Source: Rhizobium album (GTDB lineage Bacteria > Pseudomonadota > Alphaproteobacteria > Rhizobiales > Rhizobiaceae). From it: a DNA stretch of 64,000 nt. Of this stretch, positions 1 through 64,000 are shown one piece after another (position 1 is the stretch's first letter; every line of letters begins with the position of its first letter). The stretch lies in assembly GCF_003122325.1 (NCBI RefSeq), contig NZ_QFBC01000001.1, positions 186,001-250,000 on the forward strand. The letters are read 5' to 3'. Under the pieces are notes generated by a model. It saw only the letters and a program-made list of their open reading frames with translations. It made no database searches and was not told the DNA's origin. Position numbers and translations under genes: made by a program.

Positions 1-2
1 GC

Positions 3-215
3 GGCGTCATCACCACGGACCGGCCGCAGCCGGTGGTCGACGATTCCACCTCGGGCGTCATGCAGGGTTACATCGAGCAGTCGAACGTCAACGGCATCGC
101 CGAAATGACGCAGCTCATCCAGGTCAATCGCGCCTTCGAGAGCGTCTCGGCTCTGATGCGCGACAGCGAGACGTCCATCCAGGAAGCCATCAAGACGCTC
201 GGCGGCAGCGCCTGA
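3..215 (+). CDS. flgF: Flagellar basal-body rod protein FlgF, C-terminal fragment
   Basis: The reading frame is open from base 3 to the TGA at 213-215; the N-terminus lies upstream of the window. What is visible carries the C-terminal signature of the rod/hook family (an SNVNGIAEMTQLIQVNRAFE stretch, which matches the SNVD..E.T.LI.AQRAYE motif of FlgG at the 4.2 kb locus here). In Rhizobiaceae flgF directly precedes fliI, as it does here with a 16-nt gap. The product forms part of the proximal rod in the periplasm. FlgF rather than FlgG is inferred from position, because a complete FlgG is encoded at 3540-4340. Confidence 0.85.
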   Translation, partial: GVITTDRPQPVVDDSTSGVMQGYIEQSNVNGIAEMTQLIQVNRAFESVSALMRDSETSIQEAIKTLGGSA

Positions 216-231
216 GCCCGGATAAAGCCCG

Positions 232-1626
232 ATGATCGAAGAGCAGTCCGCCGGTATCCACCCGTCACGCAAGCTGGCCCATCTCGCCAGCCTGGTGAAC
301 CGGTATGCCAATCCCGATTACTCCGTCACGCATGGCGGACATGTTCAGACGATAGCCGCCGGCCATTATACGGTCAGCGGGCTGTCGCGGCATGTCCGGC
401 TCGGCGAATTCGTGGGGCACCGCAGCCCGACCGGCATCCATCTCGGCGAAGTGGTGCGGGTCGAACCGGAAGTCGTCTATGTCTGCCCGATCGAGCCGGG
501 CGAGCCGATCGGCATCCACGATGTGGTGATCCGCAAGGGCGCCTTCCGTGTCGCGCCCGACGACAGCTGGTGCGGACGCACCATCAATGCGCTTGGCGAG
601 CCCATCGATGGCAAGGGGCCGCTGGTTTCCGGAACGATGCGCCGGCCGATCTCCAACACCGCGCCGCCGTCGATGACGCGCAAGCGGGTGGAGCAGGGTT
701 TCAAGACCGGTGTGCGCGCTATCGATATCTTTTCCCCGCTTTGCCTCGGCCAGCGTCTCGGCGTGTTCGCCGGGTCCGGCGTCGGTAAGTCGACGCTTCT
801 TTCGATGCTTGCCCGCGCCGATGCCTTCGACCGCGTGGTGATCGCGCTGGTCGGCGAACGCGGCCGCGAAGTGCGCGAATTCATCGAAGATACGCTGGGC
901 GACAACATGTCCAAGTCGATCGCGGTCGTCGCCACCAGCGACGAGAGCCCGATGCTGCGCAAGATGGCGCCGCTTTCGGCCATGACCATCGCCGAACATT
1001 TTCGCGACCAGGGCGATAACGTGCTGCTCATCGTCGATAGCGTCACGCGTTTTGCTCACGCCATCCGCGAGGTCGCGGTCGCCGCCGGCGAACCGCCGAT
1101 CGCGCGCGGCTATCCCGCATCGGTCTTCACCGAGTTGCCGCGGTTGCTGGAGCGCGGCGGGCCGGGGCCGGAGGGGTCGGGCACCATCACCGCGATCATC
1201 TCCATCCTGGTGGACGGCGACAACCACAACGATCCGATCGCCGACTCCACCCGCGGCATTCTCGACGGCCACATCGTGCTGGAGCGCAGCCTGGCGGACG
1301 AAGGGCGGTATCCGCCGGTCAATCCGCTGTCCTCGATCTCGCGACTGGCGCGCAAGGCCTGGACGCCGGACCAGGAAAAGCTGGTATCGCGTTTGAAATC
1401 CCTCATTCATCGTTTCGAGGAAACCCGGGACCTGCGGCTGATCGGCGGTTACCGTCCCGGCGCCGACCCCGATCTCGACATGGCGGTGAAGCAGGTTCCC
1501 ATCATCTACGACGTGCTGAAGCAGTCTCCGGGCGACCGGCCGTCGCTGGATGCCTTCACCGATCTCGCCACCGGTCTGAAGAACGGTTCCGGCAACGTCA
1601 ATCAACCGATGGCTAGGAGAGCGTAG
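232..1626 (+). CDS. fliI: Flagellum-specific ATPase FliI
   Basis: 464 aa, the usual FliI length. It is the F1-beta-like ATPase of the flagellar type III export apparatus and acts at the cytoplasmic face of the export gate. The sequence shows a Walker A loop (GSGVGKST, about residues 182-190), a Walker B strand (VLLIVDSV, about 264-271) and the YPASVFTELPRLLERGG stretch typical of FliI/YscN ATPases. Its regulator FliH and partner FliJ are not adjacent; candidates for both lie at 13837-14469 and 28648-29067. It is followed 2 nt later by the next gene, so the two are probably co-translated. Confidence 0.97.
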   Translation: MIEEQSAGIHPSRKLAHLASLVNRYANPDYSVTHGGHVQTIAAGHYTVSGLSRHVRLGEFVGHRSPTGIHLGEVVRVEPEVVYVCPIEPGEPIGIHDVVIRKGAFRVAPDDSWCGRTINALGEPIDGKGPLVSGTMRRPISNTAPPSMTRKRVEQGFKTGVRAIDIFSPLCLGQRLGVFAGSGVGKSTLLSMLARADAFDRVVIALVGERGREVREFIEDTLGDNMSKSIAVVATSDESPMLRKMAPLSAMTIAEHFRDQGDNVLLIVDSVTRFAHAIREVAVAAGEPPIARGYPASVFTELPRLLERGGPGPEGSGTITAIISILVDGDNHNDPIADSTRGILDGHIVLERSLADEGRYPPVNPLSSISRLARKAWTPDQEKLVSRLKSLIHRFEETRDLRLIGGYRPGADPDLDMAVKQVPIIYDVLKQSPGDRPSLDAFTDLATGLKNGSGNVNQPMARRA

Positions 1627-1628
1627 CG

Positions 1629-2177
1629 ATGGCCAGAAAGAAAAAAGCCAGGATCGCCGATATCGCTGTCAATCTGGATGCGCCGCCGCGCGCGTCACGG
1701 ACAGGCGATCGCGTCCTGACTATACTGGGCCTCTCCATTGCCGCCGCCGCCGCCTTCTTTCCCTGGTACGTCTTTTTCAACGCCGACAAGTTCGGCGTAC
1801 AGATGACCAATTGGGACGGCACGCGCGATCTGCCGGACCTGCCGCCCCGTAACGTCTTCAGCGTCTCGCCGCTGGCGATGACCGACAATACGGAAAACAC
1901 CGCCGAACCGCTCGACGACCTGGTGACGGCGACCGTCGCCAACACAGGCGACAGGAAGAAGCGGAATATCAAGGAAGACCAGCCGTTCCCGGGCAAGAGC
2001 GATTTCCGCCTGCTGCACGTGGCGAACGGCCGCGCGCTGATCGAGGATTCGAGCGGCATGTACATGGTGCGCGTCGGTTCGATCCTGCCGGACGAAAGCC
2101 GCCTTGCAAGCCTCGAGCAGCGTGAAGGCAAATGGGTGATCGTCACCTCGAACGGCAATATCTACAGCGCCAACTGA
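1629..2177 (+). CDS. Flagellar-cluster membrane protein of unknown function
   Basis: 182 aa. The N-terminus is very basic (MARKKKARI), followed by one hydrophobic segment at about residues 33-52 (LTILGLSIAAAAAFFPWYVF), then a soluble, probably periplasmic domain of about 125 residues ending in a beta-rich stretch (RVGSIL, WVIVTSNGNIYS). It starts 2 nt after fliI and is followed by a strong hairpin (2202-2226), so it closes the flgF-fliI operon. Rhizobial flagellar clusters carry a protein at this position, but I know of no assigned function. The C-terminal part loosely recalls a flagellar assembly or pilus-stabilising beta domain; this is a guess. Confidence 0.8.
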   Translation: MARKKKARIADIAVNLDAPPRASRTGDRVLTILGLSIAAAAAFFPWYVFFNADKFGVQMTNWDGTRDLPDLPPRNVFSVSPLAMTDNTENTAEPLDDLVTATVANTGDRKKRNIKEDQPFPGKSDFRLLHVANGRALIEDSSGMYMVRVGSILPDESRLASLEQREGKWVIVTSNGNIYSAN

Positions 2178-2201
2178 AGCGCTGCAGCAAGCGTGTTTGA
2201 C

Positions 2202-2230
2202 GGGCGCGGCAGGTCATGCCGCGCCCTTTC
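2202..2230 (+). terminator. Terminator-like hairpin after the fliI operon
   Basis: A perfect 10-bp inverted repeat, GGGCGCGGCA at 2202-2211 and TGCCGCGCCC at 2217-2226 with a 5-nt loop, is followed by TTTC. It separates the flgF-fliI-orf unit from the flgB unit. The U-tract is short, so it may be leaky. Confidence 0.6.
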
Positions 2231-2371
2231 GCGTTCCTGGACAGCCGATCCGGGCTGTCCTCGCCTTCCTGCAAAATCTGCGCCGAACACCGTCTTTTCC
2301 GGCGTTTCTCCGTAAGTCCCACGCAAGATTAGCAGCATAGGGTCGGGACAGTAAAAGTCGGAGAGTCGCTT

Positions 2372-2761
2372 ATGCAGCCTATCCAGTTGTTCGATCTCGC
2401 GTCCCGCCAGGCCTCGTGGCTTTCGGTACGCCAGCAGGTGGTTTCCACCAACATCGCCAATGCAAACACGCCGAAGTACATGGCCAAGGATGTGACGCCG
2501 TTCAACGCCGTCCTGGATTCGACGCCTGTTCGCATGGCGCGCACCAACCCCGGGCACATGACCGACAGCAGTCAACTCAGCGACGAAGTCGATGTGGTCA
2601 AGGCAAAGCTGGATCAGGAAATCGGCGTCCAGGAATCCGGCAACAGCGTCGGTATCGTCGAGGAAATGAGCAAGACCGGCGAAATCAAGCGCCAGTACGA
2701 GCTGAATGCCGCGCTGGTGAAATCCTTTCATCGCATGATGTTGATGACCTTGAAGAAGTAG
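2372..2761 (+). CDS. flgB: Flagellar basal-body rod protein FlgB
   Basis: 129 aa. This proximal rod subunit is exported by the flagellar type III system. The N-terminal half contains the rod-family signature ([17 protein letters not shown], about residues 26-42) and the C-terminus forms an amphipathic helix ([20 protein letters not shown]) that packs in the rod. The ATG has a GGAGA ribosome site 8-12 nt upstream. About 195 nt free of genes precede it and the upstream unit ends in a hairpin, so an operon promoter probably lies at 2232-2360. flgC follows after 4 nt. Confidence 0.95.
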
Positions 2762-2765
2762 GACC

Positions 2766-3185
2766 ATGGATCCCCTTGCAGCCTCAATGAAAATCTCGGG
2801 CAGCGGACTGGAAACCCAGTCCACCCGCCTGCGCATCGTTTCGGAAAACATCGCCAATGCGCGCTCGACGGGCGACACCCCCGGTGCCGATCCCTATCGC
2901 CGCAAGACGATCACCTTCGGCAGCGAACTCGACAAGGCGACGGGCGGCACGCTTGCCACCGTCAAGAAGTTCGGCGTCGATCGCTCGAAGTACACCGAGG
3001 AATACGACCCCGGCAATCCGGCGGCCGACGAGAAAGGCATCGTCAAGATGCCGAACGTCAACATGCTGGTCGAAATGGCCGACATGCGCGAAGCCAACCG
3101 GTCCTACGAAGCCAACCTGCAAACCATCAAGCAGACGCGTGAGCTGATCGCTGCGACGCTTGATCTTCTGAAAGCATCGCAATGA
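2766..3185 (+). CDS. flgC: Flagellar basal-body rod protein FlgC
   Basis: 139 aa, typical FlgC size. The N-terminal helix contains the [11 protein letters not shown] rod motif at about residues 26-36 and the C-terminus has the [20 protein letters not shown] motif of rod and hook subunits. It forms the proximal rod with FlgB, FlgF and FliE. Its TGA overlaps the ATG of fliE (ATGA at 3182-3185), implying translational coupling. Confidence 0.96.
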
Positions 3186-3520
3186 TCAATGCAATCAACG
3201 CTGTAAGCGCGCTTGGCATGACCCGGGGCATCGGCGATGTCTCGCTCGACGCCGCCCAGCAGGCCCTCTCTCCGCAGCAGGCGACCGGCGGCCTCGCCAC
3301 CGGGCTGACCTTCGGCGAAGTGCTCGGCAACATGACGACCGAAGCCATCACCAACCTGAAGGGCGCGGAAGCCGCCTCCTTCGCCGGTATCAAGGGTGAA
3401 ATCAGCACCCGCGAAGTCGTCGATGCGGTGATGCAGGGCGAACAGTCGCTGCAGACCGCCATCGCACTGCGCGACAAGGTCGTCACGGCCTTCCTCGATA
3501 TCACCCGGATGCAGATCTAA
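3182..3520 (+). CDS. fliE: Flagellar hook-basal body complex protein FliE
   Basis: 112 aa. FliE joins the MS ring and export gate to the rod. The C-terminal half carries the conserved family block ([20 protein letters not shown], continuing into [18 protein letters not shown]). The start overlaps the flgC stop. The gene order flgB-flgC-fliE-flgG, with 19 nt before flgG, is that of other alphaproteobacteria. Confidence 0.95.
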
Positions 3521-3539
3521 AGCGTAAAGGATCAAGATC

Positions 3540-4340
3540 ATGAGAGCTCTTGCCATTGCAGCCACCGGCATGGATGCCCAGCAGACCAACCTCGAGGTGA
3601 TCGCGAACAACATCGCGAACATCAACACCACCGGCTTCAAGCGGGCGCGCGCCGAATTTTCCGACCTGCTCTATCAGACCGAGCGCGCCGCCGGCGTACC
3701 GAACCGCGCTAACCAGGCCATCGTGCCGGAAGGCGCCAACATTGGTCTCGGCGTCAAGACCTCGGCGGTGCGCAACCTGCACCTCCAGGGCCAGCTGGCC
3801 GAAACCGGCAACGACCTCGACGTCGCGCTGATCGGCAAGGGTTTCTTCCAGATCCAGACGCCGGACGGCGGCACGTTCTACACCCGCGCCGGTTCGTTCA
3901 ACAAGAATGCCGACGGCCAGCTCGTCACCATCGACGGCTATACCGTCACGCCGGGCATCGTCTTCCAGCAGGACGACACCGACATCGAGATCAGCCGCAG
4001 CGGCCTCGTCACCGCCAAGGTGCTGAATGCCGCCAGCGGCCAGATGGAAGTCCAGGAGCGTGGCCAGTTGCAGATCGCCAACTTCGTCAACGAAGCCGGC
4101 CTGCAGCCGCTCGGCGACAACCTCTTCGCGCAGACGCCGGCTTCCGGCGAGCCCGTCGTCGACAATCCGGACACCCAGGGCTTCGGTTACCTGAAGCAGA
4201 ATTACCTGGAATCCTCCAACGTCGACGCCGTCCGTGAAATCACCGAGCTGATCTCGGCGCAGCGTGCCTACGAAATGAACTCCAAGGTGATCACCACCGC
4301 CGACGAAATGGCCTCCATCGTCAGCAAGAACCTGAAGTAA
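3540..4340 (+). CDS. flgG: Flagellar distal rod protein FlgG
   Basis: 266 aa, as expected for FlgG (about 262). The N-terminal motif [18 protein letters not shown] (about residues 22-39) and the C-terminal [20 protein letters not shown] are both present and complete. The protein forms the distal rod that crosses the peptidoglycan. A weak SD (AAAGGATCA) precedes the ATG. flgA follows within 25 nt. Confidence 0.97.
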
Positions 4341-4365
4341 GTCCTTTAAAAAGAGGGTGGCAAAT

Positions 4366-4851
4366 ATGAGATTTCGCCGCAAGAGCAGCCTGATCGGGAA
4401 GAATGTCGTCGGAACGGTTTTCGTCCTTCTCTTCTCTGGCGCAATCCACACGGCCACGGCGGACATGGGTTACGCCGTGGTGCCGACCTCCACGATCTAT
4501 CCGGGCGAAGAAATTACCGCCAACCGGGTCGAGGAGGTCGAGGTCACCAATCCCAAGCTGACCGGCGGCTACGCACAGCGCGCCGGAGAGGTGGTCGGCC
4601 TCGTGACCAAGCGCACGCTGCTGGCCGGCCGCACCATCCAGCTTTCCTCCTTGCGCGAACCCTATGCCGTCCAGCGCGGCACGAACGTGCGCATCACCTT
4701 CACGCTCGGCAATCTGGCGATCTCCGCTTCCGGCGCTCCGATGCAGGACGCGTCGGTCGGAGACGTGATCCGCGTCCGCAATCTCGATTCCGGCATTATC
4801 GTCAGCGGCACCGTCATGCAGGACGGCACTATCCACGTGGTGGCTAAATGA
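4366..4851 (+). CDS. flgA: Flagellar P-ring assembly chaperone FlgA
   Basis: 161 aa from the ATG at 4366; an in-frame GTG at 4357 would add three residues, but the AGAGGG ribosome site at 4352-4357 sits 8 nt before the ATG and overlaps the GTG, so the ATG is preferred. A signal peptide is visible (basic start, then NVVGTVFVLLFSGAIHTATA). The SAF-like C-terminal domain runs from about residue 100 (RGTNVRITFTLGNLAISASG) and ends in VSGTVMQDGTIHVVAK. It acts in the periplasm to assist FlgI polymerisation; flgI is the next gene and overlaps it by 4 nt. Confidence 0.94.
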   Translation: MRFRRKSSLIGKNVVGTVFVLLFSGAIHTATADMGYAVVPTSTIYPGEEITANRVEEVEVTNPKLTGGYAQRAGEVVGLVTKRTLLAGRTIQLSSLREPYAVQRGTNVRITFTLGNLAISASGAPMQDASVGDVIRVRNLDSGIIVSGTVMQDGTIHVVAK

Positions 4852-5969
4852 GCAAATTGCGTTTCCTGTCTACGATCATTCTGGCCGCTGTCTTGAGCGT
4901 TGTCGGCGTCGGTGCCGCCAACGCCGTTTCCTCGCGCATCAAGGACATCGCCTCGCTGCAGTCCGGCCGCGACAACCAGCTGATCGGCTACGGCCTGATC
5001 GTCGGTCTGCAGGGCAGCGGCGACAGCCTGCGTTCGTCGCCGTTTACCGAGCAGTCGATGCGCGCCATGCTGCAGAACCTTGGCATTTCGACCCAGGGCG
5101 GCCAGTCGAGCGCCAAGAACGTCGCCGCCGTCATGGTGACCGCAAACCTGCCGCCCTTTGCAAGCCCCGGCAGCCGCATCGACGTGTCGGTCAGCTCGCT
5201 GGGCGACGCCACCTCGCTGCGCGGCGGCACGCTGATCATGACCTCGCTCTCCGGCGCAGACGGCCAGATCTATGCCGTCGCCCAGGGTGCCGTCATCGTT
5301 TCCGGGTTCCAGGCGCAAGGCGAGGCGGCCACGGTCACCGAGGGCGTGACGACCGGCGGGCGCGTGCCGAACGGTGCGATCATCGAGCGCGAGCTGCCGT
5401 CGAAGTTCAAGGATTCCATCGACCTGGTGCTGCAACTGCGCAATCCGGATTTCACCACGGCCGTCAGCGTCGCCGACGTGATCAACAGCTATGCCGCCAA
5501 GCAGTTCGGCGGCGCCATCGCCGAGCCGCGCGATTCGCAGGAAGTGATGATCATGAAGCCGAAGTCGGCCGATCTGACGCGGCTGATGGCGGATATCGAA
5601 AACCTGGTGGTCGAGACCGACACGCCGGCCAAGGTGGTCGTCAACGAACGCACCGGAACGATCGTCATCGGCGCCGACGTGCGCGTTTCCAAGGTCGCCG
5701 TCAGCTACGGCACGCTGACCGTGCAGGTCACCGAAACGCCGCAGATCATCCAGCCGGAACCTTTCTCGCGCGGCGAGACGGCGGTGCAGCCGCAGACTGA
5801 TATCCAGGCGCAGAAGGACGGCGGCCGCGTGGCGATCCTCGATGGCCCGGACCTGCGCACCCTCGTCTCCGGCCTCAACAGCATCGGCGTCAAGCCCGAC
5901 GGGATCATCTCGATCCTGCAAGGCATCAAATCGGCCGGCGCACTGCAAGCGGAGCTTGTCATCCAATGA
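4848..5969 (+). CDS. flgI: Flagellar P-ring protein FlgI
   Basis: 373 aa. A cleavable signal peptide (FLSTIILAAVLSVVGVGAANA) precedes the mature P-ring subunit. Family blocks are clear: SRIKDIASLQSGRDNQLIGY at the mature N-terminus, GLIVGLQGSGD, and the C-terminal VSGLNSIGVKPDGIISILQG. It forms the ring around the rod in the peptidoglycan layer. The start overlaps flgA (ATGA) and the stop overlaps motE (ATGA). Confidence 0.97.
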   Translation: MSKLRFLSTIILAAVLSVVGVGAANAVSSRIKDIASLQSGRDNQLIGYGLIVGLQGSGDSLRSSPFTEQSMRAMLQNLGISTQGGQSSAKNVAAVMVTANLPPFASPGSRIDVSVSSLGDATSLRGGTLIMTSLSGADGQIYAVAQGAVIVSGFQAQGEAATVTEGVTTGGRVPNGAIIERELPSKFKDSIDLVLQLRNPDFTTAVSVADVINSYAAKQFGGAIAEPRDSQEVMIMKPKSADLTRLMADIENLVVETDTPAKVVVNERTGTIVIGADVRVSKVAVSYGTLTVQVTETPQIIQPEPFSRGETAVQPQTDIQAQKDGGRVAILDGPDLRTLVSGLNSIGVKPDGIISILQGIKSAGALQAELVIQ

Positions 5970-6508
5970 CCCCATCCCGTTTTCCCACCCCATCGACGCG
6001 GCCCTGGCTGACATTCGTCCTGCCGGCCGTTTTCCTCGGGCTGTCCGCCATTCCCGGCGCCTTCGCCCAGGAAAAGCCGAAGGCGCTCACCGAGATGAGC
6101 TCGGAAGAAGAGATCAAGCAGTTCTGCACCAACATCGCAGACGCCGCACGCGATCGCCGCTACCTGCTGCAGAAGCAGGAACTGGAAAAACTCCAGAGCG
6201 ACGTCGATGCGCGTATCGCCATCATGGAGAAGCGCAAGGCGGAATACGAAGACTGGCTGAAGCGGCGCAACGATTTCATGAAGCAGGCGGAAGCCGGACT
6301 GGTCGACGTCTACAAGACGATGAAGGCCGATGCCGCCGCACCGCAGCTCGAAAAGATGGACATCGTGCTGGCGGCAGCCATCGTCATGCGCCTGCCGGCC
6401 CGGCAATCGGGCCTCATCCTGGCTGAAATGGACGCCGAGAAGGCGGCGATGGTTGCTTCGATCATGTCGAGCGCGTCCGACCCCAATACCTCGAAGGATC
6501 CCTCATGA
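5966..6508 (+). CDS. motE: Motility protein MotE (periplasmic chaperone of MotC)
   Basis: 180 aa, same size as S. meliloti MotE. There is a signal peptide (PAVFLGLSAIPGAFAQ, about residues 20-35), then a long charged coiled-coil (about residues 60-110, including KQELEKLQSDVDARIAIMEK) and a MgtE-N-like helical end (VLAAAIVMRLPARQSGLILA). In S. meliloti MotE is known to dimerise and stabilise MotC in the periplasm; motC is at 15737-17026. It overlaps flgI upstream and flgH downstream by ATGA, so it is co-translated with ring proteins. Confidence 0.88.
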   Translation: MTPSRFPTPSTRPWLTFVLPAVFLGLSAIPGAFAQEKPKALTEMSSEEEIKQFCTNIADAARDRRYLLQKQELEKLQSDVDARIAIMEKRKAEYEDWLKRRNDFMKQAEAGLVDVYKTMKADAAAPQLEKMDIVLAAAIVMRLPARQSGLILAEMDAEKAAMVASIMSSASDPNTSKDPS

Positions 6509-7215
6509 CGAAGCGTCTCACCGCCCTCCTGGCCGCCGCCCTTTTGGCCGGCTGCTCGAACACGACCGTTCGTGAGATCGGCAACGCGCCTTCGATGAGC
6601 CCGATCGGCAGCGGCCTGCAATATTCGCAGACGCCGCAGATGGCGATGTATCCGAAGCAGCCGCAGAGCATGAACCGCGGTTACTCGCTGTGGAATGATT
6701 CTCAGGCGGCGCTGTTCAAGGATTCGCGCGCCATCAACATGGGCGATATCCTGACGGTCAACATCCAGATCAACGACAGGGCCGATTTCAACAACGAAAC
6801 CGAACGCAACCGCGCCAACAAGAGCAATCTCGGCTGGAAAGCGAATGCGCAGATCTTCGGCTGGAAGCCGGAGACGGATTCGAGCGTCGGCTTCGGCTCC
6901 GATACGGACACGCAGGCCAAGGGCAAGACGAAGCGCTCGGAAAAGCTGACGCTGCTCGTCGCCGCCGTCGTGACCGGCGTTCTCGAAAACGGCAACCTCC
7001 TGATCAGCGGCTCCCAGGAAGTCCGCGTCAACCACGAGATCCGTATTCTCAACGTCGCCGGTATCGTCCGGCCGCAGGACGTCGATTCGCAGAACACCAT
7101 CTCCTACGAAAAGATTGCCGAAGCCCGCATCTCCTACGGCGGCCGCGGCCGCCTGACGGAAGTGCAGCAGCCCCCGGTCGGCCAGCAGGTCGTCGACCTG
7201 TTCTCGCCGATCTGA
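6505..7215 (+). CDS. flgH: Flagellar L-ring lipoprotein FlgH
   Basis: 236 aa. The N-terminus is a lipoprotein signal with lipobox LLAGC, lipidated Cys at residue 17. Conserved FlgH blocks follow: LFKDSRAINMGDILTVNIQI, ANKSNLGW, and the C-terminal RPQDVDSQNTISYEKIAEAR ending in FSPI. It forms the outer-membrane ring. The start overlaps the motE stop (ATGA); a 41-nt gap with a GGA-rich site precedes fliL. Confidence 0.97.
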   Translation: MTKRLTALLAAALLAGCSNTTVREIGNAPSMSPIGSGLQYSQTPQMAMYPKQPQSMNRGYSLWNDSQAALFKDSRAINMGDILTVNIQINDRADFNNETERNRANKSNLGWKANAQIFGWKPETDSSVGFGSDTDTQAKGKTKRSEKLTLLVAAVVTGVLENGNLLISGSQEVRVNHEIRILNVAGIVRPQDVDSQNTISYEKIAEARISYGGRGRLTEVQQPPVGQQVVDLFSPI

Positions 7216-7256
7216 TGGCCGGGACGGTTCGCAACCACAAGGACGGATAGGAAGCA

Positions 7257-7778
7257 ATGGCTGAACTGGAAAACGCCGAATCGACCGGGAAGAAAAAGAA
7301 GTCCGGTGCCATGCCGCTGGTCATCGCGCTGGTCGTGCTGACGGCGATCGGCGGCGGCGGCGGTTGGGTCATCGGCGGTATGCTCGCCGGGAAGCTTCAA
7401 CCGGCGGCCGAGGAAAAGGCTGCCGAAGCCAAGAAGGAAAAAGAGGGCGAGAAGAAAAAGGAAGGCGAGGGACTGCCGCATATCTCGAACGAGACCACCG
7501 GCGTGGTGGCGCTTGAGCCGATCACCACCAATCTTGCCTATCCCTCCGAAAGCTGGATCCGGCTCGAGGTGGCGCTGATGTTCAAGGACAAGCCCGACGT
7601 CAAGGTTTCCGAAGAGGTGCACCAGGACATCCTCTTCTATCTGCGGACGGTGTCGCTGCAGCAGATCGAAGGGCCGCGCGGCTTTCAATATCTTCGGGAT
7701 GACATTCAGGAACGTGTTGACCAGCGTTCGCAGGGGCGAGTAACCAAGGTCATGTTCAGGACCTTTGTGATCGAATGA
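7257..7778 (+). CDS. fliL: Flagellar basal-body-associated protein FliL
   Basis: 173 aa. Basic cytoplasmic N-terminus (GKKKKSG), a single transmembrane segment at about residues 21-43 (LVIALVVLTAIGGGGGWVIG), a Lys/Glu-rich linker, then the stomatin-like FliL domain ending in TKVMFRTFVIE. FliL surrounds the stator and supports torque. The stop overlaps fliP by ATGA. Confidence 0.94.
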   Translation: MAELENAESTGKKKKSGAMPLVIALVVLTAIGGGGGWVIGGMLAGKLQPAAEEKAAEAKKEKEGEKKKEGEGLPHISNETTGVVALEPITTNLAYPSESWIRLEVALMFKDKPDVKVSEEVHQDILFYLRTVSLQQIEGPRGFQYLRDDIQERVDQRSQGRVTKVMFRTFVIE

Positions 7779-8512
7779 TTCGATTTCTTCTTCTTCTCGG
7801 TGCCATGATGGCGCTACCCGGTGTGGCGGAAGCCCAGCAGCTTCCGACAGACCTTTTGAATATTCCGGTGGACGGTTCCGCCGCAGCCTGGATCATCCGC
7901 ACCTTCGGTCTTTTGACCGTGCTGTCAGTTGCGCCCGGCATCCTGATCATGGTCACCAGTTTCCCCCGCTTCGTGATCGCATTTTCTATCCTGCGTTCAG
8001 GCATGGGCCTGGCAACGACGCCTTCCAACATGATTCTCCTCAGCCTGGCGCTGTTCATGACCTTCTATGTCATGTCGCCGACGCTCGATCGCTCATGGAA
8101 CGACGGCGTTCGTCCGCTTCTGGAGAACCGCCTGACCGAGGCGGAGGCCGTCGAGCGCATAGCCGAGCCGTTCCGCACCTTCATGGCTGCCAATACCCGC
8201 GACAAGGACCTGGCGCTGTTCGTCGACATCGCCCGCGAACGCGGACAGGCGGTCGGCACCGGCGACCGCATCGACTACCGGGTCCTCGTTCCCGCCTTCA
8301 TGATTTCCGAGATCCGCCGCGGTTTCGAAATCGGCTTCCTGATCATCCTTCCCTTCCTGGTCATCGACCTGATCGTTGCCACCATCACCATGGCCATGGG
8401 CATGATGATGTTGCCGCCGACATCGATCTCGCTGCCGTTCAAGATCCTTTTCTTCGTCCTGATCGATGGCTGGAACCTGCTCGTAGGGAGCTTGGTTCGC
8501 TCTTTTTCATAA
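7775..8512 (+). CDS. fliP: Flagellar export-gate protein FliP
   Basis: 245 aa, the usual length. It has a cleavable signal (LLLLGAMMALPGVAEAQ) and the FliP signature region (MVTSFPRFVIAFSILRSGMG), with four membrane segments in the remainder. It forms the FliPQR core of the flagellar secretion channel. fliQ and fliR are 17-20 kb away in a second operon, as usual in rhizobia. The last residues run into an AT-rich intergenic region with no obvious terminator, so some transcription may read into flaA. Confidence 0.97.
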   Translation: MIRFLLLLGAMMALPGVAEAQQLPTDLLNIPVDGSAAAWIIRTFGLLTVLSVAPGILIMVTSFPRFVIAFSILRSGMGLATTPSNMILLSLALFMTFYVMSPTLDRSWNDGVRPLLENRLTEAEAVERIAEPFRTFMAANTRDKDLALFVDIARERGQAVGTGDRIDYRVLVPAFMISEIRRGFEIGFLIILPFLVIDLIVATITMAMGMMMLPPTSISLPFKILFFVLIDGWNLLVGSLVRSFS

Positions 8513-8687
8513 TAAAAACAATTATTTGGGAAAAATTAACTATAAATTTTCGATTTTTACCATTTGTTAGCCATAGTCAGAGCCGCCTTTGTCGCGGGCG
8601 CTCAAATTAATTGATTTGAAACGGCTGGCCCCTAGTGTGAACCTCACATGACGGGTTTGGTTTTTGGCCGTAGGGCAGAACCGAGAG
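8513..8687 (+). promoter_or_regulatory. AT-rich promoter region upstream of flaA
   Basis: Between the fliP stop and the conserved leader of flaA is AT-rich sequence (8515-8570) unlike the flanking coding DNA. It contains TTACCATTTGTTAGCC at 8557-8572, which resembles the TTAACC-type repeats before flaC and ftcR, and a GAAACGG word that also occurs before flaB and flaD. These are candidate activator contacts for FtcR/Rem; no promoter boxes could be assigned with certainty. Confidence 0.45.
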
Positions 8688-8775
8688 GCATGAAGCCGAG
8701 CCGCCATCACCGGTAAGTTATAAGTCCGGTATGTCCCTCTCTTTTTTTGTTTTGCGTAACCAAAGGGACAATCCC
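8688..8775 (+). promoter_or_regulatory. Structured flagellin 5' leader of flaA
   Basis: Contains the leader shared by all four flagellin genes: GCATGA at 8688-8693; a hairpin ACCGG (8709-8713) with CCGGT (8726-8730); the block TCCGGTATGTCCC at 8725-8737; and the Shine-Dalgarno AGGGACA at 8764-8770, the exact complement of TGTCCCT at 8732-8738. Forming that second stem would hide the ribosome site. The AUG in the block is in frame with flaA here (15 codons upstream), but not consistently so in the other leaders. Confidence 0.7.
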
Positions 8776-9717
8776 ATGACCAGCATTATCACCAACAACT
8801 CTGCAATGGCCGCTCTGAACACGCTGCGGTCCATCAGCAACAACATGAACGAGACGCAGAGCCGTATTTCTTCGGGTCTCAAGGTTCAGTCGGCAGCCGA
8901 CAACGCAGCCTATTGGTCGATCGCAACGACCATGCGTTCGGACAACAGCGCGCTTTCCGGCGTACAGGACGCCATCGGCTTGGCCTCTGCCAAGACCGAC
9001 ACCGCATACACCGGTCTGCAGGCCGCGATCGACGTCGTTTCTGAAATCAAGACCAAGCTCGTTGCTGCCCGCGAACCGGGTGTCGACAAGGACAAGATCA
9101 ACAAGGAACTGACCGAACTCAAGTCGCAGCTGACGTCGATCTCGCAGTCTTCTTCCTTCAACGGTGAAAACTGGCTCTACAACGACACGACGACTGCAGT
9201 CGGTACCAAGGAAATGGTCGGCTCCTTCGTTCGTGCCACCGACGGCAGCGTATCGATCAAGACCATCGACTTCAACGCCGCAACCTCGGTTCTGATCGAC
9301 ATGAAGACCCAAGGCAACGGCGTTCTGACGAAGGGCGTCTCCAACTCTGTGACCGGTACGGCGACCACCTACTACCTCGTGGCAGCAAGCACGGCCACGG
9401 GTACGCTGGTCTCGCTGACGACCTCCACGAGCGACGATACTGTCGAGGCCATGGTTTCGGCCGTAGACTCGATGCTGAAGACGATGACCGACGTCGCCGC
9501 GACGCTGGGCGCGACCAACAGCCGTCTGGATACCCAGAAGGAATTCGTGAAGGATCTTCGCGACGTGATCACTGCTGGCGTAGGCCGCCTCGTCGACGCA
9601 GATATGAACGAAGAGTCGACCCGACTGAAGGCTTTGCAGACGCAGCAGCAGCTGGGCATCCAGGCTCTGTCGATCGCCAACTCGAACGCCGACAACGTCC
9701 TGTCCCTGTTCCGTTAA
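8776..9717 (+). CDS. flaA: Flagellin (first of four)
   Basis: 313 aa from the ATG at 8776 (MTSIITNN), 5 nt after the GGGACA ribosome site; a longer in-frame reading from 8731 is rejected because the other flagellins also begin MTSI/MASI. N-terminal D0/D1 helices (ISSGLKVQSAADNAAYWSIA) and C-terminal D1/D0 helices (LKALQTQQQLGIQALSIANS) are intact, with a short, Ser/Thr-rich central domain, as in rhizobial flagellins. It is secreted and polymerised into the filament. Its centre is nearly identical in DNA to the third copy. By position it corresponds to flaA. Confidence 0.93.
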   Translation: MTSIITNNSAMAALNTLRSISNNMNETQSRISSGLKVQSAADNAAYWSIATTMRSDNSALSGVQDAIGLASAKTDTAYTGLQAAIDVVSEIKTKLVAAREPGVDKDKINKELTELKSQLTSISQSSSFNGENWLYNDTTTAVGTKEMVGSFVRATDGSVSIKTIDFNAATSVLIDMKTQGNGVLTKGVSNSVTGTATTYYLVAASTATGTLVSLTTSTSDDTVEAMVSAVDSMLKTMTDVAATLGATNSRLDTQKEFVKDLRDVITAGVGRLVDADMNEESTRLKALQTQQQLGIQALSIANSNADNVLSLFR

Positions 9718-9766
9718 TCGGTACACCTGCTTCGTAACGGTCAAAGACGAAGCGTTAAAACAATGT

Positions 9767-9797
9767 AAACCGCGTCTGCAAAGGCGCGGTTTTTTAT
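9767..9797 (+). terminator. Rho-independent terminator after flaA
   Basis: An 11-bp stem with one G-U pair, AAACCGCGTCT (9767-9777) and AGGCGCGGTTT (9782-9792), a GCAA tetraloop, and a following T-tract. It makes flaA a separate transcription unit from flaB. Confidence 0.9.
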
Positions 9798-9919
9798 TTA
9801 CCTTTGTTACTCGATTTTTAAAGTTCGAGCTTCAATGCTTTTAAGTTTTGTTAACCATAATCGTGTTTTCTGCAGCCATAGAAACGGTGAATTAATCACA
9901 ACTCAACTCGCATTAATTG
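9798..9919 (+). promoter_or_regulatory. Promoter region of flaB
   Basis: AT-rich, gene-free. GTTAACCATAAT at 9850-9861, then CCATAGAAACGG further down, align with CTTAACCCTAAT...CCATCGAAACGG before the third flagellin with similar spacing. Exact boxes and transcription start are not assignable by eye. Confidence 0.4.
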
Positions 9920-9991
9920 GCATGACGTCGACCACCGTTCCCGGTACCCAATCCGGAATGTCCCTCAAACCGATCCAAAAGGGGCACTCTA
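9920..9991 (+). promoter_or_regulatory. Structured flagellin 5' leader of flaB
   Basis: GCATGA at 9920-9925; CCGG at 9941-9944 pairing with CCGG at 9953-9956 (8-nt loop); the block TCCGGAATGTCCC at 9952-9964; Shine-Dalgarno AGGGGCA at 9980-9986, which pairs with TGTCCCT at 9959-9965 with one G-U. The block's AUG is out of frame with flaB, so it is not an alternative start of the flagellin. Confidence 0.7.
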
Positions 9992-10936
9992 ATGGCCAGC
10001 ATTATTACGAACACCGCAGCAATCGCAGCTCTCGATACCCTGCGTTCGATCAACAGCAACATGGAAACCACCCAGGGCCGCATCTCGTCCGGTCTGCGTG
10101 TCCAGACCGCATCCGACAACGCGGCCTACTGGTCGATTGCAACCACCATGCGTTCGGACAACAAGGCCCTGAGCGCCGTGCAGGATGCAATCGGCCTCGG
10201 CGCTGCCAAGACCGATACGGCCTATACGGCGATGGAAGCAACCGTCGACGTCGTTTCGGAAATCAAGGCCAAGCTCGTTGCTGCTCGCGAACCGGGTGTT
10301 GACAAGGACAAAATCAACAAGGAACTGACCGAACTCAAGTCGCAACTGCTTTCCATCTCGCAGTCGGCTTCGTTCTCCGGCGAAAACTGGCTCTACAACG
10401 ATACGACGACCGCCATCACCACCAAGGAAATGGTCGGCTCTTTCGTTCGCGCTTCCGATGGTAGCGTATCGATCAAGACCATCGACTTCAATGCCGGCTC
10501 CTATGTCCTGATTGACATGAAAACGCAGGCGAACGGCCTCCTCACAAAGGGCGTCGCGAACAACATCAGCGGTACGACAACCACCTATTATCTCGTGGCG
10601 GCAAGCACGGCCACCGGTACGCTGATCTCGCTGACGACTTCGACGAGCGACGATACTGTCGAAGCGATGATCTCGGCCGTTGACACGATCCTGAAGTCGA
10701 TGACCGATGCCGCTGCGACACTGGGCGCCACCAAGACGCGCATCGAAATGCAGGAGGAATTTGTTAAAGACCTGATGGATACGATCGACAAGGGTGTCGG
10801 CCGCCTGGTGGACGCAGACATGAATGCGGAATCCACTCGGCTGAAGGCACTGCAGACTCAGCAACAGCTGGGCATTCAGGCATTGTCGATCGCCAACAGC
10901 AATTCCGAAAACATCTTGCAGCTCTTCCGCCAGTAA
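9992..10936 (+). CDS. flaB: Flagellin (second of four)
   Basis: 314 aa, beginning MASIITNT, with the ATG 5 nt after GGGGCA. Complete D0/D1 flagellin ends (ISSGLRVQTASDNAAYWSIA; LKALQTQQQLGIQALSIANS). The protein is close to its neighbours but its synonymous positions differ more from the first and third copies than those do from each other. It ends in LQLFRQ and is followed by its own terminator. Filament subunit; named by position. Confidence 0.92.
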   Translation: MASIITNTAAIAALDTLRSINSNMETTQGRISSGLRVQTASDNAAYWSIATTMRSDNKALSAVQDAIGLGAAKTDTAYTAMEATVDVVSEIKAKLVAAREPGVDKDKINKELTELKSQLLSISQSASFSGENWLYNDTTTAITTKEMVGSFVRASDGSVSIKTIDFNAGSYVLIDMKTQANGLLTKGVANNISGTTTTYYLVAASTATGTLISLTTSTSDDTVEAMISAVDTILKSMTDAAATLGATKTRIEMQEEFVKDLMDTIDKGVGRLVDADMNAESTRLKALQTQQQLGIQALSIANSNSENILQLFRQ

Positions 10937-10987
10937 GTGCTGCCAGCGTGACAACCGCGCCTCTTTAGACGGCGCGCCTGACATCCG

Positions 10988-11018
10988 AAACCCGCCGATC
11001 ACATTCGGCGGGTTTTTT
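10988..11018 (+). terminator. Rho-independent terminator after flaB
   Basis: Perfect 11-bp stem AAACCCGCCGA (10988-10998) and TCGGCGGGTTT (11005-11015) with a 6-nt loop and a short T-run. Confidence 0.9.
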
Positions 11019-11228
11019 CTGTTCGGCAATCGCAACTGGTATGGCGCAAGCAGTGGGCGCCATTTTAACGAAATTTAAGTAATGATTAACATTTAATTAT
11101 ATTAATGAAATAATAACTAAATTTATTCACAAAAAGATTTCGAATTTAAGGTTCCTTAACCCTAATGATTTCTAATACAACCATCGAAACGGCGAGCTAA
11201 GTCAAATAGAGTTTTCGAGTATTAGCTT
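11019..11228 (+). promoter_or_regulatory. Very AT-rich promoter region of the third flagellin
   Basis: The flaB-to-third-flagellin gap is 371 nt with no gene. 11067-11160 is among the most AT-rich DNA of the window, with runs of TTAA and TAATTA words, as expected of an UP-element or a regulator-binding region. TTAACC at 11157-11162 and CGAAACGG further on match the flaB upstream region. Confidence 0.45.
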
Positions 11229-11307
11229 GCATGATGCGTTGCCGTTTTGCCGGTATAAAGAGTCCGGCATGTCCCTTCCATTTATATAGTCCAAAAGGGG
11301 CAGTATC
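11229..11307 (+). promoter_or_regulatory. Structured flagellin 5' leader of the third flagellin
   Basis: GCATGA at 11229-11234; perfect 6-bp hairpin TGCCGG (11248-11253) with CCGGCA (11264-11269); block TCCGGCATGTCCC at 11263-11275; Shine-Dalgarno AAGGGGCA at 11295-11302 pairing with TGTCCCTT at 11270-11277 (8 bp, one G-U). The AUG in the block opens only six codons before a TAG, so it encodes nothing conserved. Confidence 0.72.
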
Positions 11308-12249
11308 ATGACGAGTATCATTACCAACAATGCAGCAATGGCAGCTCTCAACACGCTGCGTTCGATCAACAGCAGCATGGAGACCACTCAGAGCCGTATC
11401 TCTTCCGGTCTGCGCGTTCAGTCTGCAGCTGACAACGCAGCCTACTGGTCGATCGCAACGACCATGCGTTCGGACAACAAGGCCCTTGGCGCTGTCGAAG
11501 ATGCGATCGGCCTCGGCGCTGCCAAGACCGACACTGCCTACAACGGTCTCGAAGCTGCGATCGACGTCGTTTCTGAAATCAAGAAGAAGCTCGTTGCCGC
11601 TCGCGAACCGGGTGTCGACAAGGACAAGATCAACAAGGAACTGACCGAACTCAAGTCGCAGCTGTCGTCTATCGCCCAGTCTTCTTCCTTCAACGGTGAA
11701 AACTGGCTCTACAACGACACGACGACTGCAGTCGGTACCAAGGAAATGGTCGGCTCCTTCGTTCGTGCCACAGACGGCAGCGTATCGATCAAGACCATCG
11801 ACTTCAACGCCGCCACGTCCGTTCTGATCGACATGAAGACCCAGGCGAACGGCATTCTGACGAAGGGCGTCTCCAACTCTGTTACCGGTACGGCAACCAC
11901 CTACTACCTCGTGGCAGCAAGCACGGCCACGGGTACGCTGGTCTCGCTGACGACTTCCACGAGCGACGACACTGTCGAGGCCATGGTTTCGGCTGTAGAC
12001 GTGATGCTGAAGACGATGACCGACGTTGCTGCAACGATCGGTGCGACCAACAGCCGCCTTGAACTGCAGAAGGAATTCGTTGCCGACCTCACGGACGTGA
12101 TCGACACCGGCATTGGCCGCCTCGTCGACGCTGACATGAACGAAGAGTCGACCCGACTGAAGGCTTTGCAGACGCAGCAGCAACTGGGCATCCAGGCTCT
12201 GTCGATCGCCAACTCGAACGCCGACAACATCCTCTCGCTCTTCCGTTAA
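11308..12249 (+). CDS. flaD: Flagellin (third of four)
   Basis: 313 aa, MTSIITNN start, ATG 5 nt after GGGGCA. D0/D1 ends complete. The middle of the gene is almost the same DNA as the first flagellin, including a 95-bp identical run (11677-11771 against 9145-9239), which suggests recent duplication or gene conversion. The symbol flaD follows the S. meliloti order flaA-flaB-flaD-flaC; in Rhizobium naming it would be flaC. Confidence 0.9.
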   Translation: MTSIITNNAAMAALNTLRSINSSMETTQSRISSGLRVQSAADNAAYWSIATTMRSDNKALGAVEDAIGLGAAKTDTAYNGLEAAIDVVSEIKKKLVAAREPGVDKDKINKELTELKSQLSSIAQSSSFNGENWLYNDTTTAVGTKEMVGSFVRATDGSVSIKTIDFNAATSVLIDMKTQANGILTKGVSNSVTGTATTYYLVAASTATGTLVSLTTSTSDDTVEAMVSAVDVMLKTMTDVAATIGATNSRLELQKEFVADLTDVIDTGIGRLVDADMNEESTRLKALQTQQQLGIQALSIANSNADNILSLFR

Positions 12250-12305
12250 TCGGAAGCGATTGGCCAAAGCCGGACTTTCGGTTCGGCTTCGGATGTTCGA
12301 AAACG

Positions 12306-12337
12306 AAAAACCGCCTCTCCGCGAGGCGGTTTTTTTG
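12306..12337 (+). terminator. Rho-independent terminator after the third flagellin
   Basis: AAAAACCGCCTC (12306-12317) pairs with GAGGCGGTTTTT (12323-12334) around a 5-nt loop, with a run of T. Confidence 0.92.
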
Positions 12338-12489
12338 TTTTGTCGCAACGTCTTGCAAGGTGCGCCGTTAAGGTTTTGTTCAGGAAACCTAACAACTTCT
12401 TTATTGCGTTAACCATTTGTTAACCATATGGTCTTAACCATTCGTTAACAGCGTCGGGTCGATCATCAGGGCAAACACGTGATCGGCAA
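12338..12489 (+). promoter_or_regulatory. Promoter region of the fourth flagellin with TTAACC repeats
   Basis: GTTAACCATTTGTTAACC at 12408-12425 and TTAACCATTCGTTAAC at 12434-12449 are two closely spaced, near-identical, partly palindromic sites with 5-nt spacers between GTTAAC/TTAACC halves. A related palindrome lies before ftcR (19043-19060). They are plausible binding sites for a dimeric activator; the protein is not shown by the sequence. Confidence 0.5.
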
Positions 12490-12563
12490 GCATGAAGCAG
12501 CCCGTCGTTACCGGTGTTTTCGTGCAATCCGGTATGTCCCGCAATCTCCTTGGGGCAAGACAT
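12490..12563 (+). promoter_or_regulatory. Structured flagellin 5' leader of the fourth flagellin
   Basis: GCATGA at 12490-12495; perfect 6-bp hairpin TACCGG (12509-12514) with CCGGTA (12529-12534); block TCCGGTATGTCCC at 12528-12540; Shine-Dalgarno GGGGCA at 12552-12557 pairing with TGTCCC at 12535-12540, extendable by a G-U. The loop is only 9-10 nt, shortest of the four. Confidence 0.7.
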
Positions 12564-13523
12564 ATGACCAGCATTTTGACCAACACCGCCGCCATGGCGG
12601 CTCTCCAGACTCTCCGCGGCATCAACAACAACATGGAAGAAACCCAGAACCGGATTTCTTCCGGCTACCGGGTGCAGACGGCTGCCGACAACGCCGCCTA
12701 TTGGTCCATCGCAACCACGATGCGCTCCGACAATGGCGCTCTGTCCACCGTTCAGGACGCTCTCGGCCTTGGCGCCGCAAAGACGGACGTTTCCTATACC
12801 GGCCTGGAATCGGCCGTCGATGTCGTGACCGAAATCAAGAAGAAGCTCGTTGCGGCTCGCGAACCGGGCGTCGATCGAACGAAAATCGACAAGGAACTGA
12901 CCGAGCTCAAGAACCAGATTCAATCGATTGCCGAATCGGCATCGTTCTCCGGCGAAAACTGGCTTTATAACGAATCGACCGCCGCGCCGGCGACGAAAGA
13001 AATCGTCGCGTCCTTCAATCGTTCCGCCGACGGCTCGGTTTCCATCACCACTCTGGCTTACGACACGGCGACATCGGTTCTCATCGATACCAGCGATGCG
13101 AGCCGCGGTATTCTGAGTAAGGGTTATCCGATCGCTCAGCCGAGCGGCACCACCACGACCACCGTCACGTATTATCTCATCAATCCGGGCACGCCAGCGG
13201 CCAGCGCCACGGAAGTGAAGCTGACGTCGACGACGAGCGACGACCAGATCGACGGCATGATGCTTGCCGTGGAAGCCATGCTGGCACGCCTGACCGATTC
13301 GGCCTCGACGCTCGGCGCGATCACCAAGCGTGTCGACATGCAGGAAGATTTTGTCGCCACGCTGATGGACGTGATCGAAAAGGGCGTCGGACGTCTGGTC
13401 GATGCGGATATGAACGAAGAGTCGACAAAGCTGAAGGCGCTGCAGACGCAGCAGCAGCTCGGCATCCAGTCGCTGTCGATCGCCAATACCAATGCGGAGA
13501 ATATTCTCCAGCTCTTCAAGTAA
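12564..13523 (+). CDS. flaC: Flagellin (fourth of four, divergent)
   Basis: 319 aa from the ATG at 12564 (MTSILTNT), 6 nt after GGGGCA; the earlier in-frame ATGs at 12492 and 12534 lie inside the leader and are not used by the other flagellins. D0/D1 ends are complete (ISSGYRVQTAADNAAYWSIA; LKALQTQQQLGIQSLSIANT). The central domain (residues about 165-225) differs most from the others and has a short insertion around SGTTTTTVTYYLINPGTP. Filament subunit, probably minor or functionally distinct. Confidence 0.91.
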   Translation: MTSILTNTAAMAALQTLRGINNNMEETQNRISSGYRVQTAADNAAYWSIATTMRSDNGALSTVQDALGLGAAKTDVSYTGLESAVDVVTEIKKKLVAAREPGVDRTKIDKELTELKNQIQSIAESASFSGENWLYNESTAAPATKEIVASFNRSADGSVSITTLAYDTATSVLIDTSDASRGILSKGYPIAQPSGTTTTTVTYYLINPGTPAASATEVKLTSTTSDDQIDGMMLAVEAMLARLTDSASTLGAITKRVDMQEDFVATLMDVIEKGVGRLVDADMNEESTKLKALQTQQQLGIQSLSIANTNAENILQLFK

Positions 13524-13529
13524 GAGCAG

Positions 13530-13630
13530 GATCGGCTGACCGGAGCCGATCGAAAGCATTCCAGCCGTGCCGCCGGTCATCGGCATATGGTGGAACAGTT
13601 GGACCGCGCACTGCCCTGGCGCGGTCCAAC
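13530..13630 (+). terminator. Two consecutive hairpins after the fourth flagellin
   Basis: GATCGGCT (13530-13537) pairs with AGCCGATC (13544-13551), and a perfect 12-bp stem GTTGGACCGCGC (13598-13609) with GCGCGGTCCAAC (13619-13630) follows. Neither has a T-tract, unlike the terminators of the other three flagellin genes, so termination may be incomplete or Rho-dependent, or the hairpins may protect the mRNA 3' end. Confidence 0.55.
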
Positions 13631-13735
13631 GCATTCATCCTCGCACAAGTTTGACATCCTAATTTCCCGGCGACTGACCATGCGGAAATGTATCCGCAAA
13701 CGCCCAGGCGCTGTCTTCGTGACCGTCGGAAGTAA

Positions 13736-13840
13736 ATGCCGGATGTGCTGATGATCGAAAAATTGAGACTATCCTATGAACTGACAGGGACGCCGGGTGG
13801 ACATGTCGCCTTCGGCGGGAATGACGGGGCAGATCTATGA
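13736..13840 (+). CDS. Possible 34-aa small ORF coupled to the FliH-like gene
   Basis: An ORF of 34 codons (MPDVLMIEKLRLSYE...) whose TGA overlaps the ATG of the next gene (ATGA at 13837-13840), the junction used throughout this cluster. It begins right after a TAA that ends a 15-codon reading frame (13688-13735). A good SD is lacking. It may be a leader peptide coupling translation of the motB operon, or chance. The remaining part of the 313-nt gap holds hairpins and a lone TTGACA at 13651. Confidence 0.3.
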   Translation: MPDVLMIEKLRLSYELTGTPGGHVAFGGNDGADL

Positions 13841-14469
13841 CAGCAGCTCTTGCCCGATACCTGAAGGATTTCAGCGAGCCGGCCGAGCCGGAACCGGTCT
13901 TCGATACGTCTGCGTTCGATGACGACGTTTTCGTCAACGCCTTGCCGGAACCGGAGCCGGTCGACCCCGAAGCGGTGCGCCGCGAGGCCTACGCCGAGGG
14001 TTTCGAAGCCGCAACCCGGGAACTGCAGGCGCAGCATGCCGCAGAAGCCGAGGCCGTAGCCGCCGCCCACCAGCAAGAACTGGAGGCTTTGCGCCAGGCA
14101 TACGAGGCCCAGGCGGCAGCGCTGATCGCGACGAGGATCAACGCAATTTCCCTTACCATTTCTGAAGCGATCAGCGTGCAGACGGCCGAAATCCTTGCGC
14201 CGATCCTCTCGGAAACGCTGGCGGCCAACGCCGTGCGGGCCATGGCGGAGATGATAAGGAAGGCGATCCTGGATGGCGCGGCGGGCACGATCGTCGTGCG
14301 CGGCCCGGGTCAACTCTTCGATATTCTGAAAACCGAGCTGGGCGAAGACGCCGCGCTCCTGCGCCATGTGGAAACGCCGGATCTCGATCTCACTGCGGAT
14401 GTGGCCGGAGCGGTCCTGGTGACCCGGATCTCCGCGTGGGCGGCTAGCTTGAAGAAGGTGCTCGAATGA
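13837..14469 (+). CDS. FliH-like flagellar assembly protein
   Basis: 210 aa, acidic. The N-terminal 45 residues are rich in Glu/Pro (SEPAEPEPVFDTS, ALPEPEPVD); the middle (about 50-95) is a predicted coiled-coil rich in Ala/Glu (HAAEAEAVAAAHQQELEALR); the C-terminal domain resembles the FliH/V-ATPase E-subunit fold (TAEILAPILSETLAANAVRA, DLDLTADVAGAVLVTRIS). FliH would bind FliI and restrain or dock it. No other FliH candidate is in the window. The stop overlaps motB (ATGA). The family assignment is by architecture, not by a diagnostic motif. Confidence 0.6.
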   Translation: MTAALARYLKDFSEPAEPEPVFDTSAFDDDVFVNALPEPEPVDPEAVRREAYAEGFEAATRELQAQHAAEAEAVAAAHQQELEALRQAYEAQAAALIATRINAISLTISEAISVQTAEILAPILSETLAANAVRAMAEMIRKAILDGAAGTIVVRGPGQLFDILKTELGEDAALLRHVETPDLDLTADVAGAVLVTRISAWAASLKKVLE

Positions 14470-15740
14470 GCGAAGGCGAAAATCACCACCACGGCAAAAA
14501 CGAAATCATCATCGTCAAGAAGCATGGCGGCGATCACGACGGTCACCACGGCGGTGCATGGAAGATCGCTTACGCCGACTTCATGACGGCCATGATGGCC
14601 TTCTTTCTCGTGATGTGGCTCGTCAACGCCGCAAACGAAGAGACGAAGGCCTCCGTCGCCACCTATTTCAACCCGATCAAGCTCGCCGACGAGAAGCCGA
14701 CGGAAAAGGGCTTGAAAAAACCGGTCGAGCAGGCGGACGGCGAAGAGCAGAACGAGCGTTCGAAGGTGAAGGCCGACGGTACGACGGTCGGTGCTGCCGC
14801 TGCGACCGGCGACGACCAGACGGCGGCCTCCGGCGAGCAGACCAATTATTCCGAAGCCGATTATTTCGAAAATCCCTATTCGGTTCTGGCGGAAATTGCC
14901 CAGGAAGTCGGCCAACAGGCGAACGTCAGCGCCAAGGGCGAAGGCGGTGCTGCCGATTCCGGCCCGGCGACCGGCGCCGATGGCGGCGAAGCCTATCGCG
15001 ACCCGTTCGATCCCGATTTCTGGACGCAGCAGGTCGAGGTATCGCGGGCACAGCAGGGGCGGACGACCTCCGACCAGCCGGTTGCGGCCGAGAACGATGT
15101 CGAGCAGCAGGCGATCGCCATGGCCAATCCGGACCAGGCGACGAAAGACAAGCCCGACGTCGAAACGGCCGACAAGGCCAAGGACAAGCAGGACGATCAC
15201 GACAAGACGCAAAAGGAAACCGCCGACAAAAACGGCAAGGACACCGCTGACAAGCAGGAGAAGGCCGAAAAGCGCGAGCAGCAGGCGGCGCAGTTGCACG
15301 AGCAGCTCGAGCAGGCGCTCGGCGGCACGGGCGGCAAACTCGCCGAGGGCCTGGTCGTGACGCCGACCGAAGGCGGTCTCCTCATCACCATCTCCGACCA
15401 GCAGAACACGCCGATGTTCAATATCGGTTCGGCCGTGCCGCAGAAGGACATGGTGCTGGCCATGGAAAAGGTCGGCAAGGTTCTCGGCGAACGCAAGGGC
15501 GCGGTGCTGATCCGCGGCCATACCGACGGCCGCCAGTTCAAGGGCGGCAAGATGGACAACTGGCAACTGTCGAACGATCGTGCGCAGAGCGCTTATTACA
15601 TGCTGGTCCGCGGCGGCCTGGATGAAAAGCGCGTGCAGCAGATCTCCGGCTTCGCCGACCGGCGCCTGCAGGTTCCCGAGGACCCGCTTGCCGACGCCAA
15701 CCGGCGGATCGAAATCCTCCTGCAGGCGAACCAGGGGTGA
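14466..15740 (+). CDS. motB: Flagellar stator protein MotB
   Basis: 424 aa, long like other rhizobial MotB. One transmembrane segment (about residues 34-55, YADFMTAMMAFFLVMWLVNA) contains the proton-carrying Asp at residue 38, followed by the plug helix. A long Gln/Lys/Asp-rich linker (about 80-280) precedes the OmpA-like peptidoglycan-binding domain (VLIRGHTDGRQFKGG, NWQLSNDRAQSAYYML, RRIEILL). MotA is not in the window and presumably lies upstream with fliM/fliN. A His/Lys-rich N-terminus is notable. Overlaps its upstream neighbour and motC by 4 nt. Confidence 0.96.
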   Translation: MSEGENHHHGKNEIIIVKKHGGDHDGHHGGAWKIAYADFMTAMMAFFLVMWLVNAANEETKASVATYFNPIKLADEKPTEKGLKKPVEQADGEEQNERSKVKADGTTVGAAAATGDDQTAASGEQTNYSEADYFENPYSVLAEIAQEVGQQANVSAKGEGGAADSGPATGADGGEAYRDPFDPDFWTQQVEVSRAQQGRTTSDQPVAAENDVEQQAIAMANPDQATKDKPDVETADKAKDKQDDHDKTQKETADKNGKDTADKQEKAEKREQQAAQLHEQLEQALGGTGGKLAEGLVVTPTEGGLLITISDQQNTPMFNIGSAVPQKDMVLAMEKVGKVLGERKGAVLIRGHTDGRQFKGGKMDNWQLSNDRAQSAYYMLVRGGLDEKRVQQISGFADRRLQVPEDPLADANRRIEILLQANQG

Positions 15741-17026
15741 TCATGGCCATGGCTCGATCGTCGCTACGTTTCACCGCATTGTTCGCCCTCGGCATCGCGA
15801 TGTCGGGGGTGGCCGTCGCCGAGGATGAGGCTCTGCCGACCCCGGAAGACCTGGCGCCCTATAAAATGTTGCGGTCCATGCAGTTCGTGCAGGATTCCGT
15901 CGTCGCGGGCGACCATTCGGCCGCAGAGATGCAGAAATTCATGCTGGCGACGATCGACAGGCGGCTGAGGACGGCGGACCCGGAAATCTTCGACGACACG
16001 CGCAATGTCGATGCCGCGCTGATCTATTCGATGAGCGGCGGCAATCCCGCGACGCTCGAATATCTGGTATCCAGGGATGTCGGCGGGTATTTCGACAACC
16101 GTGTTGCCGATGCGCTCAGGAAATATCTGAGCGGCAAGGGAACGCTGGTCTCCAAGAGCTTGGTGGAGATGCTACCGGAATACCGGGATACGACGCTCGG
16201 CCCCTATCTGGCGCTGGTCGCCGCCAATGCGGTTGTCGGCAACAATCCGGAAGAAGCCCTGAAATTTTACGATCTCGCCCGGCTGACGGCGCCCGGCACG
16301 ATCATCGAGGAAGCTGCGCTACGTCGCTCGGTTGCCGTTACCGCAGAGCGCGGCATGGTGGAAAGAGGGCTCGGTTATGCCAACCGCTATGCTCGCCGCT
16401 TCCTGCATTCCCCCTATGCGAGTCAGTTCGTCGATCTCTTCGTGATGCTGGCGGTGGACAACTACGACTCGGTCAGGAACGATGACATCGAAAACACGTT
16501 GTCGTTCATGGACAACGAGCGACGCAGGGAGGTTTACCTGCGCATTGCCCGCAGGGCGGCAATCGCCGGCAAGATAGACCTCGCACGCATGGCCTCCAGC
16601 CATGCCGATGCCATTCCCGCGTCACCCGGCATGGACCGGAAGCAGCAGACGGAACTTTATACCGGGCTTGCCGAAATCTCGACGAAGGATATCGACCAGG
16701 CGGTTGAAAATATCGACGGCATCCCGGAGGGCACGCTGTCGCCGCGGGATGAAGCCCTGCGTTCGGCCGCCCGGCTCGTTGCGGAAGAGGTGCTGCGGCA
16801 GCCGGACATGAATAGCCTGACGCAAGAAGCGTCAGCGAATGTCGAGAATCAGGAACACTCCGCCGCAAACCTGCCAGTTCAGGGGCATTCCGGCGCTGCC
16901 GCCCAGGCGGATGCCAATGAGGCGGTCTACCGCAGCGGTGCCGTCTTCGAAGAGTTTGTAACGAACAGTCGGGCCAAATTGGTGGAAATCGACGGTTTGC
17001 TGGCGAAAGAAAGCGATAAAAAATGA
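15737..17026 (+). CDS. motC: Periplasmic motility protein MotC
   Basis: 429 aa from a GTG that overlaps the motB stop; ATGs at 15743 and 15749 are also possible starts and give the signal peptide more usual proportions (MARSSLRFTALFALGIAMSG). The mature protein is helical and repeats-like, without a recognisable enzyme motif. In S. meliloti MotC is periplasmic, interacts with MotB and is needed for variable rotation speed; MotE stabilises it. The stop overlaps fliK. Confidence 0.92.
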   Translation: MIMAMARSSLRFTALFALGIAMSGVAVAEDEALPTPEDLAPYKMLRSMQFVQDSVVAGDHSAAEMQKFMLATIDRRLRTADPEIFDDTRNVDAALIYSMSGGNPATLEYLVSRDVGGYFDNRVADALRKYLSGKGTLVSKSLVEMLPEYRDTTLGPYLALVAANAVVGNNPEEALKFYDLARLTAPGTIIEEAALRRSVAVTAERGMVERGLGYANRYARRFLHSPYASQFVDLFVMLAVDNYDSVRNDDIENTLSFMDNERRREVYLRIARRAAIAGKIDLARMASSHADAIPASPGMDRKQQTELYTGLAEISTKDIDQAVENIDGIPEGTLSPRDEALRSAARLVAEEVLRQPDMNSLTQEASANVENQEHSAANLPVQGHSGAAAQADANEAVYRSGAVFEEFVTNSRAKLVEIDGLLAKESDKK

Positions 17027-18474
17027 TGGATCAGGGGATAGGAAGCGCTTTGCCGGGGTTGAATGCGGCCGCATCGGCCAAACCCGCTGCCAAGCACGGC
17101 CAGCAAGGCCAGTCGGAAAACGGTGGCTTCGGCGAGACGCTCGAGCAGGTCGGGCATGGTGACCACCGGCATGGGCAGAAAGCGGCGGCCGACGATCTTC
17201 CGGACGCGACGCCGGAGCAGGCAGGCGAAACGGCCGAAGCGCCGATTGCAGGGGCTGGTGCAAATCGTATCAAGAAGCCGATCATCGACATTCAGCAAGG
17301 CGCGTCCCAGCGCCAGACGGCGCAACATCTTTTCCAGGCAGGCTCCGCGATCTCCGAGGCCAAGGCTGCCATGGCGAAATCGAAGGGAGGGCTTGACAAG
17401 CTTCCCCAGCATGCCGACGAGGCGGAACCGCAGTCGGTCTCCGACCTTGCCGTCAAGGGTGGAGGCACCCATGCCCGCAAGTCGGCGGCTAGCGCACTGG
17501 CCGGTATGAATGCCAAGGTTGATGAAACCCCGGTTGACCCCGCCGCGACGGCAGGTGCAACGTCCAGCGACGATGTGATGTCCTTGCTCGGGGCGGAAAA
17601 CGCTCGCGAAATCGGGCAGGCTGTGCCGTCCACGGTGCCGGCAACGTCGGAAAGGCACGCCGACGGCGTCGGTCGGACGAAAACGGCGCCCCATGATGTT
17701 TCCGGCAAGGATGTGGCAAGCGGCCTGGGCGGCGAAGACATGGCCGCCACGGAGAGTGATGGCGACGACGCCAGGACATTCCGCTTCTCCCGCGCCGATG
17801 GCAAGGGCCGGACGATGGACATGATCGTCGGCGGACGCGAAAGCAACGGTGCTGTCGACGAACCGCGGCGCACGACGTCGGTTGAAACGGTGACCGTGCT
17901 CGATTCCCGGCGGTATCTCGGCCTGGCGCAGAATTCCAGCGCCGTCCTGGATGCGATTTCCGGCGATTCCGAGTGGGCGAGGGCAATGCAGCCGAGCAGC
18001 GCCTTGTCCAATGCCGCGACCCAGGCCAGCACCGGCAAGGTGGTCAATATGCTGAAGCTGCAGTTGCAGCCCATCTCGCTCGGCATGGTGACGGCGACGA
18101 TGCGGCTTGTGGGCGACGAGTTGTCGGTGGATCTGATGGTCGAGAATACCTCCGCCTACCGGCAGCTGAGCAGCGACCACAAAAGCATCATCGAGGCGCT
18201 GCGCGCGCAAGGTTTCTCGATCGACCAGGTGACCGTTACCCTGGCGCCGACGAGCAACGCCGACAGCAGCAACAGCAGCACCCAGAACGGCAACCAGAAC
18301 GCTTCGTTCGGCCAGCAGGGGGCGCAGGACGGCAGCGGCGGCGCTGCTTCCCGAAGGGACGAAAGAAATGCAGCGCAACAGCAATGGAGCAATGCTTCGC
18401 AATCTGGCGAGAATGGTCTCAGCGACGGCGGTACCGGCTCTGCTGGCGCTCGTTCTGGGCATCTCTACCTCTGA
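17023..18474 (+). CDS. fliK: Flagellar hook-length control protein FliK (formerly MotD)
   Basis: 483 aa. The first 330 residues are low-complexity, Gly/Ala/Gln-rich and probably disordered, as for a secreted molecular ruler. The C-terminal Flg_hook domain (about residues 340-410) shows MLKLQLQPISLGMVTATMRL and DELSVDLMVENTSAYRQL. A Ser/Asn/Gln-rich tail follows (NADSSNSSTQNGNQNASFGQ). It measures the hook and switches export specificity. The last 107 nt overlap the following transglycosylase gene in a different frame. Confidence 0.93.
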   Translation: MMDQGIGSALPGLNAAASAKPAAKHGQQGQSENGGFGETLEQVGHGDHRHGQKAAADDLPDATPEQAGETAEAPIAGAGANRIKKPIIDIQQGASQRQTAQHLFQAGSAISEAKAAMAKSKGGLDKLPQHADEAEPQSVSDLAVKGGGTHARKSAASALAGMNAKVDETPVDPAATAGATSSDDVMSLLGAENAREIGQAVPSTVPATSERHADGVGRTKTAPHDVSGKDVASGLGGEDMAATESDGDDARTFRFSRADGKGRTMDMIVGGRESNGAVDEPRRTTSVETVTVLDSRRYLGLAQNSSAVLDAISGDSEWARAMQPSSALSNAATQASTGKVVNMLKLQLQPISLGMVTATMRLVGDELSVDLMVENTSAYRQLSSDHKSIIEALRAQGFSIDQVTVTLAPTSNADSSNSSTQNGNQNASFGQQGAQDGSGGAASRRDERNAAQQQWSNASQSGENGLSDGGTGSAGARSGHLYL

Positions 18475-18979
18475 CGCCCAGGCGTCGGGAAATGCCTGTG
18501 AGCGCGAAATCCAGGCGGCTGCGGTACGCTACGGAATTCCGGAAGGCATCCTCTATTCTGTCGGTCTGACCGAGACCGGCAGGAAGGGATCGCTGCAGCC
18601 CTACGCCCTCAATGTCGAGGGCAAGACCTATTTCCCTCGCACCGAGAGCGAGGCGCTCAAGCAGTTTCAGGCTGCCAGGGCAGGCGGCGCCAAGCTGATC
18701 GATCTCGGATGCATGCAGATCAATCATCATTTCCACGGCGAGAATTTCGCATCGGTGCAGGACATGCTCGATCCCCGACGCAATGTTCAGTACGCTGCAA
18801 AATTCCTGCGCAACCTGCATGACCGCCACCAGACGTGGACCATGACGGTCGCCCGCTACCATGCCGGGCCGAACAACGACCCTGCGCAGAAGAAATATGT
18901 CTGCCGGGTGATCGCCAATCTGGTGGCCACGGGCTACGGAAAATGGACTGCGAATGCATCGCAGTTTTGTCGTGGATAA
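18368..18979 (+). CDS. Flagellar-cluster lytic transglycosylase (SLT-like)
   Basis: 203 aa. The ATG at 18368 has an AAGGGA site 9 nt upstream; later starts at 18392 or 18413 would shorten the n-region. A signal peptide (AVPALLALVLGIS, cleavage after DAQA) is followed by a goose-type/SLT fold: ILYSVGLTETG with the probable catalytic Glu, GCMQINHHFHG, PRRNVQYAAKFLRNL and VARYHAGPNN. It would cut peptidoglycan to let the rod pass, a job that the single-domain FlgJ at 29100 cannot do. The start is buried 107 nt inside fliK, giving tight coupling. Confidence 0.9.
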   Translation: MQRNSNGAMLRNLARMVSATAVPALLALVLGISTSDAQASGNACEREIQAAAVRYGIPEGILYSVGLTETGRKGSLQPYALNVEGKTYFPRTESEALKQFQAARAGGAKLIDLGCMQINHHFHGENFASVQDMLDPRRNVQYAAKFLRNLHDRHQTWTMTVARYHAGPNNDPAQKKYVCRVIANLVATGYGKWTANASQFCRG

Positions 18980-19257
18980 CAATCTTGGATTGTTTTTACC
19001 TTTGATGCTTCATCCTTCAAACACCGCAGTGCAGCGGCGGATGGTTAACGCCTGTTAACCTTGGATTAATCGATCGTTAACCTTTTCAAAAAATTTTTGT
19101 GTGGATAATTTCGGATGCCCACTAGATATAGATCAAATCACGGCCAATTTGTTAATCTACTATTAATTCCTGCCATTAACTTTCTCCAGTTGTTCGCGAT
19201 TCGCTCGATTCGTAGGTCTGTTTCATCGAGGTACCACAGTGATTCGGAGGCGGACGA
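18980..19257 (+). promoter_or_regulatory. Promoter region of the ftcR/rem regulator
   Basis: AT-rich, gene-free 278 nt. GGTTAAC-GCCT-GTTAACC at 19043-19060 is a perfect 7-bp inverted repeat, with a further GTTAACC at 19076-19082. The same half-sites occur before the flagellin genes, so this is a candidate autoregulatory or shared regulator site. The start codon is preceded by GGAGGCGGACG at 19246-19256. Confidence 0.5.
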
Positions 19258-19929
19258 ATGATCGTAGTGGTTGATGAGCGTGAGCTCGTAAAAGATGGTT
19301 ACACTTCCCTGTTTGGAAGAGAGGGTATTCCCTCCACAGGCTTTGATCCCCGGGAGTTCGGGGAATGGGTCAACACGGCAGCCGATTCGGATATCGCTGC
19401 CGTGGAGGCCTTTCTGATCGGCCAGGGCGAACAGACCTTTGAACTGCCGCGGGTGATCCGCGATCGTTCGATGGCACCGGTGATTGCGGTCAGCGACCAC
19501 CCCTCCCTGGAGACGACACTGGCACTCTTCGACTGCGGCGTCGATGATGTCGTGCGCAAGCCGGTTCATCCTCGCGAGATCCTGGCGCGTGCCGCGGCGA
19601 TCCGTCGCCGCCTGAAGGCGATTTCGAACTTTACCGATGTCGGCCCGATCCGGGTCTTCTCGGACGGTCGCGACCCGGAACTGCACGGCGAAGTCTTCCC
19701 CCTGCCGCGGCGCGAACGCCGCATCCTGGAATACCTAATCGCCAATCGCGGTCGTCGGGTATCCAAGACCCAGATCTTCAATGCCATCTACGGTATCTTC
19801 GATGAAGAAGTCGAAGAGAACGTCGTCGAAAGCCACATCAGCAAGCTGCGCAAGAAGCTGCGCAAGAAGCTTGGCTTCGATCCCGTCGATTCCAAGCGTT
19901 TCCTTGGCTATTGCATCGACTGGAACTGA
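19258..19929 (+). CDS. ftcR: OmpR-family flagellar transcription regulator (FtcR/Rem type)
   Basis: 223 aa. The N-terminal domain (about 1-115) looks like a response-regulator receiver but no Asp stands at the usual phosphorylation position; the conserved Lys is present in VRKPVHP. The C-terminal winged helix (about 125-223) has the OmpR pattern ([35 protein letters not shown]). In Brucella FtcR and in S. meliloti Rem, orthologues at this place activate late flagellar genes without a cognate kinase. It is flanked by its own AT-rich promoter and by flgE. Confidence 0.92.
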
Positions 19930-20056
19930 TATTCTGCAGGCCTGCCGGCGCGGGCGATAATCTTTCCCGGAAACCGCGCCCTCCCACGAAGCCAGACAGC
20001 TTCACGCAAGGCCCAACTCATAAGCTCTGTAATTAATACGGAAACGAGGATCCAAA

Positions 20057-21343
20057 ATGAGCATTTTTGGTACAATGAAGACGGCTGTCGCCGGCATGAA
20101 TGCGCAGGCCAACCGCCTCGGCACGGTGGGCGACAACATCGCAAACTCCAGCACGGTCGGCTACAAGCGCGCTTCCACGGAATTCTCGTCGCTCGTCCTG
20201 CCGTCGGGCAGCAGCAGCTACCAGTCCGGTGGCGTCACCACGAATGTCCGTTATTCCATTTCCGAACAGGGCAACCTGGCCTACACCACCAGCTCTACCG
20301 ATCTGGCCATCCAGGGTAACGGCTTCTTCGTCGTGCAGAGCGCCAACGAGCAGGCTTATCTCACTCGCGCCGGCGCCTTTCAGAAGGACTCCGAGGGTTA
20401 CCTGGTGAACTCCGCCGGCTACAAGCTGATGGGCTACTCCTACGCCGCCGGCACGCCGGCGGCTGTCGTCAACGGTTTCGATGGTCTCGTTCCGATTCAG
20501 ATTGGTCAAGGTGGCTTGACGGCCAAGGGGTCGACTTTCGGTACGTTCGGCGCCAATCTCAATGCCGATGCAGCAATCGTCCCTGCAGGAAGTTTGCCAA
20601 GCGACAACGTTGCGACTTCAACCTATTCGGATAAGAGCTCACTGACGGCCTACGACAGCCTCGGTCGTGAGGTTCTCTACGACTTCTATTATACAAAGAC
20701 TGCAGCCAACGAGTGGGAGGTCACGGTTTATCGCCAGGACCAGGCGACCCCGGGCACGGGCTTCCCCTATACGGCAACGGCGCCGGCATCTCTGGTGCAG
20801 GAAACCATAACGCTGACGTTCGATCCCACCAACGGCAAGCTGACAACCACTCCGGCGGAAATCACTTTCTCCGACGATACCACATCGCCGTCGCCTGGGC
20901 AGGAGATCACGATCGACCTCTCGACCATGACCCAGTTCGGCGCCAAGTTCACGCCGGGCAAGGCGACGATCGACGGCAAGGCCGCCAACGCGATCAAGGA
21001 CGTCGAGATCGACAAGGACGGCACGGTATACGCCATCTACGACGACAGCTCGGTCGAGCCGCTCTACCGCATTCCGCTCGCCACCGTCGCCAGCCCGGAC
21101 AAGCTGACGATCGAGACCGGCAATGCCTATTCTCCGGGTGCCGAATCGGGCGTCGTCATCATCGGCTTTCCGAACCAGGGCAACTTCGGCCAGATCGTCG
21201 ACAATGCGGTGGAAGAATCCAACGTCGACCTCGCGGGTGAACTGACGTCCATGATCGAGGCTCAGCGCAGCTACACGGCGAACTCCAAGGTCTTCCAGAC
21301 CGGTGCCGATATCATGGACGTTCTGATCAACCTCAAGAGATAA
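20057..21343 (+). CDS. flgE: Flagellar hook protein FlgE
   Basis: 428 aa. N-terminal rod/hook motif GDNIANSSTVGYKRASTEFS (about residues 27-46), a large central region with the flagellar-hook domain (TYSDKSSLTAYDSLGREVLY) and the C-terminal SNVDLAGELTSMIEAQRSYT. Subunit of the extracellular hook. An AACGAGGA site lies about 8 nt before the ATG. First gene of the flgE-to-fliR group, probably a target of the regulator just upstream. Confidence 0.97.
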   Translation: MSIFGTMKTAVAGMNAQANRLGTVGDNIANSSTVGYKRASTEFSSLVLPSGSSSYQSGGVTTNVRYSISEQGNLAYTTSSTDLAIQGNGFFVVQSANEQAYLTRAGAFQKDSEGYLVNSAGYKLMGYSYAAGTPAAVVNGFDGLVPIQIGQGGLTAKGSTFGTFGANLNADAAIVPAGSLPSDNVATSTYSDKSSLTAYDSLGREVLYDFYYTKTAANEWEVTVYRQDQATPGTGFPYTATAPASLVQETITLTFDPTNGKLTTTPAEITFSDDTTSPSPGQEITIDLSTMTQFGAKFTPGKATIDGKAANAIKDVEIDKDGTVYAIYDDSSVEPLYRIPLATVASPDKLTIETGNAYSPGAESGVVIIGFPNQGNFGQIVDNAVEESNVDLAGELTSMIEAQRSYTANSKVFQTGADIMDVLINLKR

Positions 21344-21374
21344 TGTTGACAAGGTAAGGTGAGGTAAGAGTCGG

Positions 21375-22802
21375 ATGTCGCTCTCTTCTGCAATGAACAC
21401 GGCCCAGGCCATCTTCAACAACACGGGTACCCAGACGTCTACCGTGTCGAAGAACATGGCGAACTCGGGCAACGCGGACTATGCGAAACGTACGACGATC
21501 GTCTCCACCACCCTGTTCGGTGCGCAGGTCTCGACGACGGTGCGCGCACAAAACGAGGTTCTGATGCGTCAGAACCTCACCGCCATTTCGCAGAACAGCG
21601 GACAGCAGAGTGTTCTCTCCGCTCTCGGCGACATGCGTTCGGTGATGGGCGGCACGAATTACGAAATGTCGCCCGCCAAGTATCTTGAGGCGCTTCGCAA
21701 CAAGATTCATGAATATGCCACGCGGCCGAGCGACCAGGTCGTCGGCGCCGGCGTGATCAGCGCGGCACAGGATGCCGTCACGGCCCTGAATACCGCGTCG
21801 AGTGAAATCCAGCGCGTTCGCGCCGACGCCGACAAGCAGATCGAGGCGCAGGTCGACAAGCTGAACAACCTCCTGTCGGAGTTCAAGGCCGCCAATGACA
21901 TGGTGACCACGGAAACCGCACGTGGTGGTGATCCGAACGACGCTCTGGACCGGCGGGACTCCCTGCTCAAGCAGATTTCCGAGATTGTCGGTGTGTCCAT
22001 CGTCAACCGCGAAAACAACGACGTGGTGCTTTATACATCGGACGGTACGACGCTGTTCGAAACAAGCCCTCGAAAGGTTACCTTTCAACGGAACCTGTTC
22101 TACAGCGCCTCGACGACGGGCAACGCGATCTACATCGACGGTGTCGCTGTCGATGCTGCGAAGAGCGCCAACACCACCGCTCTCGGTTCGTTGCCGGCGC
22201 TCTTGCAGGTTCGCGACGACATTGCTCCGACCTTCCAGTCGCAACTGGATGAGATCGCACGCGGCCTGATCACAATTTTTGCGGAAAACGGTGGCACGAT
22301 CGCCGGTCTTTTTCAGAACGGCACCAGCACGACCGTTCCCGCGGCCGGCACGCTTGTTCCTGGTCTTGCGGCCAGTATCGTCGTCGCTCCCAATGCCATT
22401 GCCAACCCGTCCAAGGTCCGAGACGGATCGGTCAACGGTACGACGCAGAATCCGGACAACAACAGCAGCTTCTCCACGCTCCTCGACAAGTACGATCAGG
22501 CATTCGACAGCTCGATGGCCTTCGATGCAACTGCGGGTATCGATGTCCAGAAGACGTTGATCACCTTTTCTTCCAATTCGCTGAGCTGGCTCGAAAGCCT
22601 GCGCAGCAGCGCGACCGCAGCCGGTGAAAGCAAGACTGCCTTGCTGTCGCGCTCCGCGGAAGCCTATTCCAACATGACGGGCGTCAGCCTCGACGAGGAA
22701 CTGTCGCTCATGCTGGATCTCGAGCAGTCCTACAAGGCCGCGACCAAGCTCGTGTCCGCTATCGATGAAATGTTGCAAGCACTCTTGAATATTGCGAGCT
22801 AA
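21375..22802 (+). CDS. flgK: Hook-associated protein 1 FlgK
   Basis: 475 aa. The N-terminus holds the HAP1 form of the hook motif (VSKNMANSGNADYAKRTTIV) and the C-terminus ends in the helix SYKAATKLVSAIDEMLQALL, typical of FlgK. It joins hook and filament. It lies 31 nt after flgE and 3 nt before flgL. Confidence 0.95.
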   Translation: MSLSSAMNTAQAIFNNTGTQTSTVSKNMANSGNADYAKRTTIVSTTLFGAQVSTTVRAQNEVLMRQNLTAISQNSGQQSVLSALGDMRSVMGGTNYEMSPAKYLEALRNKIHEYATRPSDQVVGAGVISAAQDAVTALNTASSEIQRVRADADKQIEAQVDKLNNLLSEFKAANDMVTTETARGGDPNDALDRRDSLLKQISEIVGVSIVNRENNDVVLYTSDGTTLFETSPRKVTFQRNLFYSASTTGNAIYIDGVAVDAAKSANTTALGSLPALLQVRDDIAPTFQSQLDEIARGLITIFAENGGTIAGLFQNGTSTTVPAAGTLVPGLAASIVVAPNAIANPSKVRDGSVNGTTQNPDNNSSFSTLLDKYDQAFDSSMAFDATAGIDVQKTLITFSSNSLSWLESLRSSATAAGESKTALLSRSAEAYSNMTGVSLDEELSLMLDLEQSYKAATKLVSAIDEMLQALLNIAS

Positions 22803-22805
22803 GTC

Positions 22806-23888
22806 ATGAAGACTTCCTTTGTATCGACTTTATCCATTCAAAATGCCATGCGCCTGACGGTGGCGCAGGCGCAGTCCGAATTGCTCAAGGCGCAGTCGGA
22901 GGCCACGACTGGCAAATATTACGATCTTGGGGTGTCGCTCGCGGAGCGGACGTCCCAGAGCCTGGACCTCAACCGCGAAGTGGCGCGTCTCAAGGCACTT
23001 TCGGAGACCAATTCTCTTTCGACGCAGCGTCTCGCCTCCTCCCAGACAGCGCTGGACAATATCAGCAACGCCGGCCAGTCCATGCTCAATACAGTGCTGG
23101 CACTGAGCGGCAGCGAGGATGCCAACAGCCTGAAGACGGCGCGGACGTCGATCGAGAATGCCTTTTCGATCTTTTCAGACATGTCGAACATGGCGCTGAA
23201 CGGCGAATTCCTGTTCTCCGGCATCAACTCCGACGTACAGCCGGCGACCGACATGCAGACCAATGTCGCGACGGCCTACAATACCGAACTGCAGTTTTAT
23301 CTGACCAGCCAGGGCCTCACTGACAAGTCGCAGATGTCGGCAACGCAGATGGACAGTTTCCTCACCACCGTGGAAGCCAAGTTCAATGGCACATCGACGC
23401 TGACCGATCCGCCGCATACCGGCCGCGGCGGCGAGGACCTCTGGACGTCCTACGTCTCGCAGGCCAGCGATACCAACATGACCAGCCGCATCAGCAAGAC
23501 GGAAGTGGTCGAAAGCTCGACGAACACCAATACCCAGGGCATGCGCTACATGGCATTGGGTGCGATCAGCGCCCTGACGTTCATGGATGCGTCGCTCGAT
23601 ACGCCGGCCCGCCAGGCTGCCAATAAGAAGATGAACCAATTCATCGCGGCAGGCATCGACGGCATAGACGTCGACCGCGGTAAGCTTGGACTTTCCGAAG
23701 AGCGAATTAAGAAAGCGAATGACTCCCTTAACGCTCAATCGACTATCATAAAGACCTATCTCGGGGATCTGGAGGGTGTCGACGGCTACGAAGCGGCGAC
23801 ACGGGTCAAGAATCTCCTGGCACTGGTCGATGCGTCGTACACGCTGACGGCAAGAATACAGCAGTTAAGCCTGGTAAATTTCCTTTGA
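22806..23888 (+). CDS. flgL: Hook-associated protein 3 FlgL
   Basis: 360 aa. Flagellin-like ends (SELLKAQSEATTGKYYDLGV near the N-terminus; ARIQQLSLVNFL at the C-terminus) with a reduced centre. It forms the second layer of the hook-filament junction. The spacing of 3 nt after flgK argues for co-transcription. Confidence 0.92.
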   Translation: MKTSFVSTLSIQNAMRLTVAQAQSELLKAQSEATTGKYYDLGVSLAERTSQSLDLNREVARLKALSETNSLSTQRLASSQTALDNISNAGQSMLNTVLALSGSEDANSLKTARTSIENAFSIFSDMSNMALNGEFLFSGINSDVQPATDMQTNVATAYNTELQFYLTSQGLTDKSQMSATQMDSFLTTVEAKFNGTSTLTDPPHTGRGGEDLWTSYVSQASDTNMTSRISKTEVVESSTNTNTQGMRYMALGAISALTFMDASLDTPARQAANKKMNQFIAAGIDGIDVDRGKLGLSEERIKKANDSLNAQSTIIKTYLGDLEGVDGYEAATRVKNLLALVDASYTLTARIQQLSLVNFL

Positions 23889-23925
23889 TGTAAAAGGAAA
23901 GACGATGAAAATGAAGGATGCATGA

Positions 23926-24273
23926 ATGTACCAGTTTTCATATGCCGAGATCATGGAAGACGGCGTCGCGGACGCAAAGGATCGCGAACGACAGGTACTC
24001 AATCGCTCTATTGAACTGCTTTCTGCTGCGCGTGATCGGGGCGGCTATAATCGCGAGGCGATCGACGCCTTGTTCTATACGCGCCGAATCTGGATTCGCT
24101 TTATTGAGGATTTGAAACAGCCGGAAAATCAGCTCGACACCGAATTGCGGGCCAATCTCATCTCGATCGCTATCTGGATCTTGAAGGAGTGCGACCGGAT
24201 CAGAAAACGGCAGTCGGAAAATTTTCAGGGCATTATCGACGTAACCACCATCATCAGGGATGGACTTAAATGA
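23926..24273 (+). CDS. flaF: Flagellin synthesis regulator FlaF
   Basis: 115 aa. Matches FlaF: a short helical protein starting MYQFSYAEI, with [20 protein letters not shown] and [20 protein letters not shown]. In Caulobacter and Brucella FlaF promotes flagellin production or secretion and opposes FlbT. GAAGGATG precedes the start. Its stop overlaps the flbT start (ATGA at 24270). Its likely targets are the four flagellin mRNAs or proteins encoded at 8.8-13.5 kb. Confidence 0.93.
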
Positions 24274-24719
24274 AAAGTACCCTACGCATATCGCTTAAAT
24301 CCGGCGAAAGAATTTTTATAAATGGAGCGGTGCTGCGTGTTGACCGCAAGGTCGCCCTGGAATTCTTGAATGATGTGACGTTCCTCCTGGAAAACCACGT
24401 TCTCCAGCCGGAAGATGCGACGACGCCGCTGCGGCAGCTGTATTTTATCGCCCAGATGATGCTGATCAATCCGGACGGCGCAGAGCAGTCCATGGCGATG
24501 TTCCGCAAGTCCGTCGCCATGCTGTTGAATTGCTTCAAGGACGACGAAATTCTCGCCGAACTGAAGCGGATCGACGGAATGGTGACGTCCGGCCGCGCCT
24601 TCGACGCGCTGAAGGCCATTCGCGGGCTTTACGTTGCCGAGGATCGTATCCTCAACAACCAGGAACTCACTCCAGCCACCATCGAACAGATTCGCAGGGA
24701 GATTGCCCCATGGCGGTAA
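24270..24719 (+). CDS. flbT: Flagellin mRNA regulator FlbT
   Basis: 149 aa, typical FlbT ([60 protein letters not shown]). In Caulobacter FlbT binds the 5' untranslated region of flagellin mRNA and destabilises it until the hook is complete; in Brucella it is an activator. The structured leaders described before each flagellin here are therefore natural candidate targets. Overlaps flaF and, by 10 nt, flgD. Confidence 0.94.
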
Positions 24720-25225
24720 GCGGTGTTAATTCGGTTGCCGCGCCCACCGGGGCGAACGGTAAGGCTGATTCCGCTGCATCTGCAGCGTCGCTGAACTATC
24801 AGAGCTTCCTGAAGCTGCTGATCGCCCAGATGAAGAATCAGGATCCGACCGATCCGATGGATGCGACCCAGCAGGTTTCGCAGCTGGCGACCTTCTCGCA
24901 GGTCGAGCAGGCCATCCAAACGAACAAGAACCTCGAATACCTGATCCAGAGCCAGTCGCTGACACAGGCGTCGAACTATATCGGCAAGACCCTGACCAGC
25001 GCCGACGATTCCGTCACCGGCGTCATCAAGGAAGTCGAGGTTTATTCGGACGGCCTGATCGCCATCACCGAGAAGGGCGACAAGATCCTGATCCAGGCCG
25101 GCATCAAGATTAGCGACGGTACGACGACATCGACCTCCACCACTGCCACTGGCGATACGCCCACCACGGCTGCCGAAGCCATGGCCGGCGATACCGATAC
25201 GGCGACCGGCGATACTGCCAGCTGA
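24710..25225 (+). CDS. flgD: Hook-capping protein FlgD
   Basis: 171 aa from the ATG at 24710 ([14 protein letters not shown]); the frame is open further upstream inside flbT but that part is not FlgD-like. The family core [20 protein letters not shown] and [17 protein letters not shown] is intact. The usual C-terminal Ig-like domain is short, replaced by a Thr/Ala-rich tail, as in other rhizobia. It caps the growing hook. Confidence 0.93.
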
Positions 25226-25342
25226 GCAATTCCGCTTTTCTCCGATCAGCGAAACCGTTCCGGGCCGATATGAAGTCGGCTCGAGCTGATGTAGAATTGC
25301 GAATCATCGCTACCGGCGATTTCCAACCAAGGAATGATTCCT

Positions 25343-25609
25343 ATGAATGAGGCTGATGCCCTGGATATCGTGCAGGCGGCCATCTGGACGGTTCTTGTTG
25401 CGTCCGGACCGGCAGTCCTTTCGGCCATGGTGGTCGGCCTGGTGATCGCCTTCATCCAGGCATTGACGCAGATCCAGGAAATTACCCTGACCTTCGTGCC
25501 GAAGATCGTCGCGATCTTCGTGGTGGTGGGCATCACGGCGCCGTTCATCGGCGGGCAGATTTCGCTGTTCACCAATCTGGTGTTCTCCAGGGTGCAGTCC
25601 GGCTTCTGA
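25343..25609 (+). CDS. fliQ: Flagellar export-gate protein FliQ
   Basis: 88 aa from the ATG at 25343 (MNEADALDIVQAAI). An ATG at 25334 is in frame but AAGGA ends directly before it, giving no spacing, whereas it lies about 9 nt from the second ATG; 88 aa is also the usual FliQ length. Two membrane segments (TVLVASGPAVLSAMVVGLVI; IVAIFVVVGITAPFIGGQIS). Part of the FliPQR export channel. Between flgD and this gene are 117 nt with a GCAATTC/GAATTGC long-range inverted repeat (25226-25232, 25294-25300). Confidence 0.93.
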   Translation: MNEADALDIVQAAIWTVLVASGPAVLSAMVVGLVIAFIQALTQIQEITLTFVPKIVAIFVVVGITAPFIGGQISLFTNLVFSRVQSGF

Positions 25610-25630
25610 CGACCGCATGTCCTCCTGACG

Positions 25631-25672
25631 ACGGCCGGCCCGCCCTCGCGCTCCGGCCGTTTTGCATTTTTG
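25631..25672 (+). terminator. Terminator-like hairpin between fliQ and flhA
   Basis: ACGGCCGG (25631-25638) pairs with CCGGCCGT (25653-25660), followed by TTTGCATTTTT. It sits in a 169-nt gap inside an otherwise compact gene run and may partly uncouple flhA expression from the upstream genes. Confidence 0.6.
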
Positions 25673-25778
25673 CCCGGTCCTGCCACCCTCGCGCAAGCTT
25701 CGCCGACTATCCATCGTTTCCAATTGGGCAAGAAGGTCGATTTTCCCTTGCCCGCCTCTCATGAGGAGATGGATAAGT

Positions 25779-27866
25779 ATGGCGCAGACACCTGCAATTT
25801 CTATTCCCAAACTCGGCGGCAGCGCCCGGGATGTCGGCTTTGCCCTCGGCATCGTCGTCATTCTCTGCATCCTGTTCCTGCCGATCCCGCCGTTCCTGAT
25901 CGATATGGGCCTGGCGTTCTCGATCGCCTTCTCGGTGCTCATCCTGATGGTGGCGTTGTGGATCCAGAGACCGCTGGATTTCTCGTCTTTCCCGACCATT
26001 CTGCTGATCGCGACGATGACGCGCCTGGCGCTGAACATCGCCACGACCCGCGTGATTCTCTCCCACGGACACGAAGGCCACAACGCGGCCGGCGGCGTCA
26101 TCGCCGGTTTCTCCAGCCTGGTGATGTCCGGCGACTTCGTCATCGGTGTGATCGTCTTCCTCATCCTGGTGACGGTGAACTTCATCGTCATCACCAAGGG
26201 TGCGACGCGTATCGCCGAAGTCGGCGCCCGCTTCACCCTGGACGCCATCCCAGGCAAGCAGATGTCGATCGACGCCGACCTGTCGGCCGGCATCATCGAC
26301 GAGAAGGAAGCGCAGCGCCGCCGCCGCGAGCTGGAAGAAGAAAGCTCGTTCTTCGGTTCGATGGACGGTGCCTCGAAATTCGTGCGCGGCGATGCCGTCG
26401 CCGGCCTGCTCATCACCGCCATCAACATCTTCGGCGGCATCATCATCGGTTATTTCCGCCACGGCATGGAAATCGGCGAAGCCGCCGACGTTTTCGTCAA
26501 GCTGTCCGTCGGCGACGGTATCGTTTCCCAGGTTCCGGCCCTGATCGTTTCGCTGGCCGCCGGCCTGCTCGTGTCGCGCGGCGGCACGCAGGGTTCGACG
26601 GACCAGGCGGTCATCAACCAGTTGAGCGGCTATCCGCGTGCGCTTTCGGTCGCTGCGGCGCTGATGGTGTTGCTGGCACTGATACCGGGCCTGCCGATGC
26701 TGCCCTTCATGGCGCTCGGCGGCCTCATGGCGTTCGGAAGCTGGTTCATTCCCCGCCAGCTGGAGAAGGAAAATACCTTCCTGCGCGAGCAGGAGGAAAA
26801 GATGGCGGTCCAGACCAAGGAGCAGGAGAAGGATTCGGTCAAGGCGGTGCTCAAGACCTCCGAAATCGAACTTGCGCTCGGCAAGCTGGTCTCGACCCGC
26901 CTGCTCGGCGCGCACCAGGAACTGGGTTTCCGCGTCGGCAAGATGCGCAAGAAGTTCGCCAGCCAGTACGGTTTCGTCGTTCCCGAAATCAAGGTGACGG
27001 ACGATATCGCCATCGCCGAAAAATCCTACCAGATCCGCATCCACGGCACGACGGTGGCATCGAACCTGCTGCGGGTCGGGGAAGTCCTCGTCGTCACCGG
27101 TTCGGGGCGCAAGCCGAGCGTGCCGGGTGACGAAATCCGCGAACCCGCCTTTGGCATGCCGGCGGTGTCCGTCCTCGAGGCCTTCACCGAAGACCTCAAG
27201 CGCGAAGGTTTCCATCCGATCGACAACGTCTCGGTGGTCCTGACCCACGTCAGCGAAGTCATCCGTAACAACCTGCCGCAGCTTCTCTCCTACAAGGACG
27301 TGAAGGTGCTGATCGATCGCCTCGACCCGGAATACAAGAAGCTTGCCGACGAGATCTGCTCGACGCACATGTCTTATTCGGGCCTGCAGGCGGTGCTCAA
27401 GCTTCTGCTTGCCGAGCGCGTCTCGATCCGCAACCTGCACCTCATCCTCGAAGCGGTGGCCGAACTGGCGCCGCATGTCCGCAAGACGGAACAGATCGTC
27501 GAGCATGTCCGCGTCCGCATGGCGCAGCAGCTCTGCGGCGACCTGGCCGACAACGGCGTGCTGCGTGTCCTGCGCCTCGGCAGCAAGTGGGACCTCGTCT
27601 TCCACCAGGCGCTGAAACGCGATGCCAAGGGCGAAGTGGTCGAATTCGACATCGATCCGCGCAGCCTGGAAGAGTTCAGCGAGCAGGCGACCAAAGTTAT
27701 CCGTGAATTCATGGACCGCGGATTGCCTTTCGTGCTTGTCACGTCGCCGGAAACGCGCTCCTATGTGCGCATGATCATCGAACGCTTGTTTGCGACGCTG
27801 CCGGTGCTGTCCCATGTGGAACTCGCCAAGGGCATCGAAATCAAGATCCTGGGCTCTATTTCATGA
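25779..27866 (+). CDS. flhA: Flagellar export-gate protein FlhA
   Basis: 695 aa, standard size, starting at the ATG at 25779 ([14 protein letters not shown]) behind GAGGAGATGGA; a longer open frame upstream lacks similarity. About eight membrane segments in residues 1-330 and the FHIPEP signature [20 protein letters not shown]; the C-terminal cytosolic ring domain (about 350-695) docks export substrates. Its stop overlaps fliR (ATGA at 27863). Confidence 0.96.
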
Positions 27867-28615
27867 TTGACGACCCCCAAGGGACCGTACTCGCCCTCTT
27901 CGTGGTGTTATGCCGGGTGGGCGGGTGCATGATGGTCCTGCCGGGGTTTACGTCGGCACGCATCCCGATGATGATCAGGATGCTGACGGCGGTCGCCGTT
28001 TCGATGGCGCTTCTGCCTTTGCTGTGGGACACCATCTATCCGCGGGTCTCCGCGGATCGTGTGACGTTCATCTTCCTGATCGCCAACGAACTGGCGATCG
28101 GTATCATGTATGGCATGCTGGCAAGGTTTTTCACGCTGGGCCTGCAGTTTACCGGCACGGTCATCACCATGATGATCGGCTTCAACTCGCCGCCGGCACC
28201 CGACATCGTGGAAGATACGCCTGAAAACCAGGTAACGAACATGATCAGCTTTGCCGGCTTGATGGTCCTGTTCGCGCTGGATTTTCATCACATCGTCTTC
28301 CGCGCCGTGATCGACTCCTATTCCAGCATGCCGCCCGGCGCCCTGTTCAGCAGCCAGAAGTCGTTGATCACCCTCACGGATACGCTGGACCAGACGATGC
28401 ATATCATGCTGCGGCTCGCCAGCCCATTCATCCTGTACGGTCTGATGTTCAACGTTTCCATCGGCCTGATCAACAAGCTGGCGCCGCAGATCCCGATCTA
28501 CTTCATCTCGACGCCCTATCTGCTGATGGGCGGGCTGTTCATGCTCTATCTTTCGGTCGCGGCCCTGCTGCGGCTGTTCGCCGCCGCATTTCCCGGCGTG
28601 TTCATCGGCGGTTAG
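27863..28615 (+). CDS. fliR: Flagellar export-gate protein FliR
   Basis: 250 aa, hydrophobic with several membrane segments ([54 protein letters not shown]). Family blocks [14 protein letters not shown] and [20 protein letters not shown] are present. Completes the FliPQR channel. Start overlaps flhA; 32 nt separate it from the next gene. Confidence 0.95.
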
Positions 28616-28647
28616 CCTTCGGGGCCGCCTTCAAGACGGAACTGGTC

Positions 28648-29067
28648 ATGGCTGCAACAAGCAAGTCGAAAAAACTCAAGCGCCTGGTGAGCGTCCAGCG
28701 CCAGCTGGAAAAGATGGCGGAAAGCGATCTTGCGGCCACGACGCGCTATCGTCACGAGGTGAACGAATCGATGGATGTCGTCATCCAGGCGATCGGCTCC
28801 ATCGACGGGATCCATAGCCTGTTCACCCAGCATTATTCCGAACGGTTCGGCCGGCTTTCGGTGCGCGACCAGCAACTGGCGGGCATCCAGCAGGTGCAGG
28901 AGATGAAAATCATGCGCGAACGCGCCAAGGGCGACCGTCTGGAGGAGAACATGAAGGAGGCGCGCACCCTGGAGGAGCGCGGCGAAGCCGATGAAAGTAT
29001 TTACGATCTCGTCGATCAACTCATTCTGATAAACACGCCAGCCTCCAGCAAGGTTGAAAAGCCATAA
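28648..29067 (+). CDS. FliJ-like flagellar coiled-coil protein
   Basis: 139 aa, very hydrophilic and largely helical: KKLKRLVSVQRQLEKMAESD at the N-terminus and QQVQEMKIMRERAKGDRLEE later, as in FliJ/YscO export chaperones (about 145 aa, coiled-coil). No other FliJ candidate occurs here and FliI needs such a partner. Placement between fliR and flgJ is typical of rhizobial clusters. Identification is structural; there is no diagnostic motif. Confidence 0.6.
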   Translation: MAATSKSKKLKRLVSVQRQLEKMAESDLAATTRYRHEVNESMDVVIQAIGSIDGIHSLFTQHYSERFGRLSVRDQQLAGIQQVQEMKIMRERAKGDRLEENMKEARTLEERGEADESIYDLVDQLILINTPASSKVEKP

Positions 29068-29099
29068 CTTGCTCCGATCTGAAATGAGAGGAATGACAC

Positions 29100-29657
29100 G
29101 TGGCTATCTCACCCCCAAGTGATTTGGTCCTGGACGTTGTGAAGGCGGCCGATCCGGCGGCCGTTCAGGCGGCTCAGCAAAAGCTGATGACGACGCGCGC
29201 GGCAGCGGCTGCTCGTGGCCTGACGGAAAGCGGCGCCGGCTTCAGCAATGCCATCGATCAGCTCGACACCACTGCGTCGAGCGCCGGTCTTAGCAATGTC
29301 TCGTCCGACAAATCAAAAATTCCTGCAAGCTACCGCAAGTTCGAAGCCATGGTGCTTCAGAGCTTCGTCGGTTCGATGCTGCCCGAGAGCGAAGAGCTGT
29401 ACGGCAAGGGCAACGCCGGTGAGATCTGGAAAGGCATGATGGCCGAACAACTCGGCGATTCGATCGCCAAGGCCGGCGGCGTCGGCATTGCCGCGCAGAT
29501 GTACTCGCAGTCATTGATGCGGGCGCAGAACAACGAAATGAGCAGCGTTGTCCCCGATGACAACCAGCGCAAGCTCGCACTCAGCATGGTGACCGATTTC
29601 GAACGGCGCACTTTCGGCGTAGTGGCGACAGATAACGAGGGAGCCGAAAACTCATGA
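29100..29657 (+). CDS. flgJ: FlgJ-like rod-binding protein (single domain)
   Basis: 185 aa from a GTG. The C-terminal half is the Rod-binding domain of FlgJ (KFEAMVLQSFVGSMLPESEE, EIWKGMMAEQLGDSIAKAGG, IAAQMY). The muramidase domain of enterobacterial FlgJ is absent; the separate transglycosylase at 18368-18979 probably supplies that activity. It acts as the rod cap scaffold in the periplasm. Stop overlaps the next gene (ATGA). Confidence 0.88.
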   Translation: MAISPPSDLVLDVVKAADPAAVQAAQQKLMTTRAAAAARGLTESGAGFSNAIDQLDTTASSAGLSNVSSDKSKIPASYRKFEAMVLQSFVGSMLPESEELYGKGNAGEIWKGMMAEQLGDSIAKAGGVGIAAQMYSQSLMRAQNNEMSSVVPDDNQRKLALSMVTDFERRTFGVVATDNEGAENS

Positions 29658-30037
29658 GCGGTACGGTCAATATTGAAGCAGCTTCGAATGATTATCGCAT
29701 CAAGTCGGTCCTCGGACGGCTGGAGATGATCATCGACAACGAGAATACGCGTATCGGCGCCGATCCGGAGTTCGACCTCAAGGTTTCGAATGCTCACAAG
29801 AGCCGTTGCCTCTACGAGCTGACGATGCTGTTCCGCGACACGGACCCGCGCCAGATGTCGACCATGTATGTCGATCAGCTGCACGGCCTGAAGAAGAAGC
29901 TGGTCGTCAACCAGCAGCGCGTCGAGGCCCATCTCGAAGCGGTGCGCGCGGTGGCCGACATCCTCAAGAATGCCGTTCAGGAAGCGGATGGTGACGGCAC
30001 CTATTCCCAGGAACAGTTCCGCTATAGCGATTCGTGA
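29654..30037 (+). CDS. FlgN-like flagellar export chaperone
   Basis: 127 aa, helical and without membrane segments; the N-terminal part (DYRIKSVLGRLEMIIDNENT) and C-terminal part (VEAHLEAVRAVADILKNAVQ) have the heptad pattern and Leu spacing of FlgN-type chaperones, which hold FlgK and FlgL before export. Overlaps flgJ and the following gene by ATGA, so all three are co-translated. No stronger family evidence was seen. Confidence 0.6.
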   Translation: MSGTVNIEAASNDYRIKSVLGRLEMIIDNENTRIGADPEFDLKVSNAHKSRCLYELTMLFRDTDPRQMSTMYVDQLHGLKKKLVVNQQRVEAHLEAVRAVADILKNAVQEADGDGTYSQEQFRYSDS

Positions 30038-30576
30038 TGATCAAGCTTATTCTCACAGGAGCCTGGGTCTGCATCGTCACGTTGGGGACGGTGTATTTTT
30101 CCGTCGTCATGGCCACGGCGCCGGCGAAAGATCCGGATGCCGAGAAAAAAGCAGCCCTTGAACTGGTCAAGGGCGAATCGATCACCTTGCCGATGATTTC
30201 CAACGGCAAGGTCGCCGGTTACTTCCTCAGCAAGATTTCCTTCATGCTCGACAAGGAGAAGATGAAGGGCGTCGACCTGCCGATGACCGAATATCTGACC
30301 GACGAGCTGTTCACGCTCCTGGTCGGCAACAAGATGGTCGATATCGCCGACACGTCGACCTTCAACGTCGACGAGTTCCGCAAAGGCGTGAAAGAAGGCC
30401 TCAACAAGCGACTCGGCGATGAAATCGTCGCCGACGTACTGGTCGAACAACTGGATTATCTTGCGAAGTCGGACACGCGGGTCAGCGGCGGTGCCGAAAA
30501 CGTCAAGCAGCCGGTCAAGATCGTCGAAGGCACGGCGGCAGAGACGCCGGCGGCAGCTGCAAGCGAGTCGCACTGA
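30034..30576 (+). CDS. Flagellar-operon membrane-anchored protein, unknown function
   Basis: 180 aa. One N-terminal membrane segment (LILTGAWVCIVTLGTVYFSV, about residues 4-23), then a soluble domain that begins after APAKDPDAEKKAALELVKGE and contains TLPMISNGKVAGYFLSKISF and YLTDELFTLLVGN, resembling the FliL-type anchored periplasmic layout. It overlaps the FlgN-like gene and is the last gene before the cluster terminator. A role at the basal body is inferred from context only. Confidence 0.75.
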   Translation: MMIKLILTGAWVCIVTLGTVYFSVVMATAPAKDPDAEKKAALELVKGESITLPMISNGKVAGYFLSKISFMLDKEKMKGVDLPMTEYLTDELFTLLVGNKMVDIADTSTFNVDEFRKGVKEGLNKRLGDEIVADVLVEQLDYLAKSDTRVSGGAENVKQPVKIVEGTAAETPAAAASESH

Positions 30577-30629
30577 TCTTTCCTGACCGTGCCGCGGGAC
30601 GGCTGGTCGCACCGAAGTGTTGCATTGTG

Positions 30630-30663
30630 AAATCCGCCCTCTCGCAGGGCGGATTTTCTTTTG
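30630..30663 (+). terminator. Terminator closing the flagellar cluster
   Basis: Perfect 11-bp stem AAATCCGCCCT (30630-30640) and AGGGCGGATTT (30646-30656), 5-nt loop, then TCTTTT. Downstream function changes to polysaccharide genes. The rest of the 319-nt gap (30664-30895) has no gene I can support; it must hold the promoter of the next gene and GGGGGAAATG provides its ribosome site. Confidence 0.9.
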
Positions 30664-30895
30664 CCCTGCTGTTTCAATCCGACAACACCTTCAATTTTAA
30701 ACAATGACTTAAGCAGCGTTTCATCCTTCCGTTCTATAGCTTCGGCCAGTCGGTTTGCCGATGGATGGGGAAGGCCGAAAAGCGGTTTGCATCCTTTCCT
30801 TCTCGACGGCAGGCCATCGTAGAGCCGTATCCGGTTCGCGGGGGGCACCATGACGGGTGCCGCAGCGTGCCGGTTTGGGCGCATGGGGGAAATGA

Positions 30896-31780
30896 ATGAA
30901 CCTCGCTGCCAATTTTTCGATGCTGGCGTCGCGGCGCAGCCTATTCGGCTTGTCCGTCTGCGATTGCGGCTGGTCGAGCGCGCTTGCCTTCCTTAACGAT
31001 CTCGCCTGCCTGCCCCTGGGGCAGACGGTCGTTTCGTTCCTCAACGCCAACAATGCCAACCTCATGATCGCCGACGGGGAATATCGGCAGGCGCTCTCCA
31101 GGCACCTGGTGCTGCCGGATGGCATCGGTGTCGATCTGGCGTCGCGGGTCTTTCACGGCGCGCCGTTTCCCGCCAATCTCAACGGCACCGATTTCGTGCC
31201 GGCGCTGCTGACCTACATGACCCATTCGATGCGGATCGGTCTCGTCGGCGCCCGCCGGGAAGTCCTGGAGCGGGCTGCGGCAAATTTGCGCGCCCATGCG
31301 CCCTGGCATGAGGTCGTCGCCATCTCCGACGGTTTTTTCGACAAGGAAAACAGCCAGGAGGTGGTCAGCGAAATCGAGCGGCAGGGGCTGGATATCCTGA
31401 TCGTCGGCATGGGGACGCCGTTGCAGGAAAAATGGGTGGATGCCCATATCCGCCCGAAACATGCCCGGCTGGTGTTGACGGTCGGCGCCTATTTCGATTT
31501 TGCCGCCGGCGTGGTGCCGCGTGCGCCGTCGCTTGTGCGCCGGCTGCGCCTGGAATGGGCCTACAGGCTGCTTCTCGAACCCCGGCGCCTGGGACGCCGC
31601 TACCTGATTGGCATTCCGCTCTTCCTTTGCAATCTGCTGCGTTACCGTTTCGGGAGAGTATCTGACATGACAGTCCCCCTGGAACGGCCGGCGATGGTCC
31701 CGTTGCCGCCGCTTACGGATTTCGATGACGGCGCCGCAGAGATACAAGCACCGAAAGCGGCAGCGGGCAGCGGACGTTAA
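30896..31780 (+). CDS. WecG/TagA/CpsF-family glycosyltransferase (GT26)
   Basis: 294 aa. The family core is clear: VVSFLNANNANLMIADGEYR, LPDGIGVDLASRVF, NGTDFVPALLTYM, IGLVGARREVLERAA and GMGTPLQEKWVDAH, the last being the GT26 C-terminal signature. Enzymes of this family add a sugar (often N-acetylmannosamine-type) to a lipid-linked acceptor at the cytoplasmic membrane face. The 51-nt gap to a chain-length protein suggests that the pair works in surface polysaccharide synthesis. The acceptor and sugar cannot be told from sequence. Confidence 0.9.
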   Translation: MNLAANFSMLASRRSLFGLSVCDCGWSSALAFLNDLACLPLGQTVVSFLNANNANLMIADGEYRQALSRHLVLPDGIGVDLASRVFHGAPFPANLNGTDFVPALLTYMTHSMRIGLVGARREVLERAAANLRAHAPWHEVVAISDGFFDKENSQEVVSEIERQGLDILIVGMGTPLQEKWVDAHIRPKHARLVLTVGAYFDFAAGVVPRAPSLVRRLRLEWAYRLLLEPRRLGRRYLIGIPLFLCNLLRYRFGRVSDMTVPLERPAMVPLPPLTDFDDGAAEIQAPKAAAGSGR

Positions 31781-31831
31781 CCTTTTCTTTGCCATGAAAA
31801 TTTAACCTGCGTTAAGGACCCCGGCGATGGC

Positions 31832-33793
31832 ATGCATCGACCGGGTTGCGTTCCAGCGCGGGCGGTCATGGCGATGAGGCAGATGTATTCGAGGACAGAT
31901 AGCTTCGACGGGCGTTATCCGCCGTCGGCACATGGTGACGGCCAGCCGATGCGGGCGGGCAGGGAGGCGCCGGAGACCGGCTCATACCGCCAGCCGGCTG
32001 ATCCTCGCCTGACGGACACCATCGGCTCCATCCTGTTCCGCCAGGATTTTGCCGGCCGGCACGCCTCGGCTGAACCTCCCGAGTTCCCATCCGCTGCGCC
32101 GCGGCAGTTCCGGGCCGCCGAAGAACAGCAGAACCAGCCGCCCGTTGCCAGGATTTCGGGGAAATCGCAAAATCGTCCGAACCGGCTGCGGCTGCGCTAC
32201 TGGCTGGGCGGGGCGCTTGCCATTGCCGCCGTCGCGACCGTCGGCCTGTGGGCTTTTGGTACGCAGCCGCAGGTGGCCTCGGCGCATATTTCGCTGGAGA
32301 TGAATGATATTGCCGATCGCGGCGAAAGGCTCGCCTTGCTGAATGCAAGGCTTTCGGCCGTCACCGGCCTCGACGTGCTGTCGAAGACGGTGGAGAAGCT
32401 CCGGCTTGACTACGATCCGGAATTCGCCGCCGGTACTGCCACGTCCTGGGGCGTGCTCACCGAGCTTCTGACGTCCTCGCCGGAAGCGGATTTCGAGCGC
32501 GGTACCGAAGCCAGGCTGCGTGCCGCCGTCGATGCGGTGGTCGATCCCTCCGACGAAAGCATCGTCGTCACCGTCCGCAGTTCGGACGAGCAGAAATCCG
32601 CCGCGATCGCCGGCGCCGTGGCGGAAACCTTCGTCGAGGCGGTCAATGCCGAGCGGCCGGTCCGCAAGGTCGATGCGGCCGCCGGCCCGGATGTCGACGC
32701 CGAACGGGTCGCGCTTGAAAAGGCGCAGGCGGAGCTGCAGGCATTTATCGCCGGCGGCGGAGAAAAACTGCAGGCGGCAATCAAGCTCAAGACCGATGTC
32801 GACAAGCTGCGCCTCGAAAATGCGCTGGCGCAAAAGCGCCTGAACGACGAGGGCGGCAAGACCGTTTCCGGCAACCTGTCCAGCCTTCTCGACGGCAGCT
32901 TCCCCGCCGCCCTGCTGACGCCGGCACTGGAAGACCTGCGCGGCCGTTACGTCAGCGCCAAGATCGCGCTGGAACAACTCGCCGTTGCCTTCGGCCCGCG
33001 GCATCCGCGGCTGCAGACGGCGCAGACGATGGTCGATACGCTGAAATCCGATATCGAGCGCGAATTGCGCAACGCCTTCGCCGAAGGCCTCGCCTCGCTG
33101 CAGCAGGCACAGGCAAAAGCCAGGCAACTGGCTGCCCAGTCGGCGGAAGCGACAAAAAAACTGGAAGGCACGGGCATCGACCTGGCGCGCTACGAGGCGC
33201 TGCAGGCCTCCGTGGAGGCCGCGCAGGAAACGTTCCGCACTGCGCTGGCGCAGAACGATGGCGCCGGCCCCGTCGATCCGCTGGTGACCGCCAGCATCGC
33301 GACGCCGGCGGTTTCTTTGCCGCAAATCGGGGCGCGGGCGCAGAGCGATTCGCGCCTTGGCGAATTGCTCTTCGCCATCCTGCTCGTTCTTGCCGTTGCC
33401 GCCTGCGGGCTTGCCATGCTGCATATCCGGCGTCAGAGCCACGTCGCGGACGATGACTTGGTCGAGGAGGAGCCGTCCGATCATCACGATGCCTATCATG
33501 CCGCCGCCGAAAGGGATTATCCGCAGGAGATCGATCCGTGGCCGCAGCAGTCCGAGGATCATGTTGCCGGGCGACGGGCGCATGTCCACTTCGACCCGGA
33601 TTATCCAGGTGAATTCGATACCGCCGGTCACGCCGCGTATCGCCAGCCGTCGCTGCTGGCCGAATTGCGCCGCGTCGCCCCGACGATGTTCCGCGACGAG
33701 GACGGCCAGCAGGATATCCGCCAGATCAAGCAGGAGGTCGCAGCCCTGCGCCAGCGGGTGCAGGACTGGGCCGACCGGCGCGGTGGGCGCTGA
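31832..33793 (+). CDS. Polysaccharide co-polymerase / chain-length determinant (Wzz/ExoP-like, no kinase)
   Basis: 653 aa from 31832; ATGs at 31868 and 31874 are alternatives. Long Arg/Pro/Gln-rich cytoplasmic N-terminus (about 1-125), membrane segment 1 (YWLGGALAIAAVATVGLWAF), large periplasmic helical domain with the PCP motif VAFGPRHPRLQTAQTM, membrane segment 2 near residue 510-530 (LLFAILLVLAVAACGLAMLH) and an acidic, His-rich cytoplasmic tail of about 120 residues. The BY-kinase Walker motifs of ExoP/Wzc are absent, so polymer length would be controlled without autophosphorylation here, or through a separate kinase. Confidence 0.85.
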   Translation: MHRPGCVPARAVMAMRQMYSRTDSFDGRYPPSAHGDGQPMRAGREAPETGSYRQPADPRLTDTIGSILFRQDFAGRHASAEPPEFPSAAPRQFRAAEEQQNQPPVARISGKSQNRPNRLRLRYWLGGALAIAAVATVGLWAFGTQPQVASAHISLEMNDIADRGERLALLNARLSAVTGLDVLSKTVEKLRLDYDPEFAAGTATSWGVLTELLTSSPEADFERGTEARLRAAVDAVVDPSDESIVVTVRSSDEQKSAAIAGAVAETFVEAVNAERPVRKVDAAAGPDVDAERVALEKAQAELQAFIAGGGEKLQAAIKLKTDVDKLRLENALAQKRLNDEGGKTVSGNLSSLLDGSFPAALLTPALEDLRGRYVSAKIALEQLAVAFGPRHPRLQTAQTMVDTLKSDIERELRNAFAEGLASLQQAQAKARQLAAQSAEATKKLEGTGIDLARYEALQASVEAAQETFRTALAQNDGAGPVDPLVTASIATPAVSLPQIGARAQSDSRLGELLFAILLVLAVAACGLAMLHIRRQSHVADDDLVEEEPSDHHDAYHAAAERDYPQEIDPWPQQSEDHVAGRRAHVHFDPDYPGEFDTAGHAAYRQPSLLAELRRVAPTMFRDEDGQQDIRQIKQEVAALRQRVQDWADRRGGR

Positions 33794-33919
33794 GCGCTAC
33801 GGGCCGCGACTTCAAATCCGCTTGCATTTGTCGGTTTCAGACACCATAGGGCGTTGGCAGGCACATTCCTGCAGAAAACACAGCCTAGATTGCAGGCGGT
33901 TCAAGGCCCGGAGGAACAC

Positions 33920-34819
33920 GTGACGACGGTGATTGATGGCAAGCAGGTTGCCGCTTCGGTGATCGAGGCGGTAAAGGCGAAAAGCGCGGCCCTGGAGGCG
34001 GAGGCCGGAGTCAGGACAGGTCTTGCGGTGGTCATCGTCGGCGACGACCCGGCAAGCCACGCCTATGTCGGCTCCAAGAGCCGGATGGCCAAGGAATGCG
34101 GTTTCAAGTCCGTGCAGCACACGCTGCCGGAAGAGACGACGCAGGAAGAGCTTGCCGCCCTGGTCGAGACGCTGAATGCCGATCCGTCGATCCACGGCAT
34201 CCTGGTGCAGCTGCCGCTGCCGAAACATCTCAAGTCCGAGCCGATCATCCAGTCCATCCGTCCCGAGAAGGACGTCGATGGCCTGCACGTCGTCAATGCC
34301 GGCAAGCTGGCGACAGGCGACCTGGAAACGGGCCTGATCTCCTGCACGCCGGCCGGCGCGCTGATCCTGGTGCGCACCATTCACGGCGCCGATCTGTCCG
34401 GCCTGAACGCCGTCGTCGTCGGCCGCTCCAACCTGTTCGGCAAGCCGATGGGCCAGCTTCTGCTCGCCTGCAACGCCACCGTCACCATGGCGCATTCGCG
34501 CACCAAGGATCTCGCCGGCATCTGCCGCGCGGCGGACATCCTCGTCGCTGCCGTCGGCCGTGCGGAAATGGTCAAGGCGGATTGGGTGAAGCCCGGCGCG
34601 ACCGTCATCGACGTCGGCATCAACCGCGTTGCGGCGCCGGAAAAGGGCGAGGGCAAGACGCGTCTGGTCGGCGATGTCGCTTATGCGGAATGCGCCTCCG
34701 TCGCCGGCGCGATTACGCCGGTCCCCGGTGGCGTCGGCCCGATGACCATCGCCATGCTGATGGCCAATACCGTCATTGCCGCCCATCGCGCCGCCGGCCG
34801 GCCGGCTCCGAAGTTCTGA
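33920..34819 (+). CDS. folD: Bifunctional methylenetetrahydrofolate dehydrogenase/cyclohydrolase FolD
   Basis: 299 aa from the GTG at 33920, 5 nt after GGAGGAACAC; an upstream TTG in frame is not needed. Cytosolic enzyme interconverting 5,10-methylene- and 10-formyl-tetrahydrofolate. Signature residues: [13 protein letters not shown] with the catalytic Lys, [40 protein letters not shown] for NADP binding and the C-terminal [15 protein letters not shown]. Single gene, convergent with aglR 36 nt away. Confidence 0.97.
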
Positions 34820-34854
34820 CGACGGCTGTCGGCCGCAGCGGATTGCCGTTCCGG

Positions 34855-35931
34855 TCAGGCCGGAGCGGGGCCGGTGGAGGAGCGAACGATCAGTTCCGCC
34901 TTCCACAATTCCTGTTGCAACTCCGCCTCGGCGTGTTTCGTGCGGTCGATCAACCGTTCGGCGATGCGCGAGCCCGCCGCCCGCAAGGCCGAGCGGGTCG
35001 TGGTCAGCGGCACGGAAAAATGCTCCGGTCTTAGCACCGGCAGCACGTCGTCATGGGCGATCAGCGAAATATCTTCGCCGAGTTTCAGGCCCGCCATGTT
35101 GATCGCCCGCACGGCGCCGAGCGCCAGGACCGTGCTGGAACAGAGTACCGCCGTCGGTCGTTCCGGCAGGCGAAGGAAGCGTTCCATGGCCGCCAGGCCG
35201 CAATCGTCGCTCATGGCGGAATGACTGACCATGTCGGGCGAGAGCGACAGCTGTTTTTCCGCAAGGGCTTTGACCATGCCCTGTTTCCGCCGGATGGCGA
35301 AATCGTAATATTCCTGGCCGTTGATTAGCGCGACCCGCTTGTGGCCGAGCTGCAGCAGCAGCTTGGTGGCTTCGTAGAAGGCGGCTTCGTTGTCGATATC
35401 GACAAATGGATAATCTTCCTCGGCGCCGCGGGAGCGGCCATGGACGATGAAGGGCAGGGAGAGCGAGCGCAACATGGCCAGGCGCTGGTCGTTGGAGCGC
35501 ATGTAGGCCAGCACCAGCGCATCGACATTGCCGCTCGCCGCCAGCCGCCGCAGGGCGCCTGCCTCGTCATCCGGATCGGACGGCATCACCACCAGGTGAA
35601 AATCATGGCGGACCGCCGCCTCGCTGAGGCCGGCGAGGAATTCGCCGAAATGCACGTCGGAATGGTGGCCGGGCGCCGTCGGCATGACGAGGCCGATCGA
35701 GCCGGCCTTGCCGGTCGCCAGCCGCTGGGCTGCCTTGTTGGGGCGGTAGCCGGTTTCCTTGACCGCTTTGAGCACGCGTTCCCGCGTGGCGGCATTGACT
35801 TCGGGATAGCCGTTCAGGGCGCGACTGATGGTTGTCTGCGATAGGCCCAGAAGTTTGGAAAGCTCTTTCAAATTCACGTCACGTCGTCCCAACTCCGCTA
35901 CCGGCCTCCTGTTAGATCGATGTTTTTCCAT
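34855..35931 (-). CDS. aglR: LacI-family regulator of the alpha-glucoside operon
   Basis: 358 aa from the ATG at 35931; a GTG at residue 19 (before NLKELSKLLGLS) would give the standard LacI N-terminus and cannot be excluded. HTH LLGLSQTTISRALNGYP with the hinge NKAAQRLATGK, then a periplasmic-binding-like sensor domain (IGLVMPTAPGHHSD, LRPEHFSVPLTTTRSALRAA). Divergent from aglE across 257 nt that contain a perfect LacI-type palindrome. By family knowledge it represses agl until an alpha-glucoside binds. Confidence 0.9.
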   Translation of the reverse strand: MEKHRSNRRPVAELGRRDVNLKELSKLLGLSQTTISRALNGYPEVNAATRERVLKAVKETGYRPNKAAQRLATGKAGSIGLVMPTAPGHHSDVHFGEFLAGLSEAAVRHDFHLVVMPSDPDDEAGALRRLAASGNVDALVLAYMRSNDQRLAMLRSLSLPFIVHGRSRGAEEDYPFVDIDNEAAFYEATKLLLQLGHKRVALINGQEYYDFAIRRKQGMVKALAEKQLSLSPDMVSHSAMSDDCGLAAMERFLRLPERPTAVLCSSTVLALGAVRAINMAGLKLGEDISLIAHDDVLPVLRPEHFSVPLTTTRSALRAAGSRIAERLIDRTKHAEAELQQELWKAELIVRSSTGPAPA

Positions 35932-36061
35932 CGTTCTTCTGGCCCCAAAGCGGTTGCGCCCTATGTAACAGCGTGGCGCCCGGACGGGAACCGGAAAAGG
36001 CCGTGCTGCGTGGCGAAATTATGTTGCGGCGCAAAAGCCGGGACTTTTCCACTTCGGACTG

Positions 36062-36120
36062 TAAAAGCGCTTGACTTCGTTTCCTGTGGGGTGAGATGAA
36101 GAGTTGTCAAAGCGCTTTGA
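36062..36120. promoter_or_regulatory. AglR operators in the aglR-aglE intergenic region
   Basis: TCAAAGCGCTTTGA at 36107-36120 is a perfect 14-bp palindrome with the central CG typical of LacI-family sites. TAAAAGCGCTTGAC at 36062-36075 matches it at 10 of 14 positions; the centres are 45 bp apart, and the second site overlaps a TTGACT (36071-36076) that could be a -35 box of aglE. Two spaced operators allow DNA looping; that is inference. Confidence 0.75.
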
Positions 36121-36188
36121 AAAACTTCGGCATTGCAAATCTGATCGAGGAATTCACAGGCTGCTTTTGTGATCGGGAGGTATATCAC

Positions 36189-37550
36189 ATGAAGAAATCG
36201 TTCTGGCTCGGCGTTGCCGCCGTGGCCTTGCTGGCGTCCGGCGCGTCGGCTGCTGACCTGAAGTTCAAGCCCGGCGAGGACGCCAAGTTCAACTGGGCAA
36301 GCTATGATGCTTTCAAGGCGGCGCATACGGATCTCAAGGGCGAGACGATCACCATTTTCGGCCCGTGGCGCGGCGACGACGAAACGCTGTTCACCAGCGT
36401 GCTGAACTATTTCGTCGAGGCGACCGGCGCAGACGTCAAATATTCCTCGTCGGAAAACTACGAGCAGCAGATCGTCATCGACACGCAGGCCGGTTCGCCG
36501 CCGAACGTCGCCATCCTGCCGCAGCCGGGCCTGCTGGCCGATCTCGCCAGCAAGGGCTTCCTGACGCCGCTTGGCCAGGGCGAGGCCGACTGGGTGAAGG
36601 AAAATTATGGTGCAGGCCAGTCCTGGATCGATCTCGGCACCTACAAGGGCAAGGACGGCAATGCCGCCTATTTTGCTTTCCCGTACAAGGCCGATATCAA
36701 GTCGCTGGTCTGGTACGTGCCGGAAAACTTTGAGGAAGCCGGCTACGAAGTGCCGAAGACCATGGAAGAGCTGATCGCGCTCAGCGACAAGATCGTCGCC
36801 GATGGTGGCACGCCCTGGTGCATCGGCCTGGGATCGGGTGGTGCGACCGGCTGGCCGGCGACCGACTGGGTCGAGGACATGATGCTGCGCACCCAGGCGC
36901 CCGAGGTCTACGACAAGTGGGTGAAGAACGAGATCCCGTTCAACGATCCCGCCGTGGTCGGCGGTATCGAGGAGTTCGGCAAGTTCGCACTCACCGACAA
37001 ATATGCCGATGGCGGCCCGGCGGGCGTTGCCGCGACCGATTTCCGCGACAGCCCGAAGGGTCTCTTCGGCGTTCCGCCGAAGTGCTACCTCCACCACCAG
37101 GCATCGTTCATTCCGTCCTTCTTCCCCGAAGGCACGAAGCTCGGCGAGGATGCGGACTTCTTCTACATGCCGCCTTATGCCTCGAAGCCGGAGCTCGGTC
37201 GCCCGGTTCTCGGCGCCGGCACGCTGATGGCAATCACCAAGGATTCGAAGGGCGCGCGCGCCTTCCTCGAATTCCTCAAGACGCCGATCGCCCATGAGAT
37301 CTGGATGGCGCAGTCCGGCTTCCTGACGCCCTACAAGGCCGTCAACGTCGAAGCCTACGGCAACGACACGCTGCGCAAGGAAGGCGAGATCCTGACAACC
37401 GCCACCACCTTCCGCTTCGACGGTTCGGACCTGATGCCCGGCAAGGTCGGCGCAGGCGCCTTCTGGACGGGGATGATCGATTATGTCGGCGGAAAGCCGG
37501 CAGCCGACGTCGCCGCCGATATCCAGAAGGCCTGGGACGCGATCAAGTAA
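36189..37550 (+). CDS. aglE: Alpha-glucoside ABC transporter substrate-binding protein AglE
   Basis: 453 aa from the ATG at 36189 (MKKSFWLGVAAVALLASGAS), 8 nt after GGGAGG; a longer frame from 36096 crosses the operator and is rejected. Signal peptide with cleavage near ASAAD. Family 1 extracellular solute-binding fold (TIFGPWRGDDETLF, NVAILPQPGLLADLA, LGAGTLMAITKDSKGARAFL). It binds sucrose/maltose/trehalose-type sugars in the periplasm according to the S. meliloti orthologue. It is followed by a 255-nt repeat-containing gap before the permeases. Confidence 0.93.
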   Translation: MKKSFWLGVAAVALLASGASAADLKFKPGEDAKFNWASYDAFKAAHTDLKGETITIFGPWRGDDETLFTSVLNYFVEATGADVKYSSSENYEQQIVIDTQAGSPPNVAILPQPGLLADLASKGFLTPLGQGEADWVKENYGAGQSWIDLGTYKGKDGNAAYFAFPYKADIKSLVWYVPENFEEAGYEVPKTMEELIALSDKIVADGGTPWCIGLGSGGATGWPATDWVEDMMLRTQAPEVYDKWVKNEIPFNDPAVVGGIEEFGKFALTDKYADGGPAGVAATDFRDSPKGLFGVPPKCYLHHQASFIPSFFPEGTKLGEDADFFYMPPYASKPELGRPVLGAGTLMAITKDSKGARAFLEFLKTPIAHEIWMAQSGFLTPYKAVNVEAYGNDTLRKEGEILTTATTFRFDGSDLMPGKVGAGAFWTGMIDYVGGKPAADVAADIQKAWDAIK

Positions 37551-37560
37551 GCGTTTCGCT

Positions 37561-37690
37561 GTCAGATGAGGGGGGAGTACCCCCTCATCTGCCTGCCGGT
37601 ATCTTCTCCGCGCTGGGGGAAGAGACCTTGGGGCAATGGCGGCGCTCGATCCGCCTTCTCCCCGGCGGGGAGAAGGTCCCGGCAGGGGGG
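37561..37690. repeat. RIME-like palindromic intergenic element between aglE and aglF
   Basis: CAGATGAGGGGG (37563-37574) forms a perfect 12-bp stem with CCCCCTCATCTG (37580-37591). CCTTCTCCCC (37654-37663) forms a 10-bp stem with GGGGAGAAGG (37667-37676). CCTGCCGG (37592-37599) pairs with CCGGCAGG (37679-37686) outside it. Composition and palindromes match the Rhizobium-specific intergenic mosaic elements (RIME1) and Brucella Bru-RS. In the mRNA it would shield the aglE 3' end and reduce read-through. Confidence 0.75.
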
Positions 37691-37805
37691 CTGGGGACTT
37701 CCGCAATCGCCTGCATGTTTCATTCAAGAACACAAAACACATTGATTCAAGCCGGCGACAGACCGGCGGGGACGATACGCAAACCCACGAAGGGGAGGGG
37801 AATTG

Positions 37806-38819
37806 ATGGTTGGGCAGATCGTTTCCGCGGTCGGCGTGATGATCGTCGGCGTGCTGGCGTGCATCGCCTATTTCTGGCTTTCCAACAAGCTGCTCGACAT
37901 GATTTTCCCGGTGCGCGACGGCGACGTCATGGCCGCGTCGCGCAGCCTCAGGCGGCGGGCCATCGTGCGGCCCTGGCTGTTCGTCGGGCCGGCGCTGTTG
38001 GTCCTGGTGGTCTACCTCGTCTATCCCGTCATCGCCACGCTGATCCTGTCCTTCTACGACCGTTCCGGCACGCAATTCGTCGGCATTTCCAATTACCAAT
38101 GGGCGCTGAACGACCGCGAATTCCGCCAGTCGATCTTCAACAACATCCTCTGGCTCGCCGTGGTGCCGGCCGCCTGCACCTTCTTCGGCCTGGTCATCGC
38201 CGTGCTGACCGACCGCATCTGGTGGGGCAACATCGCAAAAAGCCTGGTCTTCATGCCGATGGCGATCTCCTTCGTCGGCGCCTCGGTCATCTGGAAATTC
38301 GTCTACGACTACCGCGCCGAAGGCGAAACGCAGATCGGTATCCTCAATGCCATCGTCCAGGGGCTCGGCGGTACGCCGCAGGTCTGGATCGCCTTGCCCT
38401 TCTGGAACAACTTCTTCCTGATGGCGATCCTCATCTGGATCCAGACCGGTTTTGCCATGGTCATCCTCTCGGCCGCACTGCGCGGCATCCCGGAAGAAAC
38501 CATCGAGGCGGCGGTGATCGACGGCGCCAACGGCTGGCAGATCTTCTGGAAGATCATGGTGCCGCAGATCTGGGGAACCATTGCCGTCGTCTGGACGACG
38601 ATCACCATCCTGGTTCTGAAGGTTTTCGACATCGTGCTGACGATGACCAACGGCCAGTGGAACACCATCGTCCTCGCCAACCTGATGTTCGACTGGATGT
38701 TCCGCGGCGGCGGCGACAGCGGCCGAAGTGCGGCCATCGCCGTCATCATCATGCTTGCGGTGACGCCGATCATGGTGTGGAACATCCGTCGCGCCAACCG
38801 CGAAATGGGAGGACATTGA
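37806..38819 (+). CDS. aglF: Alpha-glucoside ABC transporter permease AglF
   Basis: 337 aa from the ATG at 37806, preceded by GGGGAGGGG. Membrane protein of the MalF type: an N-terminal pair of segments (VSAVGVMIVGVLACIAYFWL; WLFVGPALLVLVVYLVYPVI) and the permease EAA loop EAAVIDGANGWQIFWKIMVP. It transports the sugar together with AglG. One nucleotide separates it from aglG. Confidence 0.93.
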   Translation: MVGQIVSAVGVMIVGVLACIAYFWLSNKLLDMIFPVRDGDVMAASRSLRRRAIVRPWLFVGPALLVLVVYLVYPVIATLILSFYDRSGTQFVGISNYQWALNDREFRQSIFNNILWLAVVPAACTFFGLVIAVLTDRIWWGNIAKSLVFMPMAISFVGASVIWKFVYDYRAEGETQIGILNAIVQGLGGTPQVWIALPFWNNFFLMAILIWIQTGFAMVILSAALRGIPEETIEAAVIDGANGWQIFWKIMVPQIWGTIAVVWTTITILVLKVFDIVLTMTNGQWNTIVLANLMFDWMFRGGGDSGRSAAIAVIIMLAVTPIMVWNIRRANREMGGH

Positions 38820-38820
38820 G

Positions 38821-39984
38821 ATGGCCGCCGCAGTCGCGCAACTCCGCCGCATCGGCCTCCCCCGGCTGATCGTTCATCTCTCCGTCCTCGCCATCGTCCT
38901 GCTCTGGCTGTTCCCGACGCTCGGTATCTTCATTAGCGCCCTGCGCGACAAGGACCAGCTTGCCGTCTCCGGCTGGTGGACGGCGCTGTCGACCGCCCAT
39001 CGCACCGAGGTCGCCCGCCTCGCCGATCCCGCGACGCAGAAGCAGGAAGGCAATCTCTACGTCATCGCCGGCAACGTCTGGGAGGCCGGCGATGCCCGGA
39101 CGATCGACAGTTTCGGCACCCGCATCCAGGAACCTTCGGCCGTCAAGGCCGGCGAAACGGCCGATCTAGGCGAGGGCGAGACGCTGCAGGTCAATGCCGA
39201 CGGCAGCTATCGTTATGCCAAGCCGGAAGCTTTCGACGGTTCCCGCGGCCGGCGCATCTACCTGACGGTGACGACGCCGCCGGAATTCACCTTCGACAAT
39301 TACCGCACCGTGCTGAATTCCGAAGGCATCGGCCGCGCCTTCATCAACTCGCTGACGGTCGCCATCCCGGCGACGATCATCCCGATCCTCGTCGCCGCCT
39401 TTGCCGCCTACGCGCTGTCGTGGATGCGGTTTGCCGGCCGGACGCTGATGATCGCCATGGTCGTCGGCCTGATCGTCGTGCCGCTGCAGATGTCGCTGAT
39501 CCCGCTGCTCAGAATGTACAACGAGATCGGCACGATCTTCGGCGTGCCGTCGAAGACCTATGCGGGCATCTGGCTGGCGCATACCGCCTTCGGCATGCCG
39601 CTCGCCATCTACCTCCTGCGCAACTACATGGTCGGCCTGCCCAAGGAGATCATCGAAAGCGCCCGTGTCGACGGCGCCAGCGATTTCGAGATCTTCGTCA
39701 AGATCGTGCTGCCCTTGTCCTTCCCGGCACTTGCCTCCTTCGCGATCTTCCAGTTCCTCTGGGTGTGGAACGACCTGCTCGTCGCCATGGTCTTCCTCGG
39801 CACCACCAAGGACCAGATCGTGCTCACCGGAAACCTCAATGCCCTGCTCGGCTCGCGCGGCGGCAACTGGGAGATCCTGACCGCCTCGGCCTTCATCACC
39901 ATCATCGTTCCCCTGATCGTCTTCTTTGCCCTGCAGCGCTATCTCGTGCGCGGCCTGCTGGCGGGGTCGGTCAAGGGCGGCTGA
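38821..39984 (+). CDS. aglG: Alpha-glucoside ABC transporter permease AglG
   Basis: 387 aa. First membrane segment near residues 14-40 (LIVHLSVLAIVLLWLFPTLG), then an unusually long periplasmic loop of about 120 residues (SGWWTALSTAHRTEVARLAD... to ...PPEFTFDNYRTVL) before the five-segment MalG-like core with EAA loop ESARVDGASDFEIFVKIVLP. Such an insertion is seen in AglG-type permeases. It is 36 nt from aglA. Confidence 0.93.
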   Translation: MAAAVAQLRRIGLPRLIVHLSVLAIVLLWLFPTLGIFISALRDKDQLAVSGWWTALSTAHRTEVARLADPATQKQEGNLYVIAGNVWEAGDARTIDSFGTRIQEPSAVKAGETADLGEGETLQVNADGSYRYAKPEAFDGSRGRRIYLTVTTPPEFTFDNYRTVLNSEGIGRAFINSLTVAIPATIIPILVAAFAAYALSWMRFAGRTLMIAMVVGLIVVPLQMSLIPLLRMYNEIGTIFGVPSKTYAGIWLAHTAFGMPLAIYLLRNYMVGLPKEIIESARVDGASDFEIFVKIVLPLSFPALASFAIFQFLWVWNDLLVAMVFLGTTKDQIVLTGNLNALLGSRGGNWEILTASAFITIIVPLIVFFALQRYLVRGLLAGSVKGG

Positions 39985-40020
39985 TACCGGCATTATTTTG
40001 ATCAACAGGACTTTTGCAGC

Positions 40021-41676
<1,656 letters not shown>

Positions 41677-41775
41677 GTCGTTTCCGGCAGGGGAACGAGT
41701 TGGAAATAAGGAGTTGCGGCGTTTTTGCCATCTGAAGAAGCGAAAGCGCTGCAACGATAACAACGGGAGGGGAAA

Positions 41776-42864
<1,089 letters not shown>

Positions 42865-43064
42865 CCGATATCGCGCAAAGCTGCGCGGTGGTCTTGTGAA
42901 AAAGGCATGCAAAAAAATAACCAACTGGAAAGGCGGGAACGCGTCCGGACGATCGCAGCGTGCTCTTGGCGGTTCAGGTAGACTGCCCGGGAAGCAATGC
43001 CATTTTTCACTTTGTTAAAACTCCTTCTGTACCCTGGCACGATTGGGACAAAGGAGAATTCATC

Positions 43065-43469
43065 GTGACGATCGCCGGTTCAAAGGGCCATTTTCTGAAG
43101 AAGGAAGAGTCTTTCATGTATGACCGCGAAACGCGGTTCCCGATGGAAGATACGATGAATGCAGCGCGGCTCGAATATACGGAAAAGGGCGTCATGCACA
43201 TGGCGTCCCGCCGGTGCGACATCATCCGCATCTCGCGCAGCGGCGCGATCCTGGCCCTTCTCACCCAATACAAGCTGCCGCAGCAGTTCTACCTCGATTT
43301 GCCGGATGCGCGGATCACCAAGGTCGGCTGCATGCTGATGCGCGTCAACGTCAACAACACTGTCGAGATCCGTTTCCTACGGGTTCTTTCCGAAAAAGAG
43401 CTGAACAAGATTTTCGTCTATTCGACGCATCCCGCGCACCGCAACCGGGCTCTCGACATCCGCGCCTGA
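43065..43469 (+). CDS. Small PilZ-like domain protein
   Basis: 134 aa from the GTG at 43065, 7 nt after AAGGAGA; the frame extends upstream without similarity. The core RRCDIIRISRSGAILALLTQ, then YLDLPDARITKVGCMLMRVN and VEIRFLRVLSEKEL, looks like the beta-barrel of rhizobial PilZ proteins. The usual RxxxR c-di-GMP loop is not evident; the nearest is DRETRF at the N-terminus. It may be a degenerate PilZ that no longer binds c-di-GMP. Stands alone, convergent with edd. Confidence 0.55.
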   Translation: MTIAGSKGHFLKKEESFMYDRETRFPMEDTMNAARLEYTEKGVMHMASRRCDIIRISRSGAILALLTQYKLPQQFYLDLPDARITKVGCMLMRVNVNNTVEIRFLRVLSEKELNKIFVYSTHPAHRNRALDIRA

Positions 43470-43531
43470 GACGCCAACCTTTCGGAAAGCCCTTACCGAC
43501 AACGCGCTGGAAAGAGCGGCGCTCGGATGTC

Positions 43532-43561
43532 CCTCTCCTCCCTTGGGGAGAAGAGGAGAGG
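43532..43561. repeat. Short palindromic element between the PilZ-like gene and edd
   Basis: CCTCTCCTC (43532-43540) pairs with GAGGAGAGG (43553-43561) around TTGGGGAG. It is related in words (CTCC/GGGGAGAAG) to the RIME-like element at 37.6 kb, and lies between convergent genes, so it may serve as a bidirectional terminator. Confidence 0.5.
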
Positions 43562-43581
43562 CGCGAAAAAGCGAGCAGGAC

Positions 43582-45399
43582 TTAAAACAGCACGCTGGCG
43601 CCGTGTTCGGCAGCACCCGCTGCACGGCGGAAGGGGGCGAAAAGTTCGCGGCCCATGCCGAATTCGTTGGCTTCCAGGTCGACTTCGGCCGGCTGGCGGG
43701 CATTAAATTCCGCCGCATCGACCATCACCTCCAGCGTACCGGCAACGGCGTCGAGGCGAATGATGTCTCCGTCGCGGATGCGGGCGATCGGTCCGCCCTC
43801 GCTGGCTTCCGGCGTCAGGTGGATGGCGGCCGGAACCTTGCCGGACGCGCCCGACATGCGGCCGTCGGTGACCAGCGCCACCATGTGGCCGCGGTCCTGC
43901 AGCACGCCGAGCGGCGGGGTCAGGCGGTGCAGTTCCGGCATGCCGTTCGACTTCGGCCCCTGGAAGCGTACGACGGCGATGAAATCGCGGTTGAGCTTGC
44001 CCTGCTTGAAGGCATCCTGCAGTTCCTGCTGGTCGTTGAAGACGATGGCAGGTGCCTGGACGACATGGCGTTCCGGCTTGACGGCGGAGATTTTGATCAC
44101 CGCCTTGCCGATGTTGCCCGTCAGCATCTTCAGGCCGCCGGTCGGCTGGAACGGCGCCTCGATGCGGGCGAGAACCTTGGGATCGGCGCTGTCTTCCGGC
44201 GAGGGTTCGCGGTGCACGCTGCCGTTCTCGCCGAGCTTGACGTCGATGGTGTAGGCTTCGAGGCCCTGGCCGAAGACGGTGCGCACGTCGTCATGCAGCA
44301 GGCCGCGGCGCAGCAACTGCTTGATGAGGAACCCCATGCCGCCGGCGGCGTGGAAATGGTTCACGTCGGCAAGGCCGTTGGGGTAGACACGCGCAAGCAG
44401 CGGCACCACGTCGGACAGGTCGGAAATATCCTCCCAGGTGAGCCTGATGCCGGCGGCCCGCGCCATGGCGACGATGTGCAGCGTATGGTTGGTCGAGCCG
44501 CCGGTGGCATGCAGGCCGACGACGCCGTTGACGATGGAGCGTTCGTCGATCATCTCGCCGGCCGGGGTGAATTCGTTGCCCATGGCGGTGATGGCGAGCG
44601 CTCGCTTTGTCGCTTCGCGAGTCAGCGCCTCGCGCAGCGGCGTGCCGGGATTGATGAAGGAGGCGCCGGGCATATGGAAGCCCATGATCTCCATCAGCAT
44701 CTGGTTGGAGTTGGCGGTGCCGTAGAAGGTGCAGGTGCCGGGGCCGTGGTAGGATTTCGATTCGGCGTCGAGCAGTTCGGCGCGGCCGACCTTGCCTTCG
44801 GCGTAAAGCTGGCGGATGCGCGACTTTTCGTCGTTGGGGATGCCCGAGGTCATCGGTCCGGCCGGGATGAAGATCGCCGGCAGGTGGCCGAAGGTCAGCG
44901 CCGCAATCGTCAGGCCCGGCACGATCTTGTCGCAGACGCCGAGATAGACGGCCGAATCGAACATGTTGTGCGACAGGCCGACGCCGGCCGCCATGGCGAT
45001 CAGGTCGCGGGAAAACAGCGAAAGCTCCATGCCCGGCTGCCCTTGCGTGACGCCGTCGCACATTGCCGGAACGCCGCCGGCGACCTGGGCGATGCCGCCG
45101 GCCTCCGCCGCCGCCTGGCGGATGATCGCCGGGTAGGTCTCGAACGGCTGGTGGGCCGAAAGCATGTCGTTATAGGAGGTGATGATGCCGAGGTTGGGCA
45201 CGCGGTCTTCCGCCAGCGCCTGCTTCTCGGCGGGGGAACAGACGGCAAAGCCGTGCGCCAGGTTGCCGCAGGACAGCACGGAGCGGTGCACGCCCTTGGC
45301 GACGGCGGCGCGAACACGGTCGAGATAACGCTCTCGGGTCGGTTTCGACCGTTCAACGATGCGTGCGGTTATCGCGGCGATGCGGGAATCTGCGCTCAT
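43582..45399 (-). CDS. edd: Phosphogluconate dehydratase Edd
   Basis: 605 aa from the ATG at 45399 ([20 protein letters not shown]); an open frame extends upstream but is not Edd-like. Fe-S dehydratase of the Entner-Doudoroff pathway making KDPG from 6-phosphogluconate. Landmarks: [48 protein letters not shown] with cluster Cys residues, and [15 protein letters not shown]. Edd is preferred over IlvD by length and by the operon with zwf and pgl. A 136-nt gap separates it from pgl. Confidence 0.96.
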
Positions 45400-45535
45400 G
45401 GTTCCATCCTGTCCTTTGTCACGCGCAAGGGTTCCGCGACGCCTGGGATCGTCCGGGTCGGCTTTGCGCGCTGTTCGCTTCGAGAACGGTTTCAGGCCAG
45501 GGCTGGCCGGAAGCCGTCCGGGTAAACGGGTGCCG

Positions 45536-46234
45536 TCAGGGCGCCCAATAAATGTCGACCGGCGTTGCTGCCCGGCGCAGGACGGCCCGGATGGGCATCT
45601 CCTGTTCCTCGCCGGCGCCTTCCGCCTTGGCCAGCACGGTTTTCTTGGCCTCGCCTTCGATATGAAGCACCAGGAAACGGGCATCCTGAAGGCTGGAGAA
45701 GGTAAAGGTGAGCCGCGGCTCGCCGGCGCCGTCCGCTTCCATGGTCACGATGCCGCGCGGTGTCGCCGCATCGAGGGCCAGCGACAGATTGTTGCCGCCG
45801 GGGAAGAAGGAGGCCGTGTGCCCGTCATTGCCCATGCCGAGAATGGCGACGTCGAAGGGCGGCTTGATCGCCGTCGTTGCCGTCGTCGCCAGGTGCGCGG
45901 CCTCTTCCGCCGTTGCCGCCGGCTGGTAGAGCGGCAGGAAGACCGCGTGGCCCGCCTCGTTCTGCAGCAGGTTCTCGGCAACCAGAAGATGGTTCGAGCG
46001 CGGATTGTCGGCCGGCACGAAACGTTCATCGACCAGGGTAACCGTCACCTTCGGCCAGTCGAGTGCCTTGCGGGACAGCGCTTGGAAGAAGGCCTTGGGC
46101 GTTGAGCCACCGGACACGGCAAGGCTTGCCGCGCCGCGGGCGGCGATGCCCGCGATAAGTTTTTCGGCAACGGCCGTCGCCAGCTTTTCCGCCAGTTCGG
46201 CGCCGCTTGCGAATGAGTGAAGCGTTGCGGCCAT
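45536..46234 (-). CDS. pgl: 6-phosphogluconolactonase Pgl (DevB type)
   Basis: 232 aa. [17 protein letters not shown] and [16 protein letters not shown] are the two lactonase signatures, and [18 protein letters not shown] lies between them. It hydrolyses 6-phosphogluconolactone made by Zwf. It starts 4 nt after the zwf stop on the same strand, so the two are co-transcribed and probably coupled. Confidence 0.95.
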
Positions 46235-46238
46235 CGGT

Positions 46239-47711
46239 TCAGCTTTCGTGCCAGGTGCGGCCGTCGCGCTCGATCAGCGCGATCGCCTGGCTCGGACCCC
46301 ATGTGCCGGCGGTGTAGCCCTGAACGTTCTGCCCGGTCGCTTCCCAGGCCTTGAGGATCGGGTCCACCCACTGCCACGCGGCCTCGACTTCGTCGCGGCG
46401 CATGAACAGCGTCTGGTTGGAACGGATGACGTCGAGCAGCAGGCGCTCATACGCATCGGCGTTGCGCGCGTTGAAGGCTTCGGCGAAGCTCATGTCGAGC
46501 GAGACGTTGCGCAGGCGCATGCCGCCCGGGCCGGGGTCCTTGATCATCAGCGACTGCTTGACGCCTTCGTTCGGCTGCAGGCGGATGACCAGCTGGTTCT
46601 GCGAGATGCGGCCGGCCGCCTCGTCGAAGATCGAATGCGGGATCGGCTTGAAGGTGATGACGATCTCCGACATGCGCTCGGCCATGCGTTTGCCGGTGCG
46701 GATGTAGAAGGGCACGCCGGCCCAGCGCCAGTTGTTGATCTCGGCCTTGATGGCGACGAAGGTCTCGGTGTTGGAGACGCCGCCTTCGAGTTCTTCGAGG
46801 TAGCCCTTGACCGGGCCGCCGGCCGAAGCACCGGCCTTGTACTGGCCGCGTACGGTCAGCTTTTCGACGTTGGAGCTGTCGATGCGCTTCAGCGCCCGCA
46901 GCACCTTCAGCTTTTCGTCGCGCACTGCTTCGGCATTCATCGACGGCGGCACTTCCATGGCCACCAAGCAGACGAGCTGCAGGATGTGGTTCTGCACCAT
47001 GTCGCGCAGGGCGCCGGCCTTGTCGTAATAACCGGCGCGGCTTTCCAGGCCGACGGCCTCCGACACGGTGAACTGCACGTGGTCGATATGGGCGGAGTTC
47101 CACAGCGGCTCGTAGAGCGCGTTGGCAAAGCGCAGCGCCATCAGGTTCTGCACCGTCTCCTTGCCGAGATAGTGGTCGATGCGGAAGATCTGCTCTTCGC
47201 GGAACACCTTGCCGATGGTGTTGTTCAGTTCCAGCGCCGAGGCGAGGTCGCGGCCGATCGGCTTTTCCACGACGATGCGGGTCGTCTTGGTGATCAGCTT
47301 GTTGTCGCGGATCTTTTCGGAAATGTCGCCGAAGATGCCGGGGGCGACGGCGAGATAGAAGGCGCGGACGCGATCCTTGCCGTCGTCGAGCAGTTCCTTG
47401 AGCTTGTCCCAGCCGGCATCGGAACGGGCGTCGACGGAAACGTAATAGAGACGCGCGCAGAATTTCTTGACTTCCGCTTCATCATATTCGCCCTTCTTGA
47501 GGTGTTCCTTCAGCGCCTCGTCGGCGAACTTGCGGTATTCCTCATGCGTCAGTGCGCTGCGCGACGCGCCGATAATGCGTGTCGGCTCCGTAAACTGGCC
47601 ATCGAGCTGGCGATGGTAGAGAGCCGGCAGAAGCTTGCGTTCGGCAAGATCGCCCGTGCCGCCGAAGACGACGTAGTCAAAGGGCTCGACTGGAATGATT
47701 TGGCTGCTCAT
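46239..47711 (-). CDS. zwf: Glucose-6-phosphate 1-dehydrogenase Zwf
   Basis: 490 aa from the ATG at 47711 (MSSQIIPVEPFDYVVFGGTG); an ATG six codons earlier (47729) lacks an SD and is less likely. The NADP motif FGGTGDLAERKL and active-site RIDHYLGKETVQNLMALRFA are present. It commits glucose-6-phosphate, for instance from AglA-released glucose, to the Entner-Doudoroff/pentose phosphate route. First gene of zwf-pgl-edd. The upstream region has TTTTAATC and a palindromic AATCGATT (47755-47762). Confidence 0.96.
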   Translation of the reverse strand: MSSQIIPVEPFDYVVFGGTGDLAERKLLPALYHRQLDGQFTEPTRIIGASRSALTHEEYRKFADEALKEHLKKGEYDEAEVKKFCARLYYVSVDARSDAGWDKLKELLDDGKDRVRAFYLAVAPGIFGDISEKIRDNKLITKTTRIVVEKPIGRDLASALELNNTIGKVFREEQIFRIDHYLGKETVQNLMALRFANALYEPLWNSAHIDHVQFTVSEAVGLESRAGYYDKAGALRDMVQNHILQLVCLVAMEVPPSMNAEAVRDEKLKVLRALKRIDSSNVEKLTVRGQYKAGASAGGPVKGYLEELEGGVSNTETFVAIKAEINNWRWAGVPFYIRTGKRMAERMSEIVITFKPIPHSIFDEAAGRISQNQLVIRLQPNEGVKQSLMIKDPGPGGMRLRNVSLDMSFAEAFNARNADAYERLLLDVIRSNQTLFMRRDEVEAAWQWVDPILKAWEATGQNVQGYTAGTWGPSQAIALIERDGRTWHES

Positions 47712-47785
47712 GAAGCGTCTCTCAATCATGCGTGGTTGGGAGCTCTTTTAATCTAATCGATTTAAAAAAGCCAGAGTGCGGTGCG

Positions 47786-47808
47786 GTAAAAACTCCCGAA
47801 AGCGGGAG
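47786..47808 (-). terminator. Terminator of the PuuB-like gene
   Basis: Read on the minus strand, CTCCCG and CGGGAG (47803-47808 with 47793-47798) form a 6-bp stem with a 4-nt loop followed by TTTTTA. It lies 4 nt beyond the stop of the gene at 47812, just before the zwf promoter region. Confidence 0.75.
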
Positions 47809-47811
47809 GGA

Positions 47812-49098
47812 TCAGAATCTGTCGCGCAAGGCATACCATGTCAGCGCCAGGAACAGCAGCGGCGAGCGCAAACGCGGCCCGCCGGGAAAAGGCGGGATCT
47901 TCAGCGCCTTGAACGGGTCGAGGCCCGTTGCGTCGCCTATCACCTCTTCAGCATAAAGCTTACCGCAATAATTTGACAGCATGACGCCATGGCCGGAATA
48001 ACCGCCGATCGAGGTGACGCCGGGCATGACCTCGCGCACGAAAGGCTGTCGCGGCAGGGTGATGCCGACGAAACCACCCCAGGAATGCGTCATCTCGATG
48101 TCGGCAAGTTCCGGATAAAGCTCGGCAATCTGCTTGCGGATATGGACGGAGATATCGCTCGGATGGTCTGAGGTATAGGCCTCGCGGCCGCCGAACAGCA
48201 GGCGGTTGTCGCGACTCTTGCGGAAGTAGCGCACCACGAAACGCGAATCGGCAATCGATTCGTGGCCGGGAATGATGTGCGGAAAATCGTCGAGCGGCAC
48301 GGTGGCGCCGATGAAGGAGCCGATCGGCATGACATGTGCCGCCGTCACCGGCTCCAGGCCGTTGATATAGGCGTTGGTGGCGATCAGCACCCGGTCGGCG
48401 GTGATCGTACCCTTTTCCGTATCGACGAAGACCTTGGCTCCGACCTTGCGGATGGCGGTGGCCCGCGTCAGTTCGTGAAGCTGCGCACCCGCCGCCTGTG
48501 CCGCCCTGGCAATGCCGATGACAAGCTTCAGGGGATGGATATGGCCGGTGCCGCTATCGCGCATGCCGCAATGAAACCGCTTCGAGCCGACCCGCTCGGC
48601 CGTCTCCGCCGCATCCATGAAGGACATATGCGGATAGTCGTAGCGGCTGGCGGCGATTTCGATGCTGTCCTTGTAGTCGCGCTCATGGCCCGGCTTATGG
48701 GCGACGTTCATCTGGCCGGGCATGTATTCGATATCGATGCCGTGCTCGGCGGAAAAGTCGTGCACGTATCTTTTGGCGCTTTCGGCAAGGTCGAAAAGGG
48801 TTCGCGCCGCTTCGTAGCCGAGCTTTTCCTCCATCTCTTCCGGCGCCCAGCGCTGGCCGGTGCCCATCTGGCCGCCATTGCGGCCAGAGGCACCGTCGCC
48901 GAAGCGGGCGCCGTCGATCAGAACGACCGAGACACCTGACTTCGCCAGGGTATAGGCGGCCTGCAGGCCGGTGAAGCCGCCGCCGATCACGGCGACGTCT
49001 GCTGTCTTCGATCCGTCAAGGGCCGGATAGTCCGGCCGTTCGCCCACGGAGGATTGATACCAGGTGATCCCCGGTGAAATCGGGCTCTGCCATGTCAT
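47812..49098 (-). CDS. puuB: FAD-dependent amine oxidoreductase (gamma-glutamylputrescine oxidase, PuuB/OrdL-like)
   Basis: 428 aa. DAO-type fold: Rossmann GxGxxG in VAVIGGGFTGLQAAYTLAKS (about residues 34-53), GRNGGQMGTGQRW, and the C-terminal GGYSGHGVMLSNYCGKLYAE. It would oxidise a gamma-glutamylated polyamine. Support comes from the glutamine-synthetase-like gene 10 nt upstream on the same strand and from polyamine transport genes about 10 kb away. Substrate is inferred. Confidence 0.85.
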   Translation of the reverse strand: MTWQSPISPGITWYQSSVGERPDYPALDGSKTADVAVIGGGFTGLQAAYTLAKSGVSVVLIDGARFGDGASGRNGGQMGTGQRWAPEEMEEKLGYEAARTLFDLAESAKRYVHDFSAEHGIDIEYMPGQMNVAHKPGHERDYKDSIEIAASRYDYPHMSFMDAAETAERVGSKRFHCGMRDSGTGHIHPLKLVIGIARAAQAAGAQLHELTRATAIRKVGAKVFVDTEKGTITADRVLIATNAYINGLEPVTAAHVMPIGSFIGATVPLDDFPHIIPGHESIADSRFVVRYFRKSRDNRLLFGGREAYTSDHPSDISVHIRKQIAELYPELADIEMTHSWGGFVGITLPRQPFVREVMPGVTSIGGYSGHGVMLSNYCGKLYAEEVIGDATGLDPFKALKIPPFPGGPRLRSPLLFLALTWYALRDRF

Positions 49099-49108
49099 GA
49101 CCGGCTCC

Positions 49109-50545
49109 TCAGACGTTGAGAAGCAGGAACTCCCGCTCCCATGGGCTGATCACCTGCATGAAGGTCTCGAACTCACCGCGCTTGACGCCGGCATAGATGC
49201 CGATGAACTCACGGCCGAAGACCTCCTCGAAATGCGGCTCGCCTTCCAGCAGCGACACGGCTTCGAGCAGGCCGCGCGGCAGGTCGATAGAGCCTTCGTT
49301 GGCGGCATCCTCCGTCGGCGCGGTCGGTTCCACACCCTTGGTCATGCCGAGCCAGCCGCAGGCAAGCGATGCCGCCAGCGCCAGGTAGGGATTGGCATCC
49401 GAGCTCGGCAGCCGGTTTTCGACGCGGCGAGCGTTTGCATCCGACACCGGGACGCGGAAGGCGGTGGTGCGGTTGTCGTAGCCCCAGGCATTGTTGACAG
49501 GGCAGGACATTTCCGGCGTCAGACGGCGGTAGGAATTGACATAGGGGGCAAGCATGACGAGCGCGCTCGGCACGTATTTCTGCTGGCCGCCGATGAAGTG
49601 GAAGAATTCGCGCGAGGCCGAACCGTCCGGATTGGAGAAGATGTTCTTGCCGGTGTTGATATCGACCACCGACTGGTGGATATGCATCGCCGAGCCCGCC
49701 TGGCCCTGCATCGGCTTGGCCATGAAGGTGGCGTAGATGCCGTGTTTCATCGCCGCTTCGCGGATGGTGCGCTTGAACATGAACACCTGGTCGGCAAGCT
49801 CGATCGGATCGCCGTGGCGAAGGTTGATCTCAAGCTGTGCCGGACCTTCTTCATGGATCAGCGTGTCGATCTCCAGCCCCTGTTTTTCGGAGAAATGATA
49901 GATGTCGTCGATCAGTTCGTCGAATTCGTTGATGCCGGCGATCGAATAACCCTGGCCGCTGAGGATGGCACGGCCGGAGCGACCTTTCGGCGGATGCAGC
50001 GGATAATCGGGGTCGTCGTTCTTGGCAACGAGGTAGAATTCGATTTCCGGCGCCACCACCGGCTTCCAGCCGCGCTCGTGGTAGAGGTTGAGCACGCCTT
50101 TCAGCACGTTGCGCGGCGTATAGGGGCATTCGGCGCCATCGGCGCTGATGACGTCGCAGATCACCTGGGCGGTCGGATCGGTTTCCCACGGCACGACGGA
50201 CAGCGTCGAAAGATCCGGCACCAGCTTGAGGTCGCTGTCACGCGCCTCGTAGCGGAAGCTTTCGGTTTCCTCGGGATAATCGCCGGAAATCGTGTGGCGG
50301 TAGATCGCCGACGGCAGCGCCAGCGAGGTATTGGAGGTGAATTTCGACGACGGCATCATCTTACCGCGCGGCACGCCGGCGAGGTCGGGGGTGATGCACT
50401 CGATGTCTTCGATGCCGCGGGCACGCAGCCATTGCGCCGCTTCCTTCCAGGAGGTTACGCCGCGCTTGGAGTTCATGGGGTCTGGGGGGACATTCGCCAA
50501 TTTCGATGCTGCACCTGAGGTTTTGGGCGTCTTCTTGGAGGACAT
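49109..50545 (-). CDS. puuA: Glutamine synthetase family protein, probable gamma-glutamylpolyamine synthetase (PuuA-like)
   Basis: 478 aa, GS fold: PTAQVICDVI, VVAPEIEFYLV with a metal-binding Glu, IDTLIHEEGPAQLEINLRHG, ATFMAKPMQGQAGSAMHIHQ and RLPSSDANPYLALAASLA. The adenylylation tail of housekeeping GlnA is missing and the partner gene is a PuuB-like oxidase, so ligation of glutamate to putrescine is more likely than ammonia assimilation. Divergent from the flavoprotein at 50670. Confidence 0.86.
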   Translation of the reverse strand: MSSKKTPKTSGAASKLANVPPDPMNSKRGVTSWKEAAQWLRARGIEDIECITPDLAGVPRGKMMPSSKFTSNTSLALPSAIYRHTISGDYPEETESFRYEARDSDLKLVPDLSTLSVVPWETDPTAQVICDVISADGAECPYTPRNVLKGVLNLYHERGWKPVVAPEIEFYLVAKNDDPDYPLHPPKGRSGRAILSGQGYSIAGINEFDELIDDIYHFSEKQGLEIDTLIHEEGPAQLEINLRHGDPIELADQVFMFKRTIREAAMKHGIYATFMAKPMQGQAGSAMHIHQSVVDINTGKNIFSNPDGSASREFFHFIGGQQKYVPSALVMLAPYVNSYRRLTPEMSCPVNNAWGYDNRTTAFRVPVSDANARRVENRLPSSDANPYLALAASLACGWLGMTKGVEPTAPTEDAANEGSIDLPRGLLEAVSLLEGEPHFEEVFGREFIGIYAGVKRGEFETFMQVISPWEREFLLLNV

Positions 50546-50669
50546 GTCTCACCGGTATGATGTTGATAACGGCTGCATCATAGCCGGAGTTTGGCAATTG
50601 GCGAGGGGGGAGGCGCGTTGACTTTTGACGAAATGATGCAAAAGACAGGGCCGGAACAGGGAGATCGGC

Positions 50670-51851
50670 GTGGCCGCAAGATATGATGTCATCGTGATCG
50701 GGGCCGGAGCCGCCGGGATGATGTGCGCCATCGGCGCCGGCCGGCGCGGGCGTCGTGTCGCCGTTCTCGACCATGCCAGGGCGCCCGGCGAAAAAATCCG
50801 CATCTCCGGTGGCGGGCGATGCAACTTCACCAACATCCATGCCGGGCATAAGAATTTCCTTTCGGCCAACCCGCATTTCGCCAAGTCGGCGCTTGCCCGC
50901 TTCACGCCGCAGGATTTCATCGCAATCGTCGATCGCCACGGCATCGCCTGGCACGAAAAGACGCTCGGCCAGCTGTTTTGCGACAACAGCGCCAAGGACA
51001 TCATCCGCATGCTCACCGACGAGATGCGGGCGGCGGGCGCGGAACTGCGATTGTCCTGCACCATCGACACGGTGGAAAAGACGGCGACCGGTTTTCGGAT
51101 CGTCACCTCCGAGGGGCCGTTCGAAGCCGCAAGCCTGGTGATCGCCAGCGGCGGGCGCTCGATCCCGAAGATGGGAGCGACCGGTTTTGCCTATCGGATC
51201 GCCGAGCAGTTCGGGCTCGCCATGGTCGAGCCGCGGCCGGGGCTGGTGCCGCTGACGCTCGAGCCCGGCCTTCTGGAGCGGCTTTCGCCGCTCTCCGGCA
51301 TCGCCGTGCCGGCCGAGGTGCGCCACGGCAAGACGGCATTTCGCGAAGCGCTGCTGTTCACCCATCGCGGCCTGTCCGGCCCGGCCATCCTGCAGATTTC
51401 CTCCTATTGGCGCGAAGGCGACGAGATAACGCTGTCGCTGGAACCCGACATGGATTTCCTCGCCGTCCTCAAGACGGCGCGGCAGGCCAATGGCCGGCAG
51501 GCGGTGCAGACCGTCCTGGCCGATCACCTGCCGAAGCGGCTGGCGCAGTTCCTGGCCGAAGAGCAGGCGCTGAACGCCCCGCTGGCCGACCAGTCGGACA
51601 AGGCGCTGGGCAGGCTGGTTGCCGCCATCCACGAATGGAAGATCAAGCCGGCCGGCTCGGAAGGCTATCGCACAGCCGAGGTGACGCTGGGCGGCGTCGA
51701 TACCGCCGGCATCGATTCCCGCAGCATGGAGGCCAAGGCCGTTCCGGGCCTCTATTTCATTGGTGAATGTGTCGATGTCACCGGCTGGCTGGGCGGCTAT
51801 AATTTCCAGTGGGCCTGGGCGTCGGGCCATGCGGCGGGGGACGCCGCCTGA
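50670..51851 (+). CDS. NAD(P)/FAD-dependent oxidoreductase (HI0933/BaiN family)
   Basis: 393 aa from a GTG preceded by AGGGAGATCGG. N-terminal FAD motif VIGAGAAGMMCAIGAGRRGR, the family signature RISGGGRCNFTNIH (as IRISGGGRCNFTNI), and a C-terminal FAD loop ECVDVTGWLGGYNFQWAWAS. Function of this family is poorly known (some act as flavin-linked reductases). It is not clearly tied to either neighbour. Confidence 0.9.
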   Translation: MAARYDVIVIGAGAAGMMCAIGAGRRGRRVAVLDHARAPGEKIRISGGGRCNFTNIHAGHKNFLSANPHFAKSALARFTPQDFIAIVDRHGIAWHEKTLGQLFCDNSAKDIIRMLTDEMRAAGAELRLSCTIDTVEKTATGFRIVTSEGPFEAASLVIASGGRSIPKMGATGFAYRIAEQFGLAMVEPRPGLVPLTLEPGLLERLSPLSGIAVPAEVRHGKTAFREALLFTHRGLSGPAILQISSYWREGDEITLSLEPDMDFLAVLKTARQANGRQAVQTVLADHLPKRLAQFLAEEQALNAPLADQSDKALGRLVAAIHEWKIKPAGSEGYRTAEVTLGGVDTAGIDSRSMEAKAVPGLYFIGECVDVTGWLGGYNFQWAWASGHAAGDAA

Positions 51852-52013
51852 ATTTGTCCATGATGAATGCCTGTGCCCGCCTCTTCAGTCATTGTTAACA
51901 GGCGAGGCCCATTCTGGCCTATGCCGGCGCAGCAGGACGCTGCAGACATGAGGTCGCCGCCGGCTGGCCGGCAGACGGCATGTTGTGTTCATGATGTGTT
52001 GAGGTAGAGCTCC

Positions 52014-52157
52014 ATGACCAGGATGCACCGTCGCGCGCGCGCCATCGCTATCGCCGAAGCCAGAAATGCCAATGCCTACCTGTCTCTCAAGGTTTTCATC
52101 ATCGCCGCCTGTGCCAGCGCGGCCTTCATCGCCCTTCCATCGCTCGACCTGTTCTGA
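52014..52157 (+). CDS. Small membrane protein, 47 aa
   Basis: Starts at the ATG at 52014 with a TTGAGGTAGAG ribosome site. The first 20 residues are Arg-rich (MTRMHRRARA), followed by one hydrophobic segment (LSLKVFIIAACASAAFIALP). It sits in a 677-nt interval between the flavoprotein and the chemoreceptor that otherwise holds no gene. Function unknown; the SD and topology support a real gene. Confidence 0.5.
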   Translation: MTRMHRRARAIAIAEARNANAYLSLKVFIIAACASAAFIALPSLDLF

Positions 52158-52528
52158 AACCTGCTTTCAAGCTGATCCGTGGCGGCCCGCGGCGCTGCCG
52201 TATGCGGGCAGGGGAGGGCATTGTTCCATGAAGGGGCGACGCGCTTTTGAGATGCCTGCCAATGTCCATGGATGTGAGCATGCCGCAGCTTCTGTTCATG
52301 TATGAAGCGGTTCTGCGCAGAAACGGCCGGTCAATTAGAGATAAATTAACCCATCGCATTTCATCATGGTCGTTAATCGCTGTCTCTGACACGTGCCGCG
52401 GATAGGCTTGCGGTCGAACTGCCACGGGGTTGGCGGCGGTGTTGAATCTTTGCTCTCTAAAGTCTGAACGCACTCGGCTGCCCGCGAAAGGGCGGCAGGG
52501 GAGCGGTGTGTGAAAGGCCCAATCTGCC
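52158..52528 (+). promoter_or_regulatory. Gene-free region upstream of the chemoreceptor
   Basis: 371 nt with no convincing ORF. An AT-rich patch at 52330-52380 contains AATTAACCCAT and CGTTAATCG, reminiscent of the TTAACC words in the flagellar promoters; motility-type regulation of the mcp gene is possible but not shown. The ribosome site before the ATG is weak (GAAAGG, 13 nt away). Confidence 0.35.
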
Positions 52529-55057
52529 ATGCTGATCGATAGCGTGTTGTCCCGTTTCAAGATCAAGACGAAGGTCCTGCTGTTCGTGCTGCCGTTCGTG
52601 GTCAGCATTTCGGCCGTCGGCTTCAGCGGCTTTTATGCGTCCGGGCTGCTTCAGGAGCGCATGGAAATATCCAACAACGTGCTGCAATCGCTGACAGGCT
52701 TCAAGGAGCTGTACGGCTCCATGGATGCCTTCCTCAAGGAGACGACGGAGGCGACCCGCTCCAAGGTGCAGAGCGACCTCGGGCTGCAGAGCGCCGTCCT
52801 CGGCGACACCCGCAGCCAGATCGGCGTCGACGCGGTCGGTTATGCCGATCTCGAAAAGGCCGGCAGCGACGTGACGGTGGTCTCGGGCCTCGTCGACAAG
52901 CTCTGGACCCTGCATCAGGATCAGCAAACGACCTACGGCGCCATCGACACGGTGCGCAAGGAACTGGTGAGCAGCCGCTACAACATCACTTTCGAGGTTT
53001 CACGCCTGGAACAGGCGATCCGCGTCAACGAAAGCCAGGCGAAATCCGTGCTGCGCGAGGCCGATCACCTGCTGAAGGGGGCGGCCTATCTCAGCACTTT
53101 CGGTTATGATTTCCGCAAGACGTCCGGAGCGGAAGAAAAGCTCAAGCTGGTGACCGAGCGCATCGTCGAACTCGGCAGGATGCAGCGGAACATCAACACA
53201 TCCCTGCCGCAGAAGCAGAAGAGCATCGCGAAGTCCTTGACCGGCACCGTCAAGGATGTCACCGCCATGCTCGGCTCCGAAGCCCTGCCGGATGACAAGG
53301 TGACCGAGATCGGCCGCTTGCTGTCGCGCTTCATGCAGATGTCTTCGGCCATGCAGCTTGCCGCGCAGGAAAAGATGCAGGAAGCGACGAAGATCTTCGC
53401 CAGCCTCGATGCGCGCATGACCAAGACGCAGTCGGTCCTCGACGACTCGCGCAAGGTCGTCGATTCCATGTACAATCTGCAGATCGTGCTCGGCGATTTC
53501 CTCGCCGACATCAACACGGAAAACGAGGTCCGGCTTGGGCAGTCGCTGGCCGAACTGACCGACAATGTCGATGCCCTGGGAACCACCGCCGGTGACCTTG
53601 ATTTCTATACGGTGCTTTCGGCCAAGAGCATGCCGGTCGTGCAGGGCATTGCCGGGAGTGCCGGCAAGCTTTTGGCGATCAAGGGCGACCGCGAAGGCAA
53701 TTTCCAGGCAGCCCGCACGGCGATCGACTCCATCTGGAACGAACTGACGACCTTTGCCGAATTGCAGAAGCAGACGGCCGGCGCCGAACGCCAGGAAGCC
53801 AACGGCATCTCGATCGTCACCACCCTGTTCGGCATCGTCTTCGCCATATCCGGTGGCATCGCCCTGGTGCTGACGTTGCAGCGACCCATCGGCCAGATCA
53901 CCGGCGCGATGCGCAAGATCGCCGACGGTTTCCTCGACACCGGCATCTCCGGCGAGGCTCGCCGCGACGAGATCGGCGACATGGCGCGTGCGCTCGGCAT
54001 CTTCAAGGAGAATGCGCTTTCCAAGATCCGCGTCGAGGAGGAAGGGGCGACCGCCCGCCGCCACGCCGAGGACGAACGCCGCCGCAACGATGTCGAGAAG
54101 CAGGAAGTCGACCGGCAGATCGGCTTTGCCGTGGACGAACTCGCCGCCGGCCTCGGCCGTCTGGCGCAGGGCGACATTTCCACCACGATCGACACGCCGT
54201 TCACCGGGCGCCTGGAGCAGCTGCGCCAGGATTTCAACCAGTCGCTCGGCCGCCTGCAGGATACGATCAGCCAGATCTCCGGCAACGTGCAGATGATCCA
54301 GGGCAACGGCAACCAGATGGCGCAGTCGGCGGAAGACCTGTCGAAGCGCACCGAGCAGCAGGCGGCTTCGCTCGAAGAAACCGCCGCTGCCGTCGACGAG
54401 ATCACGGTGACCGTGCGCTCGTCTGCCGAACGGGCTAGGGAAGCCGACGCCATCGTGCGCGAGACCAAGCGCAGCGCCGACGACTCCAGCGTCATCGTCG
54501 GCAATGCCATCGCCGCCATGTCGCGCATCGAGGATGCCTCGCAGCACATCGAACAGATCATCGACGTCATCGACGACATCGCCTTCCAGACGAACCTGCT
54601 GGCGCTCAACGCCGGCATCGAGGCGGCGCGTGCGGGCGAGGCGGGCAAGGGCTTTGCCGTCGTCGCGCAGGAAGTGCGCGAACTCGCCCAGCGTTCGGCC
54701 GATGCCGCCAAGCAGATCAAGGGCCTGATCGAGAAATCGACGACGGAAGTCAGCGCCGGCTCGCATCTGGTGCAGGAAACCGGTGCGGTGCTGACGAAGA
54801 TCGGCGAGCAGATCGCCGCGATCAGCCAGCATGTCGCAGTGATCTCGACGGCGGCGCAGGACCAGTCACGGGCGCTGCAGGAGGTCAATTCCACCGTCAA
54901 CCAGATGGACCAGATGACGCAGAAGAACGCCGCAATGGTCGAAGAAACGACGGCCGCGAGCCGCGAACTCGCCAATGAGGCCGATGCGCTGATGACACTC
55001 GTCCGCCAGTTCAAGCTGTCGAACGGCGGACGCAGCCGCCACGCCCGCGCCGCCTGA
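52529..55057 (+). CDS. Methyl-accepting chemotaxis protein
   Basis: 842 aa. Membrane segment 1 at about residues 14-37 ([20 protein letters not shown]), a periplasmic helical sensor of about 385 residues, membrane segment 2 at about 427-450 ([20 protein letters not shown]), a HAMP domain, and the signalling hairpin with tip [20 protein letters not shown]. No CheR/CheB pentapeptide at the C-terminus (ends RHARAA). It signals through CheA/CheW encoded elsewhere. Size and place match McpZ of S. meliloti; the ligand is unknown. Confidence 0.94.
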
Positions 55058-55082
55058 TCACGGCATTTCGAAGCCACAAACC

Positions 55083-55118
55083 GCCGGGCGCGACCTGTTC
55101 GCGCCCGGCGTGTTTTTT
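55083..55118 (+). terminator. Terminator of the chemoreceptor gene
   Basis: Perfect 11-bp stem GCCGGGCGCGA (55083-55093) with TCGCGCCCGGC (55099-55109), 5-nt loop, followed by TGTTTTTTT. Confidence 0.92.
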
Positions 55119-55150
55119 TGCTGGAATTGTTCCAAGCGGCGGCCGTCATT

Positions 55151-55324
55151 TCATGGGCGGCATGGCGGTCCGGTCCGCAGCGCCTTGCGCACGGTGCCGA
55201 AGATCCGCGACAGCAACGGTTCGCGGCCGAAGGCAAGGTAGAATGCCTGTTCGTTGTCGCGATGATGAAATCGGGGTTTGGCCAGAGCTTCGGCGAGAAC
55301 GGCGGCTGTGATCATGTCATGCAT
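55151..55324 (-). CDS. Small protein, 57 aa, divergent from a LysR regulator
   Basis: Starts at the ATG at 55324 with an ideal AAGGAG 7-8 nt upstream on the minus strand. Sequence begins MHDMITAAVLAEALAKPRFH and has REPLLSRIFGTVRKALR, a basic amphipathic helix. A longer frame upstream crosses the regulator start and is rejected. LysR regulators often control the gene divergent from them, so this may be the target of the 55390 regulator. No family recognised. Confidence 0.6.
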   Translation of the reverse strand: MHDMITAAVLAEALAKPRFHHRDNEQAFYLAFGREPLLSRIFGTVRKALRTGPPCRP

Positions 55325-55389
55325 GGCGATGCTCCTTCGATTGAGAACATCACCTCTACTAAGCAGAAAAATCTGCGCTATAAACAGCC

Positions 55390-56289
55390 GTGAATGCACC
55401 AGGTCTTTCACGCATGAAAAACATCGGCTGGGACGCCTACCAGATTTTCCTGCTCGTCGCCCGCCAGGGCGGCTTGACCGGCGCTGCCCAGATTTCATGT
55501 CTGAGCCCGGCGACGGTCGGGCGGCGCATGCTCGATCTGGAGCGGGAGACGGGGCGGCCGCTGTTCACCCGCAGCCAGACCGGCTATCGCCTGACACCCG
55601 ACGGCCAGGCGCTTTTCGACCAGCTGTTGCAGATGGAAGCCGCCAGCCGGGCGGTGGACCTGTGGAAACGGGAGATCGGCGCGCCCGCCCTGGTCCGCAT
55701 CGCCGCCGGCACCTGGGGCGCCTGGCTGCTGCACCGCAATTTTTCGGCGATCTGTACCGACCTCGACGATTTTCGCCTGGAATTCTTCATCGCCGAGCGG
55801 CGGGCGAGCCTGGCGCATCGTGAATCCGACATCGCCATCCGCGCCGTGGAACCGGAAGAGGTCAACCTTGCGACCGTCAGGACCGGTACTGTGGCCTATG
55901 CGCCCTACAGGGCGCGCAGCGTGCGGGCCGGTGCCGCCCGCCGGTACATCGCCGTCGGGGAAGAGGAGGCGATTTCCGCCTACCTGCGTTGGCCGCATGA
56001 AAACAGGGCGGGCGAGATCACCGTGACCGTCAGCCGCCCGCGGTCGCTGCGCGACCTTGCCCTTGCCGGCGCGGGCATCGCGGTCCTGCCCTGTTTCGTC
56101 GGCGATGCGGATCCGCGGCTCGAACGGGCCGACGAGGAGATTGCAGAGTTGCGCCACGGTCAGTGGCTGGTGATGAACAGCGACGATCGCCATCGCCGCG
56201 AGATCCGCACGGTCGTCGACCGCATGACGAAGTTTTTCAAGGGACAAGCCGAGCTGTTTGCCGGCAGGCATCCCAATCGTGGTTTTTGA
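55390..56289 (+). CDS. LysR-family transcriptional regulator
   Basis: 299 aa from 55390 (or 291 aa from the ATG at 55414, MKNIGWDAYQIFLLVARQGG, which is more usual for LysR proteins). N-terminal winged HTH (GGLTGAAQISCLSPATVGRR, LERETGRPLFTRSQTGYRLT) and a short effector-binding domain with VSRPRSLRDLALAGAGIAVL. Ligand unknown. Divergent from the 57-aa gene with 65 nt between starts. Confidence 0.9.
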   Translation: MNAPGLSRMKNIGWDAYQIFLLVARQGGLTGAAQISCLSPATVGRRMLDLERETGRPLFTRSQTGYRLTPDGQALFDQLLQMEAASRAVDLWKREIGAPALVRIAAGTWGAWLLHRNFSAICTDLDDFRLEFFIAERRASLAHRESDIAIRAVEPEEVNLATVRTGTVAYAPYRARSVRAGAARRYIAVGEEEAISAYLRWPHENRAGEITVTVSRPRSLRDLALAGAGIAVLPCFVGDADPRLERADEEIAELRHGQWLVMNSDDRHRREIRTVVDRMTKFFKGQAELFAGRHPNRGF

Positions 56290-56321
56290 ACCTGTCGGGT
56301 TCTTGCGGCAGAAACGAAAAA

Positions 56322-56352
56322 CCGCCGGTCGCTCCAAGAGGCCGGCGGCTTT
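56322..56352. terminator. Bidirectional terminator between the LysR and aceA-side genes
   Basis: CCGCCGG (56322-56328) pairs with CCGGCGG (56342-56348); the minus-strand reading ends in TTTTTCG, the plus-strand reading in CTTTG. It serves the convergent regulator (+) and small gene (-). Confidence 0.75.
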
Positions 56353-56384
56353 GAATTGTCCTCCCTGCAGCGATCCGCTGCGAT

Positions 56385-56627
56385 TTACGCCGCAGCACCC
56401 TGGGTGACGATGACCGGGATCATCAGGTCACCCCAGTTGCCGCTGCCGCCGTGATGGCGCGCCGAGCGCACCAGTTCGACGGAAACACCCGCCTCGACCG
56501 CCTTCATGACCGACTGGTTCAGCCGGTGCAGGTCATTGGCCAGCATGCGGATCGCGGCCTGCTGGTCGTCGTTCATCGCCAAGGATTGCTGCTCGGCCCG
56601 TTCCTTGACGCGTGCGATGGATACCAT
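56385..56627 (-). CDS. Small protein, 80 aa, downstream of isocitrate lyase
   Basis: ATG at 56627 with a strong AGGAGG 7-8 nt upstream. Contents: MVSIARVKERAEQQSLAMND, a helical middle (AAIRMLANDLHRLNQSVMKA), and a Gly-rich end (RSARHHGGSGNWGDLMIPVI). Soluble, no signal or membrane segment. It begins 30 nt after the aceA stop and is followed by a terminator, so both are probably co-transcribed. Function unknown. Confidence 0.75.
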   Translation of the reverse strand: MVSIARVKERAEQQSLAMNDDQQAAIRMLANDLHRLNQSVMKAVEAGVSVELVRSARHHGGSGNWGDLMIPVIVTQGAAA

Positions 56628-56657
56628 TGTCTTTCCTCCTGGTTCGATGGATGCCGA

Positions 56658-57947
<1,290 letters not shown>

Positions 57948-58086
57948 AATGCTTTTCCTTCTCCTCTCGGCGACGTGTTTTCCTCAAAGTCTTGTCGCCG
58001 TCTGATGTGAAGAGATTTACATCGCATTGCACAAAACGGCCAGAAAATTCGATAAATTCAGCCTTTGAAAGAGGTTAGGATGTCTT

Positions 58087-58128
58087 GCCTGTGACAGGCC
58101 GGCCGTGTAAATTTGTAAAATCTGTAAA
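58087..58128. promoter_or_regulatory. Candidate operator in the aceA-regulator intergenic region
   Basis: The 219-nt divergent gap contains three direct TGTAAA repeats (58106-58111, 58114-58119, 58123-58128) and a palindrome GCCTGT-G-ACAGGC at 58087-58099. RamB/ScfR-type regulators recognise T/A-rich words of this kind in related systems; assignment to the adjacent regulator is inference. Confidence 0.5.
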
Positions 58129-58166
58129 GCTGCCGATGTGGCAAATATTGTCGGGAAACGTGACAA

Positions 58167-59588
58167 ATGGCGGAGCACAAGATTTTTGCCGGCCCGCGCG
58201 TCCGGCGTATCCGCAACGGGCTGATGCTGACGCAGACGGCGATGGCCGAGGCGCTCGGCATCTCGCCGTCCTACCTCAATCTGATCGAGCGCAACCAGCG
58301 GCCCTTGACGGTGCAGCTGCTGCTCAAGCTCACCTCGGTCTACAAGGTGGATCTCGACGCGCTGCAGGGCGAGGCAAGCGGCGGCATCGCCGCGCTCCGC
58401 GAGGTCTTTGCCGATCCGCTGCTGGCCGGCGAGGTGCCGGGCGACCAGGAACTGATCGAGCTGTCCGAAGCCGCGCCGAATGCGGCGAGCGCCATGGTCA
58501 AGCTCTACCGCGCCTATCGCGAGCAGGCGGCGCGGCTGTCCGATCTTGCCGAACTGCTGGCCCGCGAAGGCCATGAAACCTCACTCTCGACGGCCCGCCT
58601 GCCGATCGATTCGGTTCGCGAGACGCTGGAGCGGCGCCCGAACCATTTTGCTCGGATCGAGGAGGCGGCCGAAGCCTTTCACGCAAAGCTCGCAGCCGGC
58701 GACGATCTCGCCGCGGCGCTGAAACTGTGGCTGAAGAACGAACACGGCATCGTCGTGCGCACCCTGCCGGTGCATGCCATGCCGAGCCTGCGGCGGCGCT
58801 ACGACCGGCATTCCATGCGGCTTTTCCTCTCCGACCGGCTCAGCCCCTTCGACCAGCTGCGCGAGATCGCCTCGGAAGCCTGTCTGCTCGGCCTGAGCGA
58901 TGACATCCTCGCCGAGCTGGAGGGCCTGTCGCTCGCCTCTCCGGAGGCGCGGCGCATCGCCCGCTTCGAGCTGGCCCGGTATGCCTCGCACGCGTTGATG
59001 ATGCCTTACGGCGCTTTCCTGTCCGCCGCCCAGCGCGCCCGCTTCGACATCGACCTGCTGCGCGCCCGCTTCGGCGTGTCGTTCGAGCAGGCGGCGACCC
59101 GGCTGACCATGCTGGGGCGTCCGGGGGCGGTCGGCATTCCGTTCTTCCTGATGGAGATCGACAATGCCGGCAACGTGCTGCGCCGGGTGGGCGCACAGGG
59201 GTTTCCGGCGGCGCGCTTCGGCGGACAATGTCCCAGGCTGAACGTGCATGCCGCCTTCGCCCAGCCGGGACAGGTGCTGGCCGAAGCGGTGGAGATGCCC
59301 GACGGAGCGGCTTTCCTGACGGTCGCCCGCACGCTGGAAGGGCCGCAGGCGGGTTTCGGGGAACGGGTCAGGCGAACCGCACTTCTCGTCGGTTGCGATA
59401 TCGGTTTTGCCGGTGATGTCGTCTACGGCCGGGCGGTCGCCGGCGCCATGCCGCCCCCGGTTGCGGTCGGCAGCGCCTGCCGGCTGTGCGAAAGGCAGGG
59501 CTGTCTGGCCCGCGCCGAGCCGCCGCTCACCCGCCCGCTCGGGCTCGACGAGATGGTGACAGGGCTCAGCGCCTTCGATTTCCAGTAG
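58167..59588 (+). CDS. XRE-family regulator of short-chain fatty acid/acetate metabolism (RamB/ScfR-like)
   Basis: 473 aa. N-terminal HTH (RNGLMLTQTAMAEALGISPS, residues about 14-33), a middle domain of the IrrE/ImmA type whose HExxH is degenerate (FELARYASHAL around residue 272), and a C-terminal DUF2083-like region with CRLCERQGCLA. Family members regulate aceA, glyoxylate shunt or propionate genes in response to acyl-CoA. It is divergent from aceA, which fits. Confidence 0.88.
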   Translation: MAEHKIFAGPRVRRIRNGLMLTQTAMAEALGISPSYLNLIERNQRPLTVQLLLKLTSVYKVDLDALQGEASGGIAALREVFADPLLAGEVPGDQELIELSEAAPNAASAMVKLYRAYREQAARLSDLAELLAREGHETSLSTARLPIDSVRETLERRPNHFARIEEAAEAFHAKLAAGDDLAAALKLWLKNEHGIVVRTLPVHAMPSLRRRYDRHSMRLFLSDRLSPFDQLREIASEACLLGLSDDILAELEGLSLASPEARRIARFELARYASHALMMPYGAFLSAAQRARFDIDLLRARFGVSFEQAATRLTMLGRPGAVGIPFFLMEIDNAGNVLRRVGAQGFPAARFGGQCPRLNVHAAFAQPGQVLAEAVEMPDGAAFLTVARTLEGPQAGFGERVRRTALLVGCDIGFAGDVVYGRAVAGAMPPPVAVGSACRLCERQGCLARAEPPLTRPLGLDEMVTGLSAFDFQ

Positions 59589-59725
59589 GAGATAAACTCT
59601 TCTTGGGACCAGACAATTCCCTCTTGTCGCCTCCGCATTTCCTTTCTAGTCTGTCCGCAAACAAGAAGACGGGGAAACTATCGGGTCCTGCCAAGAGCCT
59701 GAACGTCCGAAACAGGAGAATACTT

Positions 59726-60823
59726 ATGACATCCAATTTGCTCCGCTTTGCGGCCGCTGCACTCGCTTCGGTCTGCCTCGCCGCGTCCGCGCAGGCGCAG
59801 GAAAAAGTCGTCCATGTTTACAACTGGTCCGATTATATTGACGAATCCATTCTTGAAGATTTCACCAAGGAAACCGGCATCAAGGTCGTCTACGACGTCT
59901 TCGACGGCAACGAAATCCTCGAAACCAAGCTTCTCGCCGGCGGATCGGGTTACGATGTCGTCGTACCGACGGCGCCGTTCCTCGCCCGCCAGATCGCTGC
60001 GGGCGTCTTCCAGAAACTCGACAAATCCAAGCTTCCGAACATCTCCAACATGTGGCCGGAAGTATCCGAGCGCCTGGCCAAGTACGATCCGGGCAACGAA
60101 TATGCCGTGAACTACATGTGGGGCACCACCGGCATCGGCTACAATGTCCAGAAGGTCAAGGCAGCGCTCGGCGACGTGCCGATCGACAGCTGGGATGTGC
60201 TGTTCAAGCCGGAAAATGCCGAAAAGCTCAAAGGTTGCGGCATCAACATTCTCGATGCCTCGGATGAAACCTTCGCGATTGCCATGAACTACATCGGCAA
60301 GGACCCCGACAGCAAGGAAACGGCCGATCTGGAAGCCGGCGGCGACGTCTATGCCAAGATCCGCCCCTTCGTGAAGACGTTCAATTCCTCCGCCTATATC
60401 GACGAACTGGCGAACGGCGACAGCTGCATCAGCATCGGCTGGTCGGGCGACGTGCTGCAGGCCAGGACCCGTGCCGAAGAAGCCAAGAACGGCGTTGAAA
60501 TCAACTATGTGATCCCCAAGGAAGGGACCTATATGTGGTTCGACAACCTGGCGATCCCGGCCGATGCCAAGAACGTCGACGAGGCGCATGCCTTCATCAA
60601 CTACCTGATGAAGCCGGAGGTCATCGCCAAGGCATCGAACTATGTGCAATATGCCAACGGCAACCTCGCTTCGCAGTCGCTGATCGACGAAGCGGTCTTC
60701 AAGAACCCTTCCGTTTACCCGGACGCGGAAACGATGAAGAAACTCTTCACCATCTCGCCCTACGGCCCCAAGGAACAGCGCGTTCTGAACCGGGTCTGGA
60801 CGCAGATCAAGACCGGCAGCTGA
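59726..60823 (+). CDS. potF: Putrescine/spermidine ABC transporter substrate-binding protein PotF
   Basis: 365 aa from the ATG at 59726 (MTSNLLRFAAAALASVCLAA), after CAGGAG; an open frame upstream is rejected. Signal peptide cleaved near SAQAQE. PotD/PotF fold: VYNWSDYIDESILEDFTKET, GSGYDVVVPTAPFLARQIAA, and YMWGTTGIGYNV. Periplasmic polyamine binder. A 233-nt gap with a hairpin and repeat follows before the ATPase gene. Confidence 0.94.
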   Translation: MTSNLLRFAAAALASVCLAASAQAQEKVVHVYNWSDYIDESILEDFTKETGIKVVYDVFDGNEILETKLLAGGSGYDVVVPTAPFLARQIAAGVFQKLDKSKLPNISNMWPEVSERLAKYDPGNEYAVNYMWGTTGIGYNVQKVKAALGDVPIDSWDVLFKPENAEKLKGCGINILDASDETFAIAMNYIGKDPDSKETADLEAGGDVYAKIRPFVKTFNSSAYIDELANGDSCISIGWSGDVLQARTRAEEAKNGVEINYVIPKEGTYMWFDNLAIPADAKNVDEAHAFINYLMKPEVIAKASNYVQYANGNLASQSLIDEAVFKNPSVYPDAETMKKLFTISPYGPKEQRVLNRVWTQIKTGS

Positions 60824-60837
60824 TAGAGAATAGATCA

Positions 60838-60868
60838 AGCGGGGCACGAGTTGCCCCGCTCTTCGTTT
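60838..60868 (+). terminator. Internal hairpin after potF
   Basis: AGCGGGGCA (60838-60846) and TGCCCCGCT (60852-60860) form a perfect 9-bp stem with a 5-nt loop, followed by CTTCGTTT. It probably lets potF be made in excess over the membrane components. Confidence 0.75.
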
Positions 60869-60870
60869 AG

Positions 60871-60969
60871 GGCAATTCCAGCAAAAGTGCGGAGCGGTTT
60901 TGCGTCCGGAATTGCTTGCAAACAAAGAGATAGAGCGTTTTCGCGTTTCGGGAAAAGCCGAAACGCTCC
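60871..60969. repeat. Rhizobial intergenic palindromic repeat between potF and potG
   Basis: Two imperfect palindromes in tandem: GCAATTCC (60872-60879) with GGAATTGC (60908-60915), nested with GCAAAA/TTTTGC; and GAGCGTTT (60933-60940) with AAACGCTC (60961-60968). Words such as GCGGTTTTGCGTCCGGAATTGC-type are common in rhizobial intergenic mosaics. The copy number in this genome cannot be judged from the window. Confidence 0.65.
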
Positions 60970-61056
60970 AAGCATGCCGCTGGCCCGTCCGGGCGAGGGA
61001 AGGGTGGTGTGCCGTGATTTCAGACAGATGATTTTCAGGAAAGGTTGAGGCGGGGC

Positions 61057-62214
61057 ATGGCGAAATCTCTTGGGCCGGTGAAACGCAAATTTACACCCTG
61101 GACGGATCCGGCGGCCCAGCCGTTCATCCGCTTCGAGAACATCACCAAGCGCTTCGGTACCTTCGTGGCGGTGGACAACCTGACCCTGGATATCTACGAG
61201 AAGGAGTTTTTCTCGCTGCTCGGTCCTTCCGGTTGCGGCAAGACCACGCTGATGCGCATGCTCGCCGGCTTCGAGGAGCCGACCGAAGGCCGCATCCTGC
61301 TGCAGGGCAAGGATATTTCCGGCGTGCCGCCCTATCGCCGCCCGACCAACATGATGTTCCAGAGCTATGCCCTCTTCCCGCACATGACGGTGGAAAAGAA
61401 CATCGCCTTCGGCCTAGAGCAGGACAAGCTGCCGAAGGGCGAGATCGACACGCGGGTGCAGGAGATGCTCAAGCTGGTCAAGCTGGAGCAGTTCGCCAAA
61501 CGCAAGCCGAGCCAGCTTTCCGGCGGCCAGCGCCAGCGCGTGGCGCTCGCCCGCTCGCTCGCCAAGCGTCCCAAGGTGCTGCTGCTCGACGAACCGCTCG
61601 GCGCGCTCGACCGCAAGCTGCGCGAGGAAACCCAGTTCGAGCTGATGGACATCCAGCACACGCTGGGCCTCACCTTCCTGATCGTCACCCATGACCAGGA
61701 AGAGGCGATGACCGTGTCCGACCGCATCGCGGTGATGGACAAGGGCATCATCATGCAGGTGGCGACGCCGGCGGAAATCTACGAGGCGCCGAACAGCCGC
61801 TACGTCGCGGACTTCATCGGCGACATCAACATCCTCGACGGCAAGGTGGTCTCCACCACCGCCGCCGGCGGACAGGCCGGCACCGTGCGGCTCGATTGCG
61901 GCGGCCTCGCCGTTGCCGTCGACCAGGAGTGCGCGGCGGTCGTCGGCAACGACGTCGCCTTCGCCATCCGGCCGGAAAAGGTGCGCATCTCGCTCGACAA
62001 GCCGGCGGACGACAGCGTCAACGCCGCTTATGGCGAGGTCTGGGATATCGGTTATCTCGGCGACTTCTCGCTTTTCCTGGTGAAGACGCAGGACGGCCGG
62101 GTGCTGCGCGCGGCGCAGGCCAACGTCGCCCGCCTCGTCGACCGGCCGATCACCTTCGGCGACATGGTCTGGCTCAGCTGGTCGGCGGATGCCGGCCTGG
62201 TGCTGACGCGCTAG
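61057..62214 (+). CDS. potG: Polyamine ABC transporter ATPase PotG
   Basis: 385 aa from the ATG at 61057; a TTG at 61045 in frame would add four residues. Walker A GPSGCGKTTLMRMLAG, signature LSGGQRQRVALARS, Walker B LLLDEPLGALDR, and a C-terminal TOBE domain (FAIRPEKVRISLDKPADDSV). Energises uptake with PotHI. The next gene starts 12 nt downstream. Confidence 0.95.
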   Translation: MAKSLGPVKRKFTPWTDPAAQPFIRFENITKRFGTFVAVDNLTLDIYEKEFFSLLGPSGCGKTTLMRMLAGFEEPTEGRILLQGKDISGVPPYRRPTNMMFQSYALFPHMTVEKNIAFGLEQDKLPKGEIDTRVQEMLKLVKLEQFAKRKPSQLSGGQRQRVALARSLAKRPKVLLLDEPLGALDRKLREETQFELMDIQHTLGLTFLIVTHDQEEAMTVSDRIAVMDKGIIMQVATPAEIYEAPNSRYVADFIGDINILDGKVVSTTAAGGQAGTVRLDCGGLAVAVDQECAAVVGNDVAFAIRPEKVRISLDKPADDSVNAAYGEVWDIGYLGDFSLFLVKTQDGRVLRAAQANVARLVDRPITFGDMVWLSWSADAGLVLTR

Positions 62215-62226
62215 GGGAGGCGGTCC

Positions 62227-63138
62227 ATGTCCGAAGCCCACGCGCTCAAACCAAGCCCGGCCCGCTGGCTGGTCGTCATCTTCCCCTACGTCTGGCTGAC
62301 GCTGTTCTTCCTGGCGCCGTTCCTGATCATCCTGAAGATCTCGTTGTCGGACACGGCGATCGCCATGCCGCCCTACACGCCGGTTTTTCAGGGCTTCGGG
62401 GCGATCGGCGATTTCATTTCGCAGCTGGATATCGAAAACTATATCTTCCTGACCGACGATCCGCTGTATATCGACGCCTATCTCTCGTCGCTGCGCATCG
62501 CCGTCATCTCCACCTTGCTGCTGCTGCTCGTCGGTTATCCGATGGCGCTGTGCATGGCGCGGGCCTCGGCCGGCATCCGCCCGACGCTGGTCATGCTGGT
62601 GATCCTGCCGTTCTGGACCTCGTTCCTGATCCGCGTCTATGCCTGGATCGGCATCCTCAAGCCGGAAGGCCTGCTGACACTTTTGCTGCAGACGCTCGGC
62701 ATCTACGGGCCGGATGACCAGGTGCAGATCTTCCGCACGGAAACGGCCGTCTTCATCGGCATCGTCTATTCCTACCTGCCCTTCATGGTCCTGCCTCTGT
62801 ACGCGGCGCTCGAAAAGCTGGACGGCACGCTTCTTGAAGCCGCCAGCGACCTCGGTTGCCCGCCGTGGAAGGCGTTCTGGAAGATCACCTTCCCGCTGTC
62901 GCTGCCGGGCGTCATCGCCGGCTCGATGATCTGCTTCATCCCGATCACCGGTGAGTTCGTCATCCCCGACCTGCTCGGCGGCGCCGAAACGCTGATGATC
63001 GGCAAGACGCTCTGGACGGAATTCTTCGGCAACCGCGACTGGCCGCTCGCTTCGGCCGTGGCCGTCATCCTGCTGCTCGTGCTGGTGGTGCCGATCATGA
63101 TCTTCCAGAACCAGCAGCAGAAAGCCGAGGGGAAATAA
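62227..63138 (+). CDS. potH: Polyamine ABC transporter permease PotH
   Basis: 303 aa, six membrane segments (WLVVIFPYVWLTLFFLAPFL first) and EAA loop EAASDLGCPPWKAFWKITFP. SD GGGAGG before the ATG. 3 nt separate it from potI. Confidence 0.94.
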   Translation: MSEAHALKPSPARWLVVIFPYVWLTLFFLAPFLIILKISLSDTAIAMPPYTPVFQGFGAIGDFISQLDIENYIFLTDDPLYIDAYLSSLRIAVISTLLLLLVGYPMALCMARASAGIRPTLVMLVILPFWTSFLIRVYAWIGILKPEGLLTLLLQTLGIYGPDDQVQIFRTETAVFIGIVYSYLPFMVLPLYAALEKLDGTLLEAASDLGCPPWKAFWKITFPLSLPGVIAGSMICFIPITGEFVIPDLLGGAETLMIGKTLWTEFFGNRDWPLASAVAVILLLVLVVPIMIFQNQQQKAEGK

Positions 63139-63141
63139 GCC

Positions 63142-63957
63142 ATGAAGTCAGGTCGCTTCGATACCACCATCCTCACCCTCTGCTTCGCCTTCCTCTATAT
63201 CCCGATCATCATCCTGGTGATCTATTCCTTCAACGCCTCGAAGCTCGTCACCGTCTGGGGCGGGTTCTCGACGCAATGGTACCGGCAGATGTGGTCGAAC
63301 GAGGGGCTGATGGACGCCGCCTGGGTGACCATCCGCGTCGGCATCCTCTCGGCCAGCATCGGCACGGTGCTCGGCACGCTGGCGGCGCTGACCCTGGTGC
63401 GGTTCACGCGTTTTCCCGGCCGCATGCTGTTTTCCGGGATGATCTATGCGCCGCTCGTCATGCCGGAAGTCATCACCGGCCTGTCGCTGCTGCTGCTGTT
63501 CGTCGCCGTCGGCATCGATCGCGGCTTCTGGACGGTGACGATCGCGCATACGACCTTCACCATGTGTTACGTGGCGATCGTCGTGCAATCGCGGCTGATC
63601 ACCTTCGACCGCAGCCTGGAGGAGGCGGCGCTCGATCTCGGCTGCCCGCCGGTGAAGACCTTCTTCAAGATCACTCTCCCTTTGATCCTGCCGGCCGTCA
63701 TCGCCGGCTGGATGCTGGCCTTCACCCTGTCGCTGGACGACCTGGTGATCGCGAGCTTCGCCACCGGGCCCGGTGCGACGACCCTGCCGATCAAGATCTA
63801 CAGCCAGGTGCGCCTCGGTGTGACGCCGGAAATCAACGCCGCCTGCACCATTCTCATCGGCATCGTCACCATCGGTGTCATCATCGCCTCGGTCGTCACC
63901 AAGCGGCAGGAATACCAGCGCCAGCGCGACGAACATTTCGCGGCCAAGGGGGCGTGA
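63142..63957 (+). CDS. potI: Polyamine ABC transporter permease PotI
   Basis: 271 aa, six membrane segments (FAFLYIPIIILVIYSFNASK first) and EAA loop EAALDLGCPPVKTFFKITLP. Last gene in the window; an 11-codon frame follows (63958-63993) that I do not regard as a gene. Together with PotFGH it imports putrescine, matching the PuuA/PuuB genes at 47.8-50.5 kb. Confidence 0.94.
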   Translation: MKSGRFDTTILTLCFAFLYIPIIILVIYSFNASKLVTVWGGFSTQWYRQMWSNEGLMDAAWVTIRVGILSASIGTVLGTLAALTLVRFTRFPGRMLFSGMIYAPLVMPEVITGLSLLLLFVAVGIDRGFWTVTIAHTTFTMCYVAIVVQSRLITFDRSLEEAALDLGCPPVKTFFKITLPLILPAVIAGWMLAFTLSLDDLVIASFATGPGATTLPIKIYSQVRLGVTPEINAACTILIGIVTIGVIIASVVTKRQEYQRQRDEHFAAKGA

Positions 63958-64000
63958 TGGTTCAGTCGCTGCGCGGCGGCAGGAAAAGATAGGTTAGCAG

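Follow-up and report, generated by a model that had tools for sequence, protein, structure and literature searches.

In Caulobacter and Brucella, the protein FlbT acts on the 5' untranslated regions of flagellin mRNAs (PMC4347634, PMC3930126, PMC7591256, PMC9812332). In these alphaproteobacterial leaders (fljK in Caulobacter, fliC in Brucella), as the covered portions of the sources describe them, control involves FlbT and FlaF and couples translation to flagellar assembly. FlbT is a repressor in Caulobacter, where its binding promotes mRNA degradation, and a reported activator in Brucella (PMC4347634). FlaF is a secretion chaperone in Caulobacter (PMC7591256). What does FlbT recognize? The 2015 review, in the portion covered, leaves the target site blank and calls the mechanism unresolved (PMC4347634). 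The portions of the literature covered on FlbT-controlled flagellin leaders contain no conserved structure of the form described below.

Other systems share some of these properties. CsrA-FliW-flagellin control, known from Bacillus and Campylobacter, also couples flagellin translation to flagellin export (PMC4894983, in part), but through a protein other than FlbT; no CsrA chain appeared among the PDB search results for FlbT. Within the rhizobial order, flagellar genes also have a structured RNA in the Rfam family RF01736 (flg-Rhizobiales). It lies upstream of an FlgE/F/G-family gene (flgF by eye) and has TTGGCACG boxes, three hairpins and TTGGGAG-type loops. At one RF01736 locus (L077) an FlgE/F/G-family protein follows, and other loci of the family have similar starts by eye. 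Corbino et al. (2005) likewise discovered structured RNAs by comparison in Agrobacterium and other alphaproteobacteria; in the text covered, their leaders are those of serC, speF, suhB, ybhL and metA only, and the words 'flagell-' and 'motility' are absent.

Here we describe a leader found 5' of four rhizobial flagellin genes. Judging from sequence comparison, we put at roughly 60% the probability that it is a cis-acting structured RNA of late motility mRNAs exerting export-coupled translational control, with FlbT as its likely partner. The literature reached by our full-text searches, as far as its text was covered, describes no rhizobial flagellin leader of this form.

Four leaders in the window

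The window, by which we mean the whole 64,000-nucleotide stretch of DNA analysed, has one copy of a common pattern directly upstream of each of its four flagellin genes (8688-8737, 9920-9964, 11229-11275 and 12490-12540; these and all features below are on the forward strand). It did not turn up once in 100 dinucleotide shuffles. The coordinates of the original prediction all proved correct when the window letters were rechecked. Its statement that all four flagellin mRNAs carry the leader holds within the window; two other flagellin-like genes of the genome have none (G000:C1:612240 and G000:C4:200329).

The predicted layout is the same each time. Helices P1 and P1a enclose a short hairpin with an AUGA loop; a CCGG hairpin, P2, follows; and in P3 the sequence TGTCCC pairs with the Shine-Dalgarno sequence, a GGGACA or GGGGCA found 5' of every flagellin start codon (at 8765, 9981, 11297 and 12552). 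The original prediction includes neither P1 and P1a nor the CATGA-containing hairpin.

In the flagellin 1 leader, P1 (8648..8707) pairs 8648-8654 with 8701-8707 around P1a, with one A.C mismatch, and corresponds to covarying columns 13-19/82-90 of alignment A1 (below). The GGC-AUGAA-GCC hairpin (8687..8697) is supported by loop conservation, and both partners vary in two of its three stem pairs. P2 (8710..8729, pairing 8710-8713 with 8726-8729) is drawn from the window letters and the alignment. P3 (8732..8770) joins 8732-8737 to GGGACA at 8765-8770 with a pair probability of about 0.5, and the reading frame of gene 1 follows (8776..9717).

The flagellin 2 leader is the one whose minimum-energy fold matches the consensus in P1 and P1a (9883..9939): P1 is AACGGTG/CACCGTT (9883-9889/9933-9939) and P1a is AATTAAT/ATTAATT (9890-9896/9912-9918). 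Its AUGA hairpin (9919..9929) rests on folding and loop conservation, and its P2 (9941..9956) on window letters and folding. In P3 (9959..9986), TGTCCC at 9959-9964 pairs with GGGGCA at 9981-9986 with probabilities of 0.76-1.0, upstream of the frame of gene 2 (9992..10936).

The flagellin 3 leader has P1 and P1a at 11187..11247, as AAACGGC/GCCGTTT (11187-11193/11241-11247) and AGCTAA/TTAGCT (11195-11200/11222-11227); they come from the window letters and the alignment, and of the two helices only P1a is in the free minimum-energy fold. The AUGA hairpin (11228..11238) is read from window letters and loop conservation, and P2 (11250..11267) from window letters and folding. P3 (11270..11302; 11270-11275 with GGGGCA at 11297-11302) has pair probabilities of 0.8-0.99, and gene 3 (11308..12249) encodes Flagellin_N and Flagellin_C domains.

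The flagellin 4 leader, placed by window letters and alignment, has P1 and P1a at 12450..12509: P1 pairs 12450-12458 with 12501-12509, with one mismatch, and P1a is TCGATCA/TGATCGG (12459-12465/12480-12486). Its AUGA hairpin (12489..12499, from window letters and loop conservation) has A.A as the outer pair. P2 (12511..12532) and P3 (12535..12557; 12535-12540 with GGGGCA at 12552-12557) are read from the window letters, the latter with a free-folding pair probability of only 0.15, and the frame of gene 4 runs from 12564 to 13523.

How distinctive is the element? With up to two mismatches, TCCGGNATGTCCC shows no excess in the window (9 occurrences against 7.6 by chance), and CCGGNATGTCCC is present at 13 genomic sites, its reversed pattern at 2. 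A core model, R2, which acts as a sequence profile having taken only 3 base pairs from alignment A4 (92 of 101 references), finds exactly five places in the whole genome at E<1e-5, one at each of the four flagellin genes and a fifth at a chemoreceptor gene; the next best place has E=0.30. A4 sets the 3' arm of the chemoreceptor P1 one base off, and its pair counts carry no weight here. The short block is not unique, and the whole element is distinctive.

No Rfam 15 family matches the window above its gathering score. The RF01736 covariance model finds nothing in this genome at E<=0.001, nothing in 8500-12700 at E<=10 and nothing in the control genomes, yet it does match other genomes of the order. 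We rejected the idea that the element is RF01736, both for lack of a model match in this genome and on position: RF01736 lies before an FlgE/F/G-family gene, the present element before flagellin or chemoreceptor genes.

Covariation and the predicted RNA fold

The structure was predicted from structure-blind alignments. From 213 flagellin starts, 210 had 140 bases upstream, and 145 remained after removal of near-duplicates. Alignment A1 holds 75 leaders, the 80 references drawn minus five odd-looking ones dropped before aligning (L022:6570, L033:1658, L033:4643, L015:247 and L068:2877); A2 holds 80 sources that we picked ourselves. An order-wide alignment was fitted to the model.

Comparison shows a leader of five predicted helices: P1, P1a, a 3-bp hairpin with an AUGAN loop, P2 and P3. 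P1 and P1a are borne out by strong covariation. Scored against a phylogenetic null of our own making, the 4 best column pairs of A1 and the 8 best of the order-wide alignment all belong to P1/P1a. When all 7381 column pairs of A1 are counted, only the best has E<0.05 (0.017; the next are 0.2, 0.37 and 1.0), and 6 of 23 pairs pass a test within the structure. The AUGA loop is 98-100% conserved over 122 sequences, and an A between P2 and P3 is likewise almost invariant. The original prediction would have fallen had flagellin leaders of the Rhizobium/Sinorhizobium type shown neither block conservation nor covariation; conservation there is strong and covariation clear.

P2 shows a compensatory swap in one locus, GCTGC/GCAGC in place of GCCGG/CCGGC (L136). 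The variable N of the block was proposed to covary with the base just before the first CCGG, and this stands in part: order-wide the pair comes 9th among 6903 column pairs (0.88 expected at that score under our own null), and it is a standard pair in only 47 of the 75 A1 leaders. Free folding prefers other structures for leaders 1, 3 (in P1) and 4, and folding z-scores of the window leaders run from -0.85 to -3.07.

Could these blocks act as DNA, belonging to a class III promoter or to a palindromic operator located around the start or 5' of it? GGCATGANGCC reads as a palindrome, CtrA-type boxes (TTAACC) are conserved a short way upstream, and CtrA binds S. meliloti flaA promoters (PMC4433202, PMC3616915, in the portions covered). 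Yet the element ends at the Shine-Dalgarno sequence, and P1 and P1a vary in sequence while pairing is kept across very different loop lengths, unlike an operator. The helices of A1 have G-U over A-C in a ratio of 154:29 (5.3), where composition alone, in shuffled columns, gives about 1.9; for P1 and P1a alone the figures are 84:24 (3.5) and 1.5. None of 500 column shuffles gave so high a ratio. This excess, measured from a composition baseline of 1.5 to 1.9 and not of 1, favours RNA over a DNA palindrome, and we regard the DNA reading as improbable.

The four genes are tandem paralogues, and their spacers might be alike from recent duplication only, with no function. Paralogous leaders of the same genome, however, differ in P1, P1a and loops with pairing kept, and the element occurs in other families and 5' of non-homologous genes. 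Covariation rules out simple paralogue similarity, an explanation to which we give next to no credence. Nor do we give much more to a leader peptide starting at the conserved ATG within TCCGGNATGTCCC or GCATGA. The A of NATG is 98% conserved, and the flagellin 1 frame from 8731 enters the gene in phase; but CTG replaces ATG in several leaders (L010:4265, L027:458, L030:1636 and L035:2893) and the flagellin 2 upstream frame differs from that of the gene, and on these grounds we reject an upstream frame.

P3 and the Shine-Dalgarno sequence

Of the translational switch originally proposed, the conserved structured mRNA leader holds up, and P3 can nearly always form (98.7% of A2 cells are paired); significant covariation of P3 was found neither in A1 nor in the order-wide alignment. 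Free folding gives it a pair probability of about 0.99 for two of the window leaders, and of 0.5 and 0.15 for the other two. The Shine-Dalgarno sequence is itself of an unusual type: of 211 leaders, 177 carry GGGRCR, none AGGAG/GGAGG and 34 AGGA/GGAG/GAGG, where the counts among 22 other genes are 2, 2 and 12. In 151 of the 211 leaders at least seven contiguous pairs to this region can form, where shuffled sequences allow them in 32%, although control genes also exceed their shuffles (9 of 22 against 20%). Among seven g41 genomes read, five have lost TGTCCC, and the other two (L134, L135) show a compensatory swap, TGTTCCT/AGGAACA for TGTCCC/GGGACA. Ribosome-site sequestration cannot be the whole function, since the strongest structural signal lies outside the block and the core stands 5' of chemoreceptor genes without it.

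The RNA might then be real and serve mainly in mRNA stability or processing, a 5'-terminal stem resisting decay, or as target of another factor (a small RNA with Hfq, or another RNA-binding protein); Shine-Dalgarno pairing would be secondary and FlbT not the reader. The g41 losses, the core kept without TGTCCC at chemoreceptor genes and the mRNA degradation that FlbT binding promotes in Caulobacter (PMC4347634, in part) all fit such a role, as would a transcription start near P1, where the spacing of promoter-like boxes would set it. A protective stem, on the other hand, needs less than an almost invariant AUGA loop, and the Shine-Dalgarno sequence fits TGTCCC over nearly the whole order. We consider this account unlikely, though well worth weighing.

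Distribution, FlbT and a possible checkpoint

The covariance model detects the leader in 66 of the 297 genomes searched in the order, which named loci suggest is Hyphomicrobiales, and in 233 of the 297 searched in the family; outside the order it gave one marginal match among 289 genomes of the class. Its matches are convincing only within the order, and the likeness of the leader to those of fljK and fliC is one of description. Among 73 leader places read elsewhere in the order, 67 are 5' of a flagellin gene, 5 of a chemoreceptor gene, and 1 is ambiguous. A core without TGTCCC lies upstream of all 26 protoglobin-chemoreceptor genes scanned, which are those of 30 loci that reach >=48% identity (the window genome's own included; L214-L217 left out); matches to the gene are present in 44 of 121 genomes. 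Three of the 26 loci (L205, L206 and L207) look unlike the rest by eye. As predicted from these alignments, one five-part leader recurs at flagellin genes over much of the rhizobial order, and some chemoreceptor genes have a shorter form of it.

The candidate partners are encoded in the window: flaF at 23926..24273 (PF07309, E 2.8e-34) and flbT, the candidate RNA-binding partner, at 24270..24719 (PF07378, E 2.3e-42). Nearly every leader-bearing genome has flbT (65 of 66, the exception being 86% complete), and it lies <=36 kb from a leader in 25 of the 42 with a listed flbT place. The 15 leader-near FlbTs fetched are all alike, with 45-89% identity to the window FlbT, and by eye form one subfamily. 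But flbT is also present in 145 of 231 genomes without a leader match, so its association with the leader may merely reflect one inherited gene cluster.

In the export-coupled reading that we favour, the transcription start would lie in the 5' arm of P1 or close to it. P1, P1a, the AUGA hairpin and P2 would form a platform for a trans-acting factor, most likely FlbT of the same flagellar cluster, and P3, covering the Shine-Dalgarno sequence of flagellin mRNAs, would be the expression platform. Until the hook-basal body is complete, the factor and P3 would keep flagellin translation low. Once export opens, the ribosome site would be freed; by the Caulobacter route, this would follow secretion of a flagellin co-repressor bound by FlbT. 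Because chemoreceptor mRNAs share the platform and some lack P3, the same factor would have another outcome there, for example on stability.

More tentatively, the leader may define an RNA family that has no name as yet and that late motility genes of the rhizobial order share at their 5' ends. A protein-read core (a three-way junction with the invariant AUGA loop) would be combined with exchangeable outputs: flagellin mRNAs would have their Shine-Dalgarno sequence closed, and chemoreceptor mRNAs would respond in some other way. Its putative reader, one FlbT subfamily also sensing flagellin, would place filament and chemotaxis proteins under a single export checkpoint.

The leader probably helps to decide the timing of flagellin production. 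With a defined structure, an invariant loop and a Shine-Dalgarno stem that can be separated from the rest, it offers a concrete target for asking which nucleotides FlbT reads. It bears on how FlbT comes to repress in one genus and activate in another, and on whether the checkpoint extends to chemoreceptor genes. For annotating the genomes of plant-associated bacteria, it would add a new RNA family.

A structured leader ahead of the flagellin genes

The four flagellin genes of the window (starts at 8776, 9992, 11308 and 12564) had been predicted to share an upstream pattern of GCATGA, CCGG and TGTCCC. The pattern does stand before all four; its complete form has four occurrences in the window, and 100 shuffles yielded none. 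A set of 213 flagellin starts, taken from 73 loci and the window, reveals that these leaders have more in common than the original prediction described. When 145 non-redundant leaders were aligned with MAFFT, which is blind to structure, and folded with RNAalifold, the consensus contained five helices. P1 is a long-range helix of 7-8 bp (AACGGTG/CACCGTT in flagellin 2) and P1a lies inside it (AATTAAT/ATTAATT in flagellin 2). A hairpin with a 3-bp stem and an AUGAN loop is followed by P2, the CCGG hairpin, and by P3, in which TGTCCC pairs with the Shine-Dalgarno sequence. Conservation is 98-100% over the unpaired AUGA; the A separating P2 from P3 is kept in 98%. This consensus is the minimum-energy fold for flagellin 2 and only partly so for flagellins 1, 3 and 4.

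TTAACC-type boxes lie 5' of P1 in flagellins 2-4, at a spacing that would set the start of transcription near P1. For S. meliloti, two papers report CtrA motifs at flaA, flaC, flaD, mcpE and mcpY, with CtrA bound at flaA (PMC3616915, PMC4433202). By eye, terminator-like GC hairpins with T runs occur 3' of flagellin genes 1-3 (9770-9796, 10990-11019 and 12310-12336); because these hairpins come after them, each of the three genes probably has its own transcript.

Covariation and evidence for RNA

Does the predicted structure leave a mark on sequence change? In an alignment of 75 leaders, from which five odd rows were removed by hand and the structure itself was derived, both sides change in 14 of 23 pairs. 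The covariation score reaches 0.379; shuffling the columns lowers it to 0.206, and sliding the structure to 0.116 or less. We also built a phylogenetic null of our own, not R-scape, in which substitutions placed by FastTree and Fitch ancestors were re-dealt along the branches, and compared APC-corrected G statistics with 60 simulated alignments. P1 and P1a supply the top four of 7381 column pairs (expected numbers 0.017, 0.2, 0.37 and 1.0), and 6 of the 23 structural pairs reach E<0.05 when only pairs of the structure are counted. An order-wide alignment of 143 matches (122 without near-duplicates), biased towards the model to which it was aligned, has only P1/P1a pairs among its eight highest, five of them unmatched in any simulation; 13 of 23 pairs are significant. 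Swaps in P2 are rare, with both-sided change in three of four pairs, and one locus (L136) carries a GCTGC/GCAGC version.

The pairs also favor G-U over A-C, by 154:29 in the 75 leaders and 193:37 in the reduced order-wide set; once the 3' letters are shuffled, the ratios fall to 1.9 and 1.8. In P1 and P1a alone the counts are 84:24 and 100:32, against shuffled ratios of 1.5 and 1.3, and none of 500 shuffles reaches the observed ratio. A DNA palindrome ought to match composition, so the excess speaks for RNA. Part of it may reflect the choice of register, since RNAalifold and the covariance model both prefer G-U pairs. That the conserved element is RNA is well supported.

Spread of the leader and its core

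In the 6.86-Mb R. album genome, the leader covariance model scores the flagellin leaders of the window at E 1e-14 to 1e-16, a fifth place at 4e-4 and six others at 0.1-1. With a core model these five places all fall below 1e-5, and no other place falls below 0.3. Two further flagellin-like genes outside the window (G000:C1:612240 and G000:C4:200329) lack the leader. The closest named flagellins belong to Rhizobiaceae, for example Ciceribacter, so we take the order to be the rhizobial one (Hyphomicrobiales). With 12 candidates scored per genome, matches occur in at least 66 of 297 genomes of the order and at least 233 of 297 of the family. A class-wide search of 289 genomes returned only R. album and one marginal match, by eye within coding sequence.

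Judged by eye from the N-terminus, a flagellin lies downstream in all 28 readable loci among L098-L126 (some near-identical; L101, at a contig end, was left out) and in 39 of 45 further places. The total over 73 places is 67 flagellins, five chemoreceptors and one ambiguous case, the third place of L156, whose protein has no Pfam family. Flagellins of the MPVI-TN type, which belong to another system in leader-bearing genomes (L182-L184), are without it. Direct search of 19 more flagellin or hook-filament stretches gave E<0.001 in nine, although the genome search had missed them. Since 223 of the 297 order genomes carry Flagellin_N, many flagellins of the order have no leader that the model detects. 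We conclude that this is a real structured RNA leader spread over the order. Rfam has no match to it, and full-text literature searches found no described rhizobial flagellin leader. As a separate observation, Rfam's flg-Rhizobiales (RF01736; L074-L086) lies upstream of an FlgE/F/G-family gene, adjoining TTGGCACG boxes; its model looks narrow, because 18 of 150 genomes of the order have a match at E<=0.001 but three exceed the cut-off.

The fifth R. album place (G000:C1:166427-166539) lies 20 kb before the window, and the protein downstream has Protoglobin and MCPsignal domains. Genes of this kind usually come first in the chemotaxis operon of rhizobia. At this gene and 25 relatives (at least 48% identity), a same-strand match lies upstream in 26 of 26 loci (E up to 0.003), with CATGA 140-287 nt ahead of the protein match. 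The order CATGA-G-CCGG-CCGG-A is found in 25 and a TTAACCATA box immediately 5' of the core in 22; TGTCCC is found in none of the 26. The leader model also matched upstream of protoglobin-chemoreceptor genes in L127 and L128, and of chemoreceptor-type genes in L142, L143 and L145 (G114, G148 and G262), with MCPsignal in L143 and L145 and HAMP in L142, whose gene runs off the stretch. Because the core occurs without TGTCCC at the protoglobin loci, the sequences indicate that P1 to P2 form a module, to which flagellin leaders and a few others add TGTCCC.

The ribosome site and FlbT

The original prediction also held that the leader closes the ribosome site. Among 211 flagellins and 22 control genes (other window genes, with starts from the frame list), GGGRCR precedes 177 and 2, AGGAG/GGAGG none and 2, and AGGA/GGAG/GAGG 34 and 12. 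The Shine-Dalgarno region can make at least seven contiguous pairs with the 48 nt before it in 151 of 211 leaders (32% of shuffles), in 41 of 75 order-wide leaders (19%) and in 9 of 22 control genes (20%); such pairing is thus enriched in leaders and also present in control genes. Free folding closes the site through P3 with a probability of about 0.99 in flagellins 2 and 3, 0.5 in flagellin 1 and 0.15 in flagellin 4. P3 changes little: in the order-wide alignment two of five pairs show any both-sided change, and none covaries significantly. Among seven genomes of one group, two (L134, L135) pair TGTTCCT with AGGAACA, and five (L129-L133) keep P1 to P2 without TGTCCC and have an AAGGTA-type Shine-Dalgarno. 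Translational control through the Shine-Dalgarno is plausible.

FlaF and FlbT are both encoded in the window (flbT at 24270-24719). flbT is present in 65 of the 66 genomes with a leader and in 210 of all 297. It lies within 36 kb of the leader in 25 of the 42 leader-bearing genomes with a listed flbT place; among the remaining 17, all but one carry a second flbT at an unlisted place. With the window FlbT as query, tblastn matched 19 of 40 fetched flbT stretches at E<1e-5 and 21 not at all. Identity is 45-89% for 15 near a leader and 26-31% for four others. There seem to be two FlbT subfamilies, the distant one met only away from the leader. The association may reflect common descent of one cluster, not contact. 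The predicted helical half of FlbT is no more like FliS than like other helical bundles. In the literature, flagellin 5' UTRs are reported as a site of FlbT action (PMC4347634, PMC3930126), FlbT with the flagellin FljJ is reported to repress translation in Caulobacter until FljJ is secreted (PMC7591256), and a motility screen in Agrobacterium fabrum identified flbT and flaF (PMC9812332). That FlbT reads the leader is our reasoned guess.
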